DNA of 64,000 bases from Aromatoleum anaerobium (lineage in GTDB: Bacteria; Pseudomonadota; Gammaproteobacteria; Burkholderiales; Rhodocyclaceae): positions 1-64,000 of the forward strand of contig NZ_WTVG02000040.1 in assembly GCF_012910705.2 (NCBI RefSeq), given 5' to 3'. This document shows, one piece after another, positions 1-64,000 of this stretch; within the stretch, counting starts at the first letter, position 1; every line of letters starts with the position of its first letter. The notes beneath the pieces were generated by a model. That model had not been told where the DNA came from and made no database searches. It saw only the letters and a list, made by a program, of their open reading frames with translations. The translations under genes and the position numbers were made by a program.

Positions 1-27
1 ACCGGGCAGTCGGCGCAGCCCGCGTAG

Positions 28-53
28 GGTGGAAAAGCGCAGCGCCTTCCACC
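28..53. repeat. Imperfect palindrome (dispersed-repeat type)
   Basis: The arms GGTGGAA and TTCCACC flank an AGCGCAGCGC core, giving an almost perfect inverted repeat. The pattern 'tagggtgga..gcgcagcgc..tccacc' resembles short palindromic repeats scattered between genes of many proteobacteria. No mobility gene is next to it. It lies upstream of the first gene and may only be an intergenic hairpin. Confidence 0.5.
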
Positions 54-88
54 ACTCCGGCGCCTGCACATGCACTGTCGCAATGCTT

Positions 89-116
89 GGCGGATAACGC
101 CTTCGGCTCATCCGCC
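89..116. repeat. Second imperfect palindrome, related to the first
   Basis: The arms GGCGGAT and ATCCGCC enclose an inner GCC-TTC-GGC hairpin. It lies about 35 bp after the first palindrome and has the same design: a G-rich arm, an alternating GC core and the complementary arm. The pair looks like a small cluster of intergenic palindromes. Confidence 0.45.
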
Positions 117-197
117 CTTGCGGTGTGCGCTTGCGTCAAGCTGAGTCTCAAGTTCTAAAATCGGTCGCCAAACGTGCGCCGGGTATACTCCGCCCCC

Positions 198-1460
198 ATG
201 CCAAACCGCCCGCCCCCCTTCACGCATCCGCTCAACCTCGCCAAGTGGCTCGCTTTCGCGCTGTTCGCCGCGCTCGCGGCGTGGCGGATCGTCACGCTGA
301 ACCTCGCCGACCACTACACCGACGCCGGTGAAACGGTGGCCGCGACCGAACTGCCCGGCGTCGAACATCCGGTCGCGCTGACCCGCGAGGCGCGGCAGCT
401 GCTCGACGCCGACCCGCAAGGGGGGGTCGCGCTGCTGCAGCGGGCGGTGCGCGCCGATCCGACTTACGGCTTGTCGTACGCGTTGCTGGGCGCGTTGTGG
501 GAAAAGGCCGGCGACGAGCAGCATGCGAGGAGCGCGATCGACGCGGCAGTGGCCTTCGCGCCGGCGAAGGTGGATGTGCGCCTGATCGCGGCCGGGTTCG
601 AGCTCGGGCGCAACGAGCTCGCCGCGGCACTGCGTCACTCGAGCGTAGCGCTGGCGCGCCGCAGCAGCCTGCACGCATCGACGTTCCCGGAACTGCTGCG
701 CATCGCGGACGAACCCGCCAATCGCGCGGCGTTTTCGGCGCTGCTCGCGGAACCCGTGGCGTGGTGGCCGGCGTTCGTCGCTTTCGTGGCGAACAAGGGC
801 GAGCGGCTGGAAACGGTGATGGCGCTGTATTCGCTGTCGGAACAGAGCGCGGCGAATTCGCTGCAGGGCCACGGCTTGGCGGCGGTGCTGCGGCGCTTGC
901 AGCGCGAAGGCCTGTGGCTCGATGCGCGGCTGGCGTGGATGAGCGCGCTGCCGGTGGAGCAGCTCGAAGGAATGGGCAATGTGTTCAACGGCGGCTTTGA
1001 ACAGCCGCTCTCGGGCGTCGGCTTCGACTGGGTCAGCGCGAAGGCGGGCCACGTGCTGGTCGAGCCGCTGCCTACACCCGGCGCGACCGGTGGCGCAGCG
1101 CTGAACGTCGTGTTTCGCGGCCCGCGCGTGCGCTACCGCCACCTGAGCCAGCACCTGATGCTGGAACCGGGAAGCTACGTGCTGCGCGGCCGCGTGCGCC
1201 CCGACGGGCTGGAAGCGGAACCGGGACTGGCGTGGGCGGTTTCGTGCCTCGGCGCGCGCGAGCGGCAGATCGGTGTCACGGAGCATTTTTCCGGCCGCTC
1301 GGCGTGGCGGAAGTTCGAGACGGCCTTCACCGTTCCCGCCGCGGATTGCGCGGCACAGGTGCTGCGGCTGCAGCTCGGTGGCCGGGTCGCGCTGGATTTC
1401 GAAGCCAAGGGGCCGATCTGGTTTGATGACATCGTGATCGAACAACTTGACGGTCATTGA
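198..1460 (+). CDS. TPR-like membrane-anchored protein next to exopolysaccharide genes
   Basis: Protein of 420 residues counted from the ATG at 198; a start 24 bases upstream is possible but less likely because this ATG begins a normal N-terminus. One membrane helix (about residues 16-33) is followed by a helical repeat region in which 'LLQRAVRADPTYGLSYALLG' looks like a tetratricopeptide unit. The C-terminal third is beta-rich ('NGGFEQPLSGVGFDWV', 'GSYVLRGRVR'), like a carbohydrate-binding jelly roll. Proteins of this design occur in bacterial exopolysaccharide clusters, and the polysaccharide export operon starts 0.7 kb downstream on the other strand. A role in polymer assembly is inferred; no catalytic motif is seen. 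Confidence 0.6.
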   Translation: MPNRPPPFTHPLNLAKWLAFALFAALAAWRIVTLNLADHYTDAGETVAATELPGVEHPVALTREARQLLDADPQGGVALLQRAVRADPTYGLSYALLGALWEKAGDEQHARSAIDAAVAFAPAKVDVRLIAAGFELGRNELAAALRHSSVALARRSSLHASTFPELLRIADEPANRAAFSALLAEPVAWWPAFVAFVANKGERLETVMALYSLSEQSAANSLQGHGLAAVLRRLQREGLWLDARLAWMSALPVEQLEGMGNVFNGGFEQPLSGVGFDWVSAKAGHVLVEPLPTPGATGGAALNVVFRGPRVRYRHLSQHLMLEPGSYVLRGRVRPDGLEAEPGLAWAVSCLGARERQIGVTEHFSGRSAWRKFETAFTVPAADCAAQVLRLQLGGRVALDFEAKGPIWFDDIVIEQLDGH

Positions 1461-1518
1461 TGAGCCGTGTACCTTTCTACAAAGTTTTGTTACATCGAAT
1501 TCACCAAGAGGCCAAACA

Positions 1519-2025
1519 ATGAAAAAGATCACCGGAATTGCCGCCGCAATCACCCTGGTTGGCACCGCGATGGGTGCCGCACACGCCGCCGAGCCGCTGC
1601 AGGTTGCCGCGCTGACGGCGGTCGACGGGAAAGTTCTGATCCACAAGGGCAAGGACTACACCATCGCCAAGGCCGGTTCCACGCTGGTCGAAGGCGACCG
1701 CGTCATCACGCTGAAAGGTTCGAAGGCCGACGTCGCGTTTACCGAAGGCTGCGTGACCAACCTCAAGGAAAACGCGGTGCTGGCGATCGGCGGCGTGGAT
1801 GTCTGCGCGACGGGTCCGCTGTCGGCGAACCCCGAACCGGTGAAGTATGCCGCCGCAATCGGCGCCCCGGGGGAGGCCGGCTCCGGACTCAAATCGGGCA
1901 TCAGCCTGGCGGGCCTGAGTTCCGGCATGGGAGCAATCATCGGCGGCGGCGTGGTCTTGGCGGGCGCCACGGTCGGCATGAGCCGCGACGACGACAACAA
2001 CGACGCCCCGATCAGCGGGCAATAA
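1519..2025 (+). CDS. Secreted FecR-like protein with glycine-rich tail
   Basis: Protein of 168 residues. Residues 1-23 form a signal peptide ending in AHA-AEP. A compact beta domain follows ('VDGKVLIHKGKDYTIAKAG', 'LVEGDRVITLKGSKADVAF') of the kind found in FecR-type periplasmic domains, then a Gly/Ala-rich hydrophobic stretch ('GMGAIIGGGVVLAGATVG') and an acidic tail. Two cysteines (in EGCVT and VDVCA) could form a disulfide. The ATG at 1519 follows AGAGG and starts the signal peptide; reading further upstream gives no sensible protein. It follows the TPR gene by 58 bases and ends at a clear terminator, so the two may be co-transcribed. The function is unknown; the context points to the cell envelope or exopolysaccharide. 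Confidence 0.7.
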   Translation: MKKITGIAAAITLVGTAMGAAHAAEPLQVAALTAVDGKVLIHKGKDYTIAKAGSTLVEGDRVITLKGSKADVAFTEGCVTNLKENAVLAIGGVDVCATGPLSANPEPVKYAAAIGAPGEAGSGLKSGISLAGLSSGMGAIIGGGVVLAGATVGMSRDDDNNDAPISGQ

Positions 2026-2063
2026 GCCGGGCGGCCTCGCGCCGCCGCCGGGCGAGCTTCCGA

Positions 2064-2091
2064 AGGGCTCCGCACAGCGCGGGGCCCTTTT
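2064..2091 (+). terminator. Rho-independent terminator after the FecR-like gene
   Basis: The stem GGGCTCCGC / GCGGGGCCC encloses a short loop and is followed by TTTT, 40 bases after the stop codon. It separates this gene from the converging minus-strand operon. Confidence 0.75.
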
Positions 2092-2155
2092 CAATTGTGC
2101 AGGGGGAAAGCGCGCCGGGCGAGCGGACGGGTTTCAGCCCGCCCGCCCTGCCGGG

Positions 2156-3523
2156 TCAGTCCGAGGGCTTGTGGAACAGGCCGCTGATGAGCACGTCCTG
2201 GCCGCGCCGGGTGAGTTCCATGCGAATCGATCCGGCGAACACTTCCTCGCCGGCGTCGCCCCTGCGCCGGATCCGTACCAGGTAGCCGCCTTCGCCGCGC
2301 GCCGAGGCGCTGTCCGGCGACCAGCGCATGTCGAGGAGTTCGATGCGACGCGCCTGCGTAGACTCGAACAACTGCTCGTAGTCCTTGCGGATCTGCGCTT
2401 TGCGGCCGGTTTCGGAGCGTGCATCGTCGGTGAACAGCTTCATGAAGCGGTCGATGTCGCCGAGCTGGTAAGACGACGAGAACTGGCCCAGGACGCGCGC
2501 TGCGTCCGATACCGTCAGGCCCGCAGGAACGGGCGCTTCGGCCGGCGGGCTCGCGGGAGCAGGTGCCCCCACGGCGAGTGCGGGAATGATTTCGACTGGC
2601 GGGGGTTGCGTTTCCGGCTGCGGGAGCGGGCGCGGCGGCGGGGCTGCGACAGGCGCTGCGGCTACTTCGAGCGGTTTGTCGACGACGACCGGCGGACGCG
2701 CGGCGGGCATCGCCTTGGCCGGCACGGCTTCTGCCACCTTCGCCGGCACGGCTTCTGCCACCTTCGCCGGCGCCGCTGCGAGGGGGGCCTGCTGAACCGG
2801 GGCCTGCGGAACCGGGGCGGCACCTTCGGGGCGGACGACGGCGGCCGGGGCTTTCGACGCCGCCCGGGATGCGCCGATCGCGCCGGCAGGCGCGCGATTG
2901 AGATAGACGGCGAGGACGGCGACGAAGCCGACGAGCGCGACGCTGCCGAGCACGTACTGCGGGAAATTCCGCCGCACGGTCAGCGGCAGTTTTTCCGTCA
3001 GCGTGGGGGCGGCATCGGCGGCGCGTTTGCGTTCCGCCTGCGAGACGATCTTGATCGAGACGGACATCCGCGGCCGCGCCTGCATCCGCTCCAGGTCGTA
3101 GGCCGCGCGGCGGTGAGCGTCCCGCAGCACGTGGTGCGCGAGGTTGATCCGCGCCGAGAGTTTTTCCCGGTCGCTGTCGGCCCAGCCCTGACGATCGGGA
3201 TGGAAAATGCCCATCATGACGCGGTAGTGCTCGCGCACCTGGTCGTCCGTCGCGTCCCGGTTCAGCCCGAGAGCGCGGTAATGGCCCGCTTCGTACGCCA
3301 GCAGTACATGCTCGACGAAGAACAGCGCCGCTCGCCGGTTCTCGTCGAGCCCGTGCTGCCTGCCGTCGCGAATCGCTTCGGCTGCCGCGCGCATGACGAC
3401 GATCGTGTCCGCAGGCAGCGATCCGCCGCCGCGCACCAGTTCGCCGAAGCGCGTCGGCTCGGCGAACACGGCCAGCGCTAGCTCGGCGGCCCCCCCGCCG
3501 CCCTGCTGGTTGGCCGCGCTCAT
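2156..3523 (-). CDS. Membrane J-domain protein with C-terminal NTF2/SnoaL-like domain
   Basis: Protein of 455 residues. The J domain covers about residues 80-148, with the diagnostic HPD at 108-110 (context MMGIFHPDRQG); J domains recruit and stimulate DnaK-type chaperones. One membrane helix lies at about 191-207. A long Ala/Pro linker (about 210-335) contains a tandem 8-residue repeat, AEAVPAKV. The last 120 residues ('FSSSYQLGDIDRFMKLFTDD') resemble a SnoaL/NTF2-like fold. Its ATG overlaps the stop of the upstream tyrosine kinase gene (ATGA), so translation is probably coupled. A chaperone role in polysaccharide assembly is inferred from position only. Confidence 0.8.
   Translation of the reverse strand: MSAANQQGGGGAAELALAVFAEPTRFGELVRGGGSLPADTIVVMRAAAEAIRDGRQHGLDENRRAALFFVEHVLLAYEAGHYRALGLNRDATDDQVREHYRVMMGIFHPDRQGWADSDREKLSARINLAHHVLRDAHRRAAYDLERMQARPRMSVSIKIVSQAERKRAADAAPTLTEKLPLTVRRNFPQYVLGSVALVGFVAVLAVYLNRAPAGAIGASRAASKAPAAVVRPEGAAPVPQAPVQQAPLAAAPAKVAEAVPAKVAEAVPAKAMPAARPPVVVDKPLEVAAAPVAAPPPRPLPQPETQPPPVEIIPALAVGAPAPASPPAEAPVPAGLTVSDAARVLGQFSSSYQLGDIDRFMKLFTDDARSETGRKAQIRKDYEQLFESTQARRIELLDMRWSPDSASARGEGGYLVRIRRRGDAGEEVFAGSIRMELTRRGQDVLISGLFHKPSD
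2718..2774. repeat. 24-bp tandem repeat in the J-protein linker
   Basis: Two perfect 24-bp copies (2718-2741 and 2742-2765) are followed by a partial third. They encode the repeated octapeptide AEAVPAKV in the periplasmic linker. The unit is a multiple of three, so copy-number change would alter linker length without a frameshift. Confidence 0.8.
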
Positions 3524-5808
3524 GCCGCGGAACGACTGCCTTCGGTGTCGCCGCCGTACTGGTAGTAGGAGTTGTAGTAGTAGCCCTGGGCGCCGCTGCG
3601 GGAGGCGATCTTCGTCAGCACGCCGCCGATGACGTGGGTCCGTGTGCTGCGCAGGCGCTTGAGCGCGCCGGCGAGGAAGTCCTTGCGCGTGCCACCCGCC
3701 TCGACGACGACGACGGTGGCATCGGTGATGCTGCCGAGCAGCGGCGCGTCGGCGAGGCCGAGCACCGGCGGGCCATCGACGATGACGCAGTCGAAACGGT
3801 CCTTGGCGACGTCGAGCAGCGCGACCATCTTGGCGCTGCCGAGGAGTTCCGCCGGGTTCGGCGGCAGCGGCCCGGACGTGATGACGAAGAGCTTGTCATA
3901 GGGCGTCGGCTGCGTGACGTCGACTGGCTTGGAGTCGCCCGCGAGGTAGTTCGTCAGCCCCGCCGTGTTGGGTATGCCGAGCTTGCGGTGCACCGAGGCC
4001 TTGCGCAGGTCGGCATCGACCAGCAGGACTTTCGCACCCATTTGCGACAGGTTGACCGCCAGCGCCAGCGCGGTGGTGCTCTTGCCTTCGCCCATCGACG
4101 CGCTGGTGACCATCAGCACTTTCGGTATCCCGTCCTGCGTCGAGAACTGCATCGCCGTTCGCAGCGAACGATAGGCTTCGGAGAAGGCCGAGCGCGGATC
4201 GTCGAGCTGGTCCAGCACGAGGTCGCGCGTGGCGTCGAGGCTCGGTTTGACCAGCGGCACCATGCCCAGCACCGGCAGGCCGAGCGCACGCTCCATGCTT
4301 TCGCCATCCTTGATCGTGTCGTCGAGATGCTCGAACAGCAGCGCCAGGCCGATGCCGCCGAACAGCCCGAGCATCGCGGCGATCAGCGCGTTGAGCAGCG
4401 TCTTGGGCTTGGACGGCTGGAGCGGGACTTCGGCCTTGTCGACGACCGACACGTTGTTCACGCCGACGCCGCCGGCGACGCCGACTTCCTTGTAGCGCTG
4501 CAGCAGGCCGTCGTACAGCTGGCGGTTGGTGTCGACTTCGCGCTTGAGGATGTTGTACTGGATGCTGCGGTCCTGCACGTTGAGCACGGTGCGCTTGCTC
4601 TCATCCATCTTCGCCTGCAGCATCGCCTCCTGCGCGCGCGCCGCCTGATAGGCGCTGCGGATGCCGCTGCGCACGTGGGCGAGTTCTTCGGCGATCTTGG
4701 CCTGCATCTCGTCGATCTGGCTCTGCAGCTGGACCATTTTCGGATAGCCGGGCTTGTAGATCTTGAGGTTTTCCTGGTACTCGGTTTCGAGCTTGGCCTT
4801 GTGCCCCTTGAACTCCTGGATCACCTTGTTTTCGAGCACCTGCGGGATGCCTTCGACGCTGCCGCTTTCGAGCTGCTGGTACAGCGCCTCGGCGCGGATG
4901 CGCTCCTGCTGCGCCTTGGCCAGCGCGGTGGTGAACTCCTGCATCACCTGGGTGTCGACGCTCGCTTCCTGCTCGCCGCCGCGGACGATCTGTTCCTCGC
5001 GCGCGAACGCGACGAGTTCCTTCTCGGTTTCGCCGAGCTTCACCTTGAGCTGCTGCAGCCGCTCTTCGAGGAACACTTTGGCGAACGACGACGCGTCCAT
5101 GCGCCGCTCGAGGTTCACATTGATGAAGGCTTCCGAGATGGCGTTGACGATGCGGCTCGCGAGCACCGGGTCGGGGCTGTCGAAATGGATCTTGACGAGT
5201 CGCGAATTGCGCACCGGCTCGATCGTCAGGCTTGCCTGGAAAGCCTGGGTCAGCTTGAGCATGCGCACCTGTTCGGCGTCGCCTTCGACGGGTTCTTCTT
5301 CCTCGCCTGCGAAAAGCCCCTTGATGCTGGCGATCAGCGACGGATTGGCCCCCGCGAACAGCGGGTGGTCGCCGAGGTTGAGCTGGTCGATGACGCGCTG
5401 CGCGAGCGAGCGGCTTTTCAGCAGCTCGTACTGCGTCTCGTAGAAGTCCTTGGTGTCGCCCTGCATTTCGTTGGGCGTGACGCCCTGGTATTCGAGCACC
5501 TTGGCTTCCTGGCGCTCGATCTGCAGCGTGAGGCTGGCGCGGTAGATCGGCGTCATCAGGAAGGTCGCGGTCAGCACCGAGACCATGACGATGACGAAGA
5601 ACGTGATCACCGTCCATTTGCGCTTGACGATGGTGTCCCAGATCGCGCGCAGGTCGATCGTGTCGTCGTCGTCCTCCTCGATATGGGAACGCCATTCGGT
5701 GGGGTGTGCGAGCGCAGTGCTTTCACGGCGCTCGATCAGCGCGTTGCGGCGCGGGACTTCCTGCCCGCGCTCGTCGCCGGCGTCCGGCTTTTCTGTGTTA
5801 TCCATCAT
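3520..5808 (-). CDS. Wzc/EpsG-type polysaccharide co-polymerase and tyrosine autokinase
   Basis: Protein of 762 residues. A cytoplasmic N-terminus leads to membrane helix 1 (about 65-85, VITFFVIVMVSVLTATFL), a long periplasmic Wzz-type coiled coil (about 230-430), helix 2 ('LLNALIAAMLGLFGGIGLAL') and a C-terminal BY-kinase domain. The kinase motifs are complete: Walker A ASMGEGKST (about 570-578), Walker A' LLVDADLRK (about 596-604), Walker B CVIVDGPP (about 675-682) and the C-terminal tyrosine cluster GYYYNSYYQY (742-751). Such proteins set polymer length and control export through cycles of autophosphorylation. It sits between the outer-membrane export protein gene and the J-protein gene. 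It starts at 5808 or 5805 (two ATG codons in a row). Confidence 0.93.
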   Translation of the reverse strand: MMDNTEKPDAGDERGQEVPRRNALIERRESTALAHPTEWRSHIEEDDDDTIDLRAIWDTIVKRKWTVITFFVIVMVSVLTATFLMTPIYRASLTLQIERQEAKVLEYQGVTPNEMQGDTKDFYETQYELLKSRSLAQRVIDQLNLGDHPLFAGANPSLIASIKGLFAGEEEEPVEGDAEQVRMLKLTQAFQASLTIEPVRNSRLVKIHFDSPDPVLASRIVNAISEAFINVNLERRMDASSFAKVFLEERLQQLKVKLGETEKELVAFAREEQIVRGGEQEASVDTQVMQEFTTALAKAQQERIRAEALYQQLESGSVEGIPQVLENKVIQEFKGHKAKLETEYQENLKIYKPGYPKMVQLQSQIDEMQAKIAEELAHVRSGIRSAYQAARAQEAMLQAKMDESKRTVLNVQDRSIQYNILKREVDTNRQLYDGLLQRYKEVGVAGGVGVNNVSVVDKAEVPLQPSKPKTLLNALIAAMLGLFGGIGLALLFEHLDDTIKDGESMERALGLPVLGMVPLVKPSLDATRDLVLDQLDDPRSAFSEAYRSLRTAMQFSTQDGIPKVLMVTSASMGEGKSTTALALAVNLSQMGAKVLLVDADLRKASVHRKLGIPNTAGLTNYLAGDSKPVDVTQPTPYDKLFVITSGPLPPNPAELLGSAKMVALLDVAKDRFDCVIVDGPPVLGLADAPLLGSITDATVVVVEAGGTRKDFLAGALKRLRSTRTHVIGGVLTKIASRSGAQGYYYNSYYQYGGDTEGSRSAA

Positions 5809-5851
5809 TTCCGGGGATTTTTTTGCGAATTTTTTGGAAGCGTGCGGAAGA

Positions 5852-6556
5852 CTAGCGGACGGTGCCGAAGCCGATGAAGCCGCGCAGGGTGCCGGTCACG
5901 CTTTTGACCATCGACCGGGCCGTCGAGCTGCCGACCACAACGACGTCGTTGCCCTGGATGAGCGGGTCATCGACTTTGCCGGAGCGCACGGCTTCGAGGT
6001 CGAACACCAGCTGCTCCTTGTTGCCGTCGGTGAGCGTGCGAAAGATGCTGACCTGGTTGACGTCGGCGATCTCGCTGACGCCGGCAGCCAGCGCGATCGC
6101 CTGCAGCAGCGACGTGCGCCCGGACAGCGGAAAGATGCCCGGCTTGGTGACTTCGCCTTCGACGGTCACGCGCTGGCTGACGAACTCCTTGATGAAGATC
6201 GTGACCTGCGGATCCTGCAGGCAGCACTCGGTGAGGCGCCGCGCGATCTCCTCCTCGACGACGCGGGCGCTCAGCCCCGCGGCCTGGACCTGTCCGATCA
6301 GCGGCAGTCCGATGAGGCCGCGCGCATTGACGCGCACCGTGCGCGACAGGTCCTCGACCTGGAAGACGGTGATTTCGAGCAGGTCGTACGGCCCGATGTA
6401 GTAATCGTCGAACAGGGGGCCGGGGTCGTCGAGCGCGGTGCCCGCTGACGGGAGGACCGACGCCACGGGCGCTGGTGTTGACGGCGCCTGGGCGTGAAGG
6501 GGGGACGACAAAATCATTGCGCAGGACAACATCACGCCTGCAAGGTAAACACGCAT
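5852..6556 (-). CDS. Wza-like polysaccharide export protein
   Basis: Protein of 234 residues with an N-terminal signal peptide (about 1-24, ending LHAQA). The poly-export (PES) domain begins at 'YYIGPYDLLEITVFQVEDLS', followed by a SLBB repeat ('VTVEGEVTKPGIFPLSGRTS'). The family forms the outer-membrane channel for capsule or exopolysaccharide. A cysteine at position 12 lies inside the hydrophobic core and does not fit a lipobox well, so cleavage by signal peptidase I looks more likely than lipidation. It is shorter than E. coli Wza and lacks a long C-terminal amphipathic region. The spacing to the downstream kinase gene is 43 bases, consistent with one operon. Confidence 0.92.
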   Translation of the reverse strand: MRVYLAGVMLSCAMILSSPLHAQAPSTPAPVASVLPSAGTALDDPGPLFDDYYIGPYDLLEITVFQVEDLSRTVRVNARGLIGLPLIGQVQAAGLSARVVEEEIARRLTECCLQDPQVTIFIKEFVSQRVTVEGEVTKPGIFPLSGRTSLLQAIALAAGVSEIADVNQVSIFRTLTDGNKEQLVFDLEAVRSGKVDDPLIQGNDVVVVGSSTARSMVKSVTGTLRGFIGFGTVR

Positions 6557-6646
6557 TTACAACCACTCCCCGGACGACGGAGCCGAGACTCTAGGGCAAG
6601 AGCCTGCGGCCGGCGCGGAAAAATCTGACGTTTTCGACAAGGCAGG

Positions 6647-7447
6647 CTAATGCCGTCGAAACAGCCGGTTGAAGAAGCCGGGACGCGCATTCGCCGAAGA
6701 ATGGCGGATTTGCGGCAACGGCGGCAGTTTCTCGGGCGAGAGGTCGCGGAGTATACCCGCGGGCCGGACCTCGACCAAATTATATGCTTCATGGGTACCG
6801 ACCAGACGTTCGGCCGCCGCGCGCCCTTCCGCGAGCAGCGGCGGGCGGCGCCGTGCGCTGTGGGCGTCGGTCGCGAGAATATGCACGAGGCCTTCGTCGA
6901 GCATGCGCTCGCCCCAGTATTTCGCCTCCTTGCCGAAGCGCCCGGTTAGGCTGCCGGAAGTCACCTGCATCCACGCTCCCGAGCGGACGAGTTCGCCGAA
7001 CATCGGGTAGTGGTTGTCGATCCACGTCAGCCGTTCCGGGTGGGTCACGACGGGGACGTAGCCGGACGCGAGCAGGTTGAAGACGAATTCCTCGAAGCGC
7101 GGCGGCGCGACGTGATGCGGCGGCTCAAGGAGAAAATAACGGCTGTCGCCCAGCCGCGGCACGCTGCCCGCCTTGAGCCGCGACAGCAGCTCCGGCGCGA
7201 CGTGCGCGTCGGCGCCGCAGGTCAGCCGCAGGGGGATTCCGGCGGCGTCGATTTCCTGCTGCAGCGCATCGATCGCCGCGGCGATGCCGGCGCTGTCGTT
7301 GTCGAACATGCCGGGATAGATATGCGGCGTGCACGCCACGGTGGTGATGCCATCGGCCGCGGCGATGCGCGCCATGTCGAGCGCGGTCGCAAGGTCGGTC
7401 GCCCCGTCGTCGATACCCGGAAGCATGTGGCAGTGCAGGTCGATCAT
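6647..7447 (-). CDS. PHP-family protein-tyrosine phosphatase (CpsB/YwqE type)
   Basis: Protein of 266 residues. Metal-ligand motifs of the PHP phosphoesterase fold are all present: DLHCHMLPGIDDGA near the N-terminus, CTPHIYPG, a central CGADAHVAPELL, THPERL and a C-terminal ATDAHSA. CpsB/YwqE proteins remove phosphate from the tyrosine tail of capsule autokinases. Here the gene opens the operon that also encodes a Wza-like protein and a kinase with a tyrosine tail, so that partner is very likely its substrate. The ATG at 7447 gives a full-length family protein. The gap to the export gene is 90 bases. Confidence 0.92.
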   Translation of the reverse strand: MIDLHCHMLPGIDDGATDLATALDMARIAAADGITTVACTPHIYPGMFDNDSAGIAAAIDALQQEIDAAGIPLRLTCGADAHVAPELLSRLKAGSVPRLGDSRYFLLEPPHHVAPPRFEEFVFNLLASGYVPVVTHPERLTWIDNHYPMFGELVRSGAWMQVTSGSLTGRFGKEAKYWGERMLDEGLVHILATDAHSARRRPPLLAEGRAAAERLVGTHEAYNLVEVRPAGILRDLSPEKLPPLPQIRHSSANARPGFFNRLFRRH

Positions 7448-7526
7448 GCCGCGCGGGAGTCGAAAAAAATACGGGGAAGGATGCGGAGATGGAGACGGAC
7501 GTAGAAACGGATGCGGAAAAGCCGGG

Positions 7527-7611
7527 TGGTGCGAGGGAAGAGACTCGAACTCTCACGCCTTGCGGCGCTGGAACCTAAATCCAGTGCGTCTACCAATTCC
7601 GCCACCCTCGC
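7527..7611 (-). tRNA. tRNA-Leu (anticodon UAG)
   Basis: The reverse strand folds as a class II tRNA: acceptor GCGAGGG/CCCTCGC, D arm with TTGGTAGACGC, anticodon stem CTGGA/TTCCAG around TTTAGGT (anticodon TAG, reads CUA), a long variable arm and T arm GTTCGAGTC. The 3' CCA is encoded (7527-7529). It lies just upstream of, and in the same direction as, the exopolysaccharide operon. Confidence 0.97.
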
Positions 7612-7684
7612 CCGCCAGGCGCTCGAACGACGCCCGGAGCGCGGATTATACATAGAAGGGGGGATACCAAACGTTACATCGACG

Positions 7685-8785
7685 CTACATTCTCAGGCGC
7701 TCGCCGTAGCCCGTCATCTCCAGGTAGCCGCGCCCGATCTCGCGGCCGTTTTCGACGAGGCGCACCGCACCTTCCCAGTAAACGGCGCCGGTCGTGCGGC
7801 GGCTGTCGAGCTCCTGGTCGTCCATCAGCGGCTGCAGCTGCAGGCGGCGGCCGTCGATGTCGAGCTGCCATTCGACCGGGTATTCGGTGCCGGTGCGCGG
7901 CGAGCGCCAGCGCCGCCCGGGGATGAACGTGACCTGTGCGGGAGCGAGCGCGCGCGCAGGCTCGTTGCCGCGGCGCAGCGTGCCGGCGGTCCACGTCGCT
8001 TCGCCGGTGGCGGTGCGCATGCGAAACGCCATCAGCGCGCCGCCGTCGGCGAGGTTGATGCCGATCCAGTCCCAGCCGCGCGCCTTTTCCGGCAGGTAAG
8101 CGCTCGACCATTCGTGGTCCAGCCACGCGTGGCCGGTGACGCGGTGCGTCTTGCCCCGCACGCGCAGGGTGCCGCTCACGCCGAGCTGCGGACGGCTGTA
8201 GTAATAGCTCGCGTGTCGCGGGTCGGGCGCTTTCTGGCTGAAGCCGTCCTGGCCGTTGGGCAGCGGCGGACCGGCGGGATCGAAGCGCAGGTCGTAGGCG
8301 AAGCTGTCGGCGTCGACCGAAGCGCGGTAATGGTCCTGCGACCATTCGAGCGCCCACTCGCCGATCCACGCGCGGGTGTGCCCGGTGGCGGCGCCGGCAA
8401 GCGGGTCGAGCGCGCGTTCGCCGCGTTCGGCGTGCAGCAGCCGGCCTTCGGCCGGATCGGCAACCGCGGCGTGCGCGAGGATCAGCTGGCGCGGCGCGAA
8501 GCGGCTCGGGTTGTCCTCGCCGATGCGCGTGCGCACGCGAAAGAACGTGACCTGGAAGCCGCGCTCGACGCCGTCCTCGTCGGTGACCCAGCCAGTCACG
8601 TACCACCACTCGGTGCGGTAATCGGGGTGCGCGCCGTGGTCGGCGGGAAACTGCAGCGGGCGGCCGGCGACGACCGGCGGATAGCCGGGCGGATCGCTCT
8701 CGTTATTGCTCCCGCTCGGCGCCGGCGGCGCCGCCGGCAGGCCCGACCCGAGGCACAGCAGCGCCGCGGCAAAATAGGCGCGCAT
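7685..8785 (-). CDS. AttH-type lipocalin-like (CrtC-related) envelope protein
   Basis: Protein of about 366 residues with an N-terminal signal sequence; a cysteine in 'AALLCLGSG' could be a weak lipobox. The body resembles the AttH/carotenoid 1,2-hydratase-like lipocalin family: 'HGAHPDYRTEWWYVTGWV', 'THRVTGHAWLDHEWSS' and 'GWDWIGINLADGGALMAFRM' are typical. The start ATG (8785) overlaps the stop of the upstream permease gene (TGATG); a GTG one codon earlier also exists. Operons of ATPase, FtsX-type permease and AttH-like protein are a known arrangement. The precise substrate is unknown and carotenoid chemistry should not be assumed. Confidence 0.85.
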   Translation of the reverse strand: MRAYFAAALLCLGSGLPAAPPAPSGSNNESDPPGYPPVVAGRPLQFPADHGAHPDYRTEWWYVTGWVTDEDGVERGFQVTFFRVRTRIGEDNPSRFAPRQLILAHAAVADPAEGRLLHAERGERALDPLAGAATGHTRAWIGEWALEWSQDHYRASVDADSFAYDLRFDPAGPPLPNGQDGFSQKAPDPRHASYYYSRPQLGVSGTLRVRGKTHRVTGHAWLDHEWSSAYLPEKARGWDWIGINLADGGALMAFRMRTATGEATWTAGTLRRGNEPARALAPAQVTFIPGRRWRSPRTGTEYPVEWQLDIDGRRLQLQPLMDDQELDSRRTTGAVYWEGAVRLVENGREIGRGYLEMTGYGERLRM

Positions 8786-11295
8786 CACCAGTCCTCCCGC
8801 ACTGCGAGCACCGCTGACTGGCGCATCGCCTGGTAACCCGACAGCCGCGCGGCGACGGCCGCGAGCAGCACCAGCGTGACGGCGAACGCGGCCAACGCCG
8901 CCAGCGGCAGCCGGATGTCCATGCTCCAGTGAAAGCTCTGGCGATTGACGACTTCGACCAGCACCAGCGCGACCGCGCCGCCCGCCGCCAGGCCGACCGC
9001 GACGCCGACCGCCGCGCCGAGCGCGCCTTCGAGCGCGAGCAGCCGGCCGATGTCGCGCCGCGTGAGCCCGAGGTGGCGCAGCATGCCGAATTCCTTGCGC
9101 CGCGCGGTCGCGAGCGCGGCAAAGCTGGTGCTGACGCCAAAGAGACCGATCAGGATCGCGACGGCTTCCATCAGGTAGGTGACAAGGAAGGTGCGGTCGA
9201 AAACCGCCAGCGTCGTCGCGCGGATCTCGCCCGGCGCGGCGAGTTCGAAGTTCCGTCCGACGAACTGCGCCTGCAGCGCCGCGGCGACCGTTTCCGCCTG
9301 CACGCCGGGAGCGACGCGGATCGCGACGTTGTTCGAGCGGGAATCATTGGTCAGCGCCCGGTAGTCGGCGAGCTCGACGAGCACGGCGCCGTGCTGCCGC
9401 GCATAGTCGCGCCACACACCGGCGACGCGGAAGCGGTGCGGCGCGCCGCCGAACGGCAGCGACAGCGTGTCGCCGACGGCGAGGCGGAAAAGATCGGCCA
9501 TCGCTTCGGACACCCACGCGGGCGGCAGGCCATCGGCTCCGCGCACGCTGGCGGCGTCGCCTTCGACGAGCGGCACCGGGGCGCCCTCGGCGACGGGGCG
9601 GGCGATCAGCGTCACCGGAAACTGCGCCTCGTCGAGACGCAGCGTGTCGAAACGCACCGGCTGCACTGACGAGACGCCGGGAGTCGCGGCCACCTGGGCG
9701 ATGACTTCGGGCGTCAGGAACGCGCTCGCGCCCGACGAGGACGCGCGCAGGTAGAGATCCGCGGGCAGCACGTCGGACAGCCAGTCGTCGACCGAGGTGC
9801 GGAATGAACTCACCATGATCGCCATCGCGGCGGCGAGCGCGACGCTGGCGACGACGCCGGCTCCGGCGACCACGACCTGCCCGGGCGCGGCGGCGAGCCG
9901 GGCGTGCGCGAGGCGCAGCAGGACGAAACGCCCGCCGTCGAGGGCGCGCATCGCGAGCCGCACGACGGCCGGCAGGACCAGCACCGAGCCGGCGAGGATC
10001 AGCGCGATCGCCGCGTAGCCGAACACCGGGATGCCGCCGAGCGGCGGCAGCAGGCACAGCAGCAGCGCGAGCCCCAGCGACGCGAGCGCGGCCGGCCCGC
10101 GCGGGCGCGCCCGCAACACCTCGACGTCGTCGCTGGCGCGCAAGGCGCGGGCCGGCGCGACGCGGCTCGCTTCGCGCGCCGGCAGCCACGCCCCCGCGAC
10201 ACCGGCCGCGACGCCGAGCACGAGGTAGACCGCGGTGGCAAGCGGTTCGAAGCGCAGGCCGGGTTCGACGCCCTCGAAATAGCCGGCGCCGAGGTCCGCG
10301 CCGACGATCGAGAACGCGAGCGCGCTCAGCGCGTAGCCGAGCGCGACGCCGACCAGCCCGCCGACGAACCCGAGCAGCGCGCCTTCGGCGAGCAGGCCGC
10401 GCAGCAAGGTACGGCGGTCGAGGCCGAGCGCGCGCAGGAGCGCGAGCTCCTGGCGCCGGCGCACGACCGACAGCAGCTGCGTCGAGAACACGAGGAAGCC
10501 GCCCGTCAGCAGCGCGATCGCGGCGAGCATCGTGAGGTTCACGCGGTACGCGCGCGACAGCCCGGCGACCTGCGACGCGGCGGCTTCGGGGGCGAGCAGT
10601 TCGACGCCGGGCGGCAGCAGCGGACGCAGCCGCTCGATCGCCGCAGCGCGGTCGACGCCTTGCGCAAGGCGCAGATCGATGCGCGTGACGCGCCCGACCT
10701 GGTCGAACAGCCGCTGCGCGGCAGCGATGTCCATGACCGCAAGGCGCTGGCCGCGGCCGGCGCCGGGGACGCTGCCGAGGATGCGCAGGTGTTCTTCGCG
10801 CGGACCGGCGAGCACCGCGAGCGTGCCGCCCGTGCCCGGTCCGAGCGCGGCCTGCGCAGCGGGGCTGAGGAATACCCCGTCCGCGGCGAAGATGCCGAAT
10901 TCGCCGGCAACTTCCGCCTCGGGCACCGGCATCAGCGCGGGCTGGACGCGCCGCACGCGCAGCGCGTCGACGCCGAACACGCGCAAGGAATCGTCGCGCT
11001 GCGGCAACGACGCCTCGACTTCGAGGATCGGGCTCGCGTCGGCCACTTCGGGGCGCTGCGCGAGCAGGACGTAGAGCGCGTCGTCGAATCCGGTGCGCGG
11101 GCCCATCACCTGCAGGTCCGCTTCGCCGGCGACGAGGCGCATGCCGCGGCCGAATTCGTCGAGTGCCGCGCCGTGGATCAGCTGCACCGCGAGGCCGAGC
11201 GCGACGCCGAGCGCGATCGCGAGCAAGGACAGCGCAGTCGCGAGCCGCCGCCGGGCGAGGCTCGCCAGGAACACGTGGCGCAGCCCGGCGTTCAT
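8785..11295 (-). CDS. FtsX/MacB-type ABC transporter permease (AttF/AttG-like, fused)
   Basis: Protein of 836 residues with two FtsX-type permease modules. A first helix near residues 18-38 is followed by a periplasmic domain, a three-helix block at about 255-375, then a further helical pair, a second periplasmic domain and a C-terminal FtsX block ('LIGLFGVSTSFAALATARRKEFGMLRHLGL'). The sequence RRRQELALLRALGLDR is the typical cytoplasmic loop contacting the ATPase. Such permeases move lipoproteins, lipids or peptides rather than small solutes. The partner ATPase gene lies 31 bases upstream, and the AttH-like gene overlaps its end. Confidence 0.88.
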   Translation of the reverse strand: MNAGLRHVFLASLARRRLATALSLLAIALGVALGLAVQLIHGAALDEFGRGMRLVAGEADLQVMGPRTGFDDALYVLLAQRPEVADASPILEVEASLPQRDDSLRVFGVDALRVRRVQPALMPVPEAEVAGEFGIFAADGVFLSPAAQAALGPGTGGTLAVLAGPREEHLRILGSVPGAGRGQRLAVMDIAAAQRLFDQVGRVTRIDLRLAQGVDRAAAIERLRPLLPPGVELLAPEAAASQVAGLSRAYRVNLTMLAAIALLTGGFLVFSTQLLSVVRRRQELALLRALGLDRRTLLRGLLAEGALLGFVGGLVGVALGYALSALAFSIVGADLGAGYFEGVEPGLRFEPLATAVYLVLGVAAGVAGAWLPAREASRVAPARALRASDDVEVLRARPRGPAALASLGLALLLCLLPPLGGIPVFGYAAIALILAGSVLVLPAVVRLAMRALDGGRFVLLRLAHARLAAAPGQVVVAGAGVVASVALAAAMAIMVSSFRTSVDDWLSDVLPADLYLRASSSGASAFLTPEVIAQVAATPGVSSVQPVRFDTLRLDEAQFPVTLIARPVAEGAPVPLVEGDAASVRGADGLPPAWVSEAMADLFRLAVGDTLSLPFGGAPHRFRVAGVWRDYARQHGAVLVELADYRALTNDSRSNNVAIRVAPGVQAETVAAALQAQFVGRNFELAAPGEIRATTLAVFDRTFLVTYLMEAVAILIGLFGVSTSFAALATARRKEFGMLRHLGLTRRDIGRLLALEGALGAAVGVAVGLAAGGAVALVLVEVVNRQSFHWSMDIRLPLAALAAFAVTLVLLAAVAARLSGYQAMRQSAVLAVREDW

Positions 11296-11326
11296 TGGCG
11301 CTTCCTGGGACGGCCCGGCGAAGCGC

Positions 11327-12004
<678 letters not shown>

Positions 12005-12242
12005 CGATTCAACGCCCCCTCATTGACAAAAATGCCGCACAGCTCCACTCCCGCCCCCATCCCGGGACACGCCGCTCGCATGCAGCCCCGAACAATAATC
12101 CGAACGGCGGTGCTTGTCGCCCTGCTGTCGCGGTTGATGCGGCAGGCAGCGCAGGGGCCAATCGAACAAATAGGCGCCGAACAAATGGGTGCCGAACACC
12201 GGAAGGCGCCACGCTGATCGCGTATACTCCCGGCGCCCCGCC

Positions 12243-13076
12243 ATGCCCGTCGATCACTACGAGAACTTTCCTGTCGCGTCGCTGCTGCTTCCGGCCCGTT
12301 TGCGCGAGCCGGTGGAAGCCATTTACGCGTTTGCCCGCAGCGCTGACGACATCGCCGACGAAGGCGACGCGCCGGCGATTGCACGGCTCGCGCGGCTCGA
12401 CGACTACCGCCTCGAACTCGACGCGATCGGGCGCGGCGCGCCGCCCCGCGATGCCGGGCTCGCGCCGATGTTCGACCGCCTCGCCCGCAACATCCGCACC
12501 CACGCGCTGCCGCTGCCGCTGTTCCGCGATCTCCTCGACGCCTTCGGCCAGGACGTCGGCAAGACGCGCTACGCCGACTTCGCCGAGCTGGCCGATTATT
12601 GCCGCCGCTCGGCGAACCCGGTCGGGCGCCTGCTGCTGCATCTCTACGGCGCGGCAACGGCGGACAACCTGCGGCTGTCGGACAAGATCTGCACCAGCCT
12701 GCAGCTGATCAACTTCTGGCAGGACGTCGCGGTCGACTGGGCGAAGCGCCGCATCTACGTGCCGCAGGACGACCTCGCGCGCTTCGGCGTCGGCGAGGCG
12801 GACATCGACGCCGGCCGCTGCGACGAGCGGTGGCGCGCGTTGTTGACGTTCGAGGTGCAGCGCGCGCGCACGACGATGCTCGAAGGCGCGCCGCTCGCAC
12901 GCCGCCTGCCCGGACGCATCGGCTGGGAGCTGCGCCTGATGGTCGCCGGCGGGCTGCGCATCCTCGAACTGATCGAAGCGGCGGACTACGACGTGTTCCG
13001 CCGCCGCCCGACGCTCGGCCGCAGCGACTGGCCGCGGCTCGCGTGGCGCGCGCTGCGATATGAAGGAACCGGATAA
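12243..13076 (+). CDS. hpnC: Hydroxysqualene synthase HpnC
   Basis: Protein of 277 residues of the squalene/phytoene synthase family. The first Asp-rich motif is DDIADE (35-40); the second region, 'NFWQDVAVDWAKRRIYVPQDD', carries the HpnC-typical QDVAVDW. HpnC converts presqualene diphosphate to hydroxysqualene. The gene is followed after 6 bases by hpnD and then hpnE, the complete three-step bacterial squalene route from farnesyl diphosphate. The ATG at 12243 follows CGCCCCGCC without a strong Shine-Dalgarno, but upstream sequence is not protein-like. Confidence 0.93.
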   Translation: MPVDHYENFPVASLLLPARLREPVEAIYAFARSADDIADEGDAPAIARLARLDDYRLELDAIGRGAPPRDAGLAPMFDRLARNIRTHALPLPLFRDLLDAFGQDVGKTRYADFAELADYCRRSANPVGRLLLHLYGAATADNLRLSDKICTSLQLINFWQDVAVDWAKRRIYVPQDDLARFGVGEADIDAGRCDERWRALLTFEVQRARTTMLEGAPLARRLPGRIGWELRLMVAGGLRILELIEAADYDVFRRRPTLGRSDWPRLAWRALRYEGTG

Positions 13077-13082
13077 CCGCCC

Positions 13083-13916
13083 ATGACCCCTCACGAGTAC
13101 TGCCAGGACAAGGCCGCAAAAAGCGGCTCCAGCTTCTATTACAGCTTCCTGTTCCTGCCGCCCGAACGGCGGCAGGCGATCATCGCGCTGTATGCGTTCT
13201 GCCGCGAGGTCGACGACGTCGTCGATGAATGCAACGACGTGCAGATCGCACAGAACACGCTCGACTGGTGGCGCCAGGAGATCGCGCGGGTGTATGCCGG
13301 CGACCCGAGCCATCCGGTCGGCCTCGCGCTGAAGGACGTGCTTGCCCGCTTCAATCTGCCGCGCGAGCAGATGTTCGAGGTCATCGACGGCATGGAGATG
13401 GACCTGCGGCAGACGCGCTACCTCGATTTCAAGGGGCTGCAGCTGTACTGCTACCGCGCGGCGAGCGTCGTCGGCCTGCTCGCGGCCGAGATCTTCGGCT
13501 ACCAGGACCGCCAGACGCTGAAGTACGCGCACGACCTGGGCATCGCGCTGCAGCTCACGAACATCATCCGCGACGTCGGCGAGGACGCGCGGCGCGGGCG
13601 GATCTATCTGCCGATCGAGGACCTGCAGCGCTTCAAGGTGCCGGCGAGCCAGATCCTCGAAGGACACGGCGGCGACAACTTCCGCGCGCTGATGCAATTC
13701 CAGGCCGAACGGGCGCGCAAGTTCTACGACCAGGCGTTCCAGCACCTGCCCGCGGTCGATCGCAAGGCCCAGCGGCCCGGCCTGGTGATGGCGGCGATCT
13801 ATCGCACGCTGCTCGACGAGATCGCGCGCGACGGCTTCCAGGTGCTCGACCGGCGCACGTCGCTGACACCGGTGAGGAAGATCTGGATCGCCGGCTCGAC
13901 GTGGGTCCGGGCGTGA
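13083..13916 (+). CDS. hpnD: Presqualene diphosphate synthase HpnD
   Basis: Protein of 277 residues. Both substrate-binding Asp motifs are intact: DDVVDE (44-49) and, later, 'NIIRDVGEDARRGRIYLP', the classical RDVGED form. HpnD condenses two farnesyl diphosphates into presqualene diphosphate. It sits between hpnC and hpnE in the same orientation. No squalene-hopene cyclase gene is present in this window. Confidence 0.95.
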   Translation: MTPHEYCQDKAAKSGSSFYYSFLFLPPERRQAIIALYAFCREVDDVVDECNDVQIAQNTLDWWRQEIARVYAGDPSHPVGLALKDVLARFNLPREQMFEVIDGMEMDLRQTRYLDFKGLQLYCYRAASVVGLLAAEIFGYQDRQTLKYAHDLGIALQLTNIIRDVGEDARRGRIYLPIEDLQRFKVPASQILEGHGGDNFRALMQFQAERARKFYDQAFQHLPAVDRKAQRPGLVMAAIYRTLLDEIARDGFQVLDRRTSLTPVRKIWIAGSTWVRA

Positions 13917-13950
13917 CGCGCAGCGCGGGCGAACCGGCGACGGCCGCGGC

Positions 13951-15275
13951 GTGACGCAGCCCGTCGCGATCGTCGGCGCCGGCTACGCGGGCCTCGCGTG
14001 CGCGGTCGAGCTCGCGCGGCGGCATGTGCCGGTGACGGTGTTCGAGCGTTCGCACACCTTGGGCGGGCGCGCGCGGGTCGTCGCGAAGGACGGCTGGCGC
14101 GTCGATAACGGCCAACACATCCTGATCGGCGCGTACACCGAACTCACGCGCCTGCTGCGCCTGACCGGCGGCTCGCCGAAACTGCTCGAACACCTGCCGC
14201 TGACGCTGCACACCCCCGGCCACCTGCACCTGCAGGCGGCCCGGCTGCCGGCGCCGCTGCATCTGGCGGTCGGCCTGCTCCGCGCGACCGGGCTGGGCTG
14301 GGCGGACCGGCTCGCGATGCTGCGGCTGATGCGCTTCCTCAAAAAACAGCGTTTCCGCGTCGACGCGCAGTTGACGGTCGAGCGGCTGCTGCACGACACG
14401 CGCCAGCCGGAGCGGCTGTCGCGCCTGGTGTGGGAGCCGCTGTGCGTCGCGGCACTGAACACGCCGGTCGCCGAGGCGTCGGCGCAGGTCTTCGCGAGCG
14501 TCCTGCGCGACAGTCTCGCGGCGGGAGCTTCGGCAAGCGAGCTGCTGATCCCGCGCGTCGACCTGTCGGAACTCTTCCCGGTGCCGGCGGCGCGCTATCT
14601 GGCCGTGCGGCGCGGCAAGCTGCGCACCGGCACCGCGGTCGAGGCGATCCGCCCCGTCGCCGGCGGCGGATTCCGCCTCGAAGGCGATCCGGCCGACCAG
14701 CGCTACGCGCACGTCGTCGTCGCCGCCGCGCCGCATCACGCCGCGGCGCTGCTCGCCCCGCTCGATGGCTGCAGCCGGCTCGCAGCAAAGATCGACGCGC
14801 TGCCGAGCGAACCGATCACGACCGTGTACCTCGCGCTCGGCAAGCCGCTGCGGCTCGCGCACGTGATGATCGGCCTCGCCGACGGCCCCGCGCAGTGGGC
14901 TTTCGACCGCGGCCGGCTCGGCGGCCCGGCTGGCCTCATCGCCTGCGTGATCAGCGCGCACGGCGCACACGAGGCGCTGTCGCGCGAAGCGCTCGCACTC
15001 GCGGTGCATGCGCAGCTCGAACGCCAGTTGCAACGCCGCCTGCCCGCGGCCGAATGGTCGCAGGTCATCACCGAGAAACGCGCGACCTTCGCGTGCCGCC
15101 CGGGCCTCGCCCGCCCCGGCCCGCAGACGCCGATCGCCGGGCTGTGGCTCGCCGGCGACTATCTCGACCCGGACTATCCGGCTACGCTCGAATCGGCGGT
15201 GCGCTCGGGCGTCGACACCGCGGCGCGCGTATTGCAGGCGCTGGAGTCGCCGGCATCGCCACTAGGCGCGAAGCG

Positions 15276-15279
<4 letters not shown>
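13951..15279 (+). CDS. hpnE: Hydroxysqualene dehydroxylase HpnE (FAD-dependent)
   Basis: Protein of 442 residues starting at a GTG. The N-terminus has the dinucleotide-binding fingerprint VAIVGAGYAGLACAVELARR, followed by the amine-oxidase/desaturase signature 'LGGRARVV...DNGQHILIGAY'. The C-terminal 'GLWLAGDYLDPDYPATLESA' completes the flavin site. HpnE reduces hydroxysqualene to squalene, completing the HpnCDE pathway. Its stop codon overlaps by two bases the stop of the convergent ABC ATPase gene. Confidence 0.93.
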
Positions 15280-15984
<705 letters not shown>

Positions 15985-16001
<17 letters not shown>

Positions 16002-16596
16002 CGTGATCTTCTTCTTCGCAATAATGGTTTCGGGCGCCGCGCAGGCGGCAACGATACTGGTGTGGGGCGACAGCCTCTCGGCCGGCTACGGCCTGCGCCC
16101 GAAGCAGGACTGGCCTACCCTGCTGCAGACGCGCCTCGAACGCGAAGGGTTCCGCCACACGGTGATCAACGGCAGCGTCAGCGGCGAGACGTCCTCGGGC
16201 GGACGCTCGCGACTGCCGGCCGCGCTCGACCGCCACGCGCCGGACCTGCTGATCCTCGAACTCGGCGCCAACGACGGCCTGCGCGGACTGCCACCACGCC
16301 TGCTGGCCGAGAACCTCGCGGCGATGATCGAGGTCGCGCGCAGCCGCGGCGCCCGCGTGCTGCTGGTCGGCATGCAGATGCCGCCGAACTACGGCCCGGC
16401 CTACACGCAGCGCTTCGAACAGACTTTCGCCGACGTCGCCCGCAAGCACAAGGTGCCGCTAGTGCCTTTCCTGCTCGACGGCTTCGCCGACCGGCACGAG
16501 CTGTTCCAGTCCGACGGCATCCACCCGACCGCCGAAGCTCAGGAGCTCATCGTCGACACCGTCTGGAAGCAGCTCGTGTCGATGCTGAAGGGATAG
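15985..16596 (+). CDS. tesA: Periplasmic SGNH thioesterase I / arylesterase TesA
   Basis: Protein of 203 residues with a signal peptide (about 1-21, ending AQA-AT). The SGNH hydrolase blocks are all visible: block I GDSLSAGYG (nucleophile Ser), block II glycine in GSVSGETSSGG, block III GAND and block V SDGIHPTAEAQ (catalytic Asp and His). The family hydrolyses acyl-CoA thioesters, esters and lysophospholipids in the periplasm. The conserved divergent pairing with a ybbA-type ATPase supports the TesA assignment. Confidence 0.92.
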
Positions 16597-16630
16597 CCGC
16601 TGCGCGCGGCCCGGGGTCGCACCGCGCCCC

Positions 16631-17671
16631 TCACACGATCCGCAGCAGCGGTTCGCCCGCCTCCATCCGGCCGATGACGCGGCCGTCGCTGCCCTGCTCC
16701 GCCCGGATCGCCGCGAGCACCTCGTCCACGGTGCCGGGCGTGCAGGCGATCAGGAGCCCGCCGCTGGTCTGCGGATCGGTGATGAGCTTGCGCTGCCACT
16801 CCGGCGCTTCGGGCGCGAAGCGGATCGATTCGCCGTAGCTCGCCCAGTTGCGCGTCGAGGCGCCGGTCGCGATGCCGTCGCGCACGAGCCGCAGCGCCGC
16901 TTCGATCGTCGGCAGCTCGTCGAACGCCACGCTCGCTGCGAGGCTCGAGCCGCGGCAGATTTCGAGCAGGTGGCCGGCCAGCCCGAAGCCGGTGACATCG
17001 GTCACCGCATGCACGCCGGCCATACCGGCCAGGCGCATCCCGACCCGGTTCAAGAGCGTCGTCCAGTGCAGCATCGCGGCATAGTCGGCATCTTTGATCA
17101 GGCCTTTCTTGAGCCCGGCCGACAGGATGCCGATGCCGAGCGGCTTGGTCAGGATCAGCACGTCGCCGGCCTGCGCGCCGGCGTTGGTCTTGACCTGGGC
17201 GGGGTCGACAACGCCCAGGCCGACGAGCCCGTAGATCGGTTCGAGGACGTCGATCGAATGCCCGCCGGCGATCGGGATGCCGGCGTCGCGGCACACCGAC
17301 GCGCCGCCTTCGAGGATGCGGCCGATGACTTCGGGCGGCAGCTTGTCGATCGGCATGCCGACGATCGCGAGCGCCATGATCGGGCGCCCGCCCATCGCGT
17401 AGACGTCGGACAGCGCGTTGGTCGCGGCGATGCGGCCGAAATCATACGGGTCGTCGACGATCGGCGTGAAGAAGTCGGTCGTCGCGACGATCGCCTGGCG
17501 GTCGTTGAGGCGATACACCGCGGCGTCGTCGGCGGTCTCGGTGCCGACCAGCAGATCCGGCGGGACCAGGCCCGCCGGGGCGTGCGCGAGCAGCTTCGAC
17601 AGCACGGCGGGAGCGATTTTGCAGCCGCATCCGCCGCCGTGGGAGAATTGCGTGAGTTTGATCTGATCCAT
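16631..17671 (-). CDS. selD: Selenophosphate synthase SelD (Cys form)
   Basis: Protein of 346 residues starting at MDQIKLTQF; longer readings run into the selU start region and are not protein-like. The active-site loop reads HGGGCGCKI, so the catalytic residue is Cys rather than selenocysteine. Further motifs are 'VGTETADDAAVY' (metal-binding Asp), 'NALSDVYAMGGRPIMALAI' and 'GGHSIDVLEPIYGL'. It makes selenophosphate from selenide and ATP. The gene is divergent from selU (55 bases between starts), which uses its product. No selA or selB is in the window. Confidence 0.95.
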   Translation of the reverse strand: MDQIKLTQFSHGGGCGCKIAPAVLSKLLAHAPAGLVPPDLLVGTETADDAAVYRLNDRQAIVATTDFFTPIVDDPYDFGRIAATNALSDVYAMGGRPIMALAIVGMPIDKLPPEVIGRILEGGASVCRDAGIPIAGGHSIDVLEPIYGLVGLGVVDPAQVKTNAGAQAGDVLILTKPLGIGILSAGLKKGLIKDADYAAMLHWTTLLNRVGMRLAGMAGVHAVTDVTGFGLAGHLLEICRGSSLAASVAFDELPTIEAALRLVRDGIATGASTRNWASYGESIRFAPEAPEWQRKLITDPQTSGGLLIACTPGTVDEVLAAIRAEQGSDGRVIGRMEAGEPLLRIV

Positions 17672-17726
17672 GGATTCCAGGGGGAGAAACGGTTGCCCGG
17701 CGCAGGCCGGAGCACCGCGACAACGC

Positions 17727-18821
17727 ATGAAAAAAGGCATCGCGACCGTAGCACAGCTGTCCGCCTTTGACGAGGTCATCGACGCCCGCAGCCCGGCCGA
17801 ATTCGACGAAGACCGCATTCCCGGCGCGATCAGCTGCCCGGTGCTCGACAACGCCCAGCGTGTCGTCGTCGGCACGATCTACAAGCAACAGTCCGCGTTC
17901 GAGGCGCGGCGCATCGGCGCGGCGATGGTCGCCGAGAACATCGCGCATCACCTGAAAACCCGCTTCCACGATAAACCGAAGAACTGGCGGCCGCTGGTGT
18001 ATTGCTGGCGCGGCGGCCAGCGCAGCGGCGCGTTCGTCACCTGGCTGCGGCTGATCGGCTGGGATGCGTGCCAGCTCGAAGGCGGCTACAAGACGTGGCG
18101 CCGGATGGTGGTCGCGGAACTCGAAGAACTCCCGGCGCGCTTCGACCTGCGCGTCGTGTGCGGGGCCACGGGCAGCGCCAAGACGCGCGTCCTCGACGCG
18201 CTGGCAAAGCTCGGCGCGCAGGTGCTCGATCTCGAGCATCTCGCCGCGCACAAGGGCTCCGTGCTCGGCGCGCTGCCGGACCGTCCGCAGCCGACGCAGA
18301 AATCGTTCGAAACCGAACTGTTCCGCACCCTGCACGCGCTCGACCCGGCGCGGCCGGTGTTCGTCGAGGCCGAAAGCCGCAAGATCGGCCGCATCCAGGT
18401 GCCCGAGGCGCTGATCCGGCAGATGCGCGCGAGCCCTTGCGTCGCGATCGAAGCCAGCCGCGAAGCGCGCCTCGAGTTCCTCGTGCGCGACTACGCGTAC
18501 CTCGGCGACGACATCGCCGACCTGCAGAAGAAAATCGACTTCCTCAAGGGCCTGCAGAGCAACGAGACGCTGGAACGCTGGAAGACCCTTGCCGCGGCGC
18601 ACGACCTGCCGACGCTTTTCGCCGAGTTCATCGAGCTGCACTACGATCCGCTCTACCACCGCTCGCAGAACAGGAATTTCACCCGCTTTCCGAGCGCGCC
18701 GATCTTCACGAGCGACGACCTGTCGCCGGCCGGGATCGAGGCGCTGGCACGGCGCATACTCGCTGCCGCCGCGGCGCAGCCCGAAGCGCTTACTCGGGTG
18801 GCCGATCCGGCAACACCGTGA
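17727..18821 (+). CDS. selU: tRNA 2-selenouridine synthase SelU/MnmH
   Basis: Protein of 364 residues. An N-terminal rhodanese domain carries the catalytic loop CWRGGQRSG (Cys at about 92), followed by a P-loop domain with GATGSAKT. SelU replaces sulfur by selenium at the wobble uridine of Lys, Glu and Gln tRNAs through a geranylated intermediate, using selenophosphate. It is paired with selD across a short divergent promoter region. The C-terminus overlaps the convergent methyltransferase gene by about 30 bases. Confidence 0.94.
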   Translation: MKKGIATVAQLSAFDEVIDARSPAEFDEDRIPGAISCPVLDNAQRVVVGTIYKQQSAFEARRIGAAMVAENIAHHLKTRFHDKPKNWRPLVYCWRGGQRSGAFVTWLRLIGWDACQLEGGYKTWRRMVVAELEELPARFDLRVVCGATGSAKTRVLDALAKLGAQVLDLEHLAAHKGSVLGALPDRPQPTQKSFETELFRTLHALDPARPVFVEAESRKIGRIQVPEALIRQMRASPCVAIEASREARLEFLVRDYAYLGDDIADLQKKIDFLKGLQSNETLERWKTLAAAHDLPTLFAEFIELHYDPLYHRSQNRNFTRFPSAPIFTSDDLSPAGIEALARRILAAAAAQPEALTRVADPATP

Positions 18822-19356
18822 GGCCCTGCCCCTTGACGGCGCACACGCGCTGCACGACCGCCGGCCGCGGCCGGGCGACTTCGCCCTGCTCGAAGGCGAC
18901 GATCGTGTAATCGCCGGCGAGGCGTTCGAGCAGTTCGCCGGGGCGCAGCAGAAATTCGGGGTTGGCGGGCCTGCCGAAGCGCTCGTTGCCGAGCATGAAG
19001 GTTTCGTAAATCAGCACGCCGTCCGCGGCGAGGCAGTCGAGCAGCAGTCCGAGACGCGGCCGGTAGAGATAATTGGTCACGACGATCGCGTCGAAGCACG
19101 CCGTCCCGTAAGGCCAGTCTCCGCCTTCGAGGTCCGCCTGGGTGACGCTGACGCGCGGCTCGCCGGCGAACGTCGCCAGCGCCGCCACGTCCCGGTCCAC
19201 CGCCTCGACTTCCCATCCATGGCGGGCCAGCCAGCGCGCATGCCGGCCATGGCCGCACGCGAAATCGAGCACGCGGCCGCCGACGGGGATCAGTGGCGCA
19301 AAGCGCGCGACCCACGCCGAAGGATCGGCAACGGCTGAATCAGGGAAGGTTGTCAT
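18790..19356 (-). CDS. Class I SAM-dependent methyltransferase (TehB-like)
   Basis: Protein of 188 residues. SAM-binding motif I is GGRVLDFACGHGRHARWLA, followed by an acidic strand-2 end (VEAVDRD), 'QADLEGGDWPYG' and 'FDAIVVTNYLYRP'. The organisation resembles small TehB-like enzymes that act on small molecules such as chalcogen oxyanions. Since it lies beside selD and selU, methylation of selenium compounds is an attractive guess, but the sequence does not prove it. The gene is convergent with selU and its end overlaps it. Confidence 0.82.
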   Translation of the reverse strand: MTTFPDSAVADPSAWVARFAPLIPVGGRVLDFACGHGRHARWLARHGWEVEAVDRDVAALATFAGEPRVSVTQADLEGGDWPYGTACFDAIVVTNYLYRPRLGLLLDCLAADGVLIYETFMLGNERFGRPANPEFLLRPGELLERLAGDYTIVAFEQGEVARPRPAVVQRVCAVKGQGLTVLPDRPPE

Positions 19357-19499
19357 CGGTTTCCTTTGTGTCGTTTTCCGGTGCGGGCGGCATGGATTCT
19401 AGCCGGCCCCCCGAGGCATGACGAGGCCTCTTCGGCGACGACGCCGGTAGCGCGTTCACAACCCGTTTCGGGCAGTCGACTCGGCCGCCCGTCCGGCTT

Positions 19500-21335
19500 A
19501 TGCGTAACAATTCAGAGCAATGGCACGCCGAGTCCCCGCCCCGGCAGGTAAGATCCCCTGAAAAGCGCGGGCCACCCGTGGTTCCGACCCCGACTCACTC
19601 CGACGAAAACGCTGTGAAAACGTCTCATGAGTCTTTTCAGGCGTGGGCGCATCGACTTGCCGGGGCGGCACTCGCGGCGGCGCTGATGACTTCCTCCCCA
19701 CTGCTGGCCCACCCGCCACTGTTCGCCTCCGCGTTGCCGCTGGTCGCGCCGCTCGCAGGCCTGCTCCTGGTTCTCGTCGCGCTGTTCGCCTGGCATGTTT
19801 TCCGGCGCCGGCCGGCGGCCCGCGAGGCGTCCCGCGTCGCCGGCTTCGATTCCGCCGAACTCGTCGAACTGCTCGACCTGTCGTCGGACTGGCAATGGAA
19901 GACCGATGCGCAGCACCGCTATGTTCACATCACCGCGGGCCTGCAGGAGCACTCGCGGATCGACCCGCTCGAATTCCTCGGCCGCACGCCTTGGGAACTC
20001 GACTCCGGGGAGGCCCTCGCGCACAGGGACGCATGCCAGGCGAGCCTTGCGCAGCAGGCACCGCTGAACCTGACGCTGTGCCGCCACGACAATACCGGGA
20101 GGCGCCGCTATCTCGAACTGGTCGGGCGCCCGCTCTACCACGACGGAAGCTTCGCCGGCTACCACGGCATCGGGCGGGACATCACGCACCGGGTCGAGTC
20201 CGACCAGTCGCTGCGCGAGAACCAGGTGCGCTATCGCGAGCTGATCGAGTCGGTCAACGAGATCATCTTCCGCACCGATGAAAGCGGCCGGCTGACATTC
20301 CTGAACCGGGGCTGGGAAACGATCACCGGCTACACGCTGAAGGAGAGCCTCGACACCGCGCTGGTGGATCACTTCCACCCCGACGATCGCACCGCGGCTT
20401 GGCACCAGATATCGCTGGTTTTCCGGCAGGAGATCCCGGCGTGGAGCGCCCAATTGCGGCTGCTGACGCAAAACGGCGAGATACGCTGGGTCGAGGCGAC
20501 CGCGCATCGCGTGGACCGCGGCAACGAAGACGGCACGGCGCCGCGCGGCTTGGCGGGAACGCTGTTCGATATCTCGGCGCGCAAGATCGCCGAGATGACG
20601 CTGCGCAATATCAACCGGGAACTCGAGGCCCGGGTCCGCGCCCGCACCGCCGAGCTGGAAGCGTCGAACCGCGAGCTCGAGGCGTTTTCGTATTCGGTGT
20701 CCCACGACCTGCGCGCACCGCTGCGCGCGATCGACGGGTTCGCCCGCATCCTCGAGGAAGAACTCGGCGACGGCCTCGAGCCGGACGCACGGGAGCATAT
20801 CGGGCGCATCCGCAAGGCCGGCATGCGCATGTCGCACCTCATCGACGACCTGATCAAGCTCGCGCAGCTGGCGCGCCACTCGCTGCAGAGGGAAACATTC
20901 GATCTGTCGGAACTCGCGATCCAGATCATCGACGAGCTGCGCCGGAACGAGCCGGACCGGCGCGTCGAGGTGGAGATAACGAGGGACCTGCTGGTGACGG
21001 CCGACCGCGGACTGATGCAGCTCGCGCTCCAGAACCTGCTCGGCAACGCGTGGAAGTTTTCTTCACGCAACGCGGTCGCGCACATCTCGCTGACGGCGAA
21101 GCGCGATCTGGGCCAGCGCGTGTTCTGCATCACGGACGACGGCGTCGGCTTCGACATGACCTTCGCCAGCAACCTGTTCCGCGCCTTTCATCGCCTGCAC
21201 CGCAGCACCGATTTTCCCGGCTCCGGGATAGGCCTCGCGACGACCTACCGCATCATCGAGCGCCACGGCGGGCAGATCTGGGCGAAATCGAAGCCCGGCG
21301 AGGGCGCAAGCTTCTATTTCACGCTCGGCCGATGA
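19500..21335 (+). CDS. PAS-domain sensor histidine kinase
   Basis: Up to 611 residues. The start is uncertain: GTG at 19614 (MKTSHESFQ) is an alternative because the first 38 residues look non-conserved. One hydrophobic segment (about 75-98) is followed by two PAS domains ('LSSDWQWKTDAQHRYVHITA', then 'VNEIIFRTDESGRLTFLNRG'), a dimerisation domain with phospho-acceptor SHDLRAPLRAI, N box NLLGNAWKFS, G1 DDGVGFDM and G2 GSGIGLATTYRI. It is the phytochrome-like, cyanobacterial-style kinase type. No response regulator is adjacent, so it is an orphan; ligand and output are unknown. Confidence 0.88.
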   Translation: MRNNSEQWHAESPPRQVRSPEKRGPPVVPTPTHSDENAVKTSHESFQAWAHRLAGAALAAALMTSSPLLAHPPLFASALPLVAPLAGLLLVLVALFAWHVFRRRPAAREASRVAGFDSAELVELLDLSSDWQWKTDAQHRYVHITAGLQEHSRIDPLEFLGRTPWELDSGEALAHRDACQASLAQQAPLNLTLCRHDNTGRRRYLELVGRPLYHDGSFAGYHGIGRDITHRVESDQSLRENQVRYRELIESVNEIIFRTDESGRLTFLNRGWETITGYTLKESLDTALVDHFHPDDRTAAWHQISLVFRQEIPAWSAQLRLLTQNGEIRWVEATAHRVDRGNEDGTAPRGLAGTLFDISARKIAEMTLRNINRELEARVRARTAELEASNRELEAFSYSVSHDLRAPLRAIDGFARILEEELGDGLEPDAREHIGRIRKAGMRMSHLIDDLIKLAQLARHSLQRETFDLSELAIQIIDELRRNEPDRRVEVEITRDLLVTADRGLMQLALQNLLGNAWKFSSRNAVAHISLTAKRDLGQRVFCITDDGVGFDMTFASNLFRAFHRLHRSTDFPGSGIGLATTYRIIERHGGQIWAKSKPGEGASFYFTLGR

Positions 21336-21568
21336 ATGCCCCCGCCATCGGATGCGCCGCCCCGGGTTGCGGCAAGTCCCGATCGGAATGCCTTGCCACT
21401 TATGGCACAATGGCTCATGGTGCACTGCAGTAAGCTTGCACTCGGCTCAGATTCGACCAGACTGTAACGACTGCAATTCCGGTACTCATCGAAGCGTGGC
21501 CAACGAAGGTTTCCAAGGCCTCGTCACCCACGGCCAGCGGTTACGGACCCTGCATCCAGGCGATAAAA

Positions 21569-24256
21569 ATGAAAGAGAAGCACTACCTCAGTCCCCTGCT
21601 CGAACCCAAATCGGTCGGCGTGATCGGCGCGAGCCAGCGTGAAGCATCCCTGGGCAACGTGGTGATCCGCAACATGCAGAACGCGGGTTTCCGCGGCCGG
21701 CTGTTCGCCGTCAACCCCAAGCACGAATCCGTGCTCGGCGTGCCCTGCTACAAATCGGTCGAGGACGTGCCGCACCGCCTCGACCTCGTGGTCATCGCAG
21801 TGCGCGCCGACCAGGTGCTATCGATCGTCGAGAGCTGCGGTCGCGCCGGCGTGAAGGCGGTCATCATCATGTCGACCGGATTCTCCGAGACCGGCGCGCG
21901 CGGCGCGCTGCTCGAACGCCACGTCGTCGAGGCCGCGCGCCGCTACCGCATTCGCCTGCTCGGCCCGAACTGCCTCGGCATCATGCGTCCGGTGCTGGGC
22001 CTGAACGCGACGTTCGCGCATGTCAGCGCGATCAAGGGCACGATCGGCCTGATCTCACAGTCCGGGGCGCTGTGCACGTCGATCCTGGACTGGGCGGAAC
22101 CGAACAACATCGGCTTCTCGGCGGTCGTCTCGCTCGGCTCGTCGAGCGACATCGACTTCGGCGAAGTGCTCGAATACATGATCTCGGACCCGCGCACCGA
22201 GAGCATCATCATGTATGTCGAAGGCATCCGCGACGCGCGCCGCTTCATGAGCGCGCTGCGCGGCGCGGCGCGCGTCAAGCCGGTGCTGCTGATCAAGGTG
22301 GGGCGCCACCCGGACGTGTCGCGCGCGATCCGCTCGCACTCGGGCTCGATGAGCGGCAACGATGCGGTCTTCGATGCTGCACTGCGGCGAGCCGGCGTCA
22401 TCCGGCTGTACAACATGGGGCAGCTGTTCGCCGCGGCGAACGCGCTGTTCTCGCACTTCCGCCCGCGCGGCAACCGCCTGGCGATCGTCACCAACGGCGG
22501 CGGGCCGGGCGTGATGGCGGCCGACCGCGCGGCCGACCTGGATATCCCGCTTTCCGAGTTCTCGGACGGCACGATGGAAAAGCTCAACGCCGCGCTGCCG
22601 GCCGGATGGTCGCACGGCAACCCGGTGGACATCCTCGGCGACGCGGACGTCGAGCGTTATCGCAAGGCCGTTCAGGCGGTGCTCGAAGGGCCGAACGTCG
22701 ACGGCGTGCTGGTGATGCTGACGCCGCAGGCCAACACCGATCCGACGGCGGTCGCCGAGGCGGTCGTCGAGCTCGAGAAGACCGCCGACAAGCCGGTCGT
22801 GACGTGCTGGATGGGCGAGCAGCTGGTCGGCCCCGGGCGCAAGGTTTTCGAAGCCGCCGGCATCCCGACTTTCCGCACCCCGGAGCCGGCGGTCGAGCTG
22901 TTCAGCCACCTGTCGGCGTACTACCGCAACCAGAAGCTGCTGATGCAGACGCCGGCGTCGCTGTCGCACCTCAATCCGCCGAGCGTCGAGAGCGCGCGGC
23001 TGGTCATCGAGACCGCGCTGGCCGAGCGCCGCAAGGTGCTCAACTCGATGGAATCGAAGGCGCTGCTCGCCGCGTTCCGCATCCCGATCGCGCAGACCGT
23101 GGTCGCGCGCTCGGCGACCGAGGCGATGGTGCTCGCCGAGGAAATCGGCCTGCCGGTGGTGATGAAGATCGACTCGCCGTCGATCATCCACAAGGCTGAC
23201 TCCGGCGGCGTGCGGCTCAATCTCGGCAGCCTCGCGGCGGTGCGCACCGCGTACCAGGAAATCCTCGAGGAAGTGCGCAAGAACAAGCCCGCGGCGACGA
23301 TCAACGGCGTCGCGATCGAGCCGATGATCCTCAAGCGCAACGGCCGGGAACTCGTCGTCGGCGTCAGGCGCGACGCGGTGTTCGGCCCGGTGATCACTTT
23401 CGGCGAAGGCGGCAACCGCGTGGTCGCGAACCGCGACATGGAAATCGCGCTGCCGCCGCTGAACCACTACCTCGTGCGCGACCTGATCAAGTCGTCGCGC
23501 GTGTCGGTGCTGCTCGGCGAATTCCGCAACATGCCGCCGGTGAATATGGAGTCGCTGGAGTTCGTGCTGCTGCGCGTCTCCGAGATGGTGTGCGAACTGC
23601 CGTGGATCACCGAGCTCGAGATCAATCCGCTGATCGTCGACGAGAACGGCGCCGTCGCCGTCGACGCGCGCGTGACGGTCGAGAACGTCTCGCCGTCGGT
23701 CGACCGCTACGCGCACATGGCGATCCATCCGTATCCGTCGCAGCTCATCACGAAGTGGACGAGTGTCGACGGCGTCGAGGTCACGATCCGGCCGATCAAG
23801 CCGGAAGACGCGGAGCTCGAAGTCGAGTTCGTGCGCACGCTGTCGGCCGAGACGAAGTACTACCGCTTCATGAACACGATGCGCGAGCTGCCGCCGGCGA
23901 TGGTCGCGCGGCTGACGCAGATCGACTACGACCGCGAGATGGCGTTCCTCGCGACGATCCAGGAAGGCGGCAAGGAAGTCGAGATCGGCGTGTGCCGCTA
24001 TGCGGTGAATCCGGACGGCGAATCCTGCGAATTCGCCATTGTCGTCGCCGACGCCTGGCAGCGCCACGGCCTCGCGCGCAAGCTGATGGGGATCCTCATC
24101 GAGACGGCGCGCAACAAGGGCATCATGTACATGAACGGCGTATTCCTCGCGAACAACGAGCGGATGCTGAAGTTCGTGCAGGGGCTCGGCTTCACGCTGT
24201 CGAACGATCCGGAAGACAGCACCGTCAAGATCGGCGTGCTCCCGCTGCAGGACTGA
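21569..24256 (+). CDS. Pat-type protein: NDP-forming acyl-CoA synthetase fused to GNAT acetyltransferase
   Basis: Protein of 895 residues. Order: CoA-binding Rossmann domain (SVGVIGASQREASLGN), succinyl-CoA ligase-like domains, an ATP-grasp-like domain (about 480-700; 'VVMKIDSPSIIHKADSGGV') and a C-terminal GNAT domain (about 735-890; 'AWQRHGLARKLMGILIETA'). This is the layout of Pat/PatZ (YfiQ), which acetylates lysines of acetyl-CoA synthetase and other enzymes. The RSHSGSMSG segment keeps a histidine at the place where active NDP-forming synthetases carry their phospho-histidine; if so, this copy might still be catalytic. It stands alone with about 230 bases of upstream DNA. Confidence 0.9.
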   Translation: MKEKHYLSPLLEPKSVGVIGASQREASLGNVVIRNMQNAGFRGRLFAVNPKHESVLGVPCYKSVEDVPHRLDLVVIAVRADQVLSIVESCGRAGVKAVIIMSTGFSETGARGALLERHVVEAARRYRIRLLGPNCLGIMRPVLGLNATFAHVSAIKGTIGLISQSGALCTSILDWAEPNNIGFSAVVSLGSSSDIDFGEVLEYMISDPRTESIIMYVEGIRDARRFMSALRGAARVKPVLLIKVGRHPDVSRAIRSHSGSMSGNDAVFDAALRRAGVIRLYNMGQLFAAANALFSHFRPRGNRLAIVTNGGGPGVMAADRAADLDIPLSEFSDGTMEKLNAALPAGWSHGNPVDILGDADVERYRKAVQAVLEGPNVDGVLVMLTPQANTDPTAVAEAVVELEKTADKPVVTCWMGEQLVGPGRKVFEAAGIPTFRTPEPAVELFSHLSAYYRNQKLLMQTPASLSHLNPPSVESARLVIETALAERRKVLNSMESKALLAAFRIPIAQTVVARSATEAMVLAEEIGLPVVMKIDSPSIIHKADSGGVRLNLGSLAAVRTAYQEILEEVRKNKPAATINGVAIEPMILKRNGRELVVGVRRDAVFGPVITFGEGGNRVVANRDMEIALPPLNHYLVRDLIKSSRVSVLLGEFRNMPPVNMESLEFVLLRVSEMVCELPWITELEINPLIVDENGAVAVDARVTVENVSPSVDRYAHMAIHPYPSQLITKWTSVDGVEVTIRPIKPEDAELEVEFVRTLSAETKYYRFMNTMRELPPAMVARLTQIDYDREMAFLATIQEGGKEVEIGVCRYAVNPDGESCEFAIVVADAWQRHGLARKLMGILIETARNKGIMYMNGVFLANNERMLKFVQGLGFTLSNDPEDSTVKIGVLPLQD

Positions 24257-24307
24257 CCCCCCGAGACTCTCCCTCTCCCCCCAGGACCGATCCCACCTTA
24301 CCCGCTC

Positions 24308-25156
24308 ATGACCGCATCCATCGAAACACGCACCTTCCACGATCAACCCGCGCTCGTCCTGCGCACGCCGGGCGGCGCGCAGGCGGTCGTCTCGCTGTTC
24401 GGCGCCCAGGTGCTGTCCTGGACACCGGCCGGCGGCAGCGAGTGGCTGTACCTCAGTCCGCAGGCACGGCACGACGGCAGCACGGCGATTCGCGGCGGCA
24501 TCCCGGTATGCTTTCCGCAGTTCGCCACGCTCGGCAAGCTGCCGAAGAACGGCCTCGTGCGCACCCGGCCTTGGAGCCTTGGCGAGCAGCGCAGCGGCGA
24601 CGACTTCGCGCTGGTGACGCTGACGACGAGCGAAGACGATGCGAGCTACGCGGCGTGGCCGCAGCGCTTCTCCGCCGAGGTGACGGTGATCATCGAAAAC
24701 GAACGCCTCGGCGTCGAGTTCGAAGTCGAGAACACCGGCCACGCGTCGTTTGCGTTCACCGCCGCGCTGCACACCTACTTGCGCGTGCGCGAAGTCGAGA
24801 ACGCGCGCCTCGAGGGCCTGCACGGCCACGAATACCGCGACGCCGCGGACAACGACCGGATCAAGCGCGACAGCGGCGAGGCGCTCGTCGTCGAAGCCGA
24901 GACCGACCGCGTCTATCACGACGTGCAGCGCCCGTTGCTGCTGCGCGATGGCTGGCGCAGCCTCGGCATCAATGTCGAAGGCTTTCCGGACGTCGTGGTG
25001 TGGAACCCGTGGGAACAGCGCTGCGCGCAACTGCCCGACATGCCGGCCAACGGCTTCCGGCACATGCTGTGCGTCGAAGCCGCGGCCGCGCGCCGCAGGA
25101 TCGAGCTCGACGCCGGCGAGCAGTGGTACGGACGGCAAACCCTGATCGCGCTGTGA
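24308..25156 (+). CDS. D-hexose-6-phosphate mutarotase (YeaD-like)
   Basis: Protein of 282 residues of the aldose-1-epimerase superfamily, YeaD branch: 'GAQVLSWTPAGGSEWLYLSP', 'IRGGIPVCFPQF', 'HGHEYRD' and 'DVVVWNPWEQR' are characteristic, and the catalytic Glu lies near the C-terminus (LCVEAA). It interconverts alpha and beta glucose 6-phosphate. It follows the Pat gene by 51 bases, so co-transcription is possible. Confidence 0.9.
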   Translation: MTASIETRTFHDQPALVLRTPGGAQAVVSLFGAQVLSWTPAGGSEWLYLSPQARHDGSTAIRGGIPVCFPQFATLGKLPKNGLVRTRPWSLGEQRSGDDFALVTLTTSEDDASYAAWPQRFSAEVTVIIENERLGVEFEVENTGHASFAFTAALHTYLRVREVENARLEGLHGHEYRDAADNDRIKRDSGEALVVEAETDRVYHDVQRPLLLRDGWRSLGINVEGFPDVVVWNPWEQRCAQLPDMPANGFRHMLCVEAAAARRRIELDAGEQWYGRQTLIAL

Positions 25157-25285
25157 CCGCGGCACGACGCTCCGCCGTTCGGCGCTGACGCGGCGCGCCG
25201 GCGCTTGCGGCGGTGCGGCCGGTTGTTGCACCATCGCATCCTTTGCCCGGCGGCCGCTTGCCGCCTTCTCGGCCATTATTCCCTC

Positions 25286-27646
<2,361 letters not shown>

Positions 27647-27677
27647 AATGAGAATGCGCAATAACAGGAATCCCTGC

Positions 27678-28562
27678 ATGACTCCCAATCCGAGCTACGT
27701 CCGCGGTTTCCTGCTCGACGACCTCGACATCCGCGGCGCGGTGGTGCGTCTCGACGACGTCTGGAAAGCGCTGCAGGAAGGGCGCGACTACCCCGCCGAA
27801 GTGGCGCGCCTGCTCGGGGAAATGAGCGCCGTGTCCGCGCTGATCACCGCGAACCTGAAGCAGGCCGGCCGGCTGACGTTCCAGATCCAGGGCGAGCAGG
27901 CGCTCAGGCTGCTGGTCGTCGACTGCACCGAGACGCTGAACCTGCGCGCGTTCGCCGCAATCGACGGCGACATCCCCGCGGACGGCGGCCTGAAGGATCT
28001 GATCGGCGACGGCATCCTGCAGCTCACGCTCGACATCCCCGCGCTCGACCAGCCTTACCGCAGCCTCGTGCCGCTCGAGGGCGACAGCATCGCGGCGACC
28101 TTCGAACACTACCTGATGCAGTCCGAGCAGCAGCCCGCCGGCATCTGGCTCGCATGCAACGAGGATGCAGCCGCCGCCTTGTTCCTGCAGAAGCTGCCCG
28201 GCGCTGACGCGCGCGACGAGGACGGCTGGACGCGCGCCCACCTGCTGGCCCAGACCGTGCAGCCCGACGAGCTGCTGACGCTCGCGCCGGAAACCCTGCT
28301 CGGGCGGCTGTTCGCCGAAGAGAACGTCCGCCTGTTCGACGCCCGCCCGGTGACGCACGACTGGCCCGCCGACCGCGACAAGGTCATCGGCATGCTGCGC
28401 AGCCTCGGCGAAGCGGAAGTCAGGCGGATCATCGAGGAACATGGCGAGCTGGTCGTGCGCGACGACCTGTCCAACCACGACTACCGCTTCGAGCTCGCCG
28501 AGATCGATGCCCTTTTCGCATCGCATCCCGAACCGGGCACGCCGCCGTCGACACTGCACTGA
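27678..28562 (+). CDS. hslO: Hsp33 family chaperone lacking all redox-switch cysteines
   Basis: Protein of 294 residues. The N-terminal core is clearly Hsp33: '[19 protein letters not shown]', '[21 protein letters not shown]' and '[25 protein letters not shown]'. Canonical Hsp33 then has a zinc-binding redox switch, CXC followed about 30 residues later by CXXC. Here the matching segments read '[15 protein letters not shown]' and '[13 protein letters not shown]', with no cysteine. The only two cysteines (in VDCTE and LACNED) lie in the core. The reading frame is intact and the length normal, so this is not a frameshift. It may be a constitutive or differently triggered holdase; that is inference. 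Confidence 0.9.
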
Positions 28563-28706
28563 CGAGGCGTTCCCGCAGACGGCCGGAGCGGCCCTGCGCC
28601 GCCCGCGCGAAGGCTTTGCACGAGGCACGAGCGGCATATCCCGCCAGCCTTGCCCGAATCCCTGCCGCTCAGTAGACTCCCAGCCTTTCAGCGACCTATC
28701 TCGCCC

Positions 28707-29492
28707 ATGCCCGCGTCCTCCCCTGCCATCCGCCCGATCGAGTTCCGCAACGCCAGCCTCGGCGCGACCATCGCGGTGCTGCGCGAAGCCGAACCGGCCC
28801 GCCTCGCGGATGCGCTGCACATGATGCTCGGCGGGATGCCGGATTTCTTCAGCGGCGATGCGACCGTGCTCGACTTTGCCGATCTCGCCGAACTGCCCGC
28901 GCGTATCGACTGGACCGGGCTGATGAGCCTGCTGCGCCGCTACCAGCTGCAGCCGGTCGGCGTGCGCAATCTTCCGCCCGAGCTTGCCGCGGCAGCGCGC
29001 CAGGCAGGGCTGGCGATCCTCGACGGCGCCGAGCTGCGCGACCGCCAGAACGGGCAGTCTGCGGCGCTTCGCCCTGCCCCGGCCCCGGCACCCGCCCCGG
29101 CGCCGCAGACTGCCCCGCCGCCTCCCGCCCCGGAGCCCCGGGCGGCGACCTTGTTCGTCGACCGCCCGCTGCGCTCGGGCCAGCAGGTCTATGCGCGCGG
29201 CGGCGACCTGGTGCTGTTCGCCGGGATGAGCAACGGCGCCGAAGTCATCGCCGACGGCAGCATCCACTGCTACGGCCCGCTGCGCGGGCGCGCGATCGCC
29301 GGCGCGCAGGGCGACGCTTCGGCACGTATCGTGTCGACCAACTTCGGCCCGGAGATCGTCTCGATCGCCGGCATTTTCCGCACTTTCGAACAAGGCATTC
29401 CGGAAGCGGTCGCCGGGCGCGCCGCGCTTGTCCGGCTGGTCGCGAGCGGATCCGACTACAAGCTTGGCATCGAACCGCTGCAGCTCGATTGA
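28707..29492 (+). CDS. minC: Septum-site determining protein MinC
   Basis: Protein of 261 residues. The N-terminal FtsZ-inhibiting domain ('IEFRNASLGATIAVLREA', 'LARLADALHMM'-like helix) is joined by a Pro/Ala linker (about residues 120-147) to the C-terminal beta-helix domain ('RSGQQVYARGGDLVLFAGM', 'GSIHCYGPLRGRAIAG'). That domain carries the conserved YGPLRGRA segment for dimerisation and MinD binding. An upstream ATG at 28650 is in frame; 28707 is preferred because the extra 19 residues look non-conserved. First gene of minCDE. Confidence 0.94.
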   Translation: MPASSPAIRPIEFRNASLGATIAVLREAEPARLADALHMMLGGMPDFFSGDATVLDFADLAELPARIDWTGLMSLLRRYQLQPVGVRNLPPELAAAARQAGLAILDGAELRDRQNGQSAALRPAPAPAPAPAPQTAPPPPAPEPRAATLFVDRPLRSGQQVYARGGDLVLFAGMSNGAEVIADGSIHCYGPLRGRAIAGAQGDASARIVSTNFGPEIVSIAGIFRTFEQGIPEAVAGRAALVRLVASGSDYKLGIEPLQLD

Positions 29493-29523
29493 GCGCGGCT
29501 CCATCTCTAGAAAAGGGTATACC

Positions 29524-30339
29524 GTGACTCGAGTCGTCGTCGTGACATCAGGCAAAGGTGGCGTGGGCAAGACCACCACCAGCGCGGCATTTTCTTCCGG
29601 GCTCGCACTGCGCGGCTTCAAGACCGCGGTAATCGACTTCGACGTCGGCCTGCGCAACCTCGACCTGATCATGGGCTGCGAGCGCCGCGTCGTGTATGAC
29701 CTCATCAACGTCATCAACGGCGAGGCGAAGCTCAACCAGGCGCTGATCAAGGACAAGCACTGCGACAATCTGTTCGTGCTGCCGGCCTCGCAGACGCGCG
29801 ACAAGGACGCGCTGACCGAGGAAGGTGTCGAGAAAGTGCTGAAGGAACTCGAGCACATGGGCTTCGACTACGTCGTCTGCGATTCGCCCGCCGGCATCGA
29901 GCGCGGCGCCGTGCTGGCATTGACCTTCGCCGACGAGGCGATCATCACGACGAACCCGGAAGTCTCGTCGGTGCGCGACTCGGACCGCATCCTCGGCATC
30001 CTGCAGTCGAAGTCGCGCCGCGCCGCCGAAAGCGACGAGCCGATCAAGGAGCACCTGCTCGTCACGCGCTATTCGCCCAAGCGCGTCGAAGAGGGTGAAA
30101 TGCTGTCGTACAAGGATGTCCAGGAGCTGCTGCGGGTGCCGCTGATCGGCGTCATCCCGGAATCGGAATCGGTGCTGCAGGCGTCCAACCAGGGCCTGCC
30201 GGCGATTCACCTGAAAGGCACCGACGTCGCCGAGGCCTATTCCGACGTCGTCGCCCGCTTCCTCGGCGACGAACGCCAACTGCGCTTCGTCAATTACGAA
30301 AAGCCGGGGCTGATCAAGCGCCTCTTCGGAGGCAGGTGA
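29524..30339 (+). CDS. minD: Septum-site determining ATPase MinD
   Basis: Protein of 271 residues starting at GTG ([13 protein letters not shown]). The deviant Walker A motif [11 protein letters not shown], the '[16 protein letters not shown]' switch and '[14 protein letters not shown]' identify a MinD-type ParA ATPase. The C-terminal amphipathic helix ([14 protein letters not shown]) is the membrane-targeting sequence. MinD oscillates with MinE and carries MinC to the poles. AAAAGG 8 bases upstream serves the GTG. Spacing to minC is 31 bases. Confidence 0.97.
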
Positions 30340-30340
30340 G

Positions 30341-30607
30341 ATGTCCTTCCTTGCCCGCCTCTTCGGCGAGAAGAAGAAGACCGCGGAGATCGCGAAGAAC
30401 CGCCTGTCGCTGCTGATCGCCCACGAGCGCAGCGAGGGCGTGCCAAAAGCGGACTTCCTGCCGGCGCTGCAGCGGGAGCTGATCGAGGTCATCTCGAAGT
30501 ACGTCTCGGTCAATTCGGACGACATCAAGGTGCATCTCGACAAGCAGGACAACTACGAAGTCCTGGAAGTCAACATCGTCCTTCCCGAGCAGAATCAGGG
30601 CCGCTAG
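30341..30607 (+). CDS. minE: Cell division topological specificity factor MinE
   Basis: Protein of 88 residues. An amphipathic N-terminal segment ([19 protein letters not shown]) precedes the MinD-contact helix ('[13 protein letters not shown]') and the dimerisation domain. The start lies one base after the minD stop, so the two are co-translated. The last codons lie in a tandem 18-bp duplication. Confidence 0.96.
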
Positions 30608-30623
30608 CAGAATCACGGCCGCT
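30588..30623. repeat. 18-bp tandem duplication spanning the minE stop
   Basis: Two copies of AGCAGAATCA(G/C)GGCCGCT lie head to tail (30588-30605 and 30606-30623) with one mismatch. The first encodes the end of MinE and supplies the T of the stop codon; the second is the start of the 3' untranslated region. It looks like a recent slippage duplication. Confidence 0.8.
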
Positions 30624-30650
30624 GTTCCCGCCCGGGCCGGCGGCGAAGGA

Positions 30651-32459
30651 TCAAGCCGCGAGCAGCAACTCCACCGGCACGCCGACGCGCACGTTGCCCC
30701 AGTGCCGCCCGGCGATCATGATCGGCATCGCGATGTCGCACAGGATGTCGCCGGTATCGCGCAGGAAGGTCTGCAGCAGCACCGCCTCGGTGTTCCGCGC
30801 GGAACGCAACTCGGCCGGCCGGTCGAACTTCCGGCACGTGCGGTTGCCGCCGAGGTCGATGTCCGGATTGCCGGTCAGCGGGCGCGAGTACTTGAGGTTG
30901 TGGGCAGCCAGGTAGCTGTCGGTGTTCACCGCCACCGCGGCGGCGCAGCCCGGGATCGCCGCGAGGCAGTCTTCGAGCAGCTGCTGGCAGCGGCGACCGT
31001 ACTCGTCGCCCCAGGACACCTTGAACTTCTGCGGCCGGGTGTTCGCCACCGGCTGATAGCGGCGGTCGAAGATATCGATGCCCGCACGCGCCATTTCGTC
31101 GAGTTGAGCCTGGATGCGGTCGCGGAAGATCCGCGCCTGGTCCATCGCGTGGTCGAACGCCCCCTGGCCGATGCGGAACCGCGACACGAGCTCCTGCACC
31201 GCTTCGGTGGCCCGCGAAAGCTCGACCGTGCACTGTTCGGATTCCGCCATGTTCGCCGCGACCGTGCCCGACACGTCGTGGATCGTCGTGACGTTTTCAT
31301 GCACCTGCCCGTTCGTCGCCGACAGCTCCTCCATCGCCGTGGCGATCTGCAGCAGCTGTTCGCCGGTGGTCTCGAATTCGCCGACCATGAACTCAAAATG
31401 CTCGGCGGACTTCCCGACGACCTCGCGCGCCTGCAGCACATCGGCGTTGATGACGACGTTTTCCGCGCGGGTGGTCATGACGCGGCCGATCATCCCGTCG
31501 ATGTTGTCGGTGATCTCCTCGGCGGCCCGGTTCACCCGTTCGGCGAGCTTTCTCACCTCGTCGGCGACGACTGCGAAGCCGCGCCCGGCTTCCCCGGCAC
31601 GCGCGGCCTCGATCGCCGCGTTCAGCGCGAGGAGGTTCGTCTGGTCGGCGATCGCGCGGATCAGCGAAGCGATCTGCTTGACGCTCTCGGAGCGCTCCGA
31701 CAGGTCGTCGACGGTGTGGTTGAAGTGCAGCACCTTCTCGCTGACCGCGTTGATCTTCCCCGCGATGTCCTGCATCTCGTGCAGCGAAGCGCGCGCGATC
31801 TCGAGGTTCTTCGTCGTCGACGCCGAAATGTTCTGTGCGCTCGCCGATACGCTCTCGATCGCCGCGGTCGACTCGGTGCTCGCGGCGAACACCACTTCGG
31901 TCATCGTCCCCTGCGTCTGCGCATCCTGCGCCGAACTCTCGACGTGGGCCCTGACCCTGACGGCGTCGCGCGCGATGCTCACGCTCCGGGTGCGGACTTC
32001 GCTGATGATGTGGCGCATCTTCGCCGCAAACCGGTTGTAGCTCATCGCGAGCTGGCGCAGTTCGTCGTGCGTCGCCAGCGGCAGGTTGCGCGAGAAGTCG
32101 CCTTCGCCCTGCGCGATCTCGTTGAGGATCCGCGTGATGACCCGCACCGGCCGCACGATGAGGTGGCGCATGTACAGGATCTGGCCGATGTTGACGCACA
32201 GCGCGATCGCCGTCAGCGCGAACATCAGGTACAGCCCGCCGTCGAGCGACGCCATGATCTTCTGCGCGGCCGCCTGCGCCACCTCGCCCGTCGCCAGCAA
32301 CCCGCGGATCTGGTTCTGCTGATGGAGGTAGACGGCGAGGTAGAACAGGTCGATGAAGAAAAGCAGGAGAAAACTGCACAGCTTCTTCGTCAGCGAGTTC
32401 CAGAACGTCTTTTCAACCCATTCGTATAATTGCGAAAACATGGGAGTTCCCGTTTGCAT
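30651..32459 (-). CDS. Methyl-accepting chemotaxis protein with extra C-terminal sensory-like domain
   Basis: Protein of 602 residues (an internal start at 32441, MFSQLYEW, is possible). Two membrane helices (about 29-46 and 80-98) enclose a very short periplasmic loop. A HAMP domain follows, then the cytoplasmic signalling domain with the hairpin tip '[44 protein letters not shown]'-type core; only that family signature is diagnostic. About 190 residues continue after the signalling domain ('[20 protein letters not shown]', '[20 protein letters not shown]', '[16 protein letters not shown]'), so sensing is probably cytoplasmic and C-terminal. It is divergent from lysS. Confidence 0.9.
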
Positions 32460-32647
32460 GGCCCGATTGCCCTTACGGCATCATGCCCCGCGACTTGAGC
32501 CCCGGTTGCACGTTGCAGCAAATATTTCGCCGTGCGCCCGCCGGCCCGCGCCCATGCGGCACGCTCGACACGCTTCGCGGCCGGCGCCAATTTGCCCGCG
32601 CTCCGTCCACGTGCCACAATCACCGCTTTTATGCCCCTTGCCGATTC

Positions 32648-34156
32648 ATGAGCGACCAGAACAACAATTCCGCCGCCTCGCAGGACGAGAATCACATCAT
32701 TTCCGAGCGGCGCGAAAAGCTGGCCGCGTGGCGTGCCGACGGCCGAGCCTTCCCGAACGATTTCTCGCGCGAGAACATCGCCGGCAAGCTCGATGAAATC
32801 TACGGAGAAAAGGAGTCGCACGAGCTCGACGCGACGCCGGTCGAAGTGAAAGTGGCCGGGCGCATCATGCTCAAGCGCGTGATGGGCAAGGCGAGCTTCA
32901 TCACGATCCAGGATCTCTCCGGACAGATCCAGCTGTACGTCACGCGCGACGCGGTCGGCGAGGACGTCTACGCCGACTTCAAGCACTGGGACAGCGGTGA
33001 CATCGTCGGCGCCGTCGGCACGCTGTTCAAGACGCGCACCGGCGAGCTGTCGGTGAAGTGCACCGAGATCCGCCTGCTGACGAAGAGCCTGCGCCCGCTC
33101 CCGGACAAATTCCACGGCCTGACCGACGTCGAACAGAAATATCGCCAGCGCCACGTCGACCTGATCATGAACGAGCAGACGCGCTTCACGTTCGTCGCGC
33201 GCAGCCGCATGGTGCAGTCGATCCGCAACTACATGATCAGCCACGGCTTCCTCGAAGTCGAGACGCCGATGATGCATCCGATCCCGGGCGGCGCCGCGGC
33301 GAAGCCCTTCACGACGCACCACAACGCGCTCGACATGGAACTCTTCCTGCGCATCGCGCCGGAGCTGTACCTCAAGCGCCTCGTCGTCGGCGGCTTCGAG
33401 AAAGTCTTCGAGGTGAACCGCAACTTCCGCAACGAAGGCCTCTCCCCGCGCCACAATCCCGAATTCACGATGATGGAGTTCTACGAGGCCTACGCGAACT
33501 ACAAGAGCCTGATGAACTTCACCGAAGGCCTGCTGCGCCAGGCCGCGCGCGAGGCGCTCGGCACCGAAGTGTTCGTCTACCAGGGACGCGAGCTCGACCT
33601 GTCGAAGCCGTTCGCGCGGCTGACGATCGTCGAGGCGATCCACCAGTACCACCCGGGCTTCTCGATCGCGCAGCTCAACGACGAAGCCTGGCTACGCGCC
33701 AAGCTGACCGACCTCAAGGCCAAGCTGCGCGACGGCGCGGGCCTCGGCACGCTGCAGCTGATGCTGTTCGAGGAGACCACCGAAGCCGAGCTGTGGGAAC
33801 CGACGTTCATCATCGACTACCCCGCCGAGGTGTCGCCGCTCGCGCGCCGCAACGACGCGAACCCGGAGATCACCGAACGTTTCGAGCTCTTCATCGTCGG
33901 CCGCGAGATCGCCAACGGCTTCTCCGAGCTGAACGACCCGGAAGACCAGGCGGCGCGCTTCCTCGAGCAGGTCAAGGCGAAGGAGGCCGGCGACGAAGAG
34001 GCGATGTTCTACGACGCCGACTACATCCGCGCGCTCGAATACGGCCTGCCCCCGACCGGCGGCTGCGGCATCGGCATCGACCGCCTGGTGATGCTCCTGA
34101 CCGACAGCCCGAGCATCCGCGACGTGATCCTGTTCCCGCAGATGCGCTCGGAGTGA
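32648..34156 (+). CDS. lysS: Lysyl-tRNA synthetase, class II
   Basis: Protein of 502 residues. An N-terminal OB-fold anticodon-binding domain ('[20 protein letters not shown]') is followed by the class II catalytic core: motif 1 '[20 protein letters not shown]', motif 2 '[20 protein letters not shown]' and motif 3 '[15 protein letters not shown]'. The ATG at 32648 gives the standard length. A short GGCGCC-GCAA-GGCGCC hairpin (34186-34201) lies after the stop, before mnmC. Confidence 0.97.
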
Positions 34157-34218
34157 TCCCGGCCGCTCCGTCACACCGCAATCCGGGCGCCGCAAGGCGC
34201 CTTGTCGTTTCCGAGGCT

Positions 34219-36141
34219 ATGCCCACCGTGCCCATCGACCCCGCCCGCCTGGCTTTCACCGACGACGGCACACCCTGCTCCGCAGCCTTCGGCGACGTCT
34301 ATCACGCGCGCGGCAGCGGACTCGAACAGGCGCGCTTCGTCTTCATCGCCGGCAATGGCCTGCCCGAGCGCTGGCAGGGGCGCGAGCGCTTCACGATCCT
34401 CGAAACCGGTTTCGGTTTCGGGCTGAACTTTCTTGCGACCTGGGGGGCGTGGCGAGCCGATCGGCAGCGCTGCGAGCGCCTGCATTTCGTCTCGGTCGAA
34501 CGCCATCCCTTCGCGCGGGAAGACCTCGCGACCTTGCGCGCGCGCTGGCCCGAGCTCGCCCCGCTGGCCGCCGAGCTGGCGGACAACTGGCCGACGCTGA
34601 CATCCGGCGTGCACCGCCTGCATCTGGATGGCGGCCGCGTCGTGCTGACGCTGCTGCTCGGCGATGCACGCGAACTGCTGCCCCAGCTCGAATGCAGCGC
34701 CGACGCGTTCTTTCTCGACGGCTTCTCGCCAGCCTGCAACCCGGAACTCTGGTCCGCGGCGCTGCTCGGGGAACTCGGTCGACTGGCGGCACCCGATGCG
34801 ACGCTCGCGACCTGGTCGGTGTGCGGCGACGTGCGCCGGGGACTCGCCGCGGCCGGCTTCGACTGCGAAAAAGCGCCCGGCTTCGGCGGCAAGCGCAAGA
34901 TGTGCCGGGCGCGCCATCGCGGCGTCGGCACACGGCCCGCGCCAGCGGCCGCAGCCGCGGGGCATGCGCTGGTGATCGGTGCCGGGCTCGCCGGCAGCAG
35001 CACTGCGGAGCGGCTCGCGGCGCGCGGCTGGCGCGTCGACGTCATCGACGCGGCGGGCGGCCCCGGCGAGGGTGCGTCCGGCAACCTGACCGGCGTGCTG
35101 CGCCCGCTGCCGAGCCTCGACGACAACCGGCTGGCGCGCATCACGCGGGCCGGCGCACTGTATGGCCTGCATCACCTGCGCCAGCTGACCAAAGCCGGAC
35201 TGCCGGTGCGCTGGGACGCGTGCGGGGTGCTGCATCTCGCGCGCGACCCGGTCCACGAAGGCAAGCAGCGCCGCGTCATCGAAGCTCATCGTCCGCCGCC
35301 CGACTACCTGCGTTTCGTCGAACGCGACGAAGCCTCCGCGCTCGCCGACTGGCCGCTGCCGGTTGGTGGGTGGTGGTTTCCGCAGGGAGCGTGGGTTTGT
35401 CCACCGAGCCTTTGCGCGGCGAACCTGATGACCCGTCCCGACCTCATCCGCTGTCACTTCGGACGCGCGATGCAGCGGCTCGAAGCGAGCGTCGATGGCT
35501 GGACCGCGTTCGACACCGACGGCAAGGCGATCGCCAGCGCCCCGGTCGCCGTGCTCGCGAACGGCGTCGGCATCCGCGCCGTGCCGCAGGCGGCGGCGCT
35601 CCCGGTGCGCAGCGCGCGCGGCCAGGTGACGCATCTCACCGCCGCGGCCGGCAGCTCGCCGAACGTCGTGGTATGCCGGCTCGGCTACGTCAGCCCGGCG
35701 CTCGACGGCGTGCGCAGCGCCGGGGCGACGTTCTCGGTCGATGACGACGAGCCGGCGCTGCGCGACGCGGACCAGCGCGAAAATCTCGCGAAGCTCGAAT
35801 TCATCCTTCCCGGCTACGCCGCGGCGGTCGACACCGCGGGTCTCGCGGGGCGCGTCGGTTTCCGCCCTGCGTCCCCCGACCGCCTGCCGATGGTGGGTGA
35901 AGTTCCCGCCGTCCTGCGCGCCGACCGTGCCACGCCGCTGGCGCAGATTCCCCGCCACCCCGGGCTGTATGCGGTCGCCGGCTTCGGCGCGCGCGGCCTG
36001 GTGTGGGCGAGCCTTGCCGCCGAGCTGCTCGCCAGCCGCATCGCAGGCGAACCGCTGCCGCTCGAGCGCGAGCTCGTCGACGCCCTCGACCCCGCCCGTT
36101 ACCTGCTGCGACCGGTACGCGGCATAACCCCGGAGGGATAA
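34219..36141 (+). CDS. mnmC: Bifunctional tRNA wobble-uridine modification enzyme MnmC
   Basis: Protein of 640 residues. The N-terminal half is a SAM-dependent methyltransferase ('FTILETGFGFGLNFLATW', 'DAFFLDGFSPACNPELW', 'FGGKRKMCRA'). The C-terminal half is an FAD oxidoreductase ('ALVIGAGLAGSSTAERLAAR', 'GFGARGLVWASLAAELLAS'). MnmC removes the carboxymethyl group of cmnm5U and methylates the product to mnm5U at the wobble position of tRNAs. The ATG at 34219 follows GAGG at short spacing and starts the conserved ARLAFTDDGTP segment. This modification acts on the same tRNA base as SelU, encoded 16 kb away. Confidence 0.94.
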   Translation: MPTVPIDPARLAFTDDGTPCSAAFGDVYHARGSGLEQARFVFIAGNGLPERWQGRERFTILETGFGFGLNFLATWGAWRADRQRCERLHFVSVERHPFAREDLATLRARWPELAPLAAELADNWPTLTSGVHRLHLDGGRVVLTLLLGDARELLPQLECSADAFFLDGFSPACNPELWSAALLGELGRLAAPDATLATWSVCGDVRRGLAAAGFDCEKAPGFGGKRKMCRARHRGVGTRPAPAAAAAGHALVIGAGLAGSSTAERLAARGWRVDVIDAAGGPGEGASGNLTGVLRPLPSLDDNRLARITRAGALYGLHHLRQLTKAGLPVRWDACGVLHLARDPVHEGKQRRVIEAHRPPPDYLRFVERDEASALADWPLPVGGWWFPQGAWVCPPSLCAANLMTRPDLIRCHFGRAMQRLEASVDGWTAFDTDGKAIASAPVAVLANGVGIRAVPQAAALPVRSARGQVTHLTAAAGSSPNVVVCRLGYVSPALDGVRSAGATFSVDDDEPALRDADQRENLAKLEFILPGYAAAVDTAGLAGRVGFRPASPDRLPMVGEVPAVLRADRATPLAQIPRHPGLYAVAGFGARGLVWASLAAELLASRIAGEPLPLERELVDALDPARYLLRPVRGITPEG

Positions 36142-36580
36142 TTTGCATCTATCATGAGTACACATGTTGCCGCCACAGCTACACGCTTTACGGTATTTGC
36201 GCCCCCTCCCCCCATGCGTAAGATCGGGCCGACTTGAAACTACTCGAAAAAACAGCAGGCCGATTTCCCGAGCTGCCGGCACAGGCGGCGTGACGCCCCG
36301 GAATCATGATGTCCAGATGAAGGTACGCGCGATGGAATTATCGAGCCGCATGATGACCGACCTGCGGGTCGGACCGATCCGGGTGGAGGAGACAACCGGA
36401 TTCCGGATGCCCGCGCTGCGGGCTTCCCTGAAATCAGCGTTTATTTCGTTTGCCCGCACCGGAAGCATGAAGCGTGAACGCGCCCGTGCAGCCGAGTGCG
36501 GCGGGAGTGCAGGATGACTGGTGGAAGACGAGCCGGCTCTCCTGTAACCGACGCAGCGCAACAGTTCGAAAAGTGGGTAC
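36142..36580. other. 439-bp region without a convincing gene
   Basis: This is the only gap above 300 bases. It lies between mnmC and the next sensor kinase gene. A short reading frame on the plus strand (about 36317-36517, starting MKVRAMELSS after AGATGAAGG) could encode a basic peptide of about 66 residues, but nothing in it is recognisable and codon choice is unremarkable. No terminator, tRNA or strong promoter is seen. It may hold the promoter of the two-component pair. Confidence 0.5.
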
Positions 36581-39067
36581 TTGATGACCGGGAATAATCG
36601 GGCGGCGCGGATCGCTCCCGCGAATGTGGACGCCGCCCTCGTCGACAGCACCGACCAGATGCTGGGCCTGCTGAGCTGCGACGGCACGCTGTTGCGGGCA
36701 AACCGGAGCCTCGTTGCGTTCTTCGACATCCCGGCGGACGAAATCGTCGGGAAGCCTCTATGGTCGGCTCCGGGCTGGGAAAGGTGGGGGATCGGCACGC
36801 TGAACATCAAGCGCGCGGTCAGGGAAGCCGCGGCGGGCAAGGCGAGCCACCTGGTCGGGGTCCTTTCCGGCCAGTCGCACATCGGACACAGCGTCGAGCT
36901 CGATCTCGAACGCATCGCGGAACATTTCGGCCTCCAGCCGTCGATCGCGTTGATGGGCCGGTTCGACGCCATCGGGAAACAGCTTTCCAGCGCCCGGTCG
37001 CTTCGCCTTTCCCAGCTTTACGGCGCAATCTCGGACACCAACAAGGCGGTGATGCGCAGCTCGAAGCCCGAGGACGTGTATCGCGCGGTGTGCGACGCCT
37101 GCATCCGCCACTGCGGTTTCAAGCTCGCGTGGATCGGGCTTCACGACCCGCTGAGCGGTTACATCGTCCCGGTCGAGGCCGCAGGCCCCGCTGCTTCCTA
37201 CGTGGACGGCATCAGGACAGGGGCGAGTCCCGGCAGCATGGAGCGCTATGCCCCCGCTGACCCGACGGGCCGCGACCTGGTGGCGTCGATCGTGCCGGAC
37301 ATCGCGGCAGATCCCGACCTCGCTGCGTGGCATGCCGCCGCAGCCGCTCACGGTCTGGCGTGCCTCGTTTCCCTGCCCCTGCAGCGCAACGGCGCGCTGT
37401 TCGGCACGCTAAACGTCTACGGCGGCAAGGCGCATCGTTTCGACGACGAGGCGGTCGCGCTGCTCGAAGAGATGGCGGACAACGTTTCCTTCGCGCTCGA
37501 CCATTTCGACCGCGAGGCGCTGCGCTGCCACACCGAGGCCGCGTTGCGGGCAAGCGAGGCACGCCTGCAGGAAGCACAGGCGGTAGGCCGGATCGGCGAC
37601 TGGGAACTCGAGCGCGAAACCGGCGCGATGACGTGGTCACCCGAGCTCTTCCATCTCTTCGAACGCCCGCTGGAGATGGGCGCGCCGGACCTCGACGAGG
37701 CCCTCGCCTACTATGAGCCGGATACGCGTGAACAAACCCGCGCCCGCTTCCGCCACGCGATGGAGACCGGCGAGCGCTGCGAACTCGAACAGACGATCAT
37801 CCTTCCGTCCGGCGCGGTGCGTCACCACACAACCCAGATCGTCCCGCTGAAGGACGCCGACAGGTGGGTGTACAAGCTGTTCGGAACCGTCCAGGACATC
37901 ACCGAGCGCATGCTCACCGAACAGCAGCTTCGCCGCAAGACGCTCGAAATCGAGGATCTCTATCAGAACGCGCCGTGCGGCTACCAGTCGATCGACGCCG
38001 ACGGCGTCATCATCCGCATCAACGACACCGCGCTGAACTGGCTCGGCTACGCGCGCGAGGAGGTCGTCGGCAGGATGAGGGTGACCGACATCCTGAGTCC
38101 CGACAGCCAGCCGGTCTTTCTGGATCAGTTCCTGCGCCTGAAGCAGACCGGCCTCTTGCAGAGCCTGGAGCTCGAACTGATCCGCAGCGACGGATCGAGG
38201 CTGCCGGTGCAGGTCGACTCGACGGCGATCCTCGATGCCGACGGCCACTTCGTTGCGACCCGCACGATGCTGTCGGACAACTCGGCGCGCAAGCAGCTCG
38301 AGATCGAGCGCGCCGCACATGAAGCGCGCCTCGCCGAACTGTCGCGTCACATGGTCGACGTGCAGGAAAACGAACGGCGCAAACTGGCCGGTGAACTCCA
38401 CGACCGCGCGAGCCCGAACCTCGCCGCGCTGCAGCTGACGCTGTCGAACCTCGCGTGCGCGCTGCCGGCGTCGGTGTTGGCCGAACTGGAACCGATGCTC
38501 GGCGACGCCCAGGCCCTCCTGATCGACACCGCCGCCGGCATTCGGGAGATCTGCACGAACCTTCGCCCGGCGACGCTCGACTACGCCGGCCTGATCCCGG
38601 CGCTGCAGGATTACGCGCAACAATTCGCGCGCAGGACCGGCACCTCCATACGCCTCGACCTGGCGCCCCTCAAGACCCAGCTTCTGCCGAACGTTCAGTC
38701 GCTACTGTTCCGCATCGCCCAGGAAGCGCTCACGAACTGCGCCAAGCATGCCGATGCGGGAACGATCCACCTCCAGCTGGCGGAAACCGACGACGCCCTC
38801 ATCATGAAGATTTCCGACGACGGGGTCGGCTTCGATTCCTGTCTGCTGGGCGAAAGCGGCTCCAGGCCCGGGCTCGGTCTCATCACGATGAAGGAACGGG
38901 CAGAGTTCGCAGGCGGCCGCTTCACCATCACATCAAACCCTGTATCCGGGACGGAAATCACCGTGACATTCGACCTTCATGCACTGAACACCCTGTGGAA
39001 AACACGCCAGCATCCTTCGCGCCGCGCGAGCGATCGTCTGCTCCAGGCAGGACCGGGGCTCCTATGA
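36581..39067 (+). CDS. PAS-GAF-PAS-PAS sensor histidine kinase, NarX/HisKA_3 class
   Basis: Protein of 828 residues with no membrane helix, so probably cytoplasmic. Order: PAS-like domain (about 15-60), GAF (about 155-310; 'AVCDACIRHCGFKLAWIGLH'), PAS (about 330-445; 'GRIGDWELERETGAMTW'), PAS (about 455-575; 'LYQNAPCGYQSIDADGVIIR'), HisKA_3 dimerisation domain with phospho-acceptor His607 (KLAGELHDRA) and an ATPase domain ('FRIAQEALTNCAKHADAG', 'SDDGVGFDS', 'PGLGLITMKERAE'). Its stop overlaps the start of the response regulator (ATGA), so the two form a translationally coupled pair. Signal unknown. Confidence 0.93.
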   Translation: MMTGNNRAARIAPANVDAALVDSTDQMLGLLSCDGTLLRANRSLVAFFDIPADEIVGKPLWSAPGWERWGIGTLNIKRAVREAAAGKASHLVGVLSGQSHIGHSVELDLERIAEHFGLQPSIALMGRFDAIGKQLSSARSLRLSQLYGAISDTNKAVMRSSKPEDVYRAVCDACIRHCGFKLAWIGLHDPLSGYIVPVEAAGPAASYVDGIRTGASPGSMERYAPADPTGRDLVASIVPDIAADPDLAAWHAAAAAHGLACLVSLPLQRNGALFGTLNVYGGKAHRFDDEAVALLEEMADNVSFALDHFDREALRCHTEAALRASEARLQEAQAVGRIGDWELERETGAMTWSPELFHLFERPLEMGAPDLDEALAYYEPDTREQTRARFRHAMETGERCELEQTIILPSGAVRHHTTQIVPLKDADRWVYKLFGTVQDITERMLTEQQLRRKTLEIEDLYQNAPCGYQSIDADGVIIRINDTALNWLGYAREEVVGRMRVTDILSPDSQPVFLDQFLRLKQTGLLQSLELELIRSDGSRLPVQVDSTAILDADGHFVATRTMLSDNSARKQLEIERAAHEARLAELSRHMVDVQENERRKLAGELHDRASPNLAALQLTLSNLACALPASVLAELEPMLGDAQALLIDTAAGIREICTNLRPATLDYAGLIPALQDYAQQFARRTGTSIRLDLAPLKTQLLPNVQSLLFRIAQEALTNCAKHADAGTIHLQLAETDDALIMKISDDGVGFDSCLLGESGSRPGLGLITMKERAEFAGGRFTITSNPVSGTEITVTFDLHALNTLWKTRQHPSRRASDRLLQAGPGLL

Positions 39068-39711
39068 CGATCCGCATCGTACTGGCCGACGACCACCAGA
39101 TGTTTCGCCACGCGCTGCGCGCGATGCTCGAGAAGGAACCGGGAATCCGCATCGTCGGCGAAGCGAGCAACGGCGACGAACTGATCGACCTCGTCAGCCA
39201 CCAGCCGGTCGACATCGCCTGCGTCGATATCGGCATGCCGGGGATGAACGGCATCGAGGCGACGCGGCGCCTGCTGGCGATCCGCCCGCACGTGCGCGTG
39301 ATCGGGCTCTCGGCATTCTCCGACCGCCAGTTTGTCCTCGACCTGCTCAACGCCGGCGCGACCGGCTACGTGACCAAGGCCGAGGCCGGCGACGAGCTGT
39401 TGCGCGCGATCCACACCGTGCAGCAGTCGAAGACCTACCTCTGCCCGGATGTCGCCGCGACGGTCACCAGCGCCCTGCTCGACAACGCGCCGAAGGACAT
39501 CTCGGCGCCCCGCATCACCGCGCGCGAGCGCCAGGTGCTGCAGCTGATCGCCGAAGGCTACACGTCCACCCGCATCGCCGACCGGCTGCACCTGGCGCCC
39601 TCAACCGTCGAAGTGCACCGCCGCAACATCATGCGCAAGCTCGATCTGCACAGCGTCGCCGAACTGACGAAGTACGCGATTCGCAGCGGGATAACGACCG
39701 TTTCGGGCTGA
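39064..39711 (+). CDS. NarL/FixJ-type LuxR response regulator
   Basis: Protein of 215 residues. The receiver domain has acidic pocket ADD (8-10), phosphorylation site Asp55 (ACVDIGMPG) and conserved Lys in GYVTKAEAG. The C-terminus is a LuxR-type helix-turn-helix ('ITARERQVLQLIAEGYTSTR', 'LAPSTVEVHRRNIMRKLDLH'). It is the cognate partner of the overlapping HisKA_3 kinase. Targets cannot be read; the phasin gene is the next gene downstream. Confidence 0.95.
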   Translation: MTIRIVLADDHQMFRHALRAMLEKEPGIRIVGEASNGDELIDLVSHQPVDIACVDIGMPGMNGIEATRRLLAIRPHVRVIGLSAFSDRQFVLDLLNAGATGYVTKAEAGDELLRAIHTVQQSKTYLCPDVAATVTSALLDNAPKDISAPRITARERQVLQLIAEGYTSTRIADRLHLAPSTVEVHRRNIMRKLDLHSVAELTKYAIRSGITTVSG

Positions 39712-39976
39712 CTCGGGCTGACTGGAGATGGTTTTGCGCAGACTACCGGTTTTCAGGGACGCCAAACACGCCGATCTCCGTATATCCCCAAAGTGGGTTA
39801 GCAAGTAGCATTCCTCCTGCCCGTAGTGATCGTCGTCTTATGCATCTGGATTCAGTAGGCTATAGTGGCGGGACCAGGTGGTGAAAGAAGGGAACCAGCC
39901 TCCCGAAGCTTTTGACACCGGGCAACGGAGCTCGCTTCGGCGAGATCGGAACGCATATGTTTTCAGGAATTAAAAT

Positions 39977-40531
39977 ATGAATACTCTTCCTTCCGTACAG
40001 AAACTGACGCAGGCAGCGAACGGCAACCTCCAGGCTTTCCAGTCGTTCGCCGACATCGTCCTGAATGCGTCCGAGCGGCTCGTCGCGCTCAACATCGAGG
40101 CCGCCCGCACGCTGTGCAGCACCGCGACCGCGAATGCCGCGCCGCTGACCGCCAGCAATGACATGCGCGACCAGATCGCGGCGCGCATGGGTACGCAAGG
40201 CAAGATGTTCGAACAGGCCGCGGAATACTTCCGCAGCTTCAACGAGCTCTGCGCCAAGACCCAGAGCGAGGTCGCAGAGCTCAATACGCAGCGCCTGAAC
40301 GAAGTGTCGGAGTCGGTGCATGAACTGCTCGACAGCGTCGCCAAGGCGGGCCCGAGCGGTGCAGCCGATCTCGTCGCCGCGATGAAGAAAGCGATGAGCA
40401 ATGCCAGCGCCACCTGCGAGAACATGATCAAGACGACCCGCGACGTCACCGAGTCGAACCTCGCTGCCGCCAGCAACGCCCTGCAGCCGATGGTGACCGC
40501 GACGACGAAGCAAACGCGCAAGGTCGCCTGA
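39977..40531 (+). CDS. Phasin family protein (polyhydroxyalkanoate granule-associated)
   Basis: Protein of 184 residues, almost entirely helical, without signal peptide or membrane segment. The pattern 'NLQAFQSFADIVLNASERLVALNIEAARTL' and the amphipathic coiled-coil region up to 'NALQPMVTATTKQTRKVA' match the phasin_2 family, which coats polyhydroxyalkanoate granules. AGGA precedes the ATG. The gene is monocistronic: a strong terminator lies 75 bases downstream. No polymer synthase gene is in the window. Confidence 0.85.
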   Translation: MNTLPSVQKLTQAANGNLQAFQSFADIVLNASERLVALNIEAARTLCSTATANAAPLTASNDMRDQIAARMGTQGKMFEQAAEYFRSFNELCAKTQSEVAELNTQRLNEVSESVHELLDSVAKAGPSGAADLVAAMKKAMSNASATCENMIKTTRDVTESNLAAASNALQPMVTATTKQTRKVA

Positions 40532-40606
40532 CCGGCAGCCGGAAAGCAGAAAGAAATCCTCCGCAAGTCCCCGGGAACTCCCGGGTTGGGTGCGAAATGA
40601 ACCCCT

Positions 40607-40643
40607 CCCCGCGAAACCGCTCAGGCGGCGCGGGGATTTTTTT
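40607..40643 (+). terminator. Rho-independent terminator after the phasin gene
   Basis: The stem CCCCGCG / CGCGGGG has an inner CCGC/GCGG helix and is followed by a run of seven T. This is among the clearest terminators in the window and fits a highly expressed single gene. Confidence 0.9.
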
Positions 40644-40738
40644 GTTTCGCCCCGGTGCCTGCCGGCGTTGGTAACCGGCCGCGAGGGACGCCCTGCTCCG
40701 GAGTTGGAGCAGGGGGATCCAGCAGTAAGCCGCTCCGG

Positions 40739-42136
40739 TCAGATGTAGCGACCGATTCGCTTCAGCACCCGCTCACGCCCGAGGACTTCGAGCACGGCGT
40801 CGATCGCCGGCGTCTGTGCGACGCCCAGCGCGGCAACGCGCAGCGGAATCGCGACTTGCGGCATTTTCAGGCCGTGCTCGGCCATGGTGTCCTTGATCGC
40901 CTGGTTCAACGCCGGTTTTTCCCACGCCACGTCGGCAAGACGCGCTTTCAGGCTCGCGAGCGCCGCCCTGGCCGCGTCGGTCAGATGCTGCGCGAGCAAT
41001 TCGTCGGACGGGTGGACCTCGACGCAATAAAGTTCGGCCGCATCCGCGAGCTCGTTCAGGTTCGCGACCCGCTCCTTGTACAGCGCGACGACCGATTCGA
41101 GCTGCGGCCCGGCTTCCGGGTCGACGCTGCGCCGCGCGAGCCGGCTGGCGACGTCGGCCGCGAGCCTGGCGTCGTCGCTGTGCTTGATGTAGTGCGCGTT
41201 GAGCCAGTTGAGCTTCTCGGTGTTGAACTGCGCCGCCGAGGGCGTGATATGGTCGAGATCGAACCAATCGACGAACTGTTCGCGCGTGAAGATCTCGTCG
41301 TCGCCATGGCTCCAGCCGAGACGCGCGAGGTAGTTGATGACCGCCTCGGGCAGGTAGCCGTCGTCGTGATACTGCATCACGCTGACTGCACCGTGACGCT
41401 TCGACAGCTTCGTGCCGTCGTCGCCGAGGATCATCGACAGGTGCGCGTACAGCGGCACTTCGGCGCCGAGCGCGCGCAGGATGTTGATCTGGCGCGGCGT
41501 GTTGTTCACATGGTCGTCGCCGCGGATCACGTGCGTGATGCCCATGTCGCGGTCATCGACGACGACGCAGAAATTGTAGGTCGGCGTGCCGTCGGCGCGC
41601 GCGATCACGAGGTCGTCGAGTTCGGCATTCGCAATCTCGATGCGCCCTTTCACGAGGTCGTCCCACGCGACGACGCCCTCGACGGGGTTGCGAAAACGCA
41701 CGACCGGCTCGACGCCGGCGGGCGGCGCGGGCAGCACCTTGCCCGGCTCGGGCCGCCAGCGCCCGTCATAACGCGGCTTTTCGCCGCGCGCGCGCTGCTC
41801 CTCGCGCATGCGGTCGAGTTCCTCCGTGGATGCGTAGCAGTGGTAGGCGGTGCCGGCGGCGAGCATCTCGCTGATCACCGCCTTGTAGCGGTCCATGCGC
41901 TGCATCTGGTAGAACGGCCCTTCGTCGGCGTCGAGCCCGAGCCAGCTCATGCCATCGAGGATCGCCTGCACCGCCGCGGGCGTCGAGCGCGCGACGTCGG
42001 TGTCCTCGATACGCAGGATGAAGGTTCCGCCATGCCGGCGGGCGAATGCCCACGAGAACAGGGCGGTACGCGCCCCGCCGATGTGGAGGTAGCCGGTCGG
42101 GCTCGGGGCGAAACGGGTGCGAACGTTGGAAGCCAT
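40739..42136 (-). CDS. gltX: Glutamyl-tRNA synthetase
   Basis: Protein of 465 residues, class I synthetase. HIGH-type motif: [21 protein letters not shown]-type motif: [14 protein letters not shown]. The catalytic insert holds '[17 protein letters not shown]'-like sequence; the exact reading here is [17 protein letters not shown]. The C-terminal anticodon-binding domain is helical. It lies downstream of the two tRNA-Val genes and in the same direction, but a terminator separates them. Confidence 0.96.
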
Positions 42137-42237
42137 GGGGATAGGGGCGCGGAGCCGGGTCGAAAGTTCTGGATTCTACGCTTTCGCCCTGATGTCCCCC
42201 GGTCAGGATGGGGATACGGGGGGCGAAGCACAAAAAC

Positions 42238-42266
42238 AAAAACCCCGAAGCCGGGCAGCTTCAGGG
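42238..42266 (-). terminator. Terminator after the tRNA-Val pair
   Basis: Read on the minus strand: stem CCCTGAAGC / GCTTCGGGG followed by TTTTTG and more T. It lies 8 bases after the second tRNA and before gltX. Confidence 0.8.
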
Positions 42267-42273
42267 TCGTGTC

Positions 42274-42348
42274 TGGTGGGCGGTACTGGGATCGAACCAG
42301 TGACCCCTGCCGTGTGAAGGCAGTGCTCTACCGCTGAGCTAACCGCCC
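42274..42348 (-). tRNA. tRNA-Val (anticodon CAC), copy 1
   Basis: Minus-strand tRNA of 75 bases with encoded CCA: acceptor GGGCGGT/ACCGCCC, D arm AGCTCAGCGGTAGAGC, anticodon stem CTGCC/GGCAG around TTCACAC (anticodon CAC, reads GUG) and T arm GGTTCGATCC. It is identical to the copy 103 bp upstream in transcript order. Confidence 0.97.
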
Positions 42349-42376
42349 CGGGGGCTGCGGTGTCTTCGCCAGAAAC

Positions 42377-42451
42377 TGGTGGGCGGTACTGGGATCGAAC
42401 CAGTGACCCCTGCCGTGTGAAGGCAGTGCTCTACCGCTGAGCTAACCGCCC
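42377..42451 (-). tRNA. tRNA-Val (anticodon CAC), copy 2
   Basis: Identical in sequence to the neighbouring copy and in the same orientation, separated by 28 bases. The two are probably one transcript, produced by a tandem duplication kept identical by gene conversion. Confidence 0.97.
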
Positions 42452-42547
42452 TGTCGGCGAAGAGCGCGAATTGTAGAAGGAGCCCCCAGCCGCGTCAAGG
42501 CGGCAATCGCGGCAAGCCCAAACCCCCCGTCCCGTCACGGGCCCCGG

Positions 42548-43018
42548 CTACGCCGCCTTCGACAGCGCCGGACGGCGCGCCTCCATTTTCTCCGCAACCG
42601 GGCGCAGGTCGCACTTCTCCTCGACGAGCTTCGGAAAAAGTTGCTCTTCTTCCTCTTTCACGTGGTGCCTGACGTACTCGCCGAGCACCGTGACCCTGGC
42701 ATCGAACAGTTCGTCGTCGGGGCCTATCGACTCGATCTGCGCGATCAGGTCCTTGGCGGTGGCATGCTCGACTTTTGCCTCGTCGAGCAGATCACCGAAC
42801 TTCCCGGGGTCGATTTCCCGCACGGCCGGGTAGAACAGTTCTTCCTCGAGGGTCGCGTGGATCGTCAGCTCGTTACAGACGGTACGTGCGATCTCGGCCT
42901 TCTCGTCGCTCGTCTTCGCCTTCTCGAAGTCGCCGAAGAGCTTGTTGACCTTGCGGTGATCCTCGAGCAGGGCGCCGAGGGCGTCCTTGAGGCCGGTGGG
43001 CAGGCTCGACTTGTTCAT
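42548..43018 (-). CDS. Hemerythrin HHE domain protein
   Basis: Protein of 156 residues starting at MNKSSLPTGLKD; GAGG lies 8 bases before this ATG. Diiron-type ligands of the HHE cation-binding fold are spread as expected: LLEDHRKV, IHATLEEELFYPAV, KVEHATAKDLI and 'YVRHHVKEEEEQLFPKLVE'. Such proteins bind dioxygen or nitric oxide, or handle iron under stress. A near-consensus sigma-54 promoter lies about 120 bases upstream. Confidence 0.9.
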   Translation of the reverse strand: MNKSSLPTGLKDALGALLEDHRKVNKLFGDFEKAKTSDEKAEIARTVCNELTIHATLEEELFYPAVREIDPGKFGDLLDEAKVEHATAKDLIAQIESIGPDDELFDARVTVLGEYVRHHVKEEEEQLFPKLVEEKCDLRPVAEKMEARRPALSKAA

Positions 43019-43137
43019 GATGTTTTCCTCGCTGAATTGATGGAGCGGCCGGAAGGCCGCGGGGGAGTGACCCGGAAGGCCGTCGCCAGAAGTCCGGACC
43101 GGCGCGGTGGCCCGCGGATGATCCGGGGGCCGGTCGA

Positions 43138-43152
43138 GCAAGGGACGGGCCC
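43138..43152 (-). promoter_or_regulatory. Putative sigma-54 promoter of the hemerythrin gene
   Basis: Minus strand reads GGGCCCGTCCCTTGC followed by T, matching the -24/-12 pattern (GG and GC ten bases apart; TTGC intact; A of GGCAC replaced by C). Predicted transcription start is near 43126, about 108 bases before the ATG. Confidence 0.5.
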
Positions 43153-43175
43153 GTCCTGGCGCAATGCTGACCCTG

Positions 43176-43649
43176 TCATATCGGCTTGGCGACCATCAGG
43201 TAAAAGATACCGACGAATGCAAGAAATGCCGGCACGCCGAGCGCGAACCACACGCGGAACAGTCGCCAGTAGCGGGGCGGCAGCAACGGCCGGGCATTCT
43301 GCGCTGCTTCGGCGGCGACATCGCGCAGGCGGATCTGGATCACGACGACGGGAAGCCAGCACGCGACCGCGAGCACGTACAGCACGAGCGACCAGGCAAT
43401 CCAGCGGCTGTCGAGCGGGACGTCCGCCAGCGCTGTCAGCCAGAAGCCGGTCAGCGGCTGCAGCACGACCGTGGTGCCGGTGAACAGCCAGTCGCCGACG
43501 ACGACGCTGCGCGTGACCGACGCGACGACCAGCGGATCGCGCTCGAGGCTCGCGCGCAGCAGGTAGAACGCGCTGCCGATGCCGGTGCCGAACAGCACCG
43601 TCGACGACAGGACGTGCAGCCACTTGACGATCAGGTATTGGTATTCCAT
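43176..43649 (-). CDS. DUF2269-like integral membrane protein
   Basis: Protein of 157 residues with four predicted membrane helices (about 8-30, 50-72, 84-106 and 134-153). 'KWLHVLSSTVLFGTGIGSAF' is typical of DUF2269-type proteins with a conserved histidine in helix 1. The start lies inside the end of the upstream epimerase/DoxX gene (19-base overlap), so translation is probably coupled. Function unknown; a role with the DoxX-like partner in the membrane is likely. Confidence 0.82.
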   Translation of the reverse strand: MEYQYLIVKWLHVLSSTVLFGTGIGSAFYLLRASLERDPLVVASVTRSVVVGDWLFTGTTVVLQPLTGFWLTALADVPLDSRWIAWSLVLYVLAVACWLPVVVIQIRLRDVAAEAAQNARPLLPPRYWRLFRVWFALGVPAFLAFVGIFYLMVAKPI

Positions 43650-44944
43650 CGGCGCGGTTCCAGTTCGTACAGCAGCCAGATTGCCGCGAGCATCGGCAGG
43701 TTCTTCGACACCGGACCATAGGGGTGCAGCCAGAACTCGGGGAGCTTCCAGCTGATGATCGCCGTATAAGCGAGGATCAGGCCCGCCTGTACGACGAGCA
43801 CCGCCGCGCGATGACGCCCCGCGAGCATCAGCATGCCGATCGCGAGGTCGAGCAGCGCGGCGCCATACAACGCCGCCGGGCGCAGCGCTTCCGGCACGCC
43901 GGCCCGGGCGAGCAGCGCATGGCTCTCGGCGACCGGGAAAACGCCGAGCGACACGATGCCGGTCAGGATCCAGACGAACGCAAGGCTCGCGCGCAGCACC
44001 GGCAGCAACCATTGCAGCTGCACGCCGAGGCGCGCCGCGCCGGCCTCGCGAGGCGGGATGAAGTCCTCGACCCGGCGCGGTTCGCGGTCGAGCAGTCGGC
44101 GCATCATTGACGGGTCGGCGGTGTTGCCCCGGCGCAGCATCGCGAGCGTGTCGACGTCGAGCAGCGCGCCGGGCAGCATCGAGGCGACTTTGGCCGCACT
44201 GTCGGTCAGCACATCGGGCACCGGGATGAAACGGGGCGGACGCGCGATGCCGAGCGCCCTGCGCAGCGCCGCGAGAAACTCGCGCAGCGTCAGCGCATGC
44301 GGGCCGACCGCGGCGATGCGCGGGTTTTCCGGCAGTTCGCCGTCGACGAGCCGCACGACGAGTTCGACCAGGTCGTCGATATGCACCGGCTGCACCCGCT
44401 GGTCGCCGCGCCCCGGCAGCGGAATCAGCGGCAGCGAGGCGAGCACGCCGAAAAGCCGTGCGCTCGTGCCGCCGGCCCCATACACCAGCGAAGGCTGCAC
44501 GATCGCGGCCGAAACGGGCAGCCCGAGCAGCACTTCGTCGGCGGCGCGCTTGCTCAGGTGGTAGCCGCTTTGCGCGTGCTCGTCCGCCCCGAGCGCCGAG
44601 ATCTGGATCACCCGCTTGACCCGGGCTTGCGCGCACGCCGCGAACAGCGCCGCCGGCGCCTGCCGATGCAGCAGGTCGAAAGTCTGCCCGCCCTGTTCGC
44701 GCAAAATGCCTACTGCGTTGATGACGACGTCGATGCCGTTGAGCAGCGGCAGCCAGTCGGCGCTGCGCGTCGCGCGCATGAAATCGACCGCGGCATAGTC
44801 GAACGCGCCAGCGGTCGCGCGGGCGCGGGCACGGGCGCGTACCGGGTCGCGCACGGCGAGGGTCAGCCGGTGGCCTTCGCGTGCGAGCCGGGTGACGAAA
44901 TGGCTGCCGAGAAAGCCGGTTCCGCCGGTGATCAGGATCTTCAT
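43631..44944 (-). CDS. NDUFA9-like NAD(P)-binding epimerase fused to DoxX-like membrane domain
   Basis: Protein of 437 residues from the ATG at 44944. The N-terminal 290 residues form an atypical short-chain/epimerase fold with nucleotide motif 'MKILITGGTGFLGSHFVTRL' and 'VVINAVGILREQ', like the complex I NDUFA9 assembly-factor family. The catalytic YxxxK of classical epimerases survives as YHLSKRAAD. The C-terminal 130 residues contain four helices of DoxX type ('ALYGAALLDLAIGMLMLAG'). It overlaps the DUF2269-like gene downstream. The substrate is unknown. Confidence 0.85.
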   Translation of the reverse strand: MKILITGGTGFLGSHFVTRLAREGHRLTLAVRDPVRARARARATAGAFDYAAVDFMRATRSADWLPLLNGIDVVINAVGILREQGGQTFDLLHRQAPAALFAACAQARVKRVIQISALGADEHAQSGYHLSKRAADEVLLGLPVSAAIVQPSLVYGAGGTSARLFGVLASLPLIPLPGRGDQRVQPVHIDDLVELVVRLVDGELPENPRIAAVGPHALTLREFLAALRRALGIARPPRFIPVPDVLTDSAAKVASMLPGALLDVDTLAMLRRGNTADPSMMRRLLDREPRRVEDFIPPREAGAARLGVQLQWLLPVLRASLAFVWILTGIVSLGVFPVAESHALLARAGVPEALRPAALYGAALLDLAIGMLMLAGRHRAAVLVVQAGLILAYTAIISWKLPEFWLHPYGPVSKNLPMLAAIWLLYELEPRRWNTNT

Positions 44945-45039
44945 CGCGCTTCTCCTGCACGCGGGCTCCGCGCTTGCATGCGCCTGGCGCAAAGACCGGG
45001 CCCCGCCCTCTTCCACCATCCAGACTGACGGAGCTAACC

Positions 45040-45525
45040 ATGACCGACTGGCTGCGCGTGCTTCGCCGTGCCCTTGTTTCCGGCAGCGGTGCCGGGCTCG
45101 TCTCGCTGGTCGCGCTCGCCTGCGGCGGCCAGCGCGACTGTCGCAGCGTGTTCGCGCCGGTCAATGCGGTCAGCCACTGGATCTGGCGCGGCGCGGCGCT
45201 GCGCCAGCAGAGACCTTCCCTGCGATATACGCTCCCGGGCGCCGGCATCCATCATGCGATGTCGATCCTGTGGGCGCTGCTGTTCGAGGAACGCATTGCC
45301 CATGCGGGATCGCGGCTCGGCGCATGGCGCACGATGGCCACGGCGCTCGGCGTGTCGGCGACAGCCTGCTTCGTCGATCTGCGCCTGACGCCGGAACGGC
45401 TGACGCCCGGATTCGAGCGCCGCCTGAGTCCCGAATCGCTGAGCGCGGTTTATCTCGCGTTCGCGCTGGGGCTCGCGCTGCCCTCCTTCATCGGGATGCT
45501 GCGCCGCGGCCTGCGGCGTCGATAG
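45040..45525 (+). CDS. Hypothetical membrane protein
   Basis: Protein of 161 residues; GGAG lies 6 bases before the ATG. Hydrophobic segments are at about 17-28 ('GAGLVSLVALACGG'), 78-90, 103-117 and 138-155. The sequence 'VNAVSHWIWRGAALRQQRPS' with two histidines ('HHAMSILWALLFEE') is conserved-looking, but I cannot name the family. It is divergent from the epimerase/DoxX gene and precedes the CinA-like gene by 81 bases. Confidence 0.7.
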   Translation: MTDWLRVLRRALVSGSGAGLVSLVALACGGQRDCRSVFAPVNAVSHWIWRGAALRQQRPSLRYTLPGAGIHHAMSILWALLFEERIAHAGSRLGAWRTMATALGVSATACFVDLRLTPERLTPGFERRLSPESLSAVYLAFALGLALPSFIGMLRRGLRRR

Positions 45526-45606
45526 CGGGCCTTCGGCGCCGCTGGCTGGGCACCGCAATTGCTTGGCCCTACGACACGGTGGAGCTGCGCGACAACGGGA
45601 AACACG

Positions 45607-46125
45607 ATGAAGAGGGAACCGATCGAGGATGTTGCAGCGTTCATGAAGCAGCATGGCCTCGTGCTGGTGACCGCCGAGTCCTGCACTGCGGGGTTGATCG
45701 CGGCGCGTCTCGCGGACATCCCGGGCGCCGGCGCGCTGCTCGACTGCGCTTACGTGGTCTATTCGTGCGAGGCGAAGGAGCAGTGCCTCGGCGTGAAGCG
45801 GGAGACGATCGAACGCTTCAACCTGACCAGCGAAGAAGTGGCGCGCGAGATGGCCGCAGGAGCGCTGAAAAAAAGCGCCGCGAACCTCGCGATCGCGAAC
45901 ACCGGCGTGGCCGAAGCGGTCGACGATGAAACTCCGGCCGGAACGCAGTGCTTTGCGTGGGCGTTCCGCACCGGCAAAAACGACGACGCCGACGATGCGG
46001 CGAGAGTGATATTCAGCGAAACGCGCCGTTTTTCCGGTGGTCGCAACGAAGTCAGGGATGCGGGCGCACACTATGCCCTGATGCGCGTGCCGCATTATTT
46101 CGCCCGCCTGCGCGAATCGTCCTGA
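45607..46125 (+). CDS. CinA C-terminal-domain protein, PncC-type nicotinamide-nucleotide amidase
   Basis: Protein of 172 residues consisting only of the CinA C-terminal domain. The active-site segment is VTAESCTAGLIAARLAD, followed by 'YVVYSCEAKEQCLGV', 'SEEVAREMAAGALKKS' and 'ANTGVAE'. Family members deamidate nicotinamide mononucleotide in the NAD salvage cycle. Canonical 'TGIAGP' is TGVAEA here, so catalytic competence is less sure than in E. coli PncC. Confidence 0.82.
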   Translation: MKREPIEDVAAFMKQHGLVLVTAESCTAGLIAARLADIPGAGALLDCAYVVYSCEAKEQCLGVKRETIERFNLTSEEVAREMAAGALKKSAANLAIANTGVAEAVDDETPAGTQCFAWAFRTGKNDDADDAARVIFSETRRFSGGRNEVRDAGAHYALMRVPHYFARLRESS

Positions 46126-46195
46126 GCCCCGCCGCGGGGCCTGCGGGCGCGAGGCGGGCCCGACTAGCATTCACCGGACGGCGGGAGGCCCGATC

Positions 46196-47425
46196 ATGCA
46201 AAATTCACCGCTGCACCACTTCGATTTCAGGTTCGTGCTGCTCGAAGGCATCCATGCGACTGCGGTCGAGACGCTCGGCGCGAACGGTTACTCGCGCGTC
46301 GACGCGCGTCCCGGGGCGCTGGCAGGCGACGAACTCATCCACGCGATTGCCGACGCGGACTTCGTCGGCATCCGCTCGCGCACTCGGCTGACTGAGGAAG
46401 TGCTGAGGCACGCGCCGAAATTGCTCGGCATCGGCTGCTTCTGCATCGGCACGAATCAGGTCGACCTCGAGGCGGCGGCGCTGCTCGGCATCCCGGTGTT
46501 CAACGCGCCGTTCTCCAATACCCGCAGCGTGGCCGAGCTGGTGCTCGCCGAGATCGTCATGCTGATGCGCGGCATTCCGGAGAAAAACGCGCTGCTGCAC
46601 CGCGGCGGATGGATGAAAAGCGCGAGCAATTCATGGGAGATCCGCGGCAAGACGCTCGGCATCGTCGGCTATGGCCATATCGGCACGCAGGTCGGCGTGC
46701 TCGCCGAGCACTTCGGCATGAAGGTCGTGTACCACGACATCGAGGCCAAGCTGTCGCTCGGCAATGCGCACCAGGTGGGGTCGCTCGAAGAGCTGCTGGC
46801 GGCGTCGGATGTCGTCAGCCTGCACGTGCCCGAAACTCCGGCGACGCGGAACATGATGGACGCGACCCGCCTCGCCGCGACGAAGGCGGGCAGTTTCCTC
46901 ATCAACGCGTCGCGCGGCACGGTCGTGGATATCGACGCCCTCGCCGACGCGCTCGCTTCCGGCCATCTGCTCGGCGCGGCCATCGACGTGTTCCCGGCCG
47001 AACCGAAGTCCAACGACGAACCTTTCGTCTCTCCGCTGCTGCGCTTCGACAACGTCATCCTGACCCCGCACATCGGCGGCTCGACGGCCGAGGCGCAGGC
47101 CAACATCGGGCGCGAGGTCGCGGCCAAGCTGGCGCGCTATGCGAACAACGGATCGACCGTTTCGGCGGTGAATTTCCCCGAGGTGTCGCTGCCCGCGCAC
47201 GAAGGCCAGTGCCGCGTGCTGCACATCCACCACAACGTGCCGGGCATGCTTGCGCGCATCAACGACCGGATTTCGAAAGCCGGGCTCAACATCGTCGCGC
47301 AGTACCTGCAGACGACCCAGCACGTCGGCTACGTCGTCATCGACGTCGAGGCCGAAGCGCGCCAGGTGGCGTTCGACGAACTCAACGCGATCGACGGGAC
47401 GATACGCTGCCGCCTGATCTGCTAA
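46196..47425 (+). CDS. serA: D-3-phosphoglycerate dehydrogenase
   Basis: Protein of 409 residues, the E. coli SerA length class. Substrate domain 'ADADFVGIRSRTRLTEEVL'-like with 'IGCFCIGTNQVDL', NAD-binding motif 'LGIVGYGHIGTQVGVLAEHF', catalytic Arg in INASRGTVVDI, Glu in 'DVFPAEPKSNDEPF' and His in LTPHIGGSTAEAQ. The C-terminus is an ACT domain ('GQCRVLHIHHNVPGMLARIN') for serine feedback. It catalyses the first step of serine synthesis. Confidence 0.96.
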   Translation: MQNSPLHHFDFRFVLLEGIHATAVETLGANGYSRVDARPGALAGDELIHAIADADFVGIRSRTRLTEEVLRHAPKLLGIGCFCIGTNQVDLEAAALLGIPVFNAPFSNTRSVAELVLAEIVMLMRGIPEKNALLHRGGWMKSASNSWEIRGKTLGIVGYGHIGTQVGVLAEHFGMKVVYHDIEAKLSLGNAHQVGSLEELLAASDVVSLHVPETPATRNMMDATRLAATKAGSFLINASRGTVVDIDALADALASGHLLGAAIDVFPAEPKSNDEPFVSPLLRFDNVILTPHIGGSTAEAQANIGREVAAKLARYANNGSTVSAVNFPEVSLPAHEGQCRVLHIHHNVPGMLARINDRISKAGLNIVAQYLQTTQHVGYVVIDVEAEARQVAFDELNAIDGTIRCRLIC

Positions 47426-47469
47426 GTTTTTCGTCGCAGCAGTAAAACGCGAGCGCCCGCATCCCGGCC

Positions 47470-47499
47470 CCCCAGACGTCGATAACGATCTGGGGTTTT
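47470..47499 (+). terminator. Terminator after serA
   Basis: The stem CCCCAGA / TCTGGGG has a 12-base loop and is followed by TTTTC, 45 bases after the serA stop. It may also serve the converging flavoprotein gene. Confidence 0.75.
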
Positions 47500-47524
47500 C
47501 CGTAATGGATGAACGCCGCGATGC

Positions 47525-48907
47525 TCAGCGTCCCTTCGCCGGCGCGATGTTCTGGTTGATGTGGAAGAGGTTGTCCGGGTCATAGGCCGCCTTCACCGCC
47601 GCGAGCCGCTCGTAGTTGGCGCCATAGTTTGCCGGCGCGCGTTGATCGTCGTCGCCGGACATGAAGTTGACGTAGCCCCCCTCGCCGCCCGAGTGGGGAT
47701 GAATCGCGGCGTAGTAGTCCCTCACCCACTTGATGTTGGCGTCGTTGTCGGCAGGGTCCGACCAGACTCCGACGATCACCGGGGCAAAACTCTTGTCCCG
47801 GTGCCCGAACGCGGTCTCGTTGGCGCCGACCCGTTGCGCCGCACCGTTGATCGGATGCAGATGCATGCTCGAGCTGATGGTCGGCGTCTTCCTGCCATGC
47901 TCGATGTGCGCCGCGATCGCCGCGTCGCTGAGCTCGCGGATGAAGTCCGCTTTCCAGTAATGCTGCATCCCTTTCGGCACGAGGCCGTCGAAGGCGCTCT
48001 GCAGGGCCGGGAAGGGCATGACGCCGACCTGCTCCGCCTTCACTTCGGCAGCGTCGCGCAGGGGCTTGAGGACTCGCTCGGCCTCCGCGTGCGGGCCGTT
48101 CCAGCACGTGACCAGCACACAGAACAGGTCCCCGACCCGCTCCGCGGGGATGAAGGGCAGCGGCGGCGCGATCTGCCAGCCGAAGAAGCAGCCGAGCTGT
48201 TCGGGCGCCGTCGCGATGAACTCGCGGTAGCACTGCAGCACCGCGGCGGCATCGTCGAAGTCGTAGAACAGCGGCCCGCCGACGATGTCGCCGACCTCGT
48301 GGAGCTGAAACTCGAAGCTGGTGACGACGCCGAAGTTGCCGCCGCCGCCGCGCAGGGCCCAGAACAGGTCTTCGTTCTGGTAATCGCTCGCGGTGACCTG
48401 CCGGCCATCGGCAAGCACGACGTCGGCCGCCAGCAGGTTGTCGATGGAAAGCCCCACGCCGCGCGTCAGGTAGCCGATGCCGCCACCCAGCGTCAGGCCC
48501 CCCACGCCGGTCGTCGAGATGATCCCGCCGGGTGCGGCCAGGCCGAACGGGTAGGTCGCATGGTCCACATCGCCCCAGGTCGCGCCGCCGCCGACCCGGG
48601 CGACCTTCTTCACCGGATCGACGCGCACGTACTTCATCCGCGACAGGTCGATGACGAGGCCGTCATCCACCGTGCCGAAGCCGGGAACGCTGTGGCCGCC
48701 ACCGCGAATGGCGAGGTCGAGGCCGCCGTCGCGGGCGGCACGGACCACGGCCATCACGTCGGCCGAATCCGCGCACTGGATCACGGCGTGGGGCCTGCGG
48801 TCGTGCATGGCGTTGTAGACGGCGCGCGCGTCGTCGTAGTCGGAATCCGCAGGGGTGATGACGCGACCGCGTACCGCTTCGGTCAGTGTCTTGATCGTGT
48901 CGCTCAT
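47525..48907 (-). CDS. FAD-binding BBE-type oxidoreductase
   Basis: Protein of 460 residues starting at MSDTIKTLTE; a strong GGAGGAGC precedes this ATG, so the longer upstream readings are rejected. The FAD_binding_4 domain carries 'IRGGGHSVPGFGTVDDGLVI', whose histidine is the usual covalent 8-alpha-histidyl FAD site. 'TTGVGGLTLGGGIGYLTRGV' follows. The C-terminal BBE segment ends NYERLAAVKAAYDPDNLFHI. These enzymes oxidise sugars, lipids or alkaloid-like substrates with oxygen. A large BTAD/AAA regulator lies upstream; no pathway genes are nearby. Confidence 0.9.
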   Translation of the reverse strand: MSDTIKTLTEAVRGRVITPADSDYDDARAVYNAMHDRRPHAVIQCADSADVMAVVRAARDGGLDLAIRGGGHSVPGFGTVDDGLVIDLSRMKYVRVDPVKKVARVGGGATWGDVDHATYPFGLAAPGGIISTTGVGGLTLGGGIGYLTRGVGLSIDNLLAADVVLADGRQVTASDYQNEDLFWALRGGGGNFGVVTSFEFQLHEVGDIVGGPLFYDFDDAAAVLQCYREFIATAPEQLGCFFGWQIAPPLPFIPAERVGDLFCVLVTCWNGPHAEAERVLKPLRDAAEVKAEQVGVMPFPALQSAFDGLVPKGMQHYWKADFIRELSDAAIAAHIEHGRKTPTISSSMHLHPINGAAQRVGANETAFGHRDKSFAPVIVGVWSDPADNDANIKWVRDYYAAIHPHSGGEGGYVNFMSGDDDQRAPANYGANYERLAAVKAAYDPDNLFHINQNIAPAKGR

Positions 48908-49075
48908 GGCGTGCTCCTCCGTTTCACCAGGGTGCGCAGAGGATGCGCCCGCGGGCGTTCCCGAAGCGTTCCCGACCTGCCCGGCTTTGTTCTCCATAGC
49001 CGACGTTCGCCGAAGCAGCAACTGATGAAAACCGACTGCACGCTGCGGCCCGGACCAGGTTTTGGCAAAAAGCGG

Positions 49076-49363
49076 TCAGTTGATCCGCCTGGGCCATTTT
49101 CTGGCGGTATGGAAAACGCGCAGAACTTCCACGGTACCGCCTCGCACGCGATAAGGGAGGATGTACGGGAAACGGGTCACGACAAGTTCTCTCGTTCCGG
49201 CAATGCGGCCCGGGCGCCCCATATTGGGGTGATCCGCGAGCATTGCGGCACTATTTCGCATGTGCCGAACGAACTCCGCCGCCACGCGCGGGTTGTCTTC
49301 CGCGATGTAGGCCGCTTCGTCGTCCAGGTTCTCCAGAGCACGACGCAGCCACTTAACCGGCAT
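49076..49363 (-). CDS. ParE/RelE-superfamily toxin
   Basis: Protein of 95 residues: 'KWLRRALENLDDEAAYIAED', 'HPNMGRPGRIAGTRELVV' and 'FPYILPYRVRGGTVEVLRVF' are the standard ParE fold elements. ParE toxins poison gyrase. The start overlaps the end of the antitoxin gene by 11 bases, the usual toxin-antitoxin arrangement. Confidence 0.93.
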   Translation of the reverse strand: MPVKWLRRALENLDDEAAYIAEDNPRVAAEFVRHMRNSAAMLADHPNMGRPGRIAGTRELVVTRFPYILPYRVRGGTVEVLRVFHTARKWPRRIN

Positions 49364-49589
49364 ACTTTTTCATGACCGCATCGACTTCATCATCGGATGC
49401 GAAATCATTGGCATCCGCTTCCTTGAGCGCCTGTTGTATTTCACCGATTTGCCAGCTCTCAAGTTCAAGATATTGCCGAATGGCTTCACCAGCCAGGTAA
49501 GACTTGGAGCGGTGGGTCGCGTCAGCCAGTCTGTCGAGCTGTTCCTTCATCTCCGCCGGAATGCGCAAGGTCAGTGTCGTGGTTTCCAT
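49353..49589 (-). CDS. Ribbon-helix-helix antitoxin (CopG/ParD-like)
   Basis: Protein of 78 residues from METTTLTLR; AAGG lies 7 bases before this ATG, whereas the ATG codons 21 and 27 bases upstream have none. 'TLTLRIPAEMKEQLDRLADA' is a ribbon-helix-helix DNA-binding domain, and the acidic C-terminus ('ANDFASDDEVDAVMKKY') would wrap the toxin. An inverted repeat just upstream is a likely autoregulatory operator. Confidence 0.92.
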   Translation of the reverse strand: METTTLTLRIPAEMKEQLDRLADATHRSKSYLAGEAIRQYLELESWQIGEIQQALKEADANDFASDDEVDAVMKKYAG

Positions 49590-49598
49590 CGTCGTACC

Positions 49599-49618
49599 TT
49601 GTGTTGCCATGTACACAA
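49599..49618. promoter_or_regulatory. Putative operator of the toxin-antitoxin pair
   Basis: A perfect inverted repeat TTGTGT-N8-ACACAA overlaps the region just upstream of the antitoxin start. A possible -10 box (TAGTAT, minus strand, about 49624-49629) lies next to it. Ribbon-helix-helix antitoxins repress their own promoter from such sites. Confidence 0.6.
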
Positions 49619-49700
49619 CTGAATACTAGCACGAAAAATTGGGAGAAAAGGACTTTGAAGAACACCCCCGGCACGGCCCGGATCGAAGACGACAAGGCGC

Positions 49701-52700
49701 TCAAGCCGGTGATCGCAGCGCGCGAAGCTCCAGCCAGCCAGCCCCTTGCGCGCGGGCGATCTCGACGGCACGGCGCAAGGAAACGGCGGCGGCTTCGCTT
49801 TCCCCGCTGCGATAGGCCAGCTCGCCGTCGACGCGCCACAGTTCGGCCTCGAGATAGCGCTGGTTGCAGCGCTGTGTCCATGCGAGCGCCTCGCGGGTGG
49901 CGGCGCGTCCCTCGCGGAACTCGCCAAGCATGCCGCGCGCCCGGCCGAGGAGAAGGAGGGTGTAGGTCAGATGAAGCGTTTCGCCTTCGGCACGCGAGCG
50001 GGCCACCGCGCGCAGGATCGTCTCGAGGCCCGCGGCCGATCCCGCGCACACGTCGAGCCAGCCCCGGAGGGCATCCAGGACGACCGCGAGGTAGCGGTCC
50101 GAAAAGCGCTTCCATAGACGGTCCGCGTCCGCGAGAAGCTCGGCGAGGCGGGCGAGATCCTCGGCTTCGGCCGCGATGATCGCCGCGTAAGTGGTGACGT
50201 ACCCCAAAGTCATCAGATGATCGAGGCCGGCGGCGATCGCGAGCGCCGATCGGGCGGTCTCGTCGGCGCGGCCGGGATCTCCGGCCCACAGCTCGACCCA
50301 GGCCCGCCGCACGAGGCACACCGCCTTCGGGTCCTGGGCGTACAAGGCCAGATGCTCGTCGCGATGGGAAACGTCGTAGGCCTCGACCGCGCCATCGAGC
50401 CAGTGGCGGGCGCTGGTCAGATCGCCGCGCCAGAACGCGCTCACGCCGAGGAGATAGCGGCCTTCGGTCCGGGCGACCGGATCATGACTCTCATGCTCGA
50501 GCAGCGCCCGCGCGAGTTCATCGCAGTCGTCGAAGCGGCAGCCCTGCAGCCGGGCGAGGCCGAGACCACGGAGGATCGGCGGCGCCACGGGTCGGCGAAG
50601 CTTGCGGCACAGCGACAGGGCGCGCTCGTAGAGTTGGTGCGCCCCCCTGGAGCCGTACCCGTCGAGGGCAACAAGCGGGGACCCGAGGGCGATCCGGAGG
50701 TCGAGTTCGAGCGCGTCGCGCTCGGCTGACGGTGGCAATTCGGCGAGCAGCGCGAGCGCGCGCTGAAACAGGGTGACCGCTTCGTCGACGGCCGACACCG
50801 CCACTGCCCGGGCCCCCGCCGCGCGATAGGCGTCGATGGCCGGTTCGACCATGCCGGCCTGGTCGTAGTGGGCGGCCAGCTGCGGGCTCGCCGCGTCGAG
50901 GTCTTTGTGGCGCCCGACCGCGATCGCCGCGGCGACGGCGCGATGGAGCTGGCGTCGACGCGCCGGGCTGACCATCTCCAGCGCGACGGCGCGAAGCTTG
51001 TCGTGAGTGAAATCGTACGTCAGCCCCTGTTCGCGAATGATCCGGCGACGCCAGAGTTCGTCGACGTGATCAACGAGCTCGTGCTCATCGGTCCCGGTGG
51101 CCGAGGCCAGCAGACCGACCGAGAAGGGCCGGCCGATGACGGCCGCCACTTCGGCGAGTTGCCGAGCGCCGTCAGTGAGTTGGCCCAGTCGGGCGCGCAG
51201 CACCGCCCGCATCGTCGGGGTGAGCACTGCCTGACCGCCGTCTGCCGAGATCCCGGCTCGGAGCGCTTCGATGACAAAGAGGGGATTGCCTTCCGTCTCG
51301 CGCCACAGTCGTGCCGCCAGCTTTGGGTCGAGCGTGGCCTCGGCGCGCAGCTGGGCAGCGAGCGTCACAGTGGTGGTTTCGTCGAGTCGGTCGAGTGGCA
51401 CGGTGGTCATTGCCTGATCGTGGCCCAAGGCGTCGACGAGCCCAACGAGGGGATGCTGCGGTGGAAGCTCCTCCCAGCGCACGGTACCGACGATCAGGAC
51501 CGGTGCCGTCTGTCCGGCACGGACAACGAACCCGATCAACTCGATGGTTTCGGCGTCACACCACTGCAGATCGTCGATGATCAACAAGCGCGGCCGATCG
51601 CCGGCGACAATCGCCCGGCCCACCGCGTCGAACAGCCGATGGCGCTGGGCCGGATCGCCCGACCGGCGCCGTTCAGACGGCCGGGAAGCGTCGCGGAGCT
51701 CGGGCAGCAAACGCGCGAGCTCGGCCCGCCAGACCGCGTCGAGCGTGTCGAGGTGGCTTCGGATGGCGTCCGACCGGAGCAGGTCGATGACGGGACCCCA
51801 TGGCAGTCTGCCCGCAGCCTCGTAGGCACGCGCCGCGGCCACTCCGTGCCCCTCTGCCCGAACGTGGCGGCCGAGTTCGAGGGCGAGACGGGATTTTCCG
51901 ATTCCCGCTTCCCCGGTCACCAGCACGAAATGTGTCCCCCTCTCCCGCGCGGCGTTCCATGCCGCGACAAGCTGCTTCCATTCGAGCTCGCGGCCGACGA
52001 AAGGCGATTCGGCGACGGGCAGGTCCTTGCCCCGCACTTCGTCGCGGTCGAGCGTGCCGGCCCGGAGCTGTCGGTACAGCGACCCGATCCCCTCGCCCGG
52101 TGCCACCCCGAGCTCGCGCTCGAGCACCTCCGCGTAGCGGTGGTAGGCGCGCAACGCCGCGGCTCGATCGCCAAGCGCGAGGTGTGCTGTCATCTGAAAT
52201 CGAACGGCCGCTTCGTCGGTCGGCTCCAGGCCGATGATGCGTTGGGCATGCCTGAGCGTGGCTTCGTGGTCGCCGCGCCCCGCCGCCTCTTCGGTCAGCC
52301 GCACGAAGGCCCGATACGCCTCGGCGCGAAGTGTCGCTCGCTCATCAACGACACAGTCGTCATAACAGGCGGGAAGGAGATCGCCCCCATAGAGGCGCGC
52401 GGCGAGCGCGAAAGCACCGGCCGCCACGGCATCCCGGAACCTCAGCACATCGACCTCGCTCGGCCCGGTCGCGATCCACCGCACCGTCTCGTGGTCGATG
52501 TCGACGAACTCGCCGCTCTCGGGAAGGGCATGACGGAAGTCGTGGAGCAGCTTTCTGAGGTTGGTGCGCGCCTGCGCTTCGTCGGAGTCGGGCCACAGCT
52601 CGAACGCGAGTCGTGCGCGGTGCTGCGGGCTTCGCCGCAACGCGATCAACGCCAGAAACCGTTGCAGGCGAAGCGAGTCGAAGGCGCGCAGACGCCGACC

Positions 52701-52787
52701 GTCCAGGATGATCTCGACCGCACCGAGAAGTCGGATCTGTAACCGCGCCGGCCGCTCGCCACCGACCCCGCTCGTGGCACTCGCCAT
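49701..52787 (-). CDS. SARP/BTAD-type transcriptional regulator with AAA ATPase and TPR region
   Basis: Protein of 1028 residues; GAGGAG lies 6 bases before the chosen ATG (MASATSG). Order: OmpR-type winged helix (about 17-95; 'LQIRLLGAVEIILDGRRLRA'), bacterial transcriptional activation domain (about 110-245; 'DVLRFRDAVAAGAFALAARL'), AAA/STAND-type ATPase with Walker A GEAGIGKS (292-299) and Walker B 'RLLIIDDLQW', then a long helical TPR-like region. The layout is that of AfsR/SARP regulators best known from actinomycetes. Signal unknown. The flavoprotein gene beyond the toxin-antitoxin pair is a possible target. Confidence 0.88.
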   Translation of the reverse strand: MASATSGVGGERPARLQIRLLGAVEIILDGRRLRAFDSLRLQRFLALIALRRSPQHRARLAFELWPDSDEAQARTNLRKLLHDFRHALPESGEFVDIDHETVRWIATGPSEVDVLRFRDAVAAGAFALAARLYGGDLLPACYDDCVVDERATLRAEAYRAFVRLTEEAAGRGDHEATLRHAQRIIGLEPTDEAAVRFQMTAHLALGDRAAALRAYHRYAEVLERELGVAPGEGIGSLYRQLRAGTLDRDEVRGKDLPVAESPFVGRELEWKQLVAAWNAARERGTHFVLVTGEAGIGKSRLALELGRHVRAEGHGVAAARAYEAAGRLPWGPVIDLLRSDAIRSHLDTLDAVWRAELARLLPELRDASRPSERRRSGDPAQRHRLFDAVGRAIVAGDRPRLLIIDDLQWCDAETIELIGFVVRAGQTAPVLIVGTVRWEELPPQHPLVGLVDALGHDQAMTTVPLDRLDETTTVTLAAQLRAEATLDPKLAARLWRETEGNPLFVIEALRAGISADGGQAVLTPTMRAVLRARLGQLTDGARQLAEVAAVIGRPFSVGLLASATGTDEHELVDHVDELWRRRIIREQGLTYDFTHDKLRAVALEMVSPARRRQLHRAVAAAIAVGRHKDLDAASPQLAAHYDQAGMVEPAIDAYRAAGARAVAVSAVDEAVTLFQRALALLAELPPSAERDALELDLRIALGSPLVALDGYGSRGAHQLYERALSLCRKLRRPVAPPILRGLGLARLQGCRFDDCDELARALLEHESHDPVARTEGRYLLGVSAFWRGDLTSARHWLDGAVEAYDVSHRDEHLALYAQDPKAVCLVRRAWVELWAGDPGRADETARSALAIAAGLDHLMTLGYVTTYAAIIAAEAEDLARLAELLADADRLWKRFSDRYLAVVLDALRGWLDVCAGSAAGLETILRAVARSRAEGETLHLTYTLLLLGRARGMLGEFREGRAATREALAWTQRCNQRYLEAELWRVDGELAYRSGESEAAAVSLRRAVEIARAQGAGWLELRALRSPA

Positions 52788-52836
52788 AGGGCTCCTCTGG
52801 CTGCGCTCGCCCTGTCCGGTCGCGGACCTTCCCGGC

Positions 52837-53043
52837 TCACGGGCTTTCGTTCTTCCCCTTGTCGTCCCGCCCGCCAGTTTCCCCGGTCTTCGGCGCGACC
52901 GGGTCGCGTTTCGGGGACACGGCCGGCGGATCGCTCGCCGGGAAACTCTCTTCGCTCGACTCGTCGATAAGATCCTCGACATGCGAATCCTTCGGCTTGT
53001 GCACCGAAGGATCGGTGTACGGTTTCTGTGGGGTGGTGGTCAT
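52837..53043 (-). CDS. Small acidic hypothetical protein
   Basis: Protein of 68 residues; AAGGAGA precedes the ATG. It is hydrophilic, rich in Pro, Asp, Glu and Lys, with no fold signature. The central segment DLIDESSEESFPASDPPAV is a motif I associate with small conserved proteobacterial proteins of unknown function. It is probably intrinsically disordered. It lies between the BTAD regulator and mgtC on the same strand. Confidence 0.7.
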   Translation of the reverse strand: MTTTPQKPYTDPSVHKPKDSHVEDLIDESSEESFPASDPPAVSPKRDPVAPKTGETGGRDDKGKNESP

Positions 53044-53136
53044 GGAAATCTCCTTGTTGAACACGATCACGGACGCCCCCATACGACGCCGGGCCGGGCG
53101 GGGGGTTCCACGGCCAAACCGGACGGATGGAATGGC

Positions 53137-53616
53137 TCAGGGACGGTCGTTCCCTTCGGTGTCGGTCCAGATTTCGATCTGGCGCAGCACCGAAAGCACG
53201 ATCCACGTGATCACGGTCGCGGCGATCGCAACGCCGAAACGTCCCAGCCCGATCGTCACGCCGATCGCGGACGTCATCCATATCCCTGCGGCAGTCGTCA
53301 GTCCGCGGATGTTGTTTTCCCGTTCGCGTTTCAGGATCGCGCCCGCGCCGAGGAAACCGATGCCGGTAACCAAGCCCTGGATGACGCGCGACAGGCCGGA
53401 GCTGTCCATGCCTCCCTCCACCGCCGCGATGACGAACAGCGTCGAGCCGGACGCGACGAGGATATGCGTGCGCAATCCGGCGGCCTTTCCCGCGCGTTCG
53501 CGCTGCATGCCGATGACGGCGCCGCACAGCAGCGCGACCATCAGGCGCAACACCGGCCTGACGAGTTCATGAAACCCGCCCAGCCCGGCAGTGAGTTCGG
53601 CGAGGATCGTATCCAA
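53137..53616 (-). CDS. MgtC/SapB-family membrane protein
   Basis: Protein of 159 residues from a TTG start; GGAGG stands 5 bases before it and the protein then begins (M)DTILAELTAG, as in the family. An upstream ATG lacks such a site. Membrane helices at about 25-40, 50-65, 75-95 and 118-140 carry the hallmark segments 'CGAVIGMQRERAGKAAGLRT', 'HILVASGSTLFVI' and 'GLVTGIGFLGAGAI'. MgtC-like proteins modulate ATP synthase and magnesium homeostasis and matter in stress survival. A near-consensus sigma-54 promoter lies about 77 bases upstream. Confidence 0.9.
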   Translation of the reverse strand: MDTILAELTAGLGGFHELVRPVLRLMVALLCGAVIGMQRERAGKAAGLRTHILVASGSTLFVIAAVEGGMDSSGLSRVIQGLVTGIGFLGAGAILKRERENNIRGLTTAAGIWMTSAIGVTIGLGRFGVAIAATVITWIVLSVLRQIEIWTDTEGNDRP

Positions 53617-53692
53617 GACGGCCTCCGTGGCCCCGCGGATGCGCGGCGCGCGGAAGGCGTGCAGCCCGCATGCATGTGGCACGCACCGACGA

Positions 53693-53707
53693 GCAATTGC
53701 GGTGCCT
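53693..53707 (-). promoter_or_regulatory. Putative sigma-54 promoter of mgtC
   Basis: Minus strand reads AGGCACCGCAATTGC followed by T. GGCAC and TTGC match the -24/-12 consensus exactly, with correct spacing. The predicted start near 53681 is about 65 bases before the TTG codon. Confidence 0.65.
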
Positions 53708-53744
53708 CGCGCCGTCGTCGCCCGGAGGCGTCCTCAACGCGTCC

Positions 53745-54308
53745 TCAACGCGGCCGCAGCAGTGACGGCGGCTCCGGCTCGGGCGGGCGTGGCGCCAGCC
53801 GCAGGGTCTCGCGCTCCGCCTCGCGCGCTTCCCGCGCCAGCGCCCGCAAGCACAGCGCGACGGTGCCGGCGAACACCTCGTCGTAGCACGGAAACGCGCC
53901 GCTCGCCGCGACGACGATGCCGTCGAGGCACACGCCACCGGCGAGCAGCGTGTCGCCGGTGCGCAGCAGGTGCGGGAACTGCTGCTGCACGACGCGGCCG
54001 TCCCTGCCGGTTGTCCAGCTCAGCCGCGCCTTGGCGCGCGCGAACGCGGCGTAGTCGGCGTCCCACGCGGCGCGATCGCCGAACGCGTGCTCGTGCAGAA
54101 TCGCCTCCTCGAACGACGCGGTGCCGGGCGCTCGGGCCGGGTCCATGACGACGACGTGGAGAAAACCGCTGCCGACGACGCTGCGGTCACGCATCGCGTG
54201 CTCGATCATCGGGGCCGCCAGGGCGATCGCCCGGCGGGCCGCGGCAGGCGTGAGGTAGTGGCTGCCGGCGCCAGGGGCGGCGGGCGCATCTTCATTCAGT
54301 GTCGTCAT
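53745..54308 (-). CDS. GlcG/HbpS-like protein
   Basis: Protein of 187 residues. The pattern 'YLTPAAARRAIALAAPMIEH', 'AFARAKARLS' and 'LLAGGVCLDGIVVAASGAFP' resembles the GlcG/HbpS family, small proteins that bind haem or cobalamin-like ligands or assist diol dehydratases. The N-terminal 20 residues and a Pro-rich tail are extra. GGAG precedes the ATG at 11 bases. It follows the ABC-fusion gene by 60 bases and may be its operon partner. The family call is moderate. Confidence 0.6.
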   Translation of the reverse strand: MTTLNEDAPAAPGAGSHYLTPAAARRAIALAAPMIEHAMRDRSVVGSGFLHVVVMDPARAPGTASFEEAILHEHAFGDRAAWDADYAAFARAKARLSWTTGRDGRVVQQQFPHLLRTGDTLLAGGVCLDGIVVAASGAFPCYDEVFAGTVALCLRALAREAREAERETLRLAPRPPEPEPPSLLRPR

Positions 54309-54368
54309 GTCGGGCTGCTCCGGGGTGGGTTTCGGGGAAAGCGCTCGGGCTGCCGCCAAGCGCGAAAG

Positions 54369-57098
54369 TCATGGCGGCGGTTCGAGGGCCGGTGGCGCAG
54401 GCGAAGGCGAAGGAGAATCGGCGCGCCGTCCGGCAAGGTTCGCGATCACGGCGACGAGCTCGTCGCCGTCGACGGGCTTGGCGATGCACACCTGGAACCC
54501 GGCGAGCATCGCGCGCATGCGGTGATCACCGCGATAGGCGCTCAGCGCGATCGCGGGCAGACGGTCGGCGAGGCCGAACTCGTGCTCCACCTCGAAGCGG
54601 CGCAGCTGCCGGATCACCTCGTAGCCGTCCTCGTCGCCGAGCGCGACATCGCAGACCAGGATGTCCGGCCACCTGGAACGCGGCAGCGCGAACAGCCACT
54701 GGAGCGCCGCGGCGCCGGACGGGTTGGAACGCGACAACGCGCCGTGCCGGTTCAGCAGCGCCTCGAGCTGCGCCCGTATTTCGGCGTTGTCATCGACGAC
54801 CAGCACGTTGATTCCTGAAATCGACGGCACCGCGAGCGCCGGGGTGCCCACGACAGGCGCTGCGCCGCCGTCCGCTGCGGCGACGCCGAGCGCTGGCGCC
54901 CCCCGCAGCGGAAACTCGACGATCGCCCGCACGTCCCCGTCCGGGTCACGCCGCAGCTCGATCGTGCCGTGGTGCTGCTCGACGATCGCGCGGATCGTCG
55001 TCAGGTCGAGCGGCGGCACCCCGGCGGCTGGCGGAGGTTCGGCGTCGGCCGTCTTTCCGGCGTGAATGAAGCTCACGCGCAGGCGCTCACCGACGCGCTC
55101 GATGCGCCACTCGGCGCGTCCTCCCGGCGACGTGGAGGCGATCGCGTTCTCGGCCAGCGCCCACATCACCTGCTGCAGCAGCCCCGGATCGCCGGTGATG
55201 CGCACCGGGTCGGCGGTAATCGTGCTGTAGAAGCCGATGCCGCGCGCGTCGATCGCGGCGCGCAGGCCATCGACGACGCCGGCGAGCAGCGCGACGAGGT
55301 TGATCTGCTGCGTCGCAAGGCCCCGTTCGGCGCGCTCGACTTCCTGCTGCTGGCGCTGCAGTTGCCACAGCTGCGCGTAGATCCCGCCCTGGCGCAACAG
55401 GTGGTCGTGCGAGCCGCGCTCGACGACACGGCCGTGTTCGAGCACGAGGATCTCGTCCGCGTCGACGACCGTCGACAGGCGGTGCGCGATGATCAGCGTC
55501 GTGCGCGTCTTCGCCAGCCGGTCGAGCTCGTCCTGGATCGCCCGCTCGGAGCGCGTGTCGAGCGCCGACGTCGCTTCGTCGAACACCAGGATCGGCGGAT
55601 TCTTGAGGATCGCGCGCGCGATCGCGATGCGCTGCTTTTCGCCCCCCGACAGCATCACTCCGCGTTCACCGACTTCGGTGTCGTACTGGTTCGGCAACGC
55701 CGAGATGAAATCGTGCACGTGGGCGGCCTTCGCCGCGTCGATCACCTCGGCGAGCGACGCGCCGGGGCGCCCGTAGGCGATGTTGTACGCGACAGTGTCG
55801 TTGAACAGGATCGTGTCCTGCGGCACGATGCCGAGCGCCGCGCGCAGGCTGCGCAGCGAGACCTCGCGGATGTCGACGCCGTCGATGAGGATGCGCCCGC
55901 CGCCGACCTCGTAGAAGCGGAACAGCAGCCGCGCCAGCGTCGATTTGCCCGAACCGCTGCCGCCGACGACCGCCACCGTGCCGCCGGGCGAGATCGTGAA
56001 GCTCACGTCCCGCAGGATCTGCCGGTTCGGCTCGTAGCCAAAGTCGAGGTGCTCGAAGCGCACCTCGCCGCGCGAAACCGCGAGGTCCGCCGCCTGCGCG
56101 ATTTCGCCGATTTCGGGCTTCTGTTCGAGCAGGCGCAGCATTTTCTCGGCGTTGACCGCCGCGTCGCGGGTCTGGCGAAAGACGAAACCGAGCGAGTTCA
56201 GCGGCAGGCAGATCTGGATCACGTAGGCGTTGACCAGCACCAGGTCGCCAACCGACATCGAGCCCTGCACGACGTTCTGCGCCGCGAGCAGCATCACGCT
56301 GGCGACGCCGACCGCGATGATCGCGCTCTGGCCGATATGCAGCATCGACAACGCCTTCTGGTTCTTGACGCCGACGTCGACCCAGTCGTCGAGGATGGTG
56401 CCGAAGCGCCGCTGCTCGTAGCGCTCGTTGGTGTAGTACTTGACCGTCTCGTGGTTCAGCAGGCTGTCGACGAGCCGCCCGTTGGCGCTCGAATCGAGCT
56501 CGTTGAGCGCGCGCTGGTAGATCGCCCGGCGCTCGGTGAACAGCACCGTGAAGCTCGCATAGACGAGAAAGGTCGCGAGGATGACGCCGGTGAACCAGTC
56601 GCTGTAGTTCAGCGTCATGATCACGATCACCGCGATGATCTCGACCATCGTCGGCAGGATCGTGAACAGCCCGACACCCAGTAAAAAACCGATCCCCGCC
56701 GTGCCGCGCTCGACGTCGCGCGTGACGCCGCCCATGCGGCGCTTGGCATGGAAACGCGAGCTGAGGCGGTGCAGGTGCTGGAACACGTCGAGGAGGAATC
56801 CCGACACCGTCTTCTGCGTGACGCGCACAAACACGACGTCGCGCACTTCGCTGAAGAACGTGCCGAGAAAGCGCAGCAGCGCGTAGCCGAGCAGGAGGAA
56901 AACCGGCAGAACGGCGACCGGTGCATCGCCCAGGCTGTCGATGATCGCTTTCAGCGCCAGCGGCACCGAGACCGCGGCGAGCTTCGCGAGGACGACCAGG
57001 CCGAGCGCAGCCGCAGTGCGCTGCGGATAGCGGAGCACCGCTGCCGACAGCAGGCGCAGGACGAAGCCGCGCGTCGAGGGCGGCGAGGAAGCTCTCAT
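54369..57098 (-). CDS. ABC exporter (Atm1/HMT-type) fused to kinase-type ATPase and receiver domains
   Basis: Protein of 909 residues. Residues about 15-320 are a six-helix exporter domain; 345-575 a nucleotide-binding domain with Walker A GGSGSGKS (379-386), signature LSGGE (483-487), Walker B ILVFDE (503-508) and H-loop His539, closest in style to Atm1/heavy-metal-tolerance exporters. A coiled linker (576-595) leads to a GHKL/histidine-kinase-like ATPase domain (about 595-732; 'LLQQVMWALAENAIASTSPG') with a recognisable N box but degraded glycine boxes and no phospho-acceptor histidine. Residues 763-888 are a receiver domain with Asp769, Asp770, probable phospho-site Asp817 and Lys874. The start follows a terminator and has a weak ribosome site; a longer start would overlap the PRC gene. 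Confidence 0.9.
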   Translation of the reverse strand: MRASSPPSTRGFVLRLLSAAVLRYPQRTAAALGLVVLAKLAAVSVPLALKAIIDSLGDAPVAVLPVFLLLGYALLRFLGTFFSEVRDVVFVRVTQKTVSGFLLDVFQHLHRLSSRFHAKRRMGGVTRDVERGTAGIGFLLGVGLFTILPTMVEIIAVIVIMTLNYSDWFTGVILATFLVYASFTVLFTERRAIYQRALNELDSSANGRLVDSLLNHETVKYYTNERYEQRRFGTILDDWVDVGVKNQKALSMLHIGQSAIIAVGVASVMLLAAQNVVQGSMSVGDLVLVNAYVIQICLPLNSLGFVFRQTRDAAVNAEKMLRLLEQKPEIGEIAQAADLAVSRGEVRFEHLDFGYEPNRQILRDVSFTISPGGTVAVVGGSGSGKSTLARLLFRFYEVGGGRILIDGVDIREVSLRSLRAALGIVPQDTILFNDTVAYNIAYGRPGASLAEVIDAAKAAHVHDFISALPNQYDTEVGERGVMLSGGEKQRIAIARAILKNPPILVFDEATSALDTRSERAIQDELDRLAKTRTTLIIAHRLSTVVDADEILVLEHGRVVERGSHDHLLRQGGIYAQLWQLQRQQQEVERAERGLATQQINLVALLAGVVDGLRAAIDARGIGFYSTITADPVRITGDPGLLQQVMWALAENAIASTSPGGRAEWRIERVGERLRVSFIHAGKTADAEPPPAAGVPPLDLTTIRAIVEQHHGTIELRRDPDGDVRAIVEFPLRGAPALGVAAADGGAAPVVGTPALAVPSISGINVLVVDDNAEIRAQLEALLNRHGALSRSNPSGAAALQWLFALPRSRWPDILVCDVALGDEDGYEVIRQLRRFEVEHEFGLADRLPAIALSAYRGDHRMRAMLAGFQVCIAKPVDGDELVAVIANLAGRRADSPSPSPAPPALEPPP

Positions 57099-57153
57099 CG
57101 GGGCTACGGTCGCCTGCTTGGCGCCCCGCGCTGAGGGAGGCCGATCGTTCGGC

Positions 57154-57192
57154 AAAAAACAGGGCCGGGGCGAAATTCCGCCGCCGGCCCTG
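57154..57192 (-). terminator. Strong terminator between the PRC gene and the ABC-fusion gene
   Basis: On the minus strand: stem CAGGGCCGG / CCGGCCCTG with a GC-rich loop followed by six T. It lies 16 bases after the PRC-barrel gene stop, so the fusion gene needs its own promoter or read-through. Confidence 0.9.
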
Positions 57193-57207
57193 GCCCTCAG
57201 GCAGGGG

Positions 57208-57675
57208 TCAGTGGCTCGGAGGCTGCCAGTAGTTCCGCTGGCCGTAATAGGCGTGTATTTCACTCGCCCACGTGGTGTCGGCCATGCTCGGCCAGTGGTC
57301 CTTGTCGAACCCCGGAGCGTTCTTCAGCCGTTCGGCGTCCACGTCGAGGATGAAGCACTTGCGGTCCGTGTCGAGCGTCAAGGCGCCCCACGGGATCGCA
57401 AAGAGCTTGCGGCCGAGGCCGAGAAAACCGCCCGTGGACAGCACCGCGTACGCGACCCGGCCGCTTTGCACGTCGATCATGACCTCCTTGATGTTGCCCA
57501 GGTCTTCCCCGGCGCGATTGACGACGTCGTCGCCTTCCAGCGTGCTCGCCGCCATGACCTCGGGGCCGGGTCCGCTGTGGTCTTCATTTCCCGAGCCGAC
57601 GATGTCGGCGTGTTGGGTGCTAGTGGTGGTGGTAGTGCCGGTAGTGGTGGTGCCGGGAGGATTGATGCTTGCCAT
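57208..57675 (-). CDS. PRC-barrel domain protein
   Basis: Protein of 155 residues; AGGAG lies 9 bases before the ATG. A Thr-rich N-terminal tail (about 10-25) precedes the PRC-barrel domain ('LEGDDVVNRAGEDLGNIKEV', 'GFLGLGRKLFAIPWGALTLD'). PRC-barrel proteins of this size are common in osmotic and general stress clusters; the molecular role is unclear. It follows the BON gene by 73 bases containing a hairpin, and ends at a strong terminator. Confidence 0.88.
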   Translation of the reverse strand: MASINPPGTTTTGTTTTTSTQHADIVGSGNEDHSGPGPEVMAASTLEGDDVVNRAGEDLGNIKEVMIDVQSGRVAYAVLSTGGFLGLGRKLFAIPWGALTLDTDRKCFILDVDAERLKNAPGFDKDHWPSMADTTWASEIHAYYGQRNYWQPPSH

Positions 57676-57716
57676 GTCATTACTCCTTTTGGATGAAGGT
57701 TCCACGATGAAGACGA

Positions 57717-57738
57717 CCGGACGCCGGGCGGCGTCCGG
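57717..57738. repeat. Perfect 9-bp hairpin between the BON and PRC genes
   Basis: The arms CCGGACGCC and GGCGTCCGG flank a GGGC loop. No T run follows in either direction, so it may be an mRNA-processing or attenuating hairpin that sets relative expression of the two genes. Confidence 0.6.
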
Positions 57739-57748
57739 CCGGCGCTGC

Positions 57749-58726
57749 TCACTCCCTGCCTTGTCCTGTCGACTTGCCGGAGGAGCTTCCTCGTCCGCCC
57801 GAATCGCCCGGCTCCGACTGCCCGGATACCGATCGCCCGGACGAAGCTCCGGTTTCCTGCGCACTCTGGTGCGACGACGCCTCGAAGCTGGCGAACGTCT
57901 GCGCTCCGGGCGGAGGCTCCGGAGCACGGATGCGCAGGTGGTTTTCGATGTCCTTGACGCCCCAGCAGCTGTCGGCGACGTCTTCGATCCCGTGCTTCAT
58001 GTAGCGCTCGGGAACCGTCCCTTCGAGCGTGACGCAGCCGTGCGAAACAGTCACCGAGACCTCGCTGACGTCGAGCGACTGGTCCTGCATCAGGCGCTCG
58101 CAGACGATTTCACGAAGGCGCTCGTCGGAACGCGAATAGCCTTTCGGCCCCTGGCGGCCGCGCCCGACGTCGCTCCACAGCCGCATGCCGCGGTATTGCG
58201 GCGTGCGGCTGTACGACGGGCTGCCCACGTATGGCAGTTCCTGGTCCTGGATCCACTGGCCTTGCGACGACCCGTAGTCGCCCGCGCCGAAGCCGCCGCG
58301 CAAGCCGCCCTGCTGAAAGCGCCCCAGGGCGGGGTCCACGGGGCCGTAGTCGGCGTCGCCGGAAATCCCGTGATACGGCCGGTTGCCGCCGTACCCGCCA
58401 CACCCTTCCAAGCTCCCGCCCGGGTTGCCCTTGCGCCAGTCCTGCAGGTTCGGGTCCTGTCCGGAGCGTCCGTATTCCTGGCTCGCGCGCCCGCCGAACG
58501 AACCTTCGCGCACCGAGCCATAGCCCCCCGCCGAACCTCCATCGTCAAAACCGCGCTGGCTGCCCTGCAGCTGCTGCGGCTGGCGTGACCCGCTGCCCTG
58601 ATCCTGTCCGAAAACGCCGGGCGGCCTGCCATAACCCGGTCCCGGCATGCCGCGCCCGCCTTGTTCGCGGCGGACCTGTTCGTCGTGCTGCTGTTGCGTT
58701 GGCTGCGAACGATGTCGTTTCATCAT
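57749..58726 (-). CDS. BON-domain protein with long Gly/Gln/Arg-rich N-terminus
   Basis: Protein of 325 residues (two ATG codons in a row; AGGAGGAG precedes them). Residues 1-200 are low-complexity, rich in Gly, Gln, Arg, Ser and Tyr ('GSGSRQPQQLQGSQRGFDDG'), with no signal peptide. The BON domain covers about 205-275 ('DERLREIVCERLMQDQSLDV', 'VTVSHGCVTLEGTVPERYMK'). The tail is Ser/Gly-rich. BON domains bind phospholipid and are found in envelope-stress proteins. A consensus sigma-54 promoter lies 88 bases upstream. Confidence 0.85.
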   Translation of the reverse strand: MMKRHRSQPTQQQHDEQVRREQGGRGMPGPGYGRPPGVFGQDQGSGSRQPQQLQGSQRGFDDGGSAGGYGSVREGSFGGRASQEYGRSGQDPNLQDWRKGNPGGSLEGCGGYGGNRPYHGISGDADYGPVDPALGRFQQGGLRGGFGAGDYGSSQGQWIQDQELPYVGSPSYSRTPQYRGMRLWSDVGRGRQGPKGYSRSDERLREIVCERLMQDQSLDVSEVSVTVSHGCVTLEGTVPERYMKHGIEDVADSCWGVKDIENHLRIRAPEPPPGAQTFASFEASSHQSAQETGASSGRSVSGQSEPGDSGGRGSSSGKSTGQGRE

Positions 58727-58813
58727 CGTGCTCCTCCTGCGCGATCGGTGAGCTGCCGGAGGACGCCTTGCGTCCTGGTGACGGCGGCCCTGCTCCCTCT
58801 TCCGCGGAGAGTG

Positions 58814-58828
58814 GCAAACGCCGTGCCC
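58814..58828 (-). promoter_or_regulatory. Putative sigma-54 promoter of the BON gene
   Basis: Minus strand reads GGGCACGGCGTTTGC followed by C. GGCACG and TTGC match the consensus fully, with correct spacing. The predicted start near 58802 gives a leader of about 76 bases. Probably drives BON and PRC genes together. Confidence 0.7.
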
Positions 58829-58934
58829 ACCCTGGGCGTCCTGCCGAACAGGCCGATCGGCCGTCACGGCGGCGCAAGGCGTTGCAACGATTACAGGAGG
58901 ATGCAATTCGCGGCGCGAACCGGCACCGCGAATG

Positions 58935-61931
58935 TCACGCGGCCGACGCTCTCAGGCGTTGCGTCTCGCGGTCCGCGGCGTCGAGCACCGCGGCGATGGT
59001 CTCGATCAGGATCCGCGCTTCGACCGGCTTGCCGACACATTCCTGGAAGCCGGCGAGTTCGAAGCGCGTCCGGTCGAGGCGGCTCAGGGCGGTCACCGCG
59101 ACTGCCGGGATGAACGGCAGCGAAGCCAGCTCGCGCACGCGCTGCAGCACGCTGAAGCCGCTGTCGCCCGGCATCGCGATGTCGAGCAGCAGGATCGCCG
59201 GCAGGCTGACGGCATCGGGCCGGGCGAGTTCCGCGAGGAGCTCGGCACCGGAACTGAAGGTGCGCACGTGCGCACCGGCCTGCGACAGGATCAGCGTCAT
59301 CACTTCGCGCGCGTCCGCCTCGTCATCGACCACCAGCGCTTCGACGCCTTCGAGCGCGGTGCGCGGCGGACGGCCTTCCCGCGCCTCGGGCGATTCGCCC
59401 GGCAGGGCATCCTGCACCGGGCCGGGCAGTTCCACCGTGAATACCGAACCGCAACCCGGGCCGGCGCTCTCGACCCGCACGCTGCCGCCGTGGAGTTCGA
59501 CCAGGTTGCGCACCAGCGCGAGCCCGATCCCGAGGCCCTGGTGGCGACGCGTCATCGAAGTGTCGGCTTGGCTGAAGCGGTCGAACACGTGCGGCAGGAA
59601 GCCGGCCTCGATGCCGACTCCGGAATCGGCGACCGACAGGATCACCGACGTCTCGCCCCGGGTCAGGCGCAGCTCGACCCAGCCGCCTTCGGGCGTGAAC
59701 TTCAGCGCGTTCGCGAGCAGGTTGATGACGATCTGCTGCAGCCGGTCGTGGTCGCCGTTGATCGTCATCGACGGGCGATCGGTGTGGACGCGCAGCTCGA
59801 TCCGTTTCGCCTTTGCCGTATCCCACGAAAGGTCGATCGCGGCGTTGACGATCTCGACGAGATTGACGCGGCGGCTGTTCAGTTCGAGCTTGCCGCTGAT
59901 GATCCGCGACGTGTCGAGAAGGTCGTCGATCAGCCGCGTCTGGTGGTCGATGTTGCGCTTGATCGCCTCCGCCGCGCGCAGCACCGTCGCGGGTTCGGGG
60001 TTGCCCGACGCGGTCAGCACCTGGCTCCAGCCTTTGAGCGCGTTCAGCGGCGAACGCAGCTCGTGCGAAACGATCGCGAGGAACTCGTCTTTCGCGCGGT
60101 TGGCGCGTTCGGCCTCGCCGCGCAGGCGGTGTTCGGCGACGAGCAGCTGTTCGAGTTCGCGCTGCGCGCGCTTGCGCTCGGTGATGTCCTTGGACACGCC
60201 GACGAGGCCGAACACGTGCCCCTGCGAGTCGCGCAACGGCGACTTCGTCACGAGGAAAGTGCGCGTGCCCGCGCGGGTCGTACGCGATTCCTCGACGACG
60301 ATCGGCCGGCGCGTCTCGATAACGCGGCGGTCGTTTTCGAGGATGCGCCGCATTTCCTCGGAGTCGCCGAAAAGACTCTCTTCCTTGTGCCCGACGACCT
60401 GCGCGCGGCTCAGCCCCATCGCCTGCAGCGCGGCCGGATTGACCATCATGATGCGGCCTTCGCGGCTTTTCGCGACGATCAGCTCCGGCGTGCTCGCGGC
60501 GATCGTGCGCAGCAGCGTCGTGCTCTCGCGCAGCACCGACATCGTCCGTTCCAGCGCCCGCGTGCGGTCGCCGACGCGCCGGTCGAGTGCCGCGTAGGCC
60601 TGCCGGTCCGCATGTTCCCGCGCGCGATGGGCGCGGGCGTCGCGCAGCACCAGCACGCCGCCGCTGATCCCGCCTTTCCAGTCGCGGATCGGCGTCGCGG
60701 TGGCCTCCACCGCGCGCACGCTGCCGTCACGCATGCGCAGCGCCGGTTCGCCGCTGATCGTTACCTGGCGCAGCTCGGAAAACGCCCTCGCGAACGGCGA
60801 CCCCATCGGCTGGTCGGTGGCTTCGTCGACGAGCACGACCAGCTCGTGCAGATCGCAGCCGATCGCGTCGCCGGCCTTGACGTCGAGCAATGTCTCCGCC
60901 GCCGGGTTGAGGAACCCGACACGCATCTCGTTATTGACGGTGATGACTGCGTCCTCGATCGTCGCCAGCGTGACCTCCAGCCACTGCTGCTGCGTGTTGG
61001 CGCGAATCTCGGCGATCGAACGGTCGGTGTTCATCTCGTCGAGCCGGGCGGCGGTCCACAGGATCAGGACCGTGCACGCGACGATCATCGCCACCGCCAC
61101 GACCCCTTCGCTCTCGACCACGCCGAACCATCCGAAGCGCTGGCCCAGTGCCTGCAGCCAGCCGGCCAAGAGCGGCACGGCGACCGCGACCGGCAGCAGG
61201 CGGCGGAAAATCACCGCGCCGGGCGAATCGTGCTCGAGCAGCTGCATGAACCGCGGCGACGGATGCCTGATCAGCAGGCTGAAGCTCGTGATCAGCAGCG
61301 CCAGCGCGACCGGCAGCGCGATGCCGACCGAAGGGATCGCGAGGTTCAGGCGGACGAGATGGAAAGTCAGCCCCACCACCGCCACCAGCGCGACGCCGCC
61401 GACGGCTACGGCCAGCAGCCGCGAGATCGCGACCAGGCGATGGTCGCTCAGGGGCGCCAGCGCCAGCGCCGCGGCAAGAAGGAGGTAGGTGGTGGCTGTC
61501 CCGACTGCCGGCCCGGACGGGGAATAAATGGATCCGGCTTCGGCCGTCGGCAACAGCGGCGACAGGACCATGCCGACCGGGTCGGGTCCGACCGTCAGGG
61601 CCATCACCGACATCAGCGCGACGACAAGGGCCGCCACCGCGACAGTGAAACGCGCGCGCGCGGCCGGCGCACGGTCGAGCTCGCGCAACGCGAAGGCAAC
61701 GAACAGGAGCTTGACGATACTGGTCGGCATGAACGGCACGAACTCCGCCCCCAGCGTCCCGAGCGCGGGCATCCCGATGAACCACCCCACCGCGCCGATC
61801 AGCGCCAGCACCGCGACCGCGGGGCTCGCGTACGCCGACACCTGCTGGAGCCGCATGCCCCAGACGCTCGGGGCCCGTTCCGCGGCAGCGGGAAGGAAGA
61901 CGCTATCGCCCATTCGCATCGTCATCGGCAT
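58935..61931 (-). CDS. Hybrid sensor histidine kinase with eight-helix membrane sensor, two PAS and receiver
   Basis: Protein of 998 residues. Residues about 30-295 hold about eight hydrophobic helices (MASE-like integral sensor). PAS domains lie at about 312-430 and 472-588. The kinase core has His623 (AIVSHELRSPLNAL), N box NLLANALKFTPEG, G1 DSGVGIE and G2 HQGLGIGLALVRN. A receiver (about 863-985) has Asp869, Asp870 and Asp917 (LLLDIAMPG). The kinase lies between the BON gene and the yqjD operon and could feed the regulator at the window end. The ATG at 61931 lies too far (16 bases) from the GGAGG upstream; see the leader peptide entry. Confidence 0.93.
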   Translation of the reverse strand: MPMTMRMGDSVFLPAAAERAPSVWGMRLQQVSAYASPAVAVLALIGAVGWFIGMPALGTLGAEFVPFMPTSIVKLLFVAFALRELDRAPAARARFTVAVAALVVALMSVMALTVGPDPVGMVLSPLLPTAEAGSIYSPSGPAVGTATTYLLLAAALALAPLSDHRLVAISRLLAVAVGGVALVAVVGLTFHLVRLNLAIPSVGIALPVALALLITSFSLLIRHPSPRFMQLLEHDSPGAVIFRRLLPVAVAVPLLAGWLQALGQRFGWFGVVESEGVVAVAMIVACTVLILWTAARLDEMNTDRSIAEIRANTQQQWLEVTLATIEDAVITVNNEMRVGFLNPAAETLLDVKAGDAIGCDLHELVVLVDEATDQPMGSPFARAFSELRQVTISGEPALRMRDGSVRAVEATATPIRDWKGGISGGVLVLRDARAHRAREHADRQAYAALDRRVGDRTRALERTMSVLRESTTLLRTIAASTPELIVAKSREGRIMMVNPAALQAMGLSRAQVVGHKEESLFGDSEEMRRILENDRRVIETRRPIVVEESRTTRAGTRTFLVTKSPLRDSQGHVFGLVGVSKDITERKRAQRELEQLLVAEHRLRGEAERANRAKDEFLAIVSHELRSPLNALKGWSQVLTASGNPEPATVLRAAEAIKRNIDHQTRLIDDLLDTSRIISGKLELNSRRVNLVEIVNAAIDLSWDTAKAKRIELRVHTDRPSMTINGDHDRLQQIVINLLANALKFTPEGGWVELRLTRGETSVILSVADSGVGIEAGFLPHVFDRFSQADTSMTRRHQGLGIGLALVRNLVELHGGSVRVESAGPGCGSVFTVELPGPVQDALPGESPEAREGRPPRTALEGVEALVVDDEADAREVMTLILSQAGAHVRTFSSGAELLAELARPDAVSLPAILLLDIAMPGDSGFSVLQRVRELASLPFIPAVAVTALSRLDRTRFELAGFQECVGKPVEARILIETIAAVLDAADRETQRLRASAA

Positions 61932-61941
61932 GGTCAGTCAT
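61903..61941 (-). CDS. Possible 12-residue leader peptide overlapping the hybrid kinase start
   Basis: GGAGG (61948-61952) stands 6 bases before an ATG that opens MTDHADDDANGR and stops inside the kinase reading frame, out of phase with it. The kinase ATG itself has no well-placed ribosome site, and an in-frame stop (61938-61940) rules out a longer kinase start. Translation of the kinase may depend on re-initiation after this short peptide. Confidence 0.35.
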   Translation of the reverse strand: MTDHADDDANGR

Positions 61942-62061
61942 CTGTGACCTCCAAACCGCACCAACCTCCGCCCTCGCGTCACGCTTGTGCAAAGACGGCC
62001 GCCATCCGGTTCACTTATCCTATGACCGTGATCCGGTGGCAGTGTTCTTTTTTGCAGATAA

Positions 62062-62466
62062 TTACCGTTTCGCAATCGCGCGCGGCCCCTGCCAGGGAGG
62101 TGACGGGGTCGCGGCTGCGCCTGACGGAGCGGCTCTCCCCGCGCCCTGCTGCTGCAGCCAGCCCACCAGCTGCGGCACCGCGGCCCACGGGTTGCCGTAG
62201 CGCCAGCGCAACGCGGACAGCGCCAGACCCGTCGCCACCGCGAGAAAGCCCTTGCGCACCGGTGCCGCCGCCTCGTGCCGGGGAGGGCGTCGCCGCATCA
62301 CGTTGCCGACGACAAACCCCATCATCAGCGCTGTGCCCAGGCCACGCGGGGACGCGAGTTCGCTGCGCACATGCGCGCGCCAGGCGTCGAACTGCGCGTC
62401 CAATAATGCCCGCTCGCGCGCGACCCGCGCTTCCGCCTCCGCGAGCGATCCTCCACGCGTGTTCAT
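62062..62466 (-). CDS. Hypothetical protein, third gene of the yqjD-yqjE-type operon
   Basis: Protein of 134 residues. A charged N-terminal helix ('AEARVARERALLDAQFDAWR') is followed by a segment with two weakly hydrophobic helices ('GLGTALMMGFVVGNVM', 'GFLAVATGLALSALRW') and a Gly/Pro-rich tail. The position after a YqjE/holin-like gene (ATGA overlap) matches that of YqjK-type proteins in enterobacteria, but similarity is weak. Probably membrane-associated. Confidence 0.65.
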   Translation of the reverse strand: MNTRGGSLAEAEARVARERALLDAQFDAWRAHVRSELASPRGLGTALMMGFVVGNVMRRRPPRHEAAAPVRKGFLAVATGLALSALRWRYGNPWAAVPQLVGWLQQQGAGRAAPSGAAATPSPPWQGPRAIAKR

Positions 62467-62855
62467 CGTCGGTCTCCGCCCGGCGGCTCGCCCTCGACCT
62501 GCCGCAACGTCGCCGCGAGCGGCGGATTGTGCTTGAGCTGACGCCACAGCCACGTGCCCGCGAGCGCGGCGGCGACGATGTTGATCAGGCCCGCGCACGC
62601 CAGCACCCCCGGCCACGAGATGCCGTCCTGGAGCAGCCAGCCGGCGACGGCGACAACGAATGCGAGCCACGCCGTGACCACCAGCACTGCCGCCACGATC
62701 GCGACGCACAGCACTTCGATGACCTGGTGCACCGCGTGGCGGGCGTCGACGACGACCAGCGCTGCGTACGCTTTGGCCAGACTTTTGACCCGCCGCAACA
62801 AGCCCGGCAGCGAAGGGTCTGCCGGGCCTGTTTCGTACGTCCCCGCCGCCATCAT
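62463..62855 (-). CDS. YqjE/phage-holin-family membrane protein
   Basis: Protein of 130 residues with two strong membrane helices (about 48-75 'VLCVAIVAAVLVVTAWLAFV' and 83-103). 'LPGLLRRVKSLAKAYAALVV' resembles the YqjE branch of the holin superfamily. In this context it is a stress-linked inner-membrane protein, not a lysis protein. It lies between the yqjD-like gene (21 bases upstream) and the overlapping third gene. Confidence 0.85.
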   Translation of the reverse strand: MMAAGTYETGPADPSLPGLLRRVKSLAKAYAALVVVDARHAVHQVIEVLCVAIVAAVLVVTAWLAFVVAVAGWLLQDGISWPGVLACAGLINIVAAALAGTWLWRQLKHNPPLAATLRQVEGEPPGGDRR

Positions 62856-62876
62856 CGACTCCCGCTCGCGGCGCGG

Positions 62877-63161
62877 TCAGTGCGACGTGAAGCGGCTGAA
62901 CAGCATCCCCACTCCCACCGCGATCACCACCGACGCGACCGGATGGCGCCTGACGCACTCGCGCGCGCCTTCCAGCATATGCTCCTGCGCCGCGATCCAC
63001 TCCTGCCCTTTTTCCCCGGCGTGCCGCAGCGTCGAGGACGCGGCCCCGGCAACACGATTGACCGCCTCGTGGGCAGTGCTCGAGAGCTGCTCTATTTTCT
63101 CCGCTCCCTTCTCCGCGCTTCCGGCCATCGTGCCTTGCGTACCCGTTGTCGTGTTTTCCAT
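62877..63161 (-). CDS. YqjD/ElaB (DUF883)-family membrane-anchored protein
   Basis: Protein of 94 residues; AAAGGAG lies 9 bases before the ATG. A helical body with 'AEKIEQLSSTAHEAVNRVAG' and 'KGQEWIAAQEHMLEGARECV' ends in a C-terminal anchor helix ('HPVASVVIAVGVGMLFSRF'). E. coli relatives YqjD and ElaB bind ribosomes at the membrane in stationary phase. First gene of a three-gene operon with a consensus sigma-54 promoter 72 bases upstream. Confidence 0.88.
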   Translation of the reverse strand: MENTTTGTQGTMAGSAEKGAEKIEQLSSTAHEAVNRVAGAASSTLRHAGEKGQEWIAAQEHMLEGARECVRRHPVASVVIAVGVGMLFSRFTSH

Positions 63162-63232
63162 TCTGGGTTCTCCTTTGAGTGATCTGCCGAAGCCCGTTGC
63201 CGAGGCAAAGCCGCTGGCGTACTCGCCGATGA

Positions 63233-63247
63233 GCAAGCCGCGTGCCC
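63233..63247 (-). promoter_or_regulatory. Putative sigma-54 promoter of the yqjD-like operon
   Basis: Minus strand reads GGGCACGCGGCTTGC followed by T: GGCACG and TTGC match the consensus fully at the right spacing. The predicted start is near 63221, about 60 bases before the ATG. Confidence 0.7.
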
Positions 63248-63261
63248 GAACGAGATGACAT

Positions 63262-63630
63262 TCATCGCCGGCGCTCATCCTCGCGCGGGTCGCGGTTCGT
63301 CGCCTCCGGCGTCTCGGGCGGCACGTCGGCGCCGGGCGAGCGTTCAGGCGGCACGCCCGGCCCCGGGACGTCCGACGGAATACCGCGCCCCGCAGTGTCG
63401 CGCAGGCCGCGGCGGATATCGCGCGCTGCCTGTTCGATCACCTTGCGCGGGAGTTTCCCCTCCGGCTCGGGCCGGTCGGGCGCTTCGTCCCTTTCATGCG
63501 GCAGCGGCAGCTCGTCGGCAACCGGGGGACGGGCCAGGTTCGTGTCTTCGGCATCGGGTACCGGATAACGAGGGTTCGGTGGATCGGCCGGACCGGGTCT
63601 GGACGGGCCGTGTCTGCTTTCCTTGCTCAT
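63262..63630 (-). CDS. Hypothetical Pro-rich charged protein
   Basis: Protein of 122 residues; GGAGG lies 8 bases before the ATG. Very rich in Pro, Arg, Glu and Asp, with no hydrophobic segment, so likely disordered and cytoplasmic. One possibly folded stretch is 'LPRKVIEQAARDIRRGLRDT'. It lies between the regulator gene at the window edge and the yqjD operon. I do not recognise the family. Confidence 0.65.
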   Translation of the reverse strand: MSKESRHGPSRPGPADPPNPRYPVPDAEDTNLARPPVADELPLPHERDEAPDRPEPEGKLPRKVIEQAARDIRRGLRDTAGRGIPSDVPGPGVPPERSPGADVPPETPEATNRDPREDERRR

Positions 63631-63729
63631 TGGCACACCTCCGGGGGAGTTCGCATGTCCTCACCTGCAAGCACATTCCATGCAGGGGGAAAACGCGTGC
63701 CGCCGCAGGAAATGCAATGCGGATGTCCA

Positions 63730-63761
63730 GTAAGACTTACGCCAGTCTGTAAGACTTACAG
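63730..63761. promoter_or_regulatory. Two GTAAGACTTAC palindromes 19 bp apart
   Basis: A perfect 11-bp palindrome GTAAGACTTAC occurs at 63730-63740 and again at 63749-63759; the second extends to the 15-bp CTGTAAGACTTACAG (63747-63761). Centre-to-centre spacing is 19 bp, about two helical turns, so two dimers would sit on the same DNA face. They lie about 100-130 bases upstream of the hypothetical gene on the minus strand and just after the regulator gene stop. Confidence 0.7.
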
Positions 63762-63789
63762 CGACGCAGCCCCGCCCGCCGCTGCGGCA

Positions 63790-64000
63790 TCACTGCACCC
63801 CGTTGGTCGAAGCGCGGTCCTCGTCGTCACCCGGCCCGCCCGCGAACTCCTCGGCATCCTCTTCGTCATAGAGCTCCTTGCCGGCGTTATAGACGGCGAG
63901 GCGGTTGTAGAGCGTCTTGAGGCTGATACCGAGCATCTCGGCGGCCTTGCGCTTGACGTTGCCGCATTCCATCAGCGTGGCCTCCATGACCCGCCGGTTG
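63790..64000 (-). CDS. C-terminal end of a sigma-54-dependent (NtrC-type) regulator, cut by the window
   Basis: Only the last 70 residues are present; the gene continues beyond base 64000. 'MEATLMECGNVKRKAAEMLG' followed by 'ISLKTLYNRL' is the Fis-type helix-turn-helix that ends NtrC/AtoC-family activators. An acidic tail of about 30 residues follows (DEEDAEEFAGG). The receiver and AAA domains must lie outside. The presence of sigma-54 promoters at neighbouring genes makes this the natural candidate activator. Confidence 0.85.
   Translation of the reverse strand, partial: NRRVMEATLMECGNVKRKAAEMLGISLKTLYNRLAVYNAGKELYDEEDAEEFAGGPGDDEDRASTNGVQ

Follow-up and report, generated by a model that had tools for sequence, protein, structure and literature searches.

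An ABC exporter fused to a degenerate kinase ATPase domain and a receiver domain in Aromatoleum anaerobium and related bacteria: a candidate for transport modulated by phosphorylation

What could a receiver domain be doing at the end of a membrane exporter? Most two-component receivers act on transcription, enzymes or motility, and the stretch of Aromatoleum anaerobium DNA analysed here (64,000 nucleotides, contig NZ_WTVG02000040.1, positions 1 to 64,000; hereafter the window) encodes a protein in which Pfam recognises an Atm1/MsbA-type ABC exporter, a HATPase_c-like domain and a receiver (REC) domain, in this order (Table 1). The architecture, the catalytic state of each domain, the selection acting on the protein and its gene neighbourhood were all read from sequence. 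The earlier note on this DNA had described an uninterrupted protein of 909 residues uniting an exporter, a degenerate GHKL-type domain and a receiver on one chain, and had given no strand. The open frame bears this out, with 909 codons, a stop codon and no internal stops, running from 57098 down to 54369, and the three parts were recovered by Pfam and in the residue tables. The full-length fusion is present in 15 genomes (A. anaerobium counted) and six plasmid records, which rules out a frameshift, a chimera or an assembly join as its origin. Because these 21 fused proteins were selected as full-length matches, any loss of the tail would be under-counted among them. The tail was absent from all six exporters that were inspected closely, chosen because their open frames were long or their matches extended; the remaining tail-less exporter matches in the searches were judged from the matched range alone.

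Table 1. Features of the fused gene and its surroundings, in window coordinates
Feature	Position	Strand	Basis
Fused exporter-HATPase-REC gene	54369..57098	minus	Open frame; Pfam; alignment with 20 other full-length relatives
ABC exporter transmembrane domain, residues 31-296	56211..57008	minus	Pfam ABC_membrane 117.9 bits; NaAtm1 4mrn
Nucleotide-binding domain, residues 362-511	55566..56015	minus	Pfam ABC_tran 110.9 bits; residue tables
HATPase_c-like pseudo-domain, residues 636-732	54903..55193	minus	Pfam 27.6 bits; residue tables; gap against the neighbouring kinase
Receiver domain, residues 765-885 (Asp769, Asp770, Asp817, Ser853, Lys874)	54444..54806	minus	Pfam Response_reg 58.2 bits; residue tables
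Codon of predicted phospho-acceptor Asp817	54648..54650	minus	Residue tables; Asp in 20/21 fused proteins
Terminator-like hairpin and T-run between PRC gene and fused gene	57145..57200	minus	-32.1 kcal/mol, z -3.05
PRC-barrel protein	57208..57927 (ORF coordinates, start uncertain)	minus	Pfam PF05239; conserved neighbour
BON-domain protein	57749..58906 (ORF coordinates, start uncertain)	minus	Pfam PF04972; conserved neighbour
Hybrid histidine kinase: hydrophobic N-terminus, PAS, HisKA, HATPase, REC	58935..61931	minus	Pfam; orthologues
ORF204-family gene, 187 aa from ATG at 54308	53745..54308 (listed ORF 53745-54359)	minus	Directly downstream of fused gene; no recognised family
MgtC-family protein, downstream of ORF204	53137..53682	minus	Pfam PF02308

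The front part of the protein is a type IV ABC exporter (an Atm1-like half-transporter) with both domains, Walker A/B and the Q- and H-loops intact. The Walker A Lys, the Walker B Asp/Glu, the Q-loop and the H-loop are conserved in all 15 fused genomes, and K385, E508 and H539 in 21/21 fused proteins; the exporter would act as a homodimer moving a substrate. Its closest solved structure is NaAtm1 (PDB 4mrn, E 3.9e-159, residues 20-587). The top NCBIfam model is TIGR02203 (MsbA), at 424 bits against a curated cut-off of 602, so the fused exporter is no MsbA equivalog.

Genes whose products resemble heptosyltransferases, the heptose phosphatase GmhB and carbamoyltransferases recur with the fused gene in many lineages, at varying distance and in varying orientation. 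This cluster, scored as present when at least three of seven query proteins (taken from one of the six plasmid records) were found, lies within about 25 kb of the fused gene in 14/15 genomes and in all six plasmid records. In Aromatoleum buckelii, some 10 kb separates the fused gene from SDR, HAD, GT9 and GT4 genes. The cluster occurs too beside the two tail-less clade-mates, G626 and G532, and its proteins gave no matches in the 60 kb around the ordinary paralogue of the A. anaerobium genome, a control drawn from one genome. The exception among the 15 genomes is A. anaerobium itself, where just the HAD gene of the cluster remains near the fused gene. An Atm1-type exporter of heavy metals or thiols, with the glycan genes as bystanders, might explain both this retention and the best solved match to NaAtm1, but the recurrence of the cluster with the fused gene and both clade-mates, and not beside the ordinary paralogue, makes such a substrate improbable. 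A metal or thiol exporter would say nothing about the tail and is thus compatible with the readings discussed below. The fused gene of A. anaerobium is still constrained, even though little of the glycan cluster remains nearby.

As judged from its residues, the domain behind the exporter is a pseudo-domain in which catalysis has been lost. Its Pfam score lies barely above the cut-off of 26.4 bits. In the window protein the N-box Asn651 is present, His679 stands in place of the G1 Asp, and alignment with the neighbouring hybrid kinase reveals a 16-column gap at the ATP lid and no G2 motif. Pfam found no match to a HisKA/DHp domain with a phospho-acceptor His in the fused protein and, with the N and G boxes and the lid also deficient, it does not qualify as a histidine kinase. 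The degenerate ATPase without a phospho-acceptor His that had been described earlier therefore stands, but the N box does not hold as a feature of the family, its Asn being retained in 8/21 fused proteins (the G1 Asp in 3/21).

The tail had also been likened to the rear half of a hybrid kinase, and within its own genome the protein it matches best, apart from itself, is indeed the neighbouring hybrid kinase (158.6 bits, the runner-up scoring 67.8). Despite this closest match, a (recent) local copy of that kinase is not supported as the source, since the tails of fused proteins and the neighbour kinases form two separate clades in the tree (support 100/100 each). A structure prediction, suggested in the earlier note, upheld the individual domains but not their arrangement: the AlphaFold model of the tail (four-sequence alignment, mean pLDDT 64.3, pTM 0.48) matches structures of histidine kinases and receivers when each domain is taken separately, and its best structure by E-value, full-length ShkA (6qrj, E 6.2e-15), gives a TM-score of just 0.38, so that the domain arrangement is not confirmed.

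The receiver of the window protein has the Asp-Asp pair, the acceptor Asp and the Lys, with Asp817 and Lys874 where they had first been placed. The Asp769/Asp770/Asp817/Lys874 set is complete in 18/21 fused proteins, which supports Asp817 as a possible phospho-acceptor, and it persists in proteins with 41-42% REC identity to the window protein (G490, G671). Its preservation despite strong divergence elsewhere in the tail points to phospho-chemistry in most lineages. In the other three proteins, from the sister lineages G010 and G019 and separately from G284, the REC is degenerate while the tail is retained, and phosphorylation is therefore dispensable there.

Purifying selection acts on both tail domains among close relatives. 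In six pairs from four Aromatoleum-group genomes, dN/dS was 0.05-0.13 for the TMD/NBD, 0.06-0.16 for the HATPase and 0.09-0.23 for the REC; the linker between HATPase and REC gave 0.24-1.67, based on few changes. The tail evolves faster than the exporter part, and HATPase values of 0.52-0.53 in the G042/G184/G214 group indicate weak constraint. The more rapid change, the relaxed constraint in this group, the lost HATPase catalysis and the three degenerate receivers are what one would expect of an evolutionary passenger decaying slowly after a single fusion event. Nevertheless, with both tail domains constrained among close relatives and the REC site complete in 18/21 distantly related proteins (a set picked as full-length matches), we regard a passenger as very improbable.

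As for the source of the phosphoryl group, the upstream hybrid kinase had been named as one possible donor. It has kinase motifs and receiver motifs. An orthologue is located no more than about 6 kb from the fused gene in 8/15 genomes and elsewhere in two more (10/15 in total), whereas in five it was not found, or just as partial or weaker relatives. The REC is complete in 4/5 genomes without the orthologue and degenerate in 2/10 with it. The hairpin and T-run upstream of the fused gene also occur in all four other folded loci (G007, G005, G008 and G042); the structure at 57145-57200 was spotted by eye and folded afterwards, and a promoter/terminator scan, which returned no promoters (0.3 expected) and four terminator-like sites (4.8 expected), placed none there. 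With an orthologue in just 10/15 fused genomes, no tracking of REC integrity and an intervening hairpin with T-run, a dedicated donor is unsupported, leaving this kinase a weak candidate partner; an obligate partnership is weakened by the co-occurrence counts. Other kinase-like genes occur near the fused gene at some further loci, e.g., in G671 and B. multivorans.

The flow of information might also be reversed, with the exporter as a sensor whose kinase-like tail engages a histidine kinase, so that transport flux would set kinase output; RetS acting on GacS is a model for such engagement. Flux sensing of this kind has been described for BceAB-BceS (PMC12189002), and the kinase genes found close to the fused gene are compatible with it. 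The five genomes in which the neighbour kinase has no full orthologue and the lack of HisKA helices for heterodimerising in the tail argue the other way, and we assign reverse signalling a low probability.

The gene directly downstream, of the ORF204 family, is associated with the fused gene more strongly than the hybrid kinase is, as is the glycan cluster. The family is found in 15/15 fused genomes, adjoining the fused gene in 12 and elsewhere in three; no copy appeared on the stretches from 4/6 plasmid records. A family scan gave no match up to E 5 for the window member, and the hits among 12 relatives were weak, one to QslA in Pfam (0.089) and two from NCBIfam (0.06, 0.14). Comparison with the PDB gave two single-sequence matches at 0.13-0.14 and none up to E 1 with a profile; a low-confidence model (pLDDT 57.6) had no structure match below E 0.001, while at E 0.1-0.4 it met several chains of the MglB/Roadblock type. 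Inspection by eye had suggested a GlcG/HbpS-like protein, which was rejected after profile comparison with the genome's one PF03928 member (probability 1.7%, E 0.029, 18 columns). The MgtC-family gene is found at the fused locus in 6/14 other genomes.

The constancy of ORF204 in the fused genomes, together with the persistence of the tail in the lineages with degenerate REC, would suit a tail that works without phosphorylation, the pseudo-CA and REC forming a docking or dimerisation platform (a pseudo-receiver) for ORF204 or a kinase, with the REC residues kept mainly for the fold. Such a platform accounts less well for the Asp-Asp/Asp/Lys set in 18/21 proteins with strongly diverged tails, or for the plasmid stretches on which ORF204 was not seen, and we consider it unlikely.

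We favour, with slightly less than even confidence, a glycoconjugate exporter that is modulated when a kinase acting in trans phosphorylates the attached REC. The fused protein would be a homodimeric Atm1/MsbA-like exporter from a subfamily tied to a heptosyltransferase/carbamoyltransferase-type glycan cluster, and its substrate would most likely be a glycoconjugate (glycolipid or LPS-core-like) or a precursor, crossing the inner membrane. The tail may derive from a CA-REC unit like that of hybrid kinases, with ATP binding and the phospho-acceptor (DHp) domain since lost, and the pseudo-CA may now be a linker or dimer scaffold holding the receiver beside the nucleotide-binding domains. Phosphorylation of Asp817 by a histidine kinase in trans would change the shape of the receiver and thereby raise or lower the ATPase cycle of the exporter. 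The recurrence of fused pumps in related bacteria near sugar-chain synthesis genes suggests that the pump itself may be under on/off control by a signalling pathway. More tentatively, the transport cycle could itself be the two-component output, Asp phosphorylation of the attached receiver opening or shutting a glycolipid/LPS-core-like flippase; export of envelope glycans would then be controlled post-translationally, instead of or besides transcription. If this is true, a receiver within an ABC exporter makes transport itself a direct, fast phospho-signalling output. The natural variants (complete REC, degenerate REC, tail-less clade-mates by the same glycan genes) provide a ready comparison set for the role of the tail.

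In a full-text literature search, with subscription papers mostly outside it, no exporter-receiver fusion appeared by titles and abstract starts among the matches listed (some lists showing the best 20 of 46 or, on HbpS/GlcG, the best 8 of 518). ABC proteins governed by an attached regulatory domain include OpuA (CBS domains) and CFTR (R domain), in which, unlike in the fused exporter, that domain is not a two-component receiver. NaAtm1, the best solved match to the exporter part, is a chain of 614 residues without the HATPase/REC tail, whereas the context of the fused gene is glycan synthesis. The lipid A-core flippase MsbA is similar in its NCBIfam model and gene setting, and in the Pseudomonas core-oligosaccharide cluster msbA stands together with carbamoyltransferase and PIG-L genes (PMC8005017); the fused protein differs from it in its tail and its score below the TIGR02203 cut-off. 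Hybrid histidine kinases, like ShkA and the neighbouring kinase, share the order of CA followed by REC, but the fused tail has neither HisKA nor a working ATP site. Transporter domains are covalently joined to two-component domains in the SLC5/STAC histidine kinases (CbrA, CrbS, RpuS), and the two members in Sinorhizobium fredii end in a REC domain (PMC9100948). Those proteins combine a symporter with histidine kinase domains, whereas the fused protein has an ABC exporter, a dead CA domain and a receiver only, and without HisKA it falls outside that family. An ABC transporter is likewise coupled to two-component signalling in BceAB-BceS (PMC12189002), yet there transporter and kinase are separate proteins, while the fused exporter is joined covalently to its signalling domains, the last of them a receiver.

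The fused gene is a single open frame encoding the uninterrupted 909-residue protein that the earlier note had described. Pfam places ABC_membrane, ABC_tran and a clear Response_reg in this protein, together with a marginal HATPase_c match (27.6 bits against a cut-off of 26.4), and finds no HisKA match in it. The exporter part has NaAtm1 as its top solved-structure match (E 3.9e-159), and the best NCBIfam model for the fused protein is MsbA (424 bits, under the cut-off of 602). A second, ordinary exporter of the same genome (contig C24) is 52% identical and stops where the tail, the HATPase_c-like (CA) domain plus the receiver (REC), would start. The Aromatoleum buckelii counterpart is 96% identical, and the other eight loci in the same search are far weaker. 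An AlphaFold model of the tail (four sequences, pLDDT 64.3) comprises a CA-like fold and a receiver-like fold.

Features around the fused gene on contig NZ_WTVG02000040.1
Feature	Position	Strand	Remark
BTAD + AAA_16 protein	49701-52982	minus	1093 residues, downstream of the cassette
ORF204	53745-54308	minus	directly downstream of the fused gene; conserved orphan family
Fused gene	57098 to 54369	minus	909 codons
Neighbouring hybrid kinase	58935-61931	minus	PRC and BON genes between it and the fused gene
Small genes	62062-63636	minus	upstream of the kinase
HAD-phosphatase gene	65554-66510		just beyond the window end
Two GT9-like ORFs	116.6-119.6 kb		~60 kb away

The family search (E <= 1e-200) matched 14 of 395 genomes, 13 at full length (A. 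anaerobium among them) and one, G361, without the tail. The order search (E <= 1e-195) matched 118 of 300, with full-length proteins beyond A. anaerobium in G490 and G671; of the 28 genomes (out of 274) matched in the class, A. anaerobium alone had the tail covered. A tail profile (E <= 1e-50) matched 7 of 200 genomes of the order, namely the fused genes of A. anaerobium and G490 and six kinase-like loci in five genomes, which group with hybrid kinases in the tail tree, and 1 of 249 in the phylum, the A. anaerobium fused gene; the cut-offs used in all these searches would miss weak or strongly diverged fusions. Among 72,556 plasmid records (E <= 1e-150), 14 matched: seven from Burkholderiaceae, each of those examined being fused, and seven from Azospirillum, reaching residue 574 only. 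Six of the former were aligned (Paraburkholderia sp. D15 WP_281004281.1, P. sprentiae WP_027194805.1, Caballeronia zhejiangensis WP_008345359.1, Caballeronia sp. M1242, Cupriavidus sp. EM10 and Burkholderia multivorans WP_060043828.1), a second B. multivorans record (H13) being omitted. Where annotated, the plasmid fused proteins are merely 'ATP-binding cassette' or 'ABC transporter transmembrane' domain-containing proteins. On the Burkholderia cenocepacia plasmid NZ_CP091014.1 (L164), unlike in B. multivorans, the fused gene is spread over several overlapping frames, which may reflect an error of sequencing or a disrupted gene. On the D15 plasmid (L160), genes for manganese catalase, ferritin-like, hemerythrin and phosphatidylserine decarboxylase proteins, none farther than 9 kb from the fused exporter, may hint at a stress island.

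The Walker A Lys, Walker B Asp and Glu, Q-loop and H-loop do not vary across the 15 fused genomes, and K385, E508 and H539 occur in all 21 fused proteins (these 15 and the six from plasmids). The N box claimed earlier stands in part: Asn651 is kept in 8 of the 21 and missing from the remaining 13. The glycine boxes are indeed degraded, with the G1 Asp in 3 of 21 proteins and the ATP lid absent in alignment to the neighbouring kinase; G490 alone combines Asn651 with the G1 Asp. The receiver with its conserved Asp and Lys was also upheld, since Asp769, Asp770, Asp817 and Lys874 are complete in 18/21, and in 17/21 when Ser/Thr853 is added (G008 has Gly at 853). Degenerate receivers belong to the sisters G010 and G019 and to G284. 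Scans of 15 single tails (Pfam, E <= 0.01) recovered Response_reg in 14 and HATPase_c in nine.

Across six pairs from four Aromatoleum-group genomes, dN/dS was 0.05-0.13 for the TMD, 0.06-0.10 for the NBD, 0.06-0.16 for HATPase and 0.09-0.23 for REC, and 0.24-1.67, based on few changes, for the HATPase-REC linker. HATPase values rose to 0.52-0.53 in the G184-G214 and G042-G184 pairs, with REC still at 0.14-0.18; the G130-G029 pair, its synonymous sites close to saturation, gave 0.13 and 0.08, respectively. The fused proteins form a single group in exporter trees, with support of 92/82 for 15 proteins, falling to 76/66 for 21. The tail-less exporters of G626 and G532 lie inside the same larger clade (100/100), so a single gain of the tail is the likeliest history, loss in G626 and G532 being a possible alternative. 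In the tail tree, tails form one clade and neighbour kinases another (100/100 each).

The earlier note had named the neighbouring hybrid kinase as an example of a possible phospho-donor to the fused receiver. As a dedicated donor it is not supported: an orthologue occurs in 10 of the 15 genomes, and its presence shows no association with receiver completeness (8/10 with it versus 4/5 without). In eight genomes, A. anaerobium counted, the orthologue is at most ~6 kb from the fused gene; in G184 and G214 it has another location. Searches at E <= 1e-70 gave no orthologue in G284, G130 and G490; the relative in G029 is partial (48% over 585-982), and those in G671 are weaker (37-38%). A different, less similar kinase-like gene sits close to the fused gene in G671 and B. 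multivorans. Conversely, G013 (shorter kinase form) and G014 carry the kinase and no fused-protein match at E <= 1e-200. A hairpin with a T-run separates the PRC gene from the fused gene (-32.1 kcal/mol, z -3.05) and recurs at all four other loci folded (G007, G005, G008, G042). The small genes upstream of the kinase travel with its cassette at several loci; one has a holin-III-like match above cut-off, another a DUF883-like match below it. A second cassette in G184 and G214 (L147, L148) groups kinase, BON, PRC, ORF204 and MgtC genes but lacks the exporter; the fused exporter of these genomes lies apart, accompanied by PRC and BON genes of its own.

ORF204 has no recognised Pfam, NCBIfam or PDB relative. 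It occurs in all 15 fused genomes, adjoining the fused gene in 12 and lying elsewhere in G184, G214 and G490. Nine of 229 family genomes carry it, eight fused plus G014 (one of 221 others); non-fused G098 has a weak 43-bit match. In B. multivorans it (WP_039224258.1) follows and overlaps the fused gene, and on the Cupriavidus sp. EM10 plasmid it lies nearby; it was not seen on the stretches examined for the other four plasmid records. ORF204 is tied to more than the fused gene, as it stands with kinase and PRC genes in G014 and in the second cassettes of G184 and G214.

Downstream of the fused gene and ORF204, B. multivorans has a run of SDR, HAD-IIIA, GT9, carbamoyltransferase, GT2, GT9 and GT4 genes. 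The HAD protein scores above general HAD-IIIA and histidinol-phosphatase domain models and under GmhB cut-offs, the GT9 proteins fall under heptosyltransferase cut-offs, and the carbamoyltransferase meets those of its Pfam models. When these seven proteins were searched for (E <= 1e-10 in one search, 1e-15 in others), 14/15 genomes and 6/6 plasmid records, the query source counted, had at least three of them no farther than ~25 kb from the fused gene. The sole genome exception is A. anaerobium, where positions 64001-104000 yielded the HAD alone, a remnant of the cluster. Alignment to A. buckelii indicates that SDR, GT9 and GT4 are absent from its locus, for which an assembly error is a conceivable cause; the two GT9-like ORFs lie well away. 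The cluster is present in tail-less G626 and G532. No cluster protein matched in 60 kb around the ordinary A. anaerobium paralogue (L178-L180; one paralogue served as exporter control), around the G013 and G014 kinases (ORF204 aside) or at L210, next to the second cassette of G214; the G361 contig in this control spans only 8 kb. In composition the cluster is comparable to the Pseudomonas core-oligosaccharide cluster, which has msbA inside (PMC8005017).

Phospho-modulated glycoconjugate export, taken whole, seems to us quite possible, if a little short of probable; rival explanations are partly compatible with one another and not all exclusive. An exporter of a glycoconjugate would have gained a regulatory receiver, which, judging from its residues, seems open to phosphorylation in most lineages. 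Kinase activity is not expected of the attached CA domain, and the phosphate must therefore have another source, which might be another kinase or a small phospho-donor. The direction of control, the donor, the substrate and the role of ORF204 are what we infer.

ABC transporters with attached regulatory domains are a known kind. So are SLC5/STAC transporters joined to kinases, which may have a REC end (PMC9100948). Among the literature matches listed in full-text searches there was no ABC exporter with a pseudo-CA domain and a receiver at its end. Attached regulation and transporter-kinase joining are thus already known, and the new part would be an ABC exporter with a pseudo-CA and receiver end.
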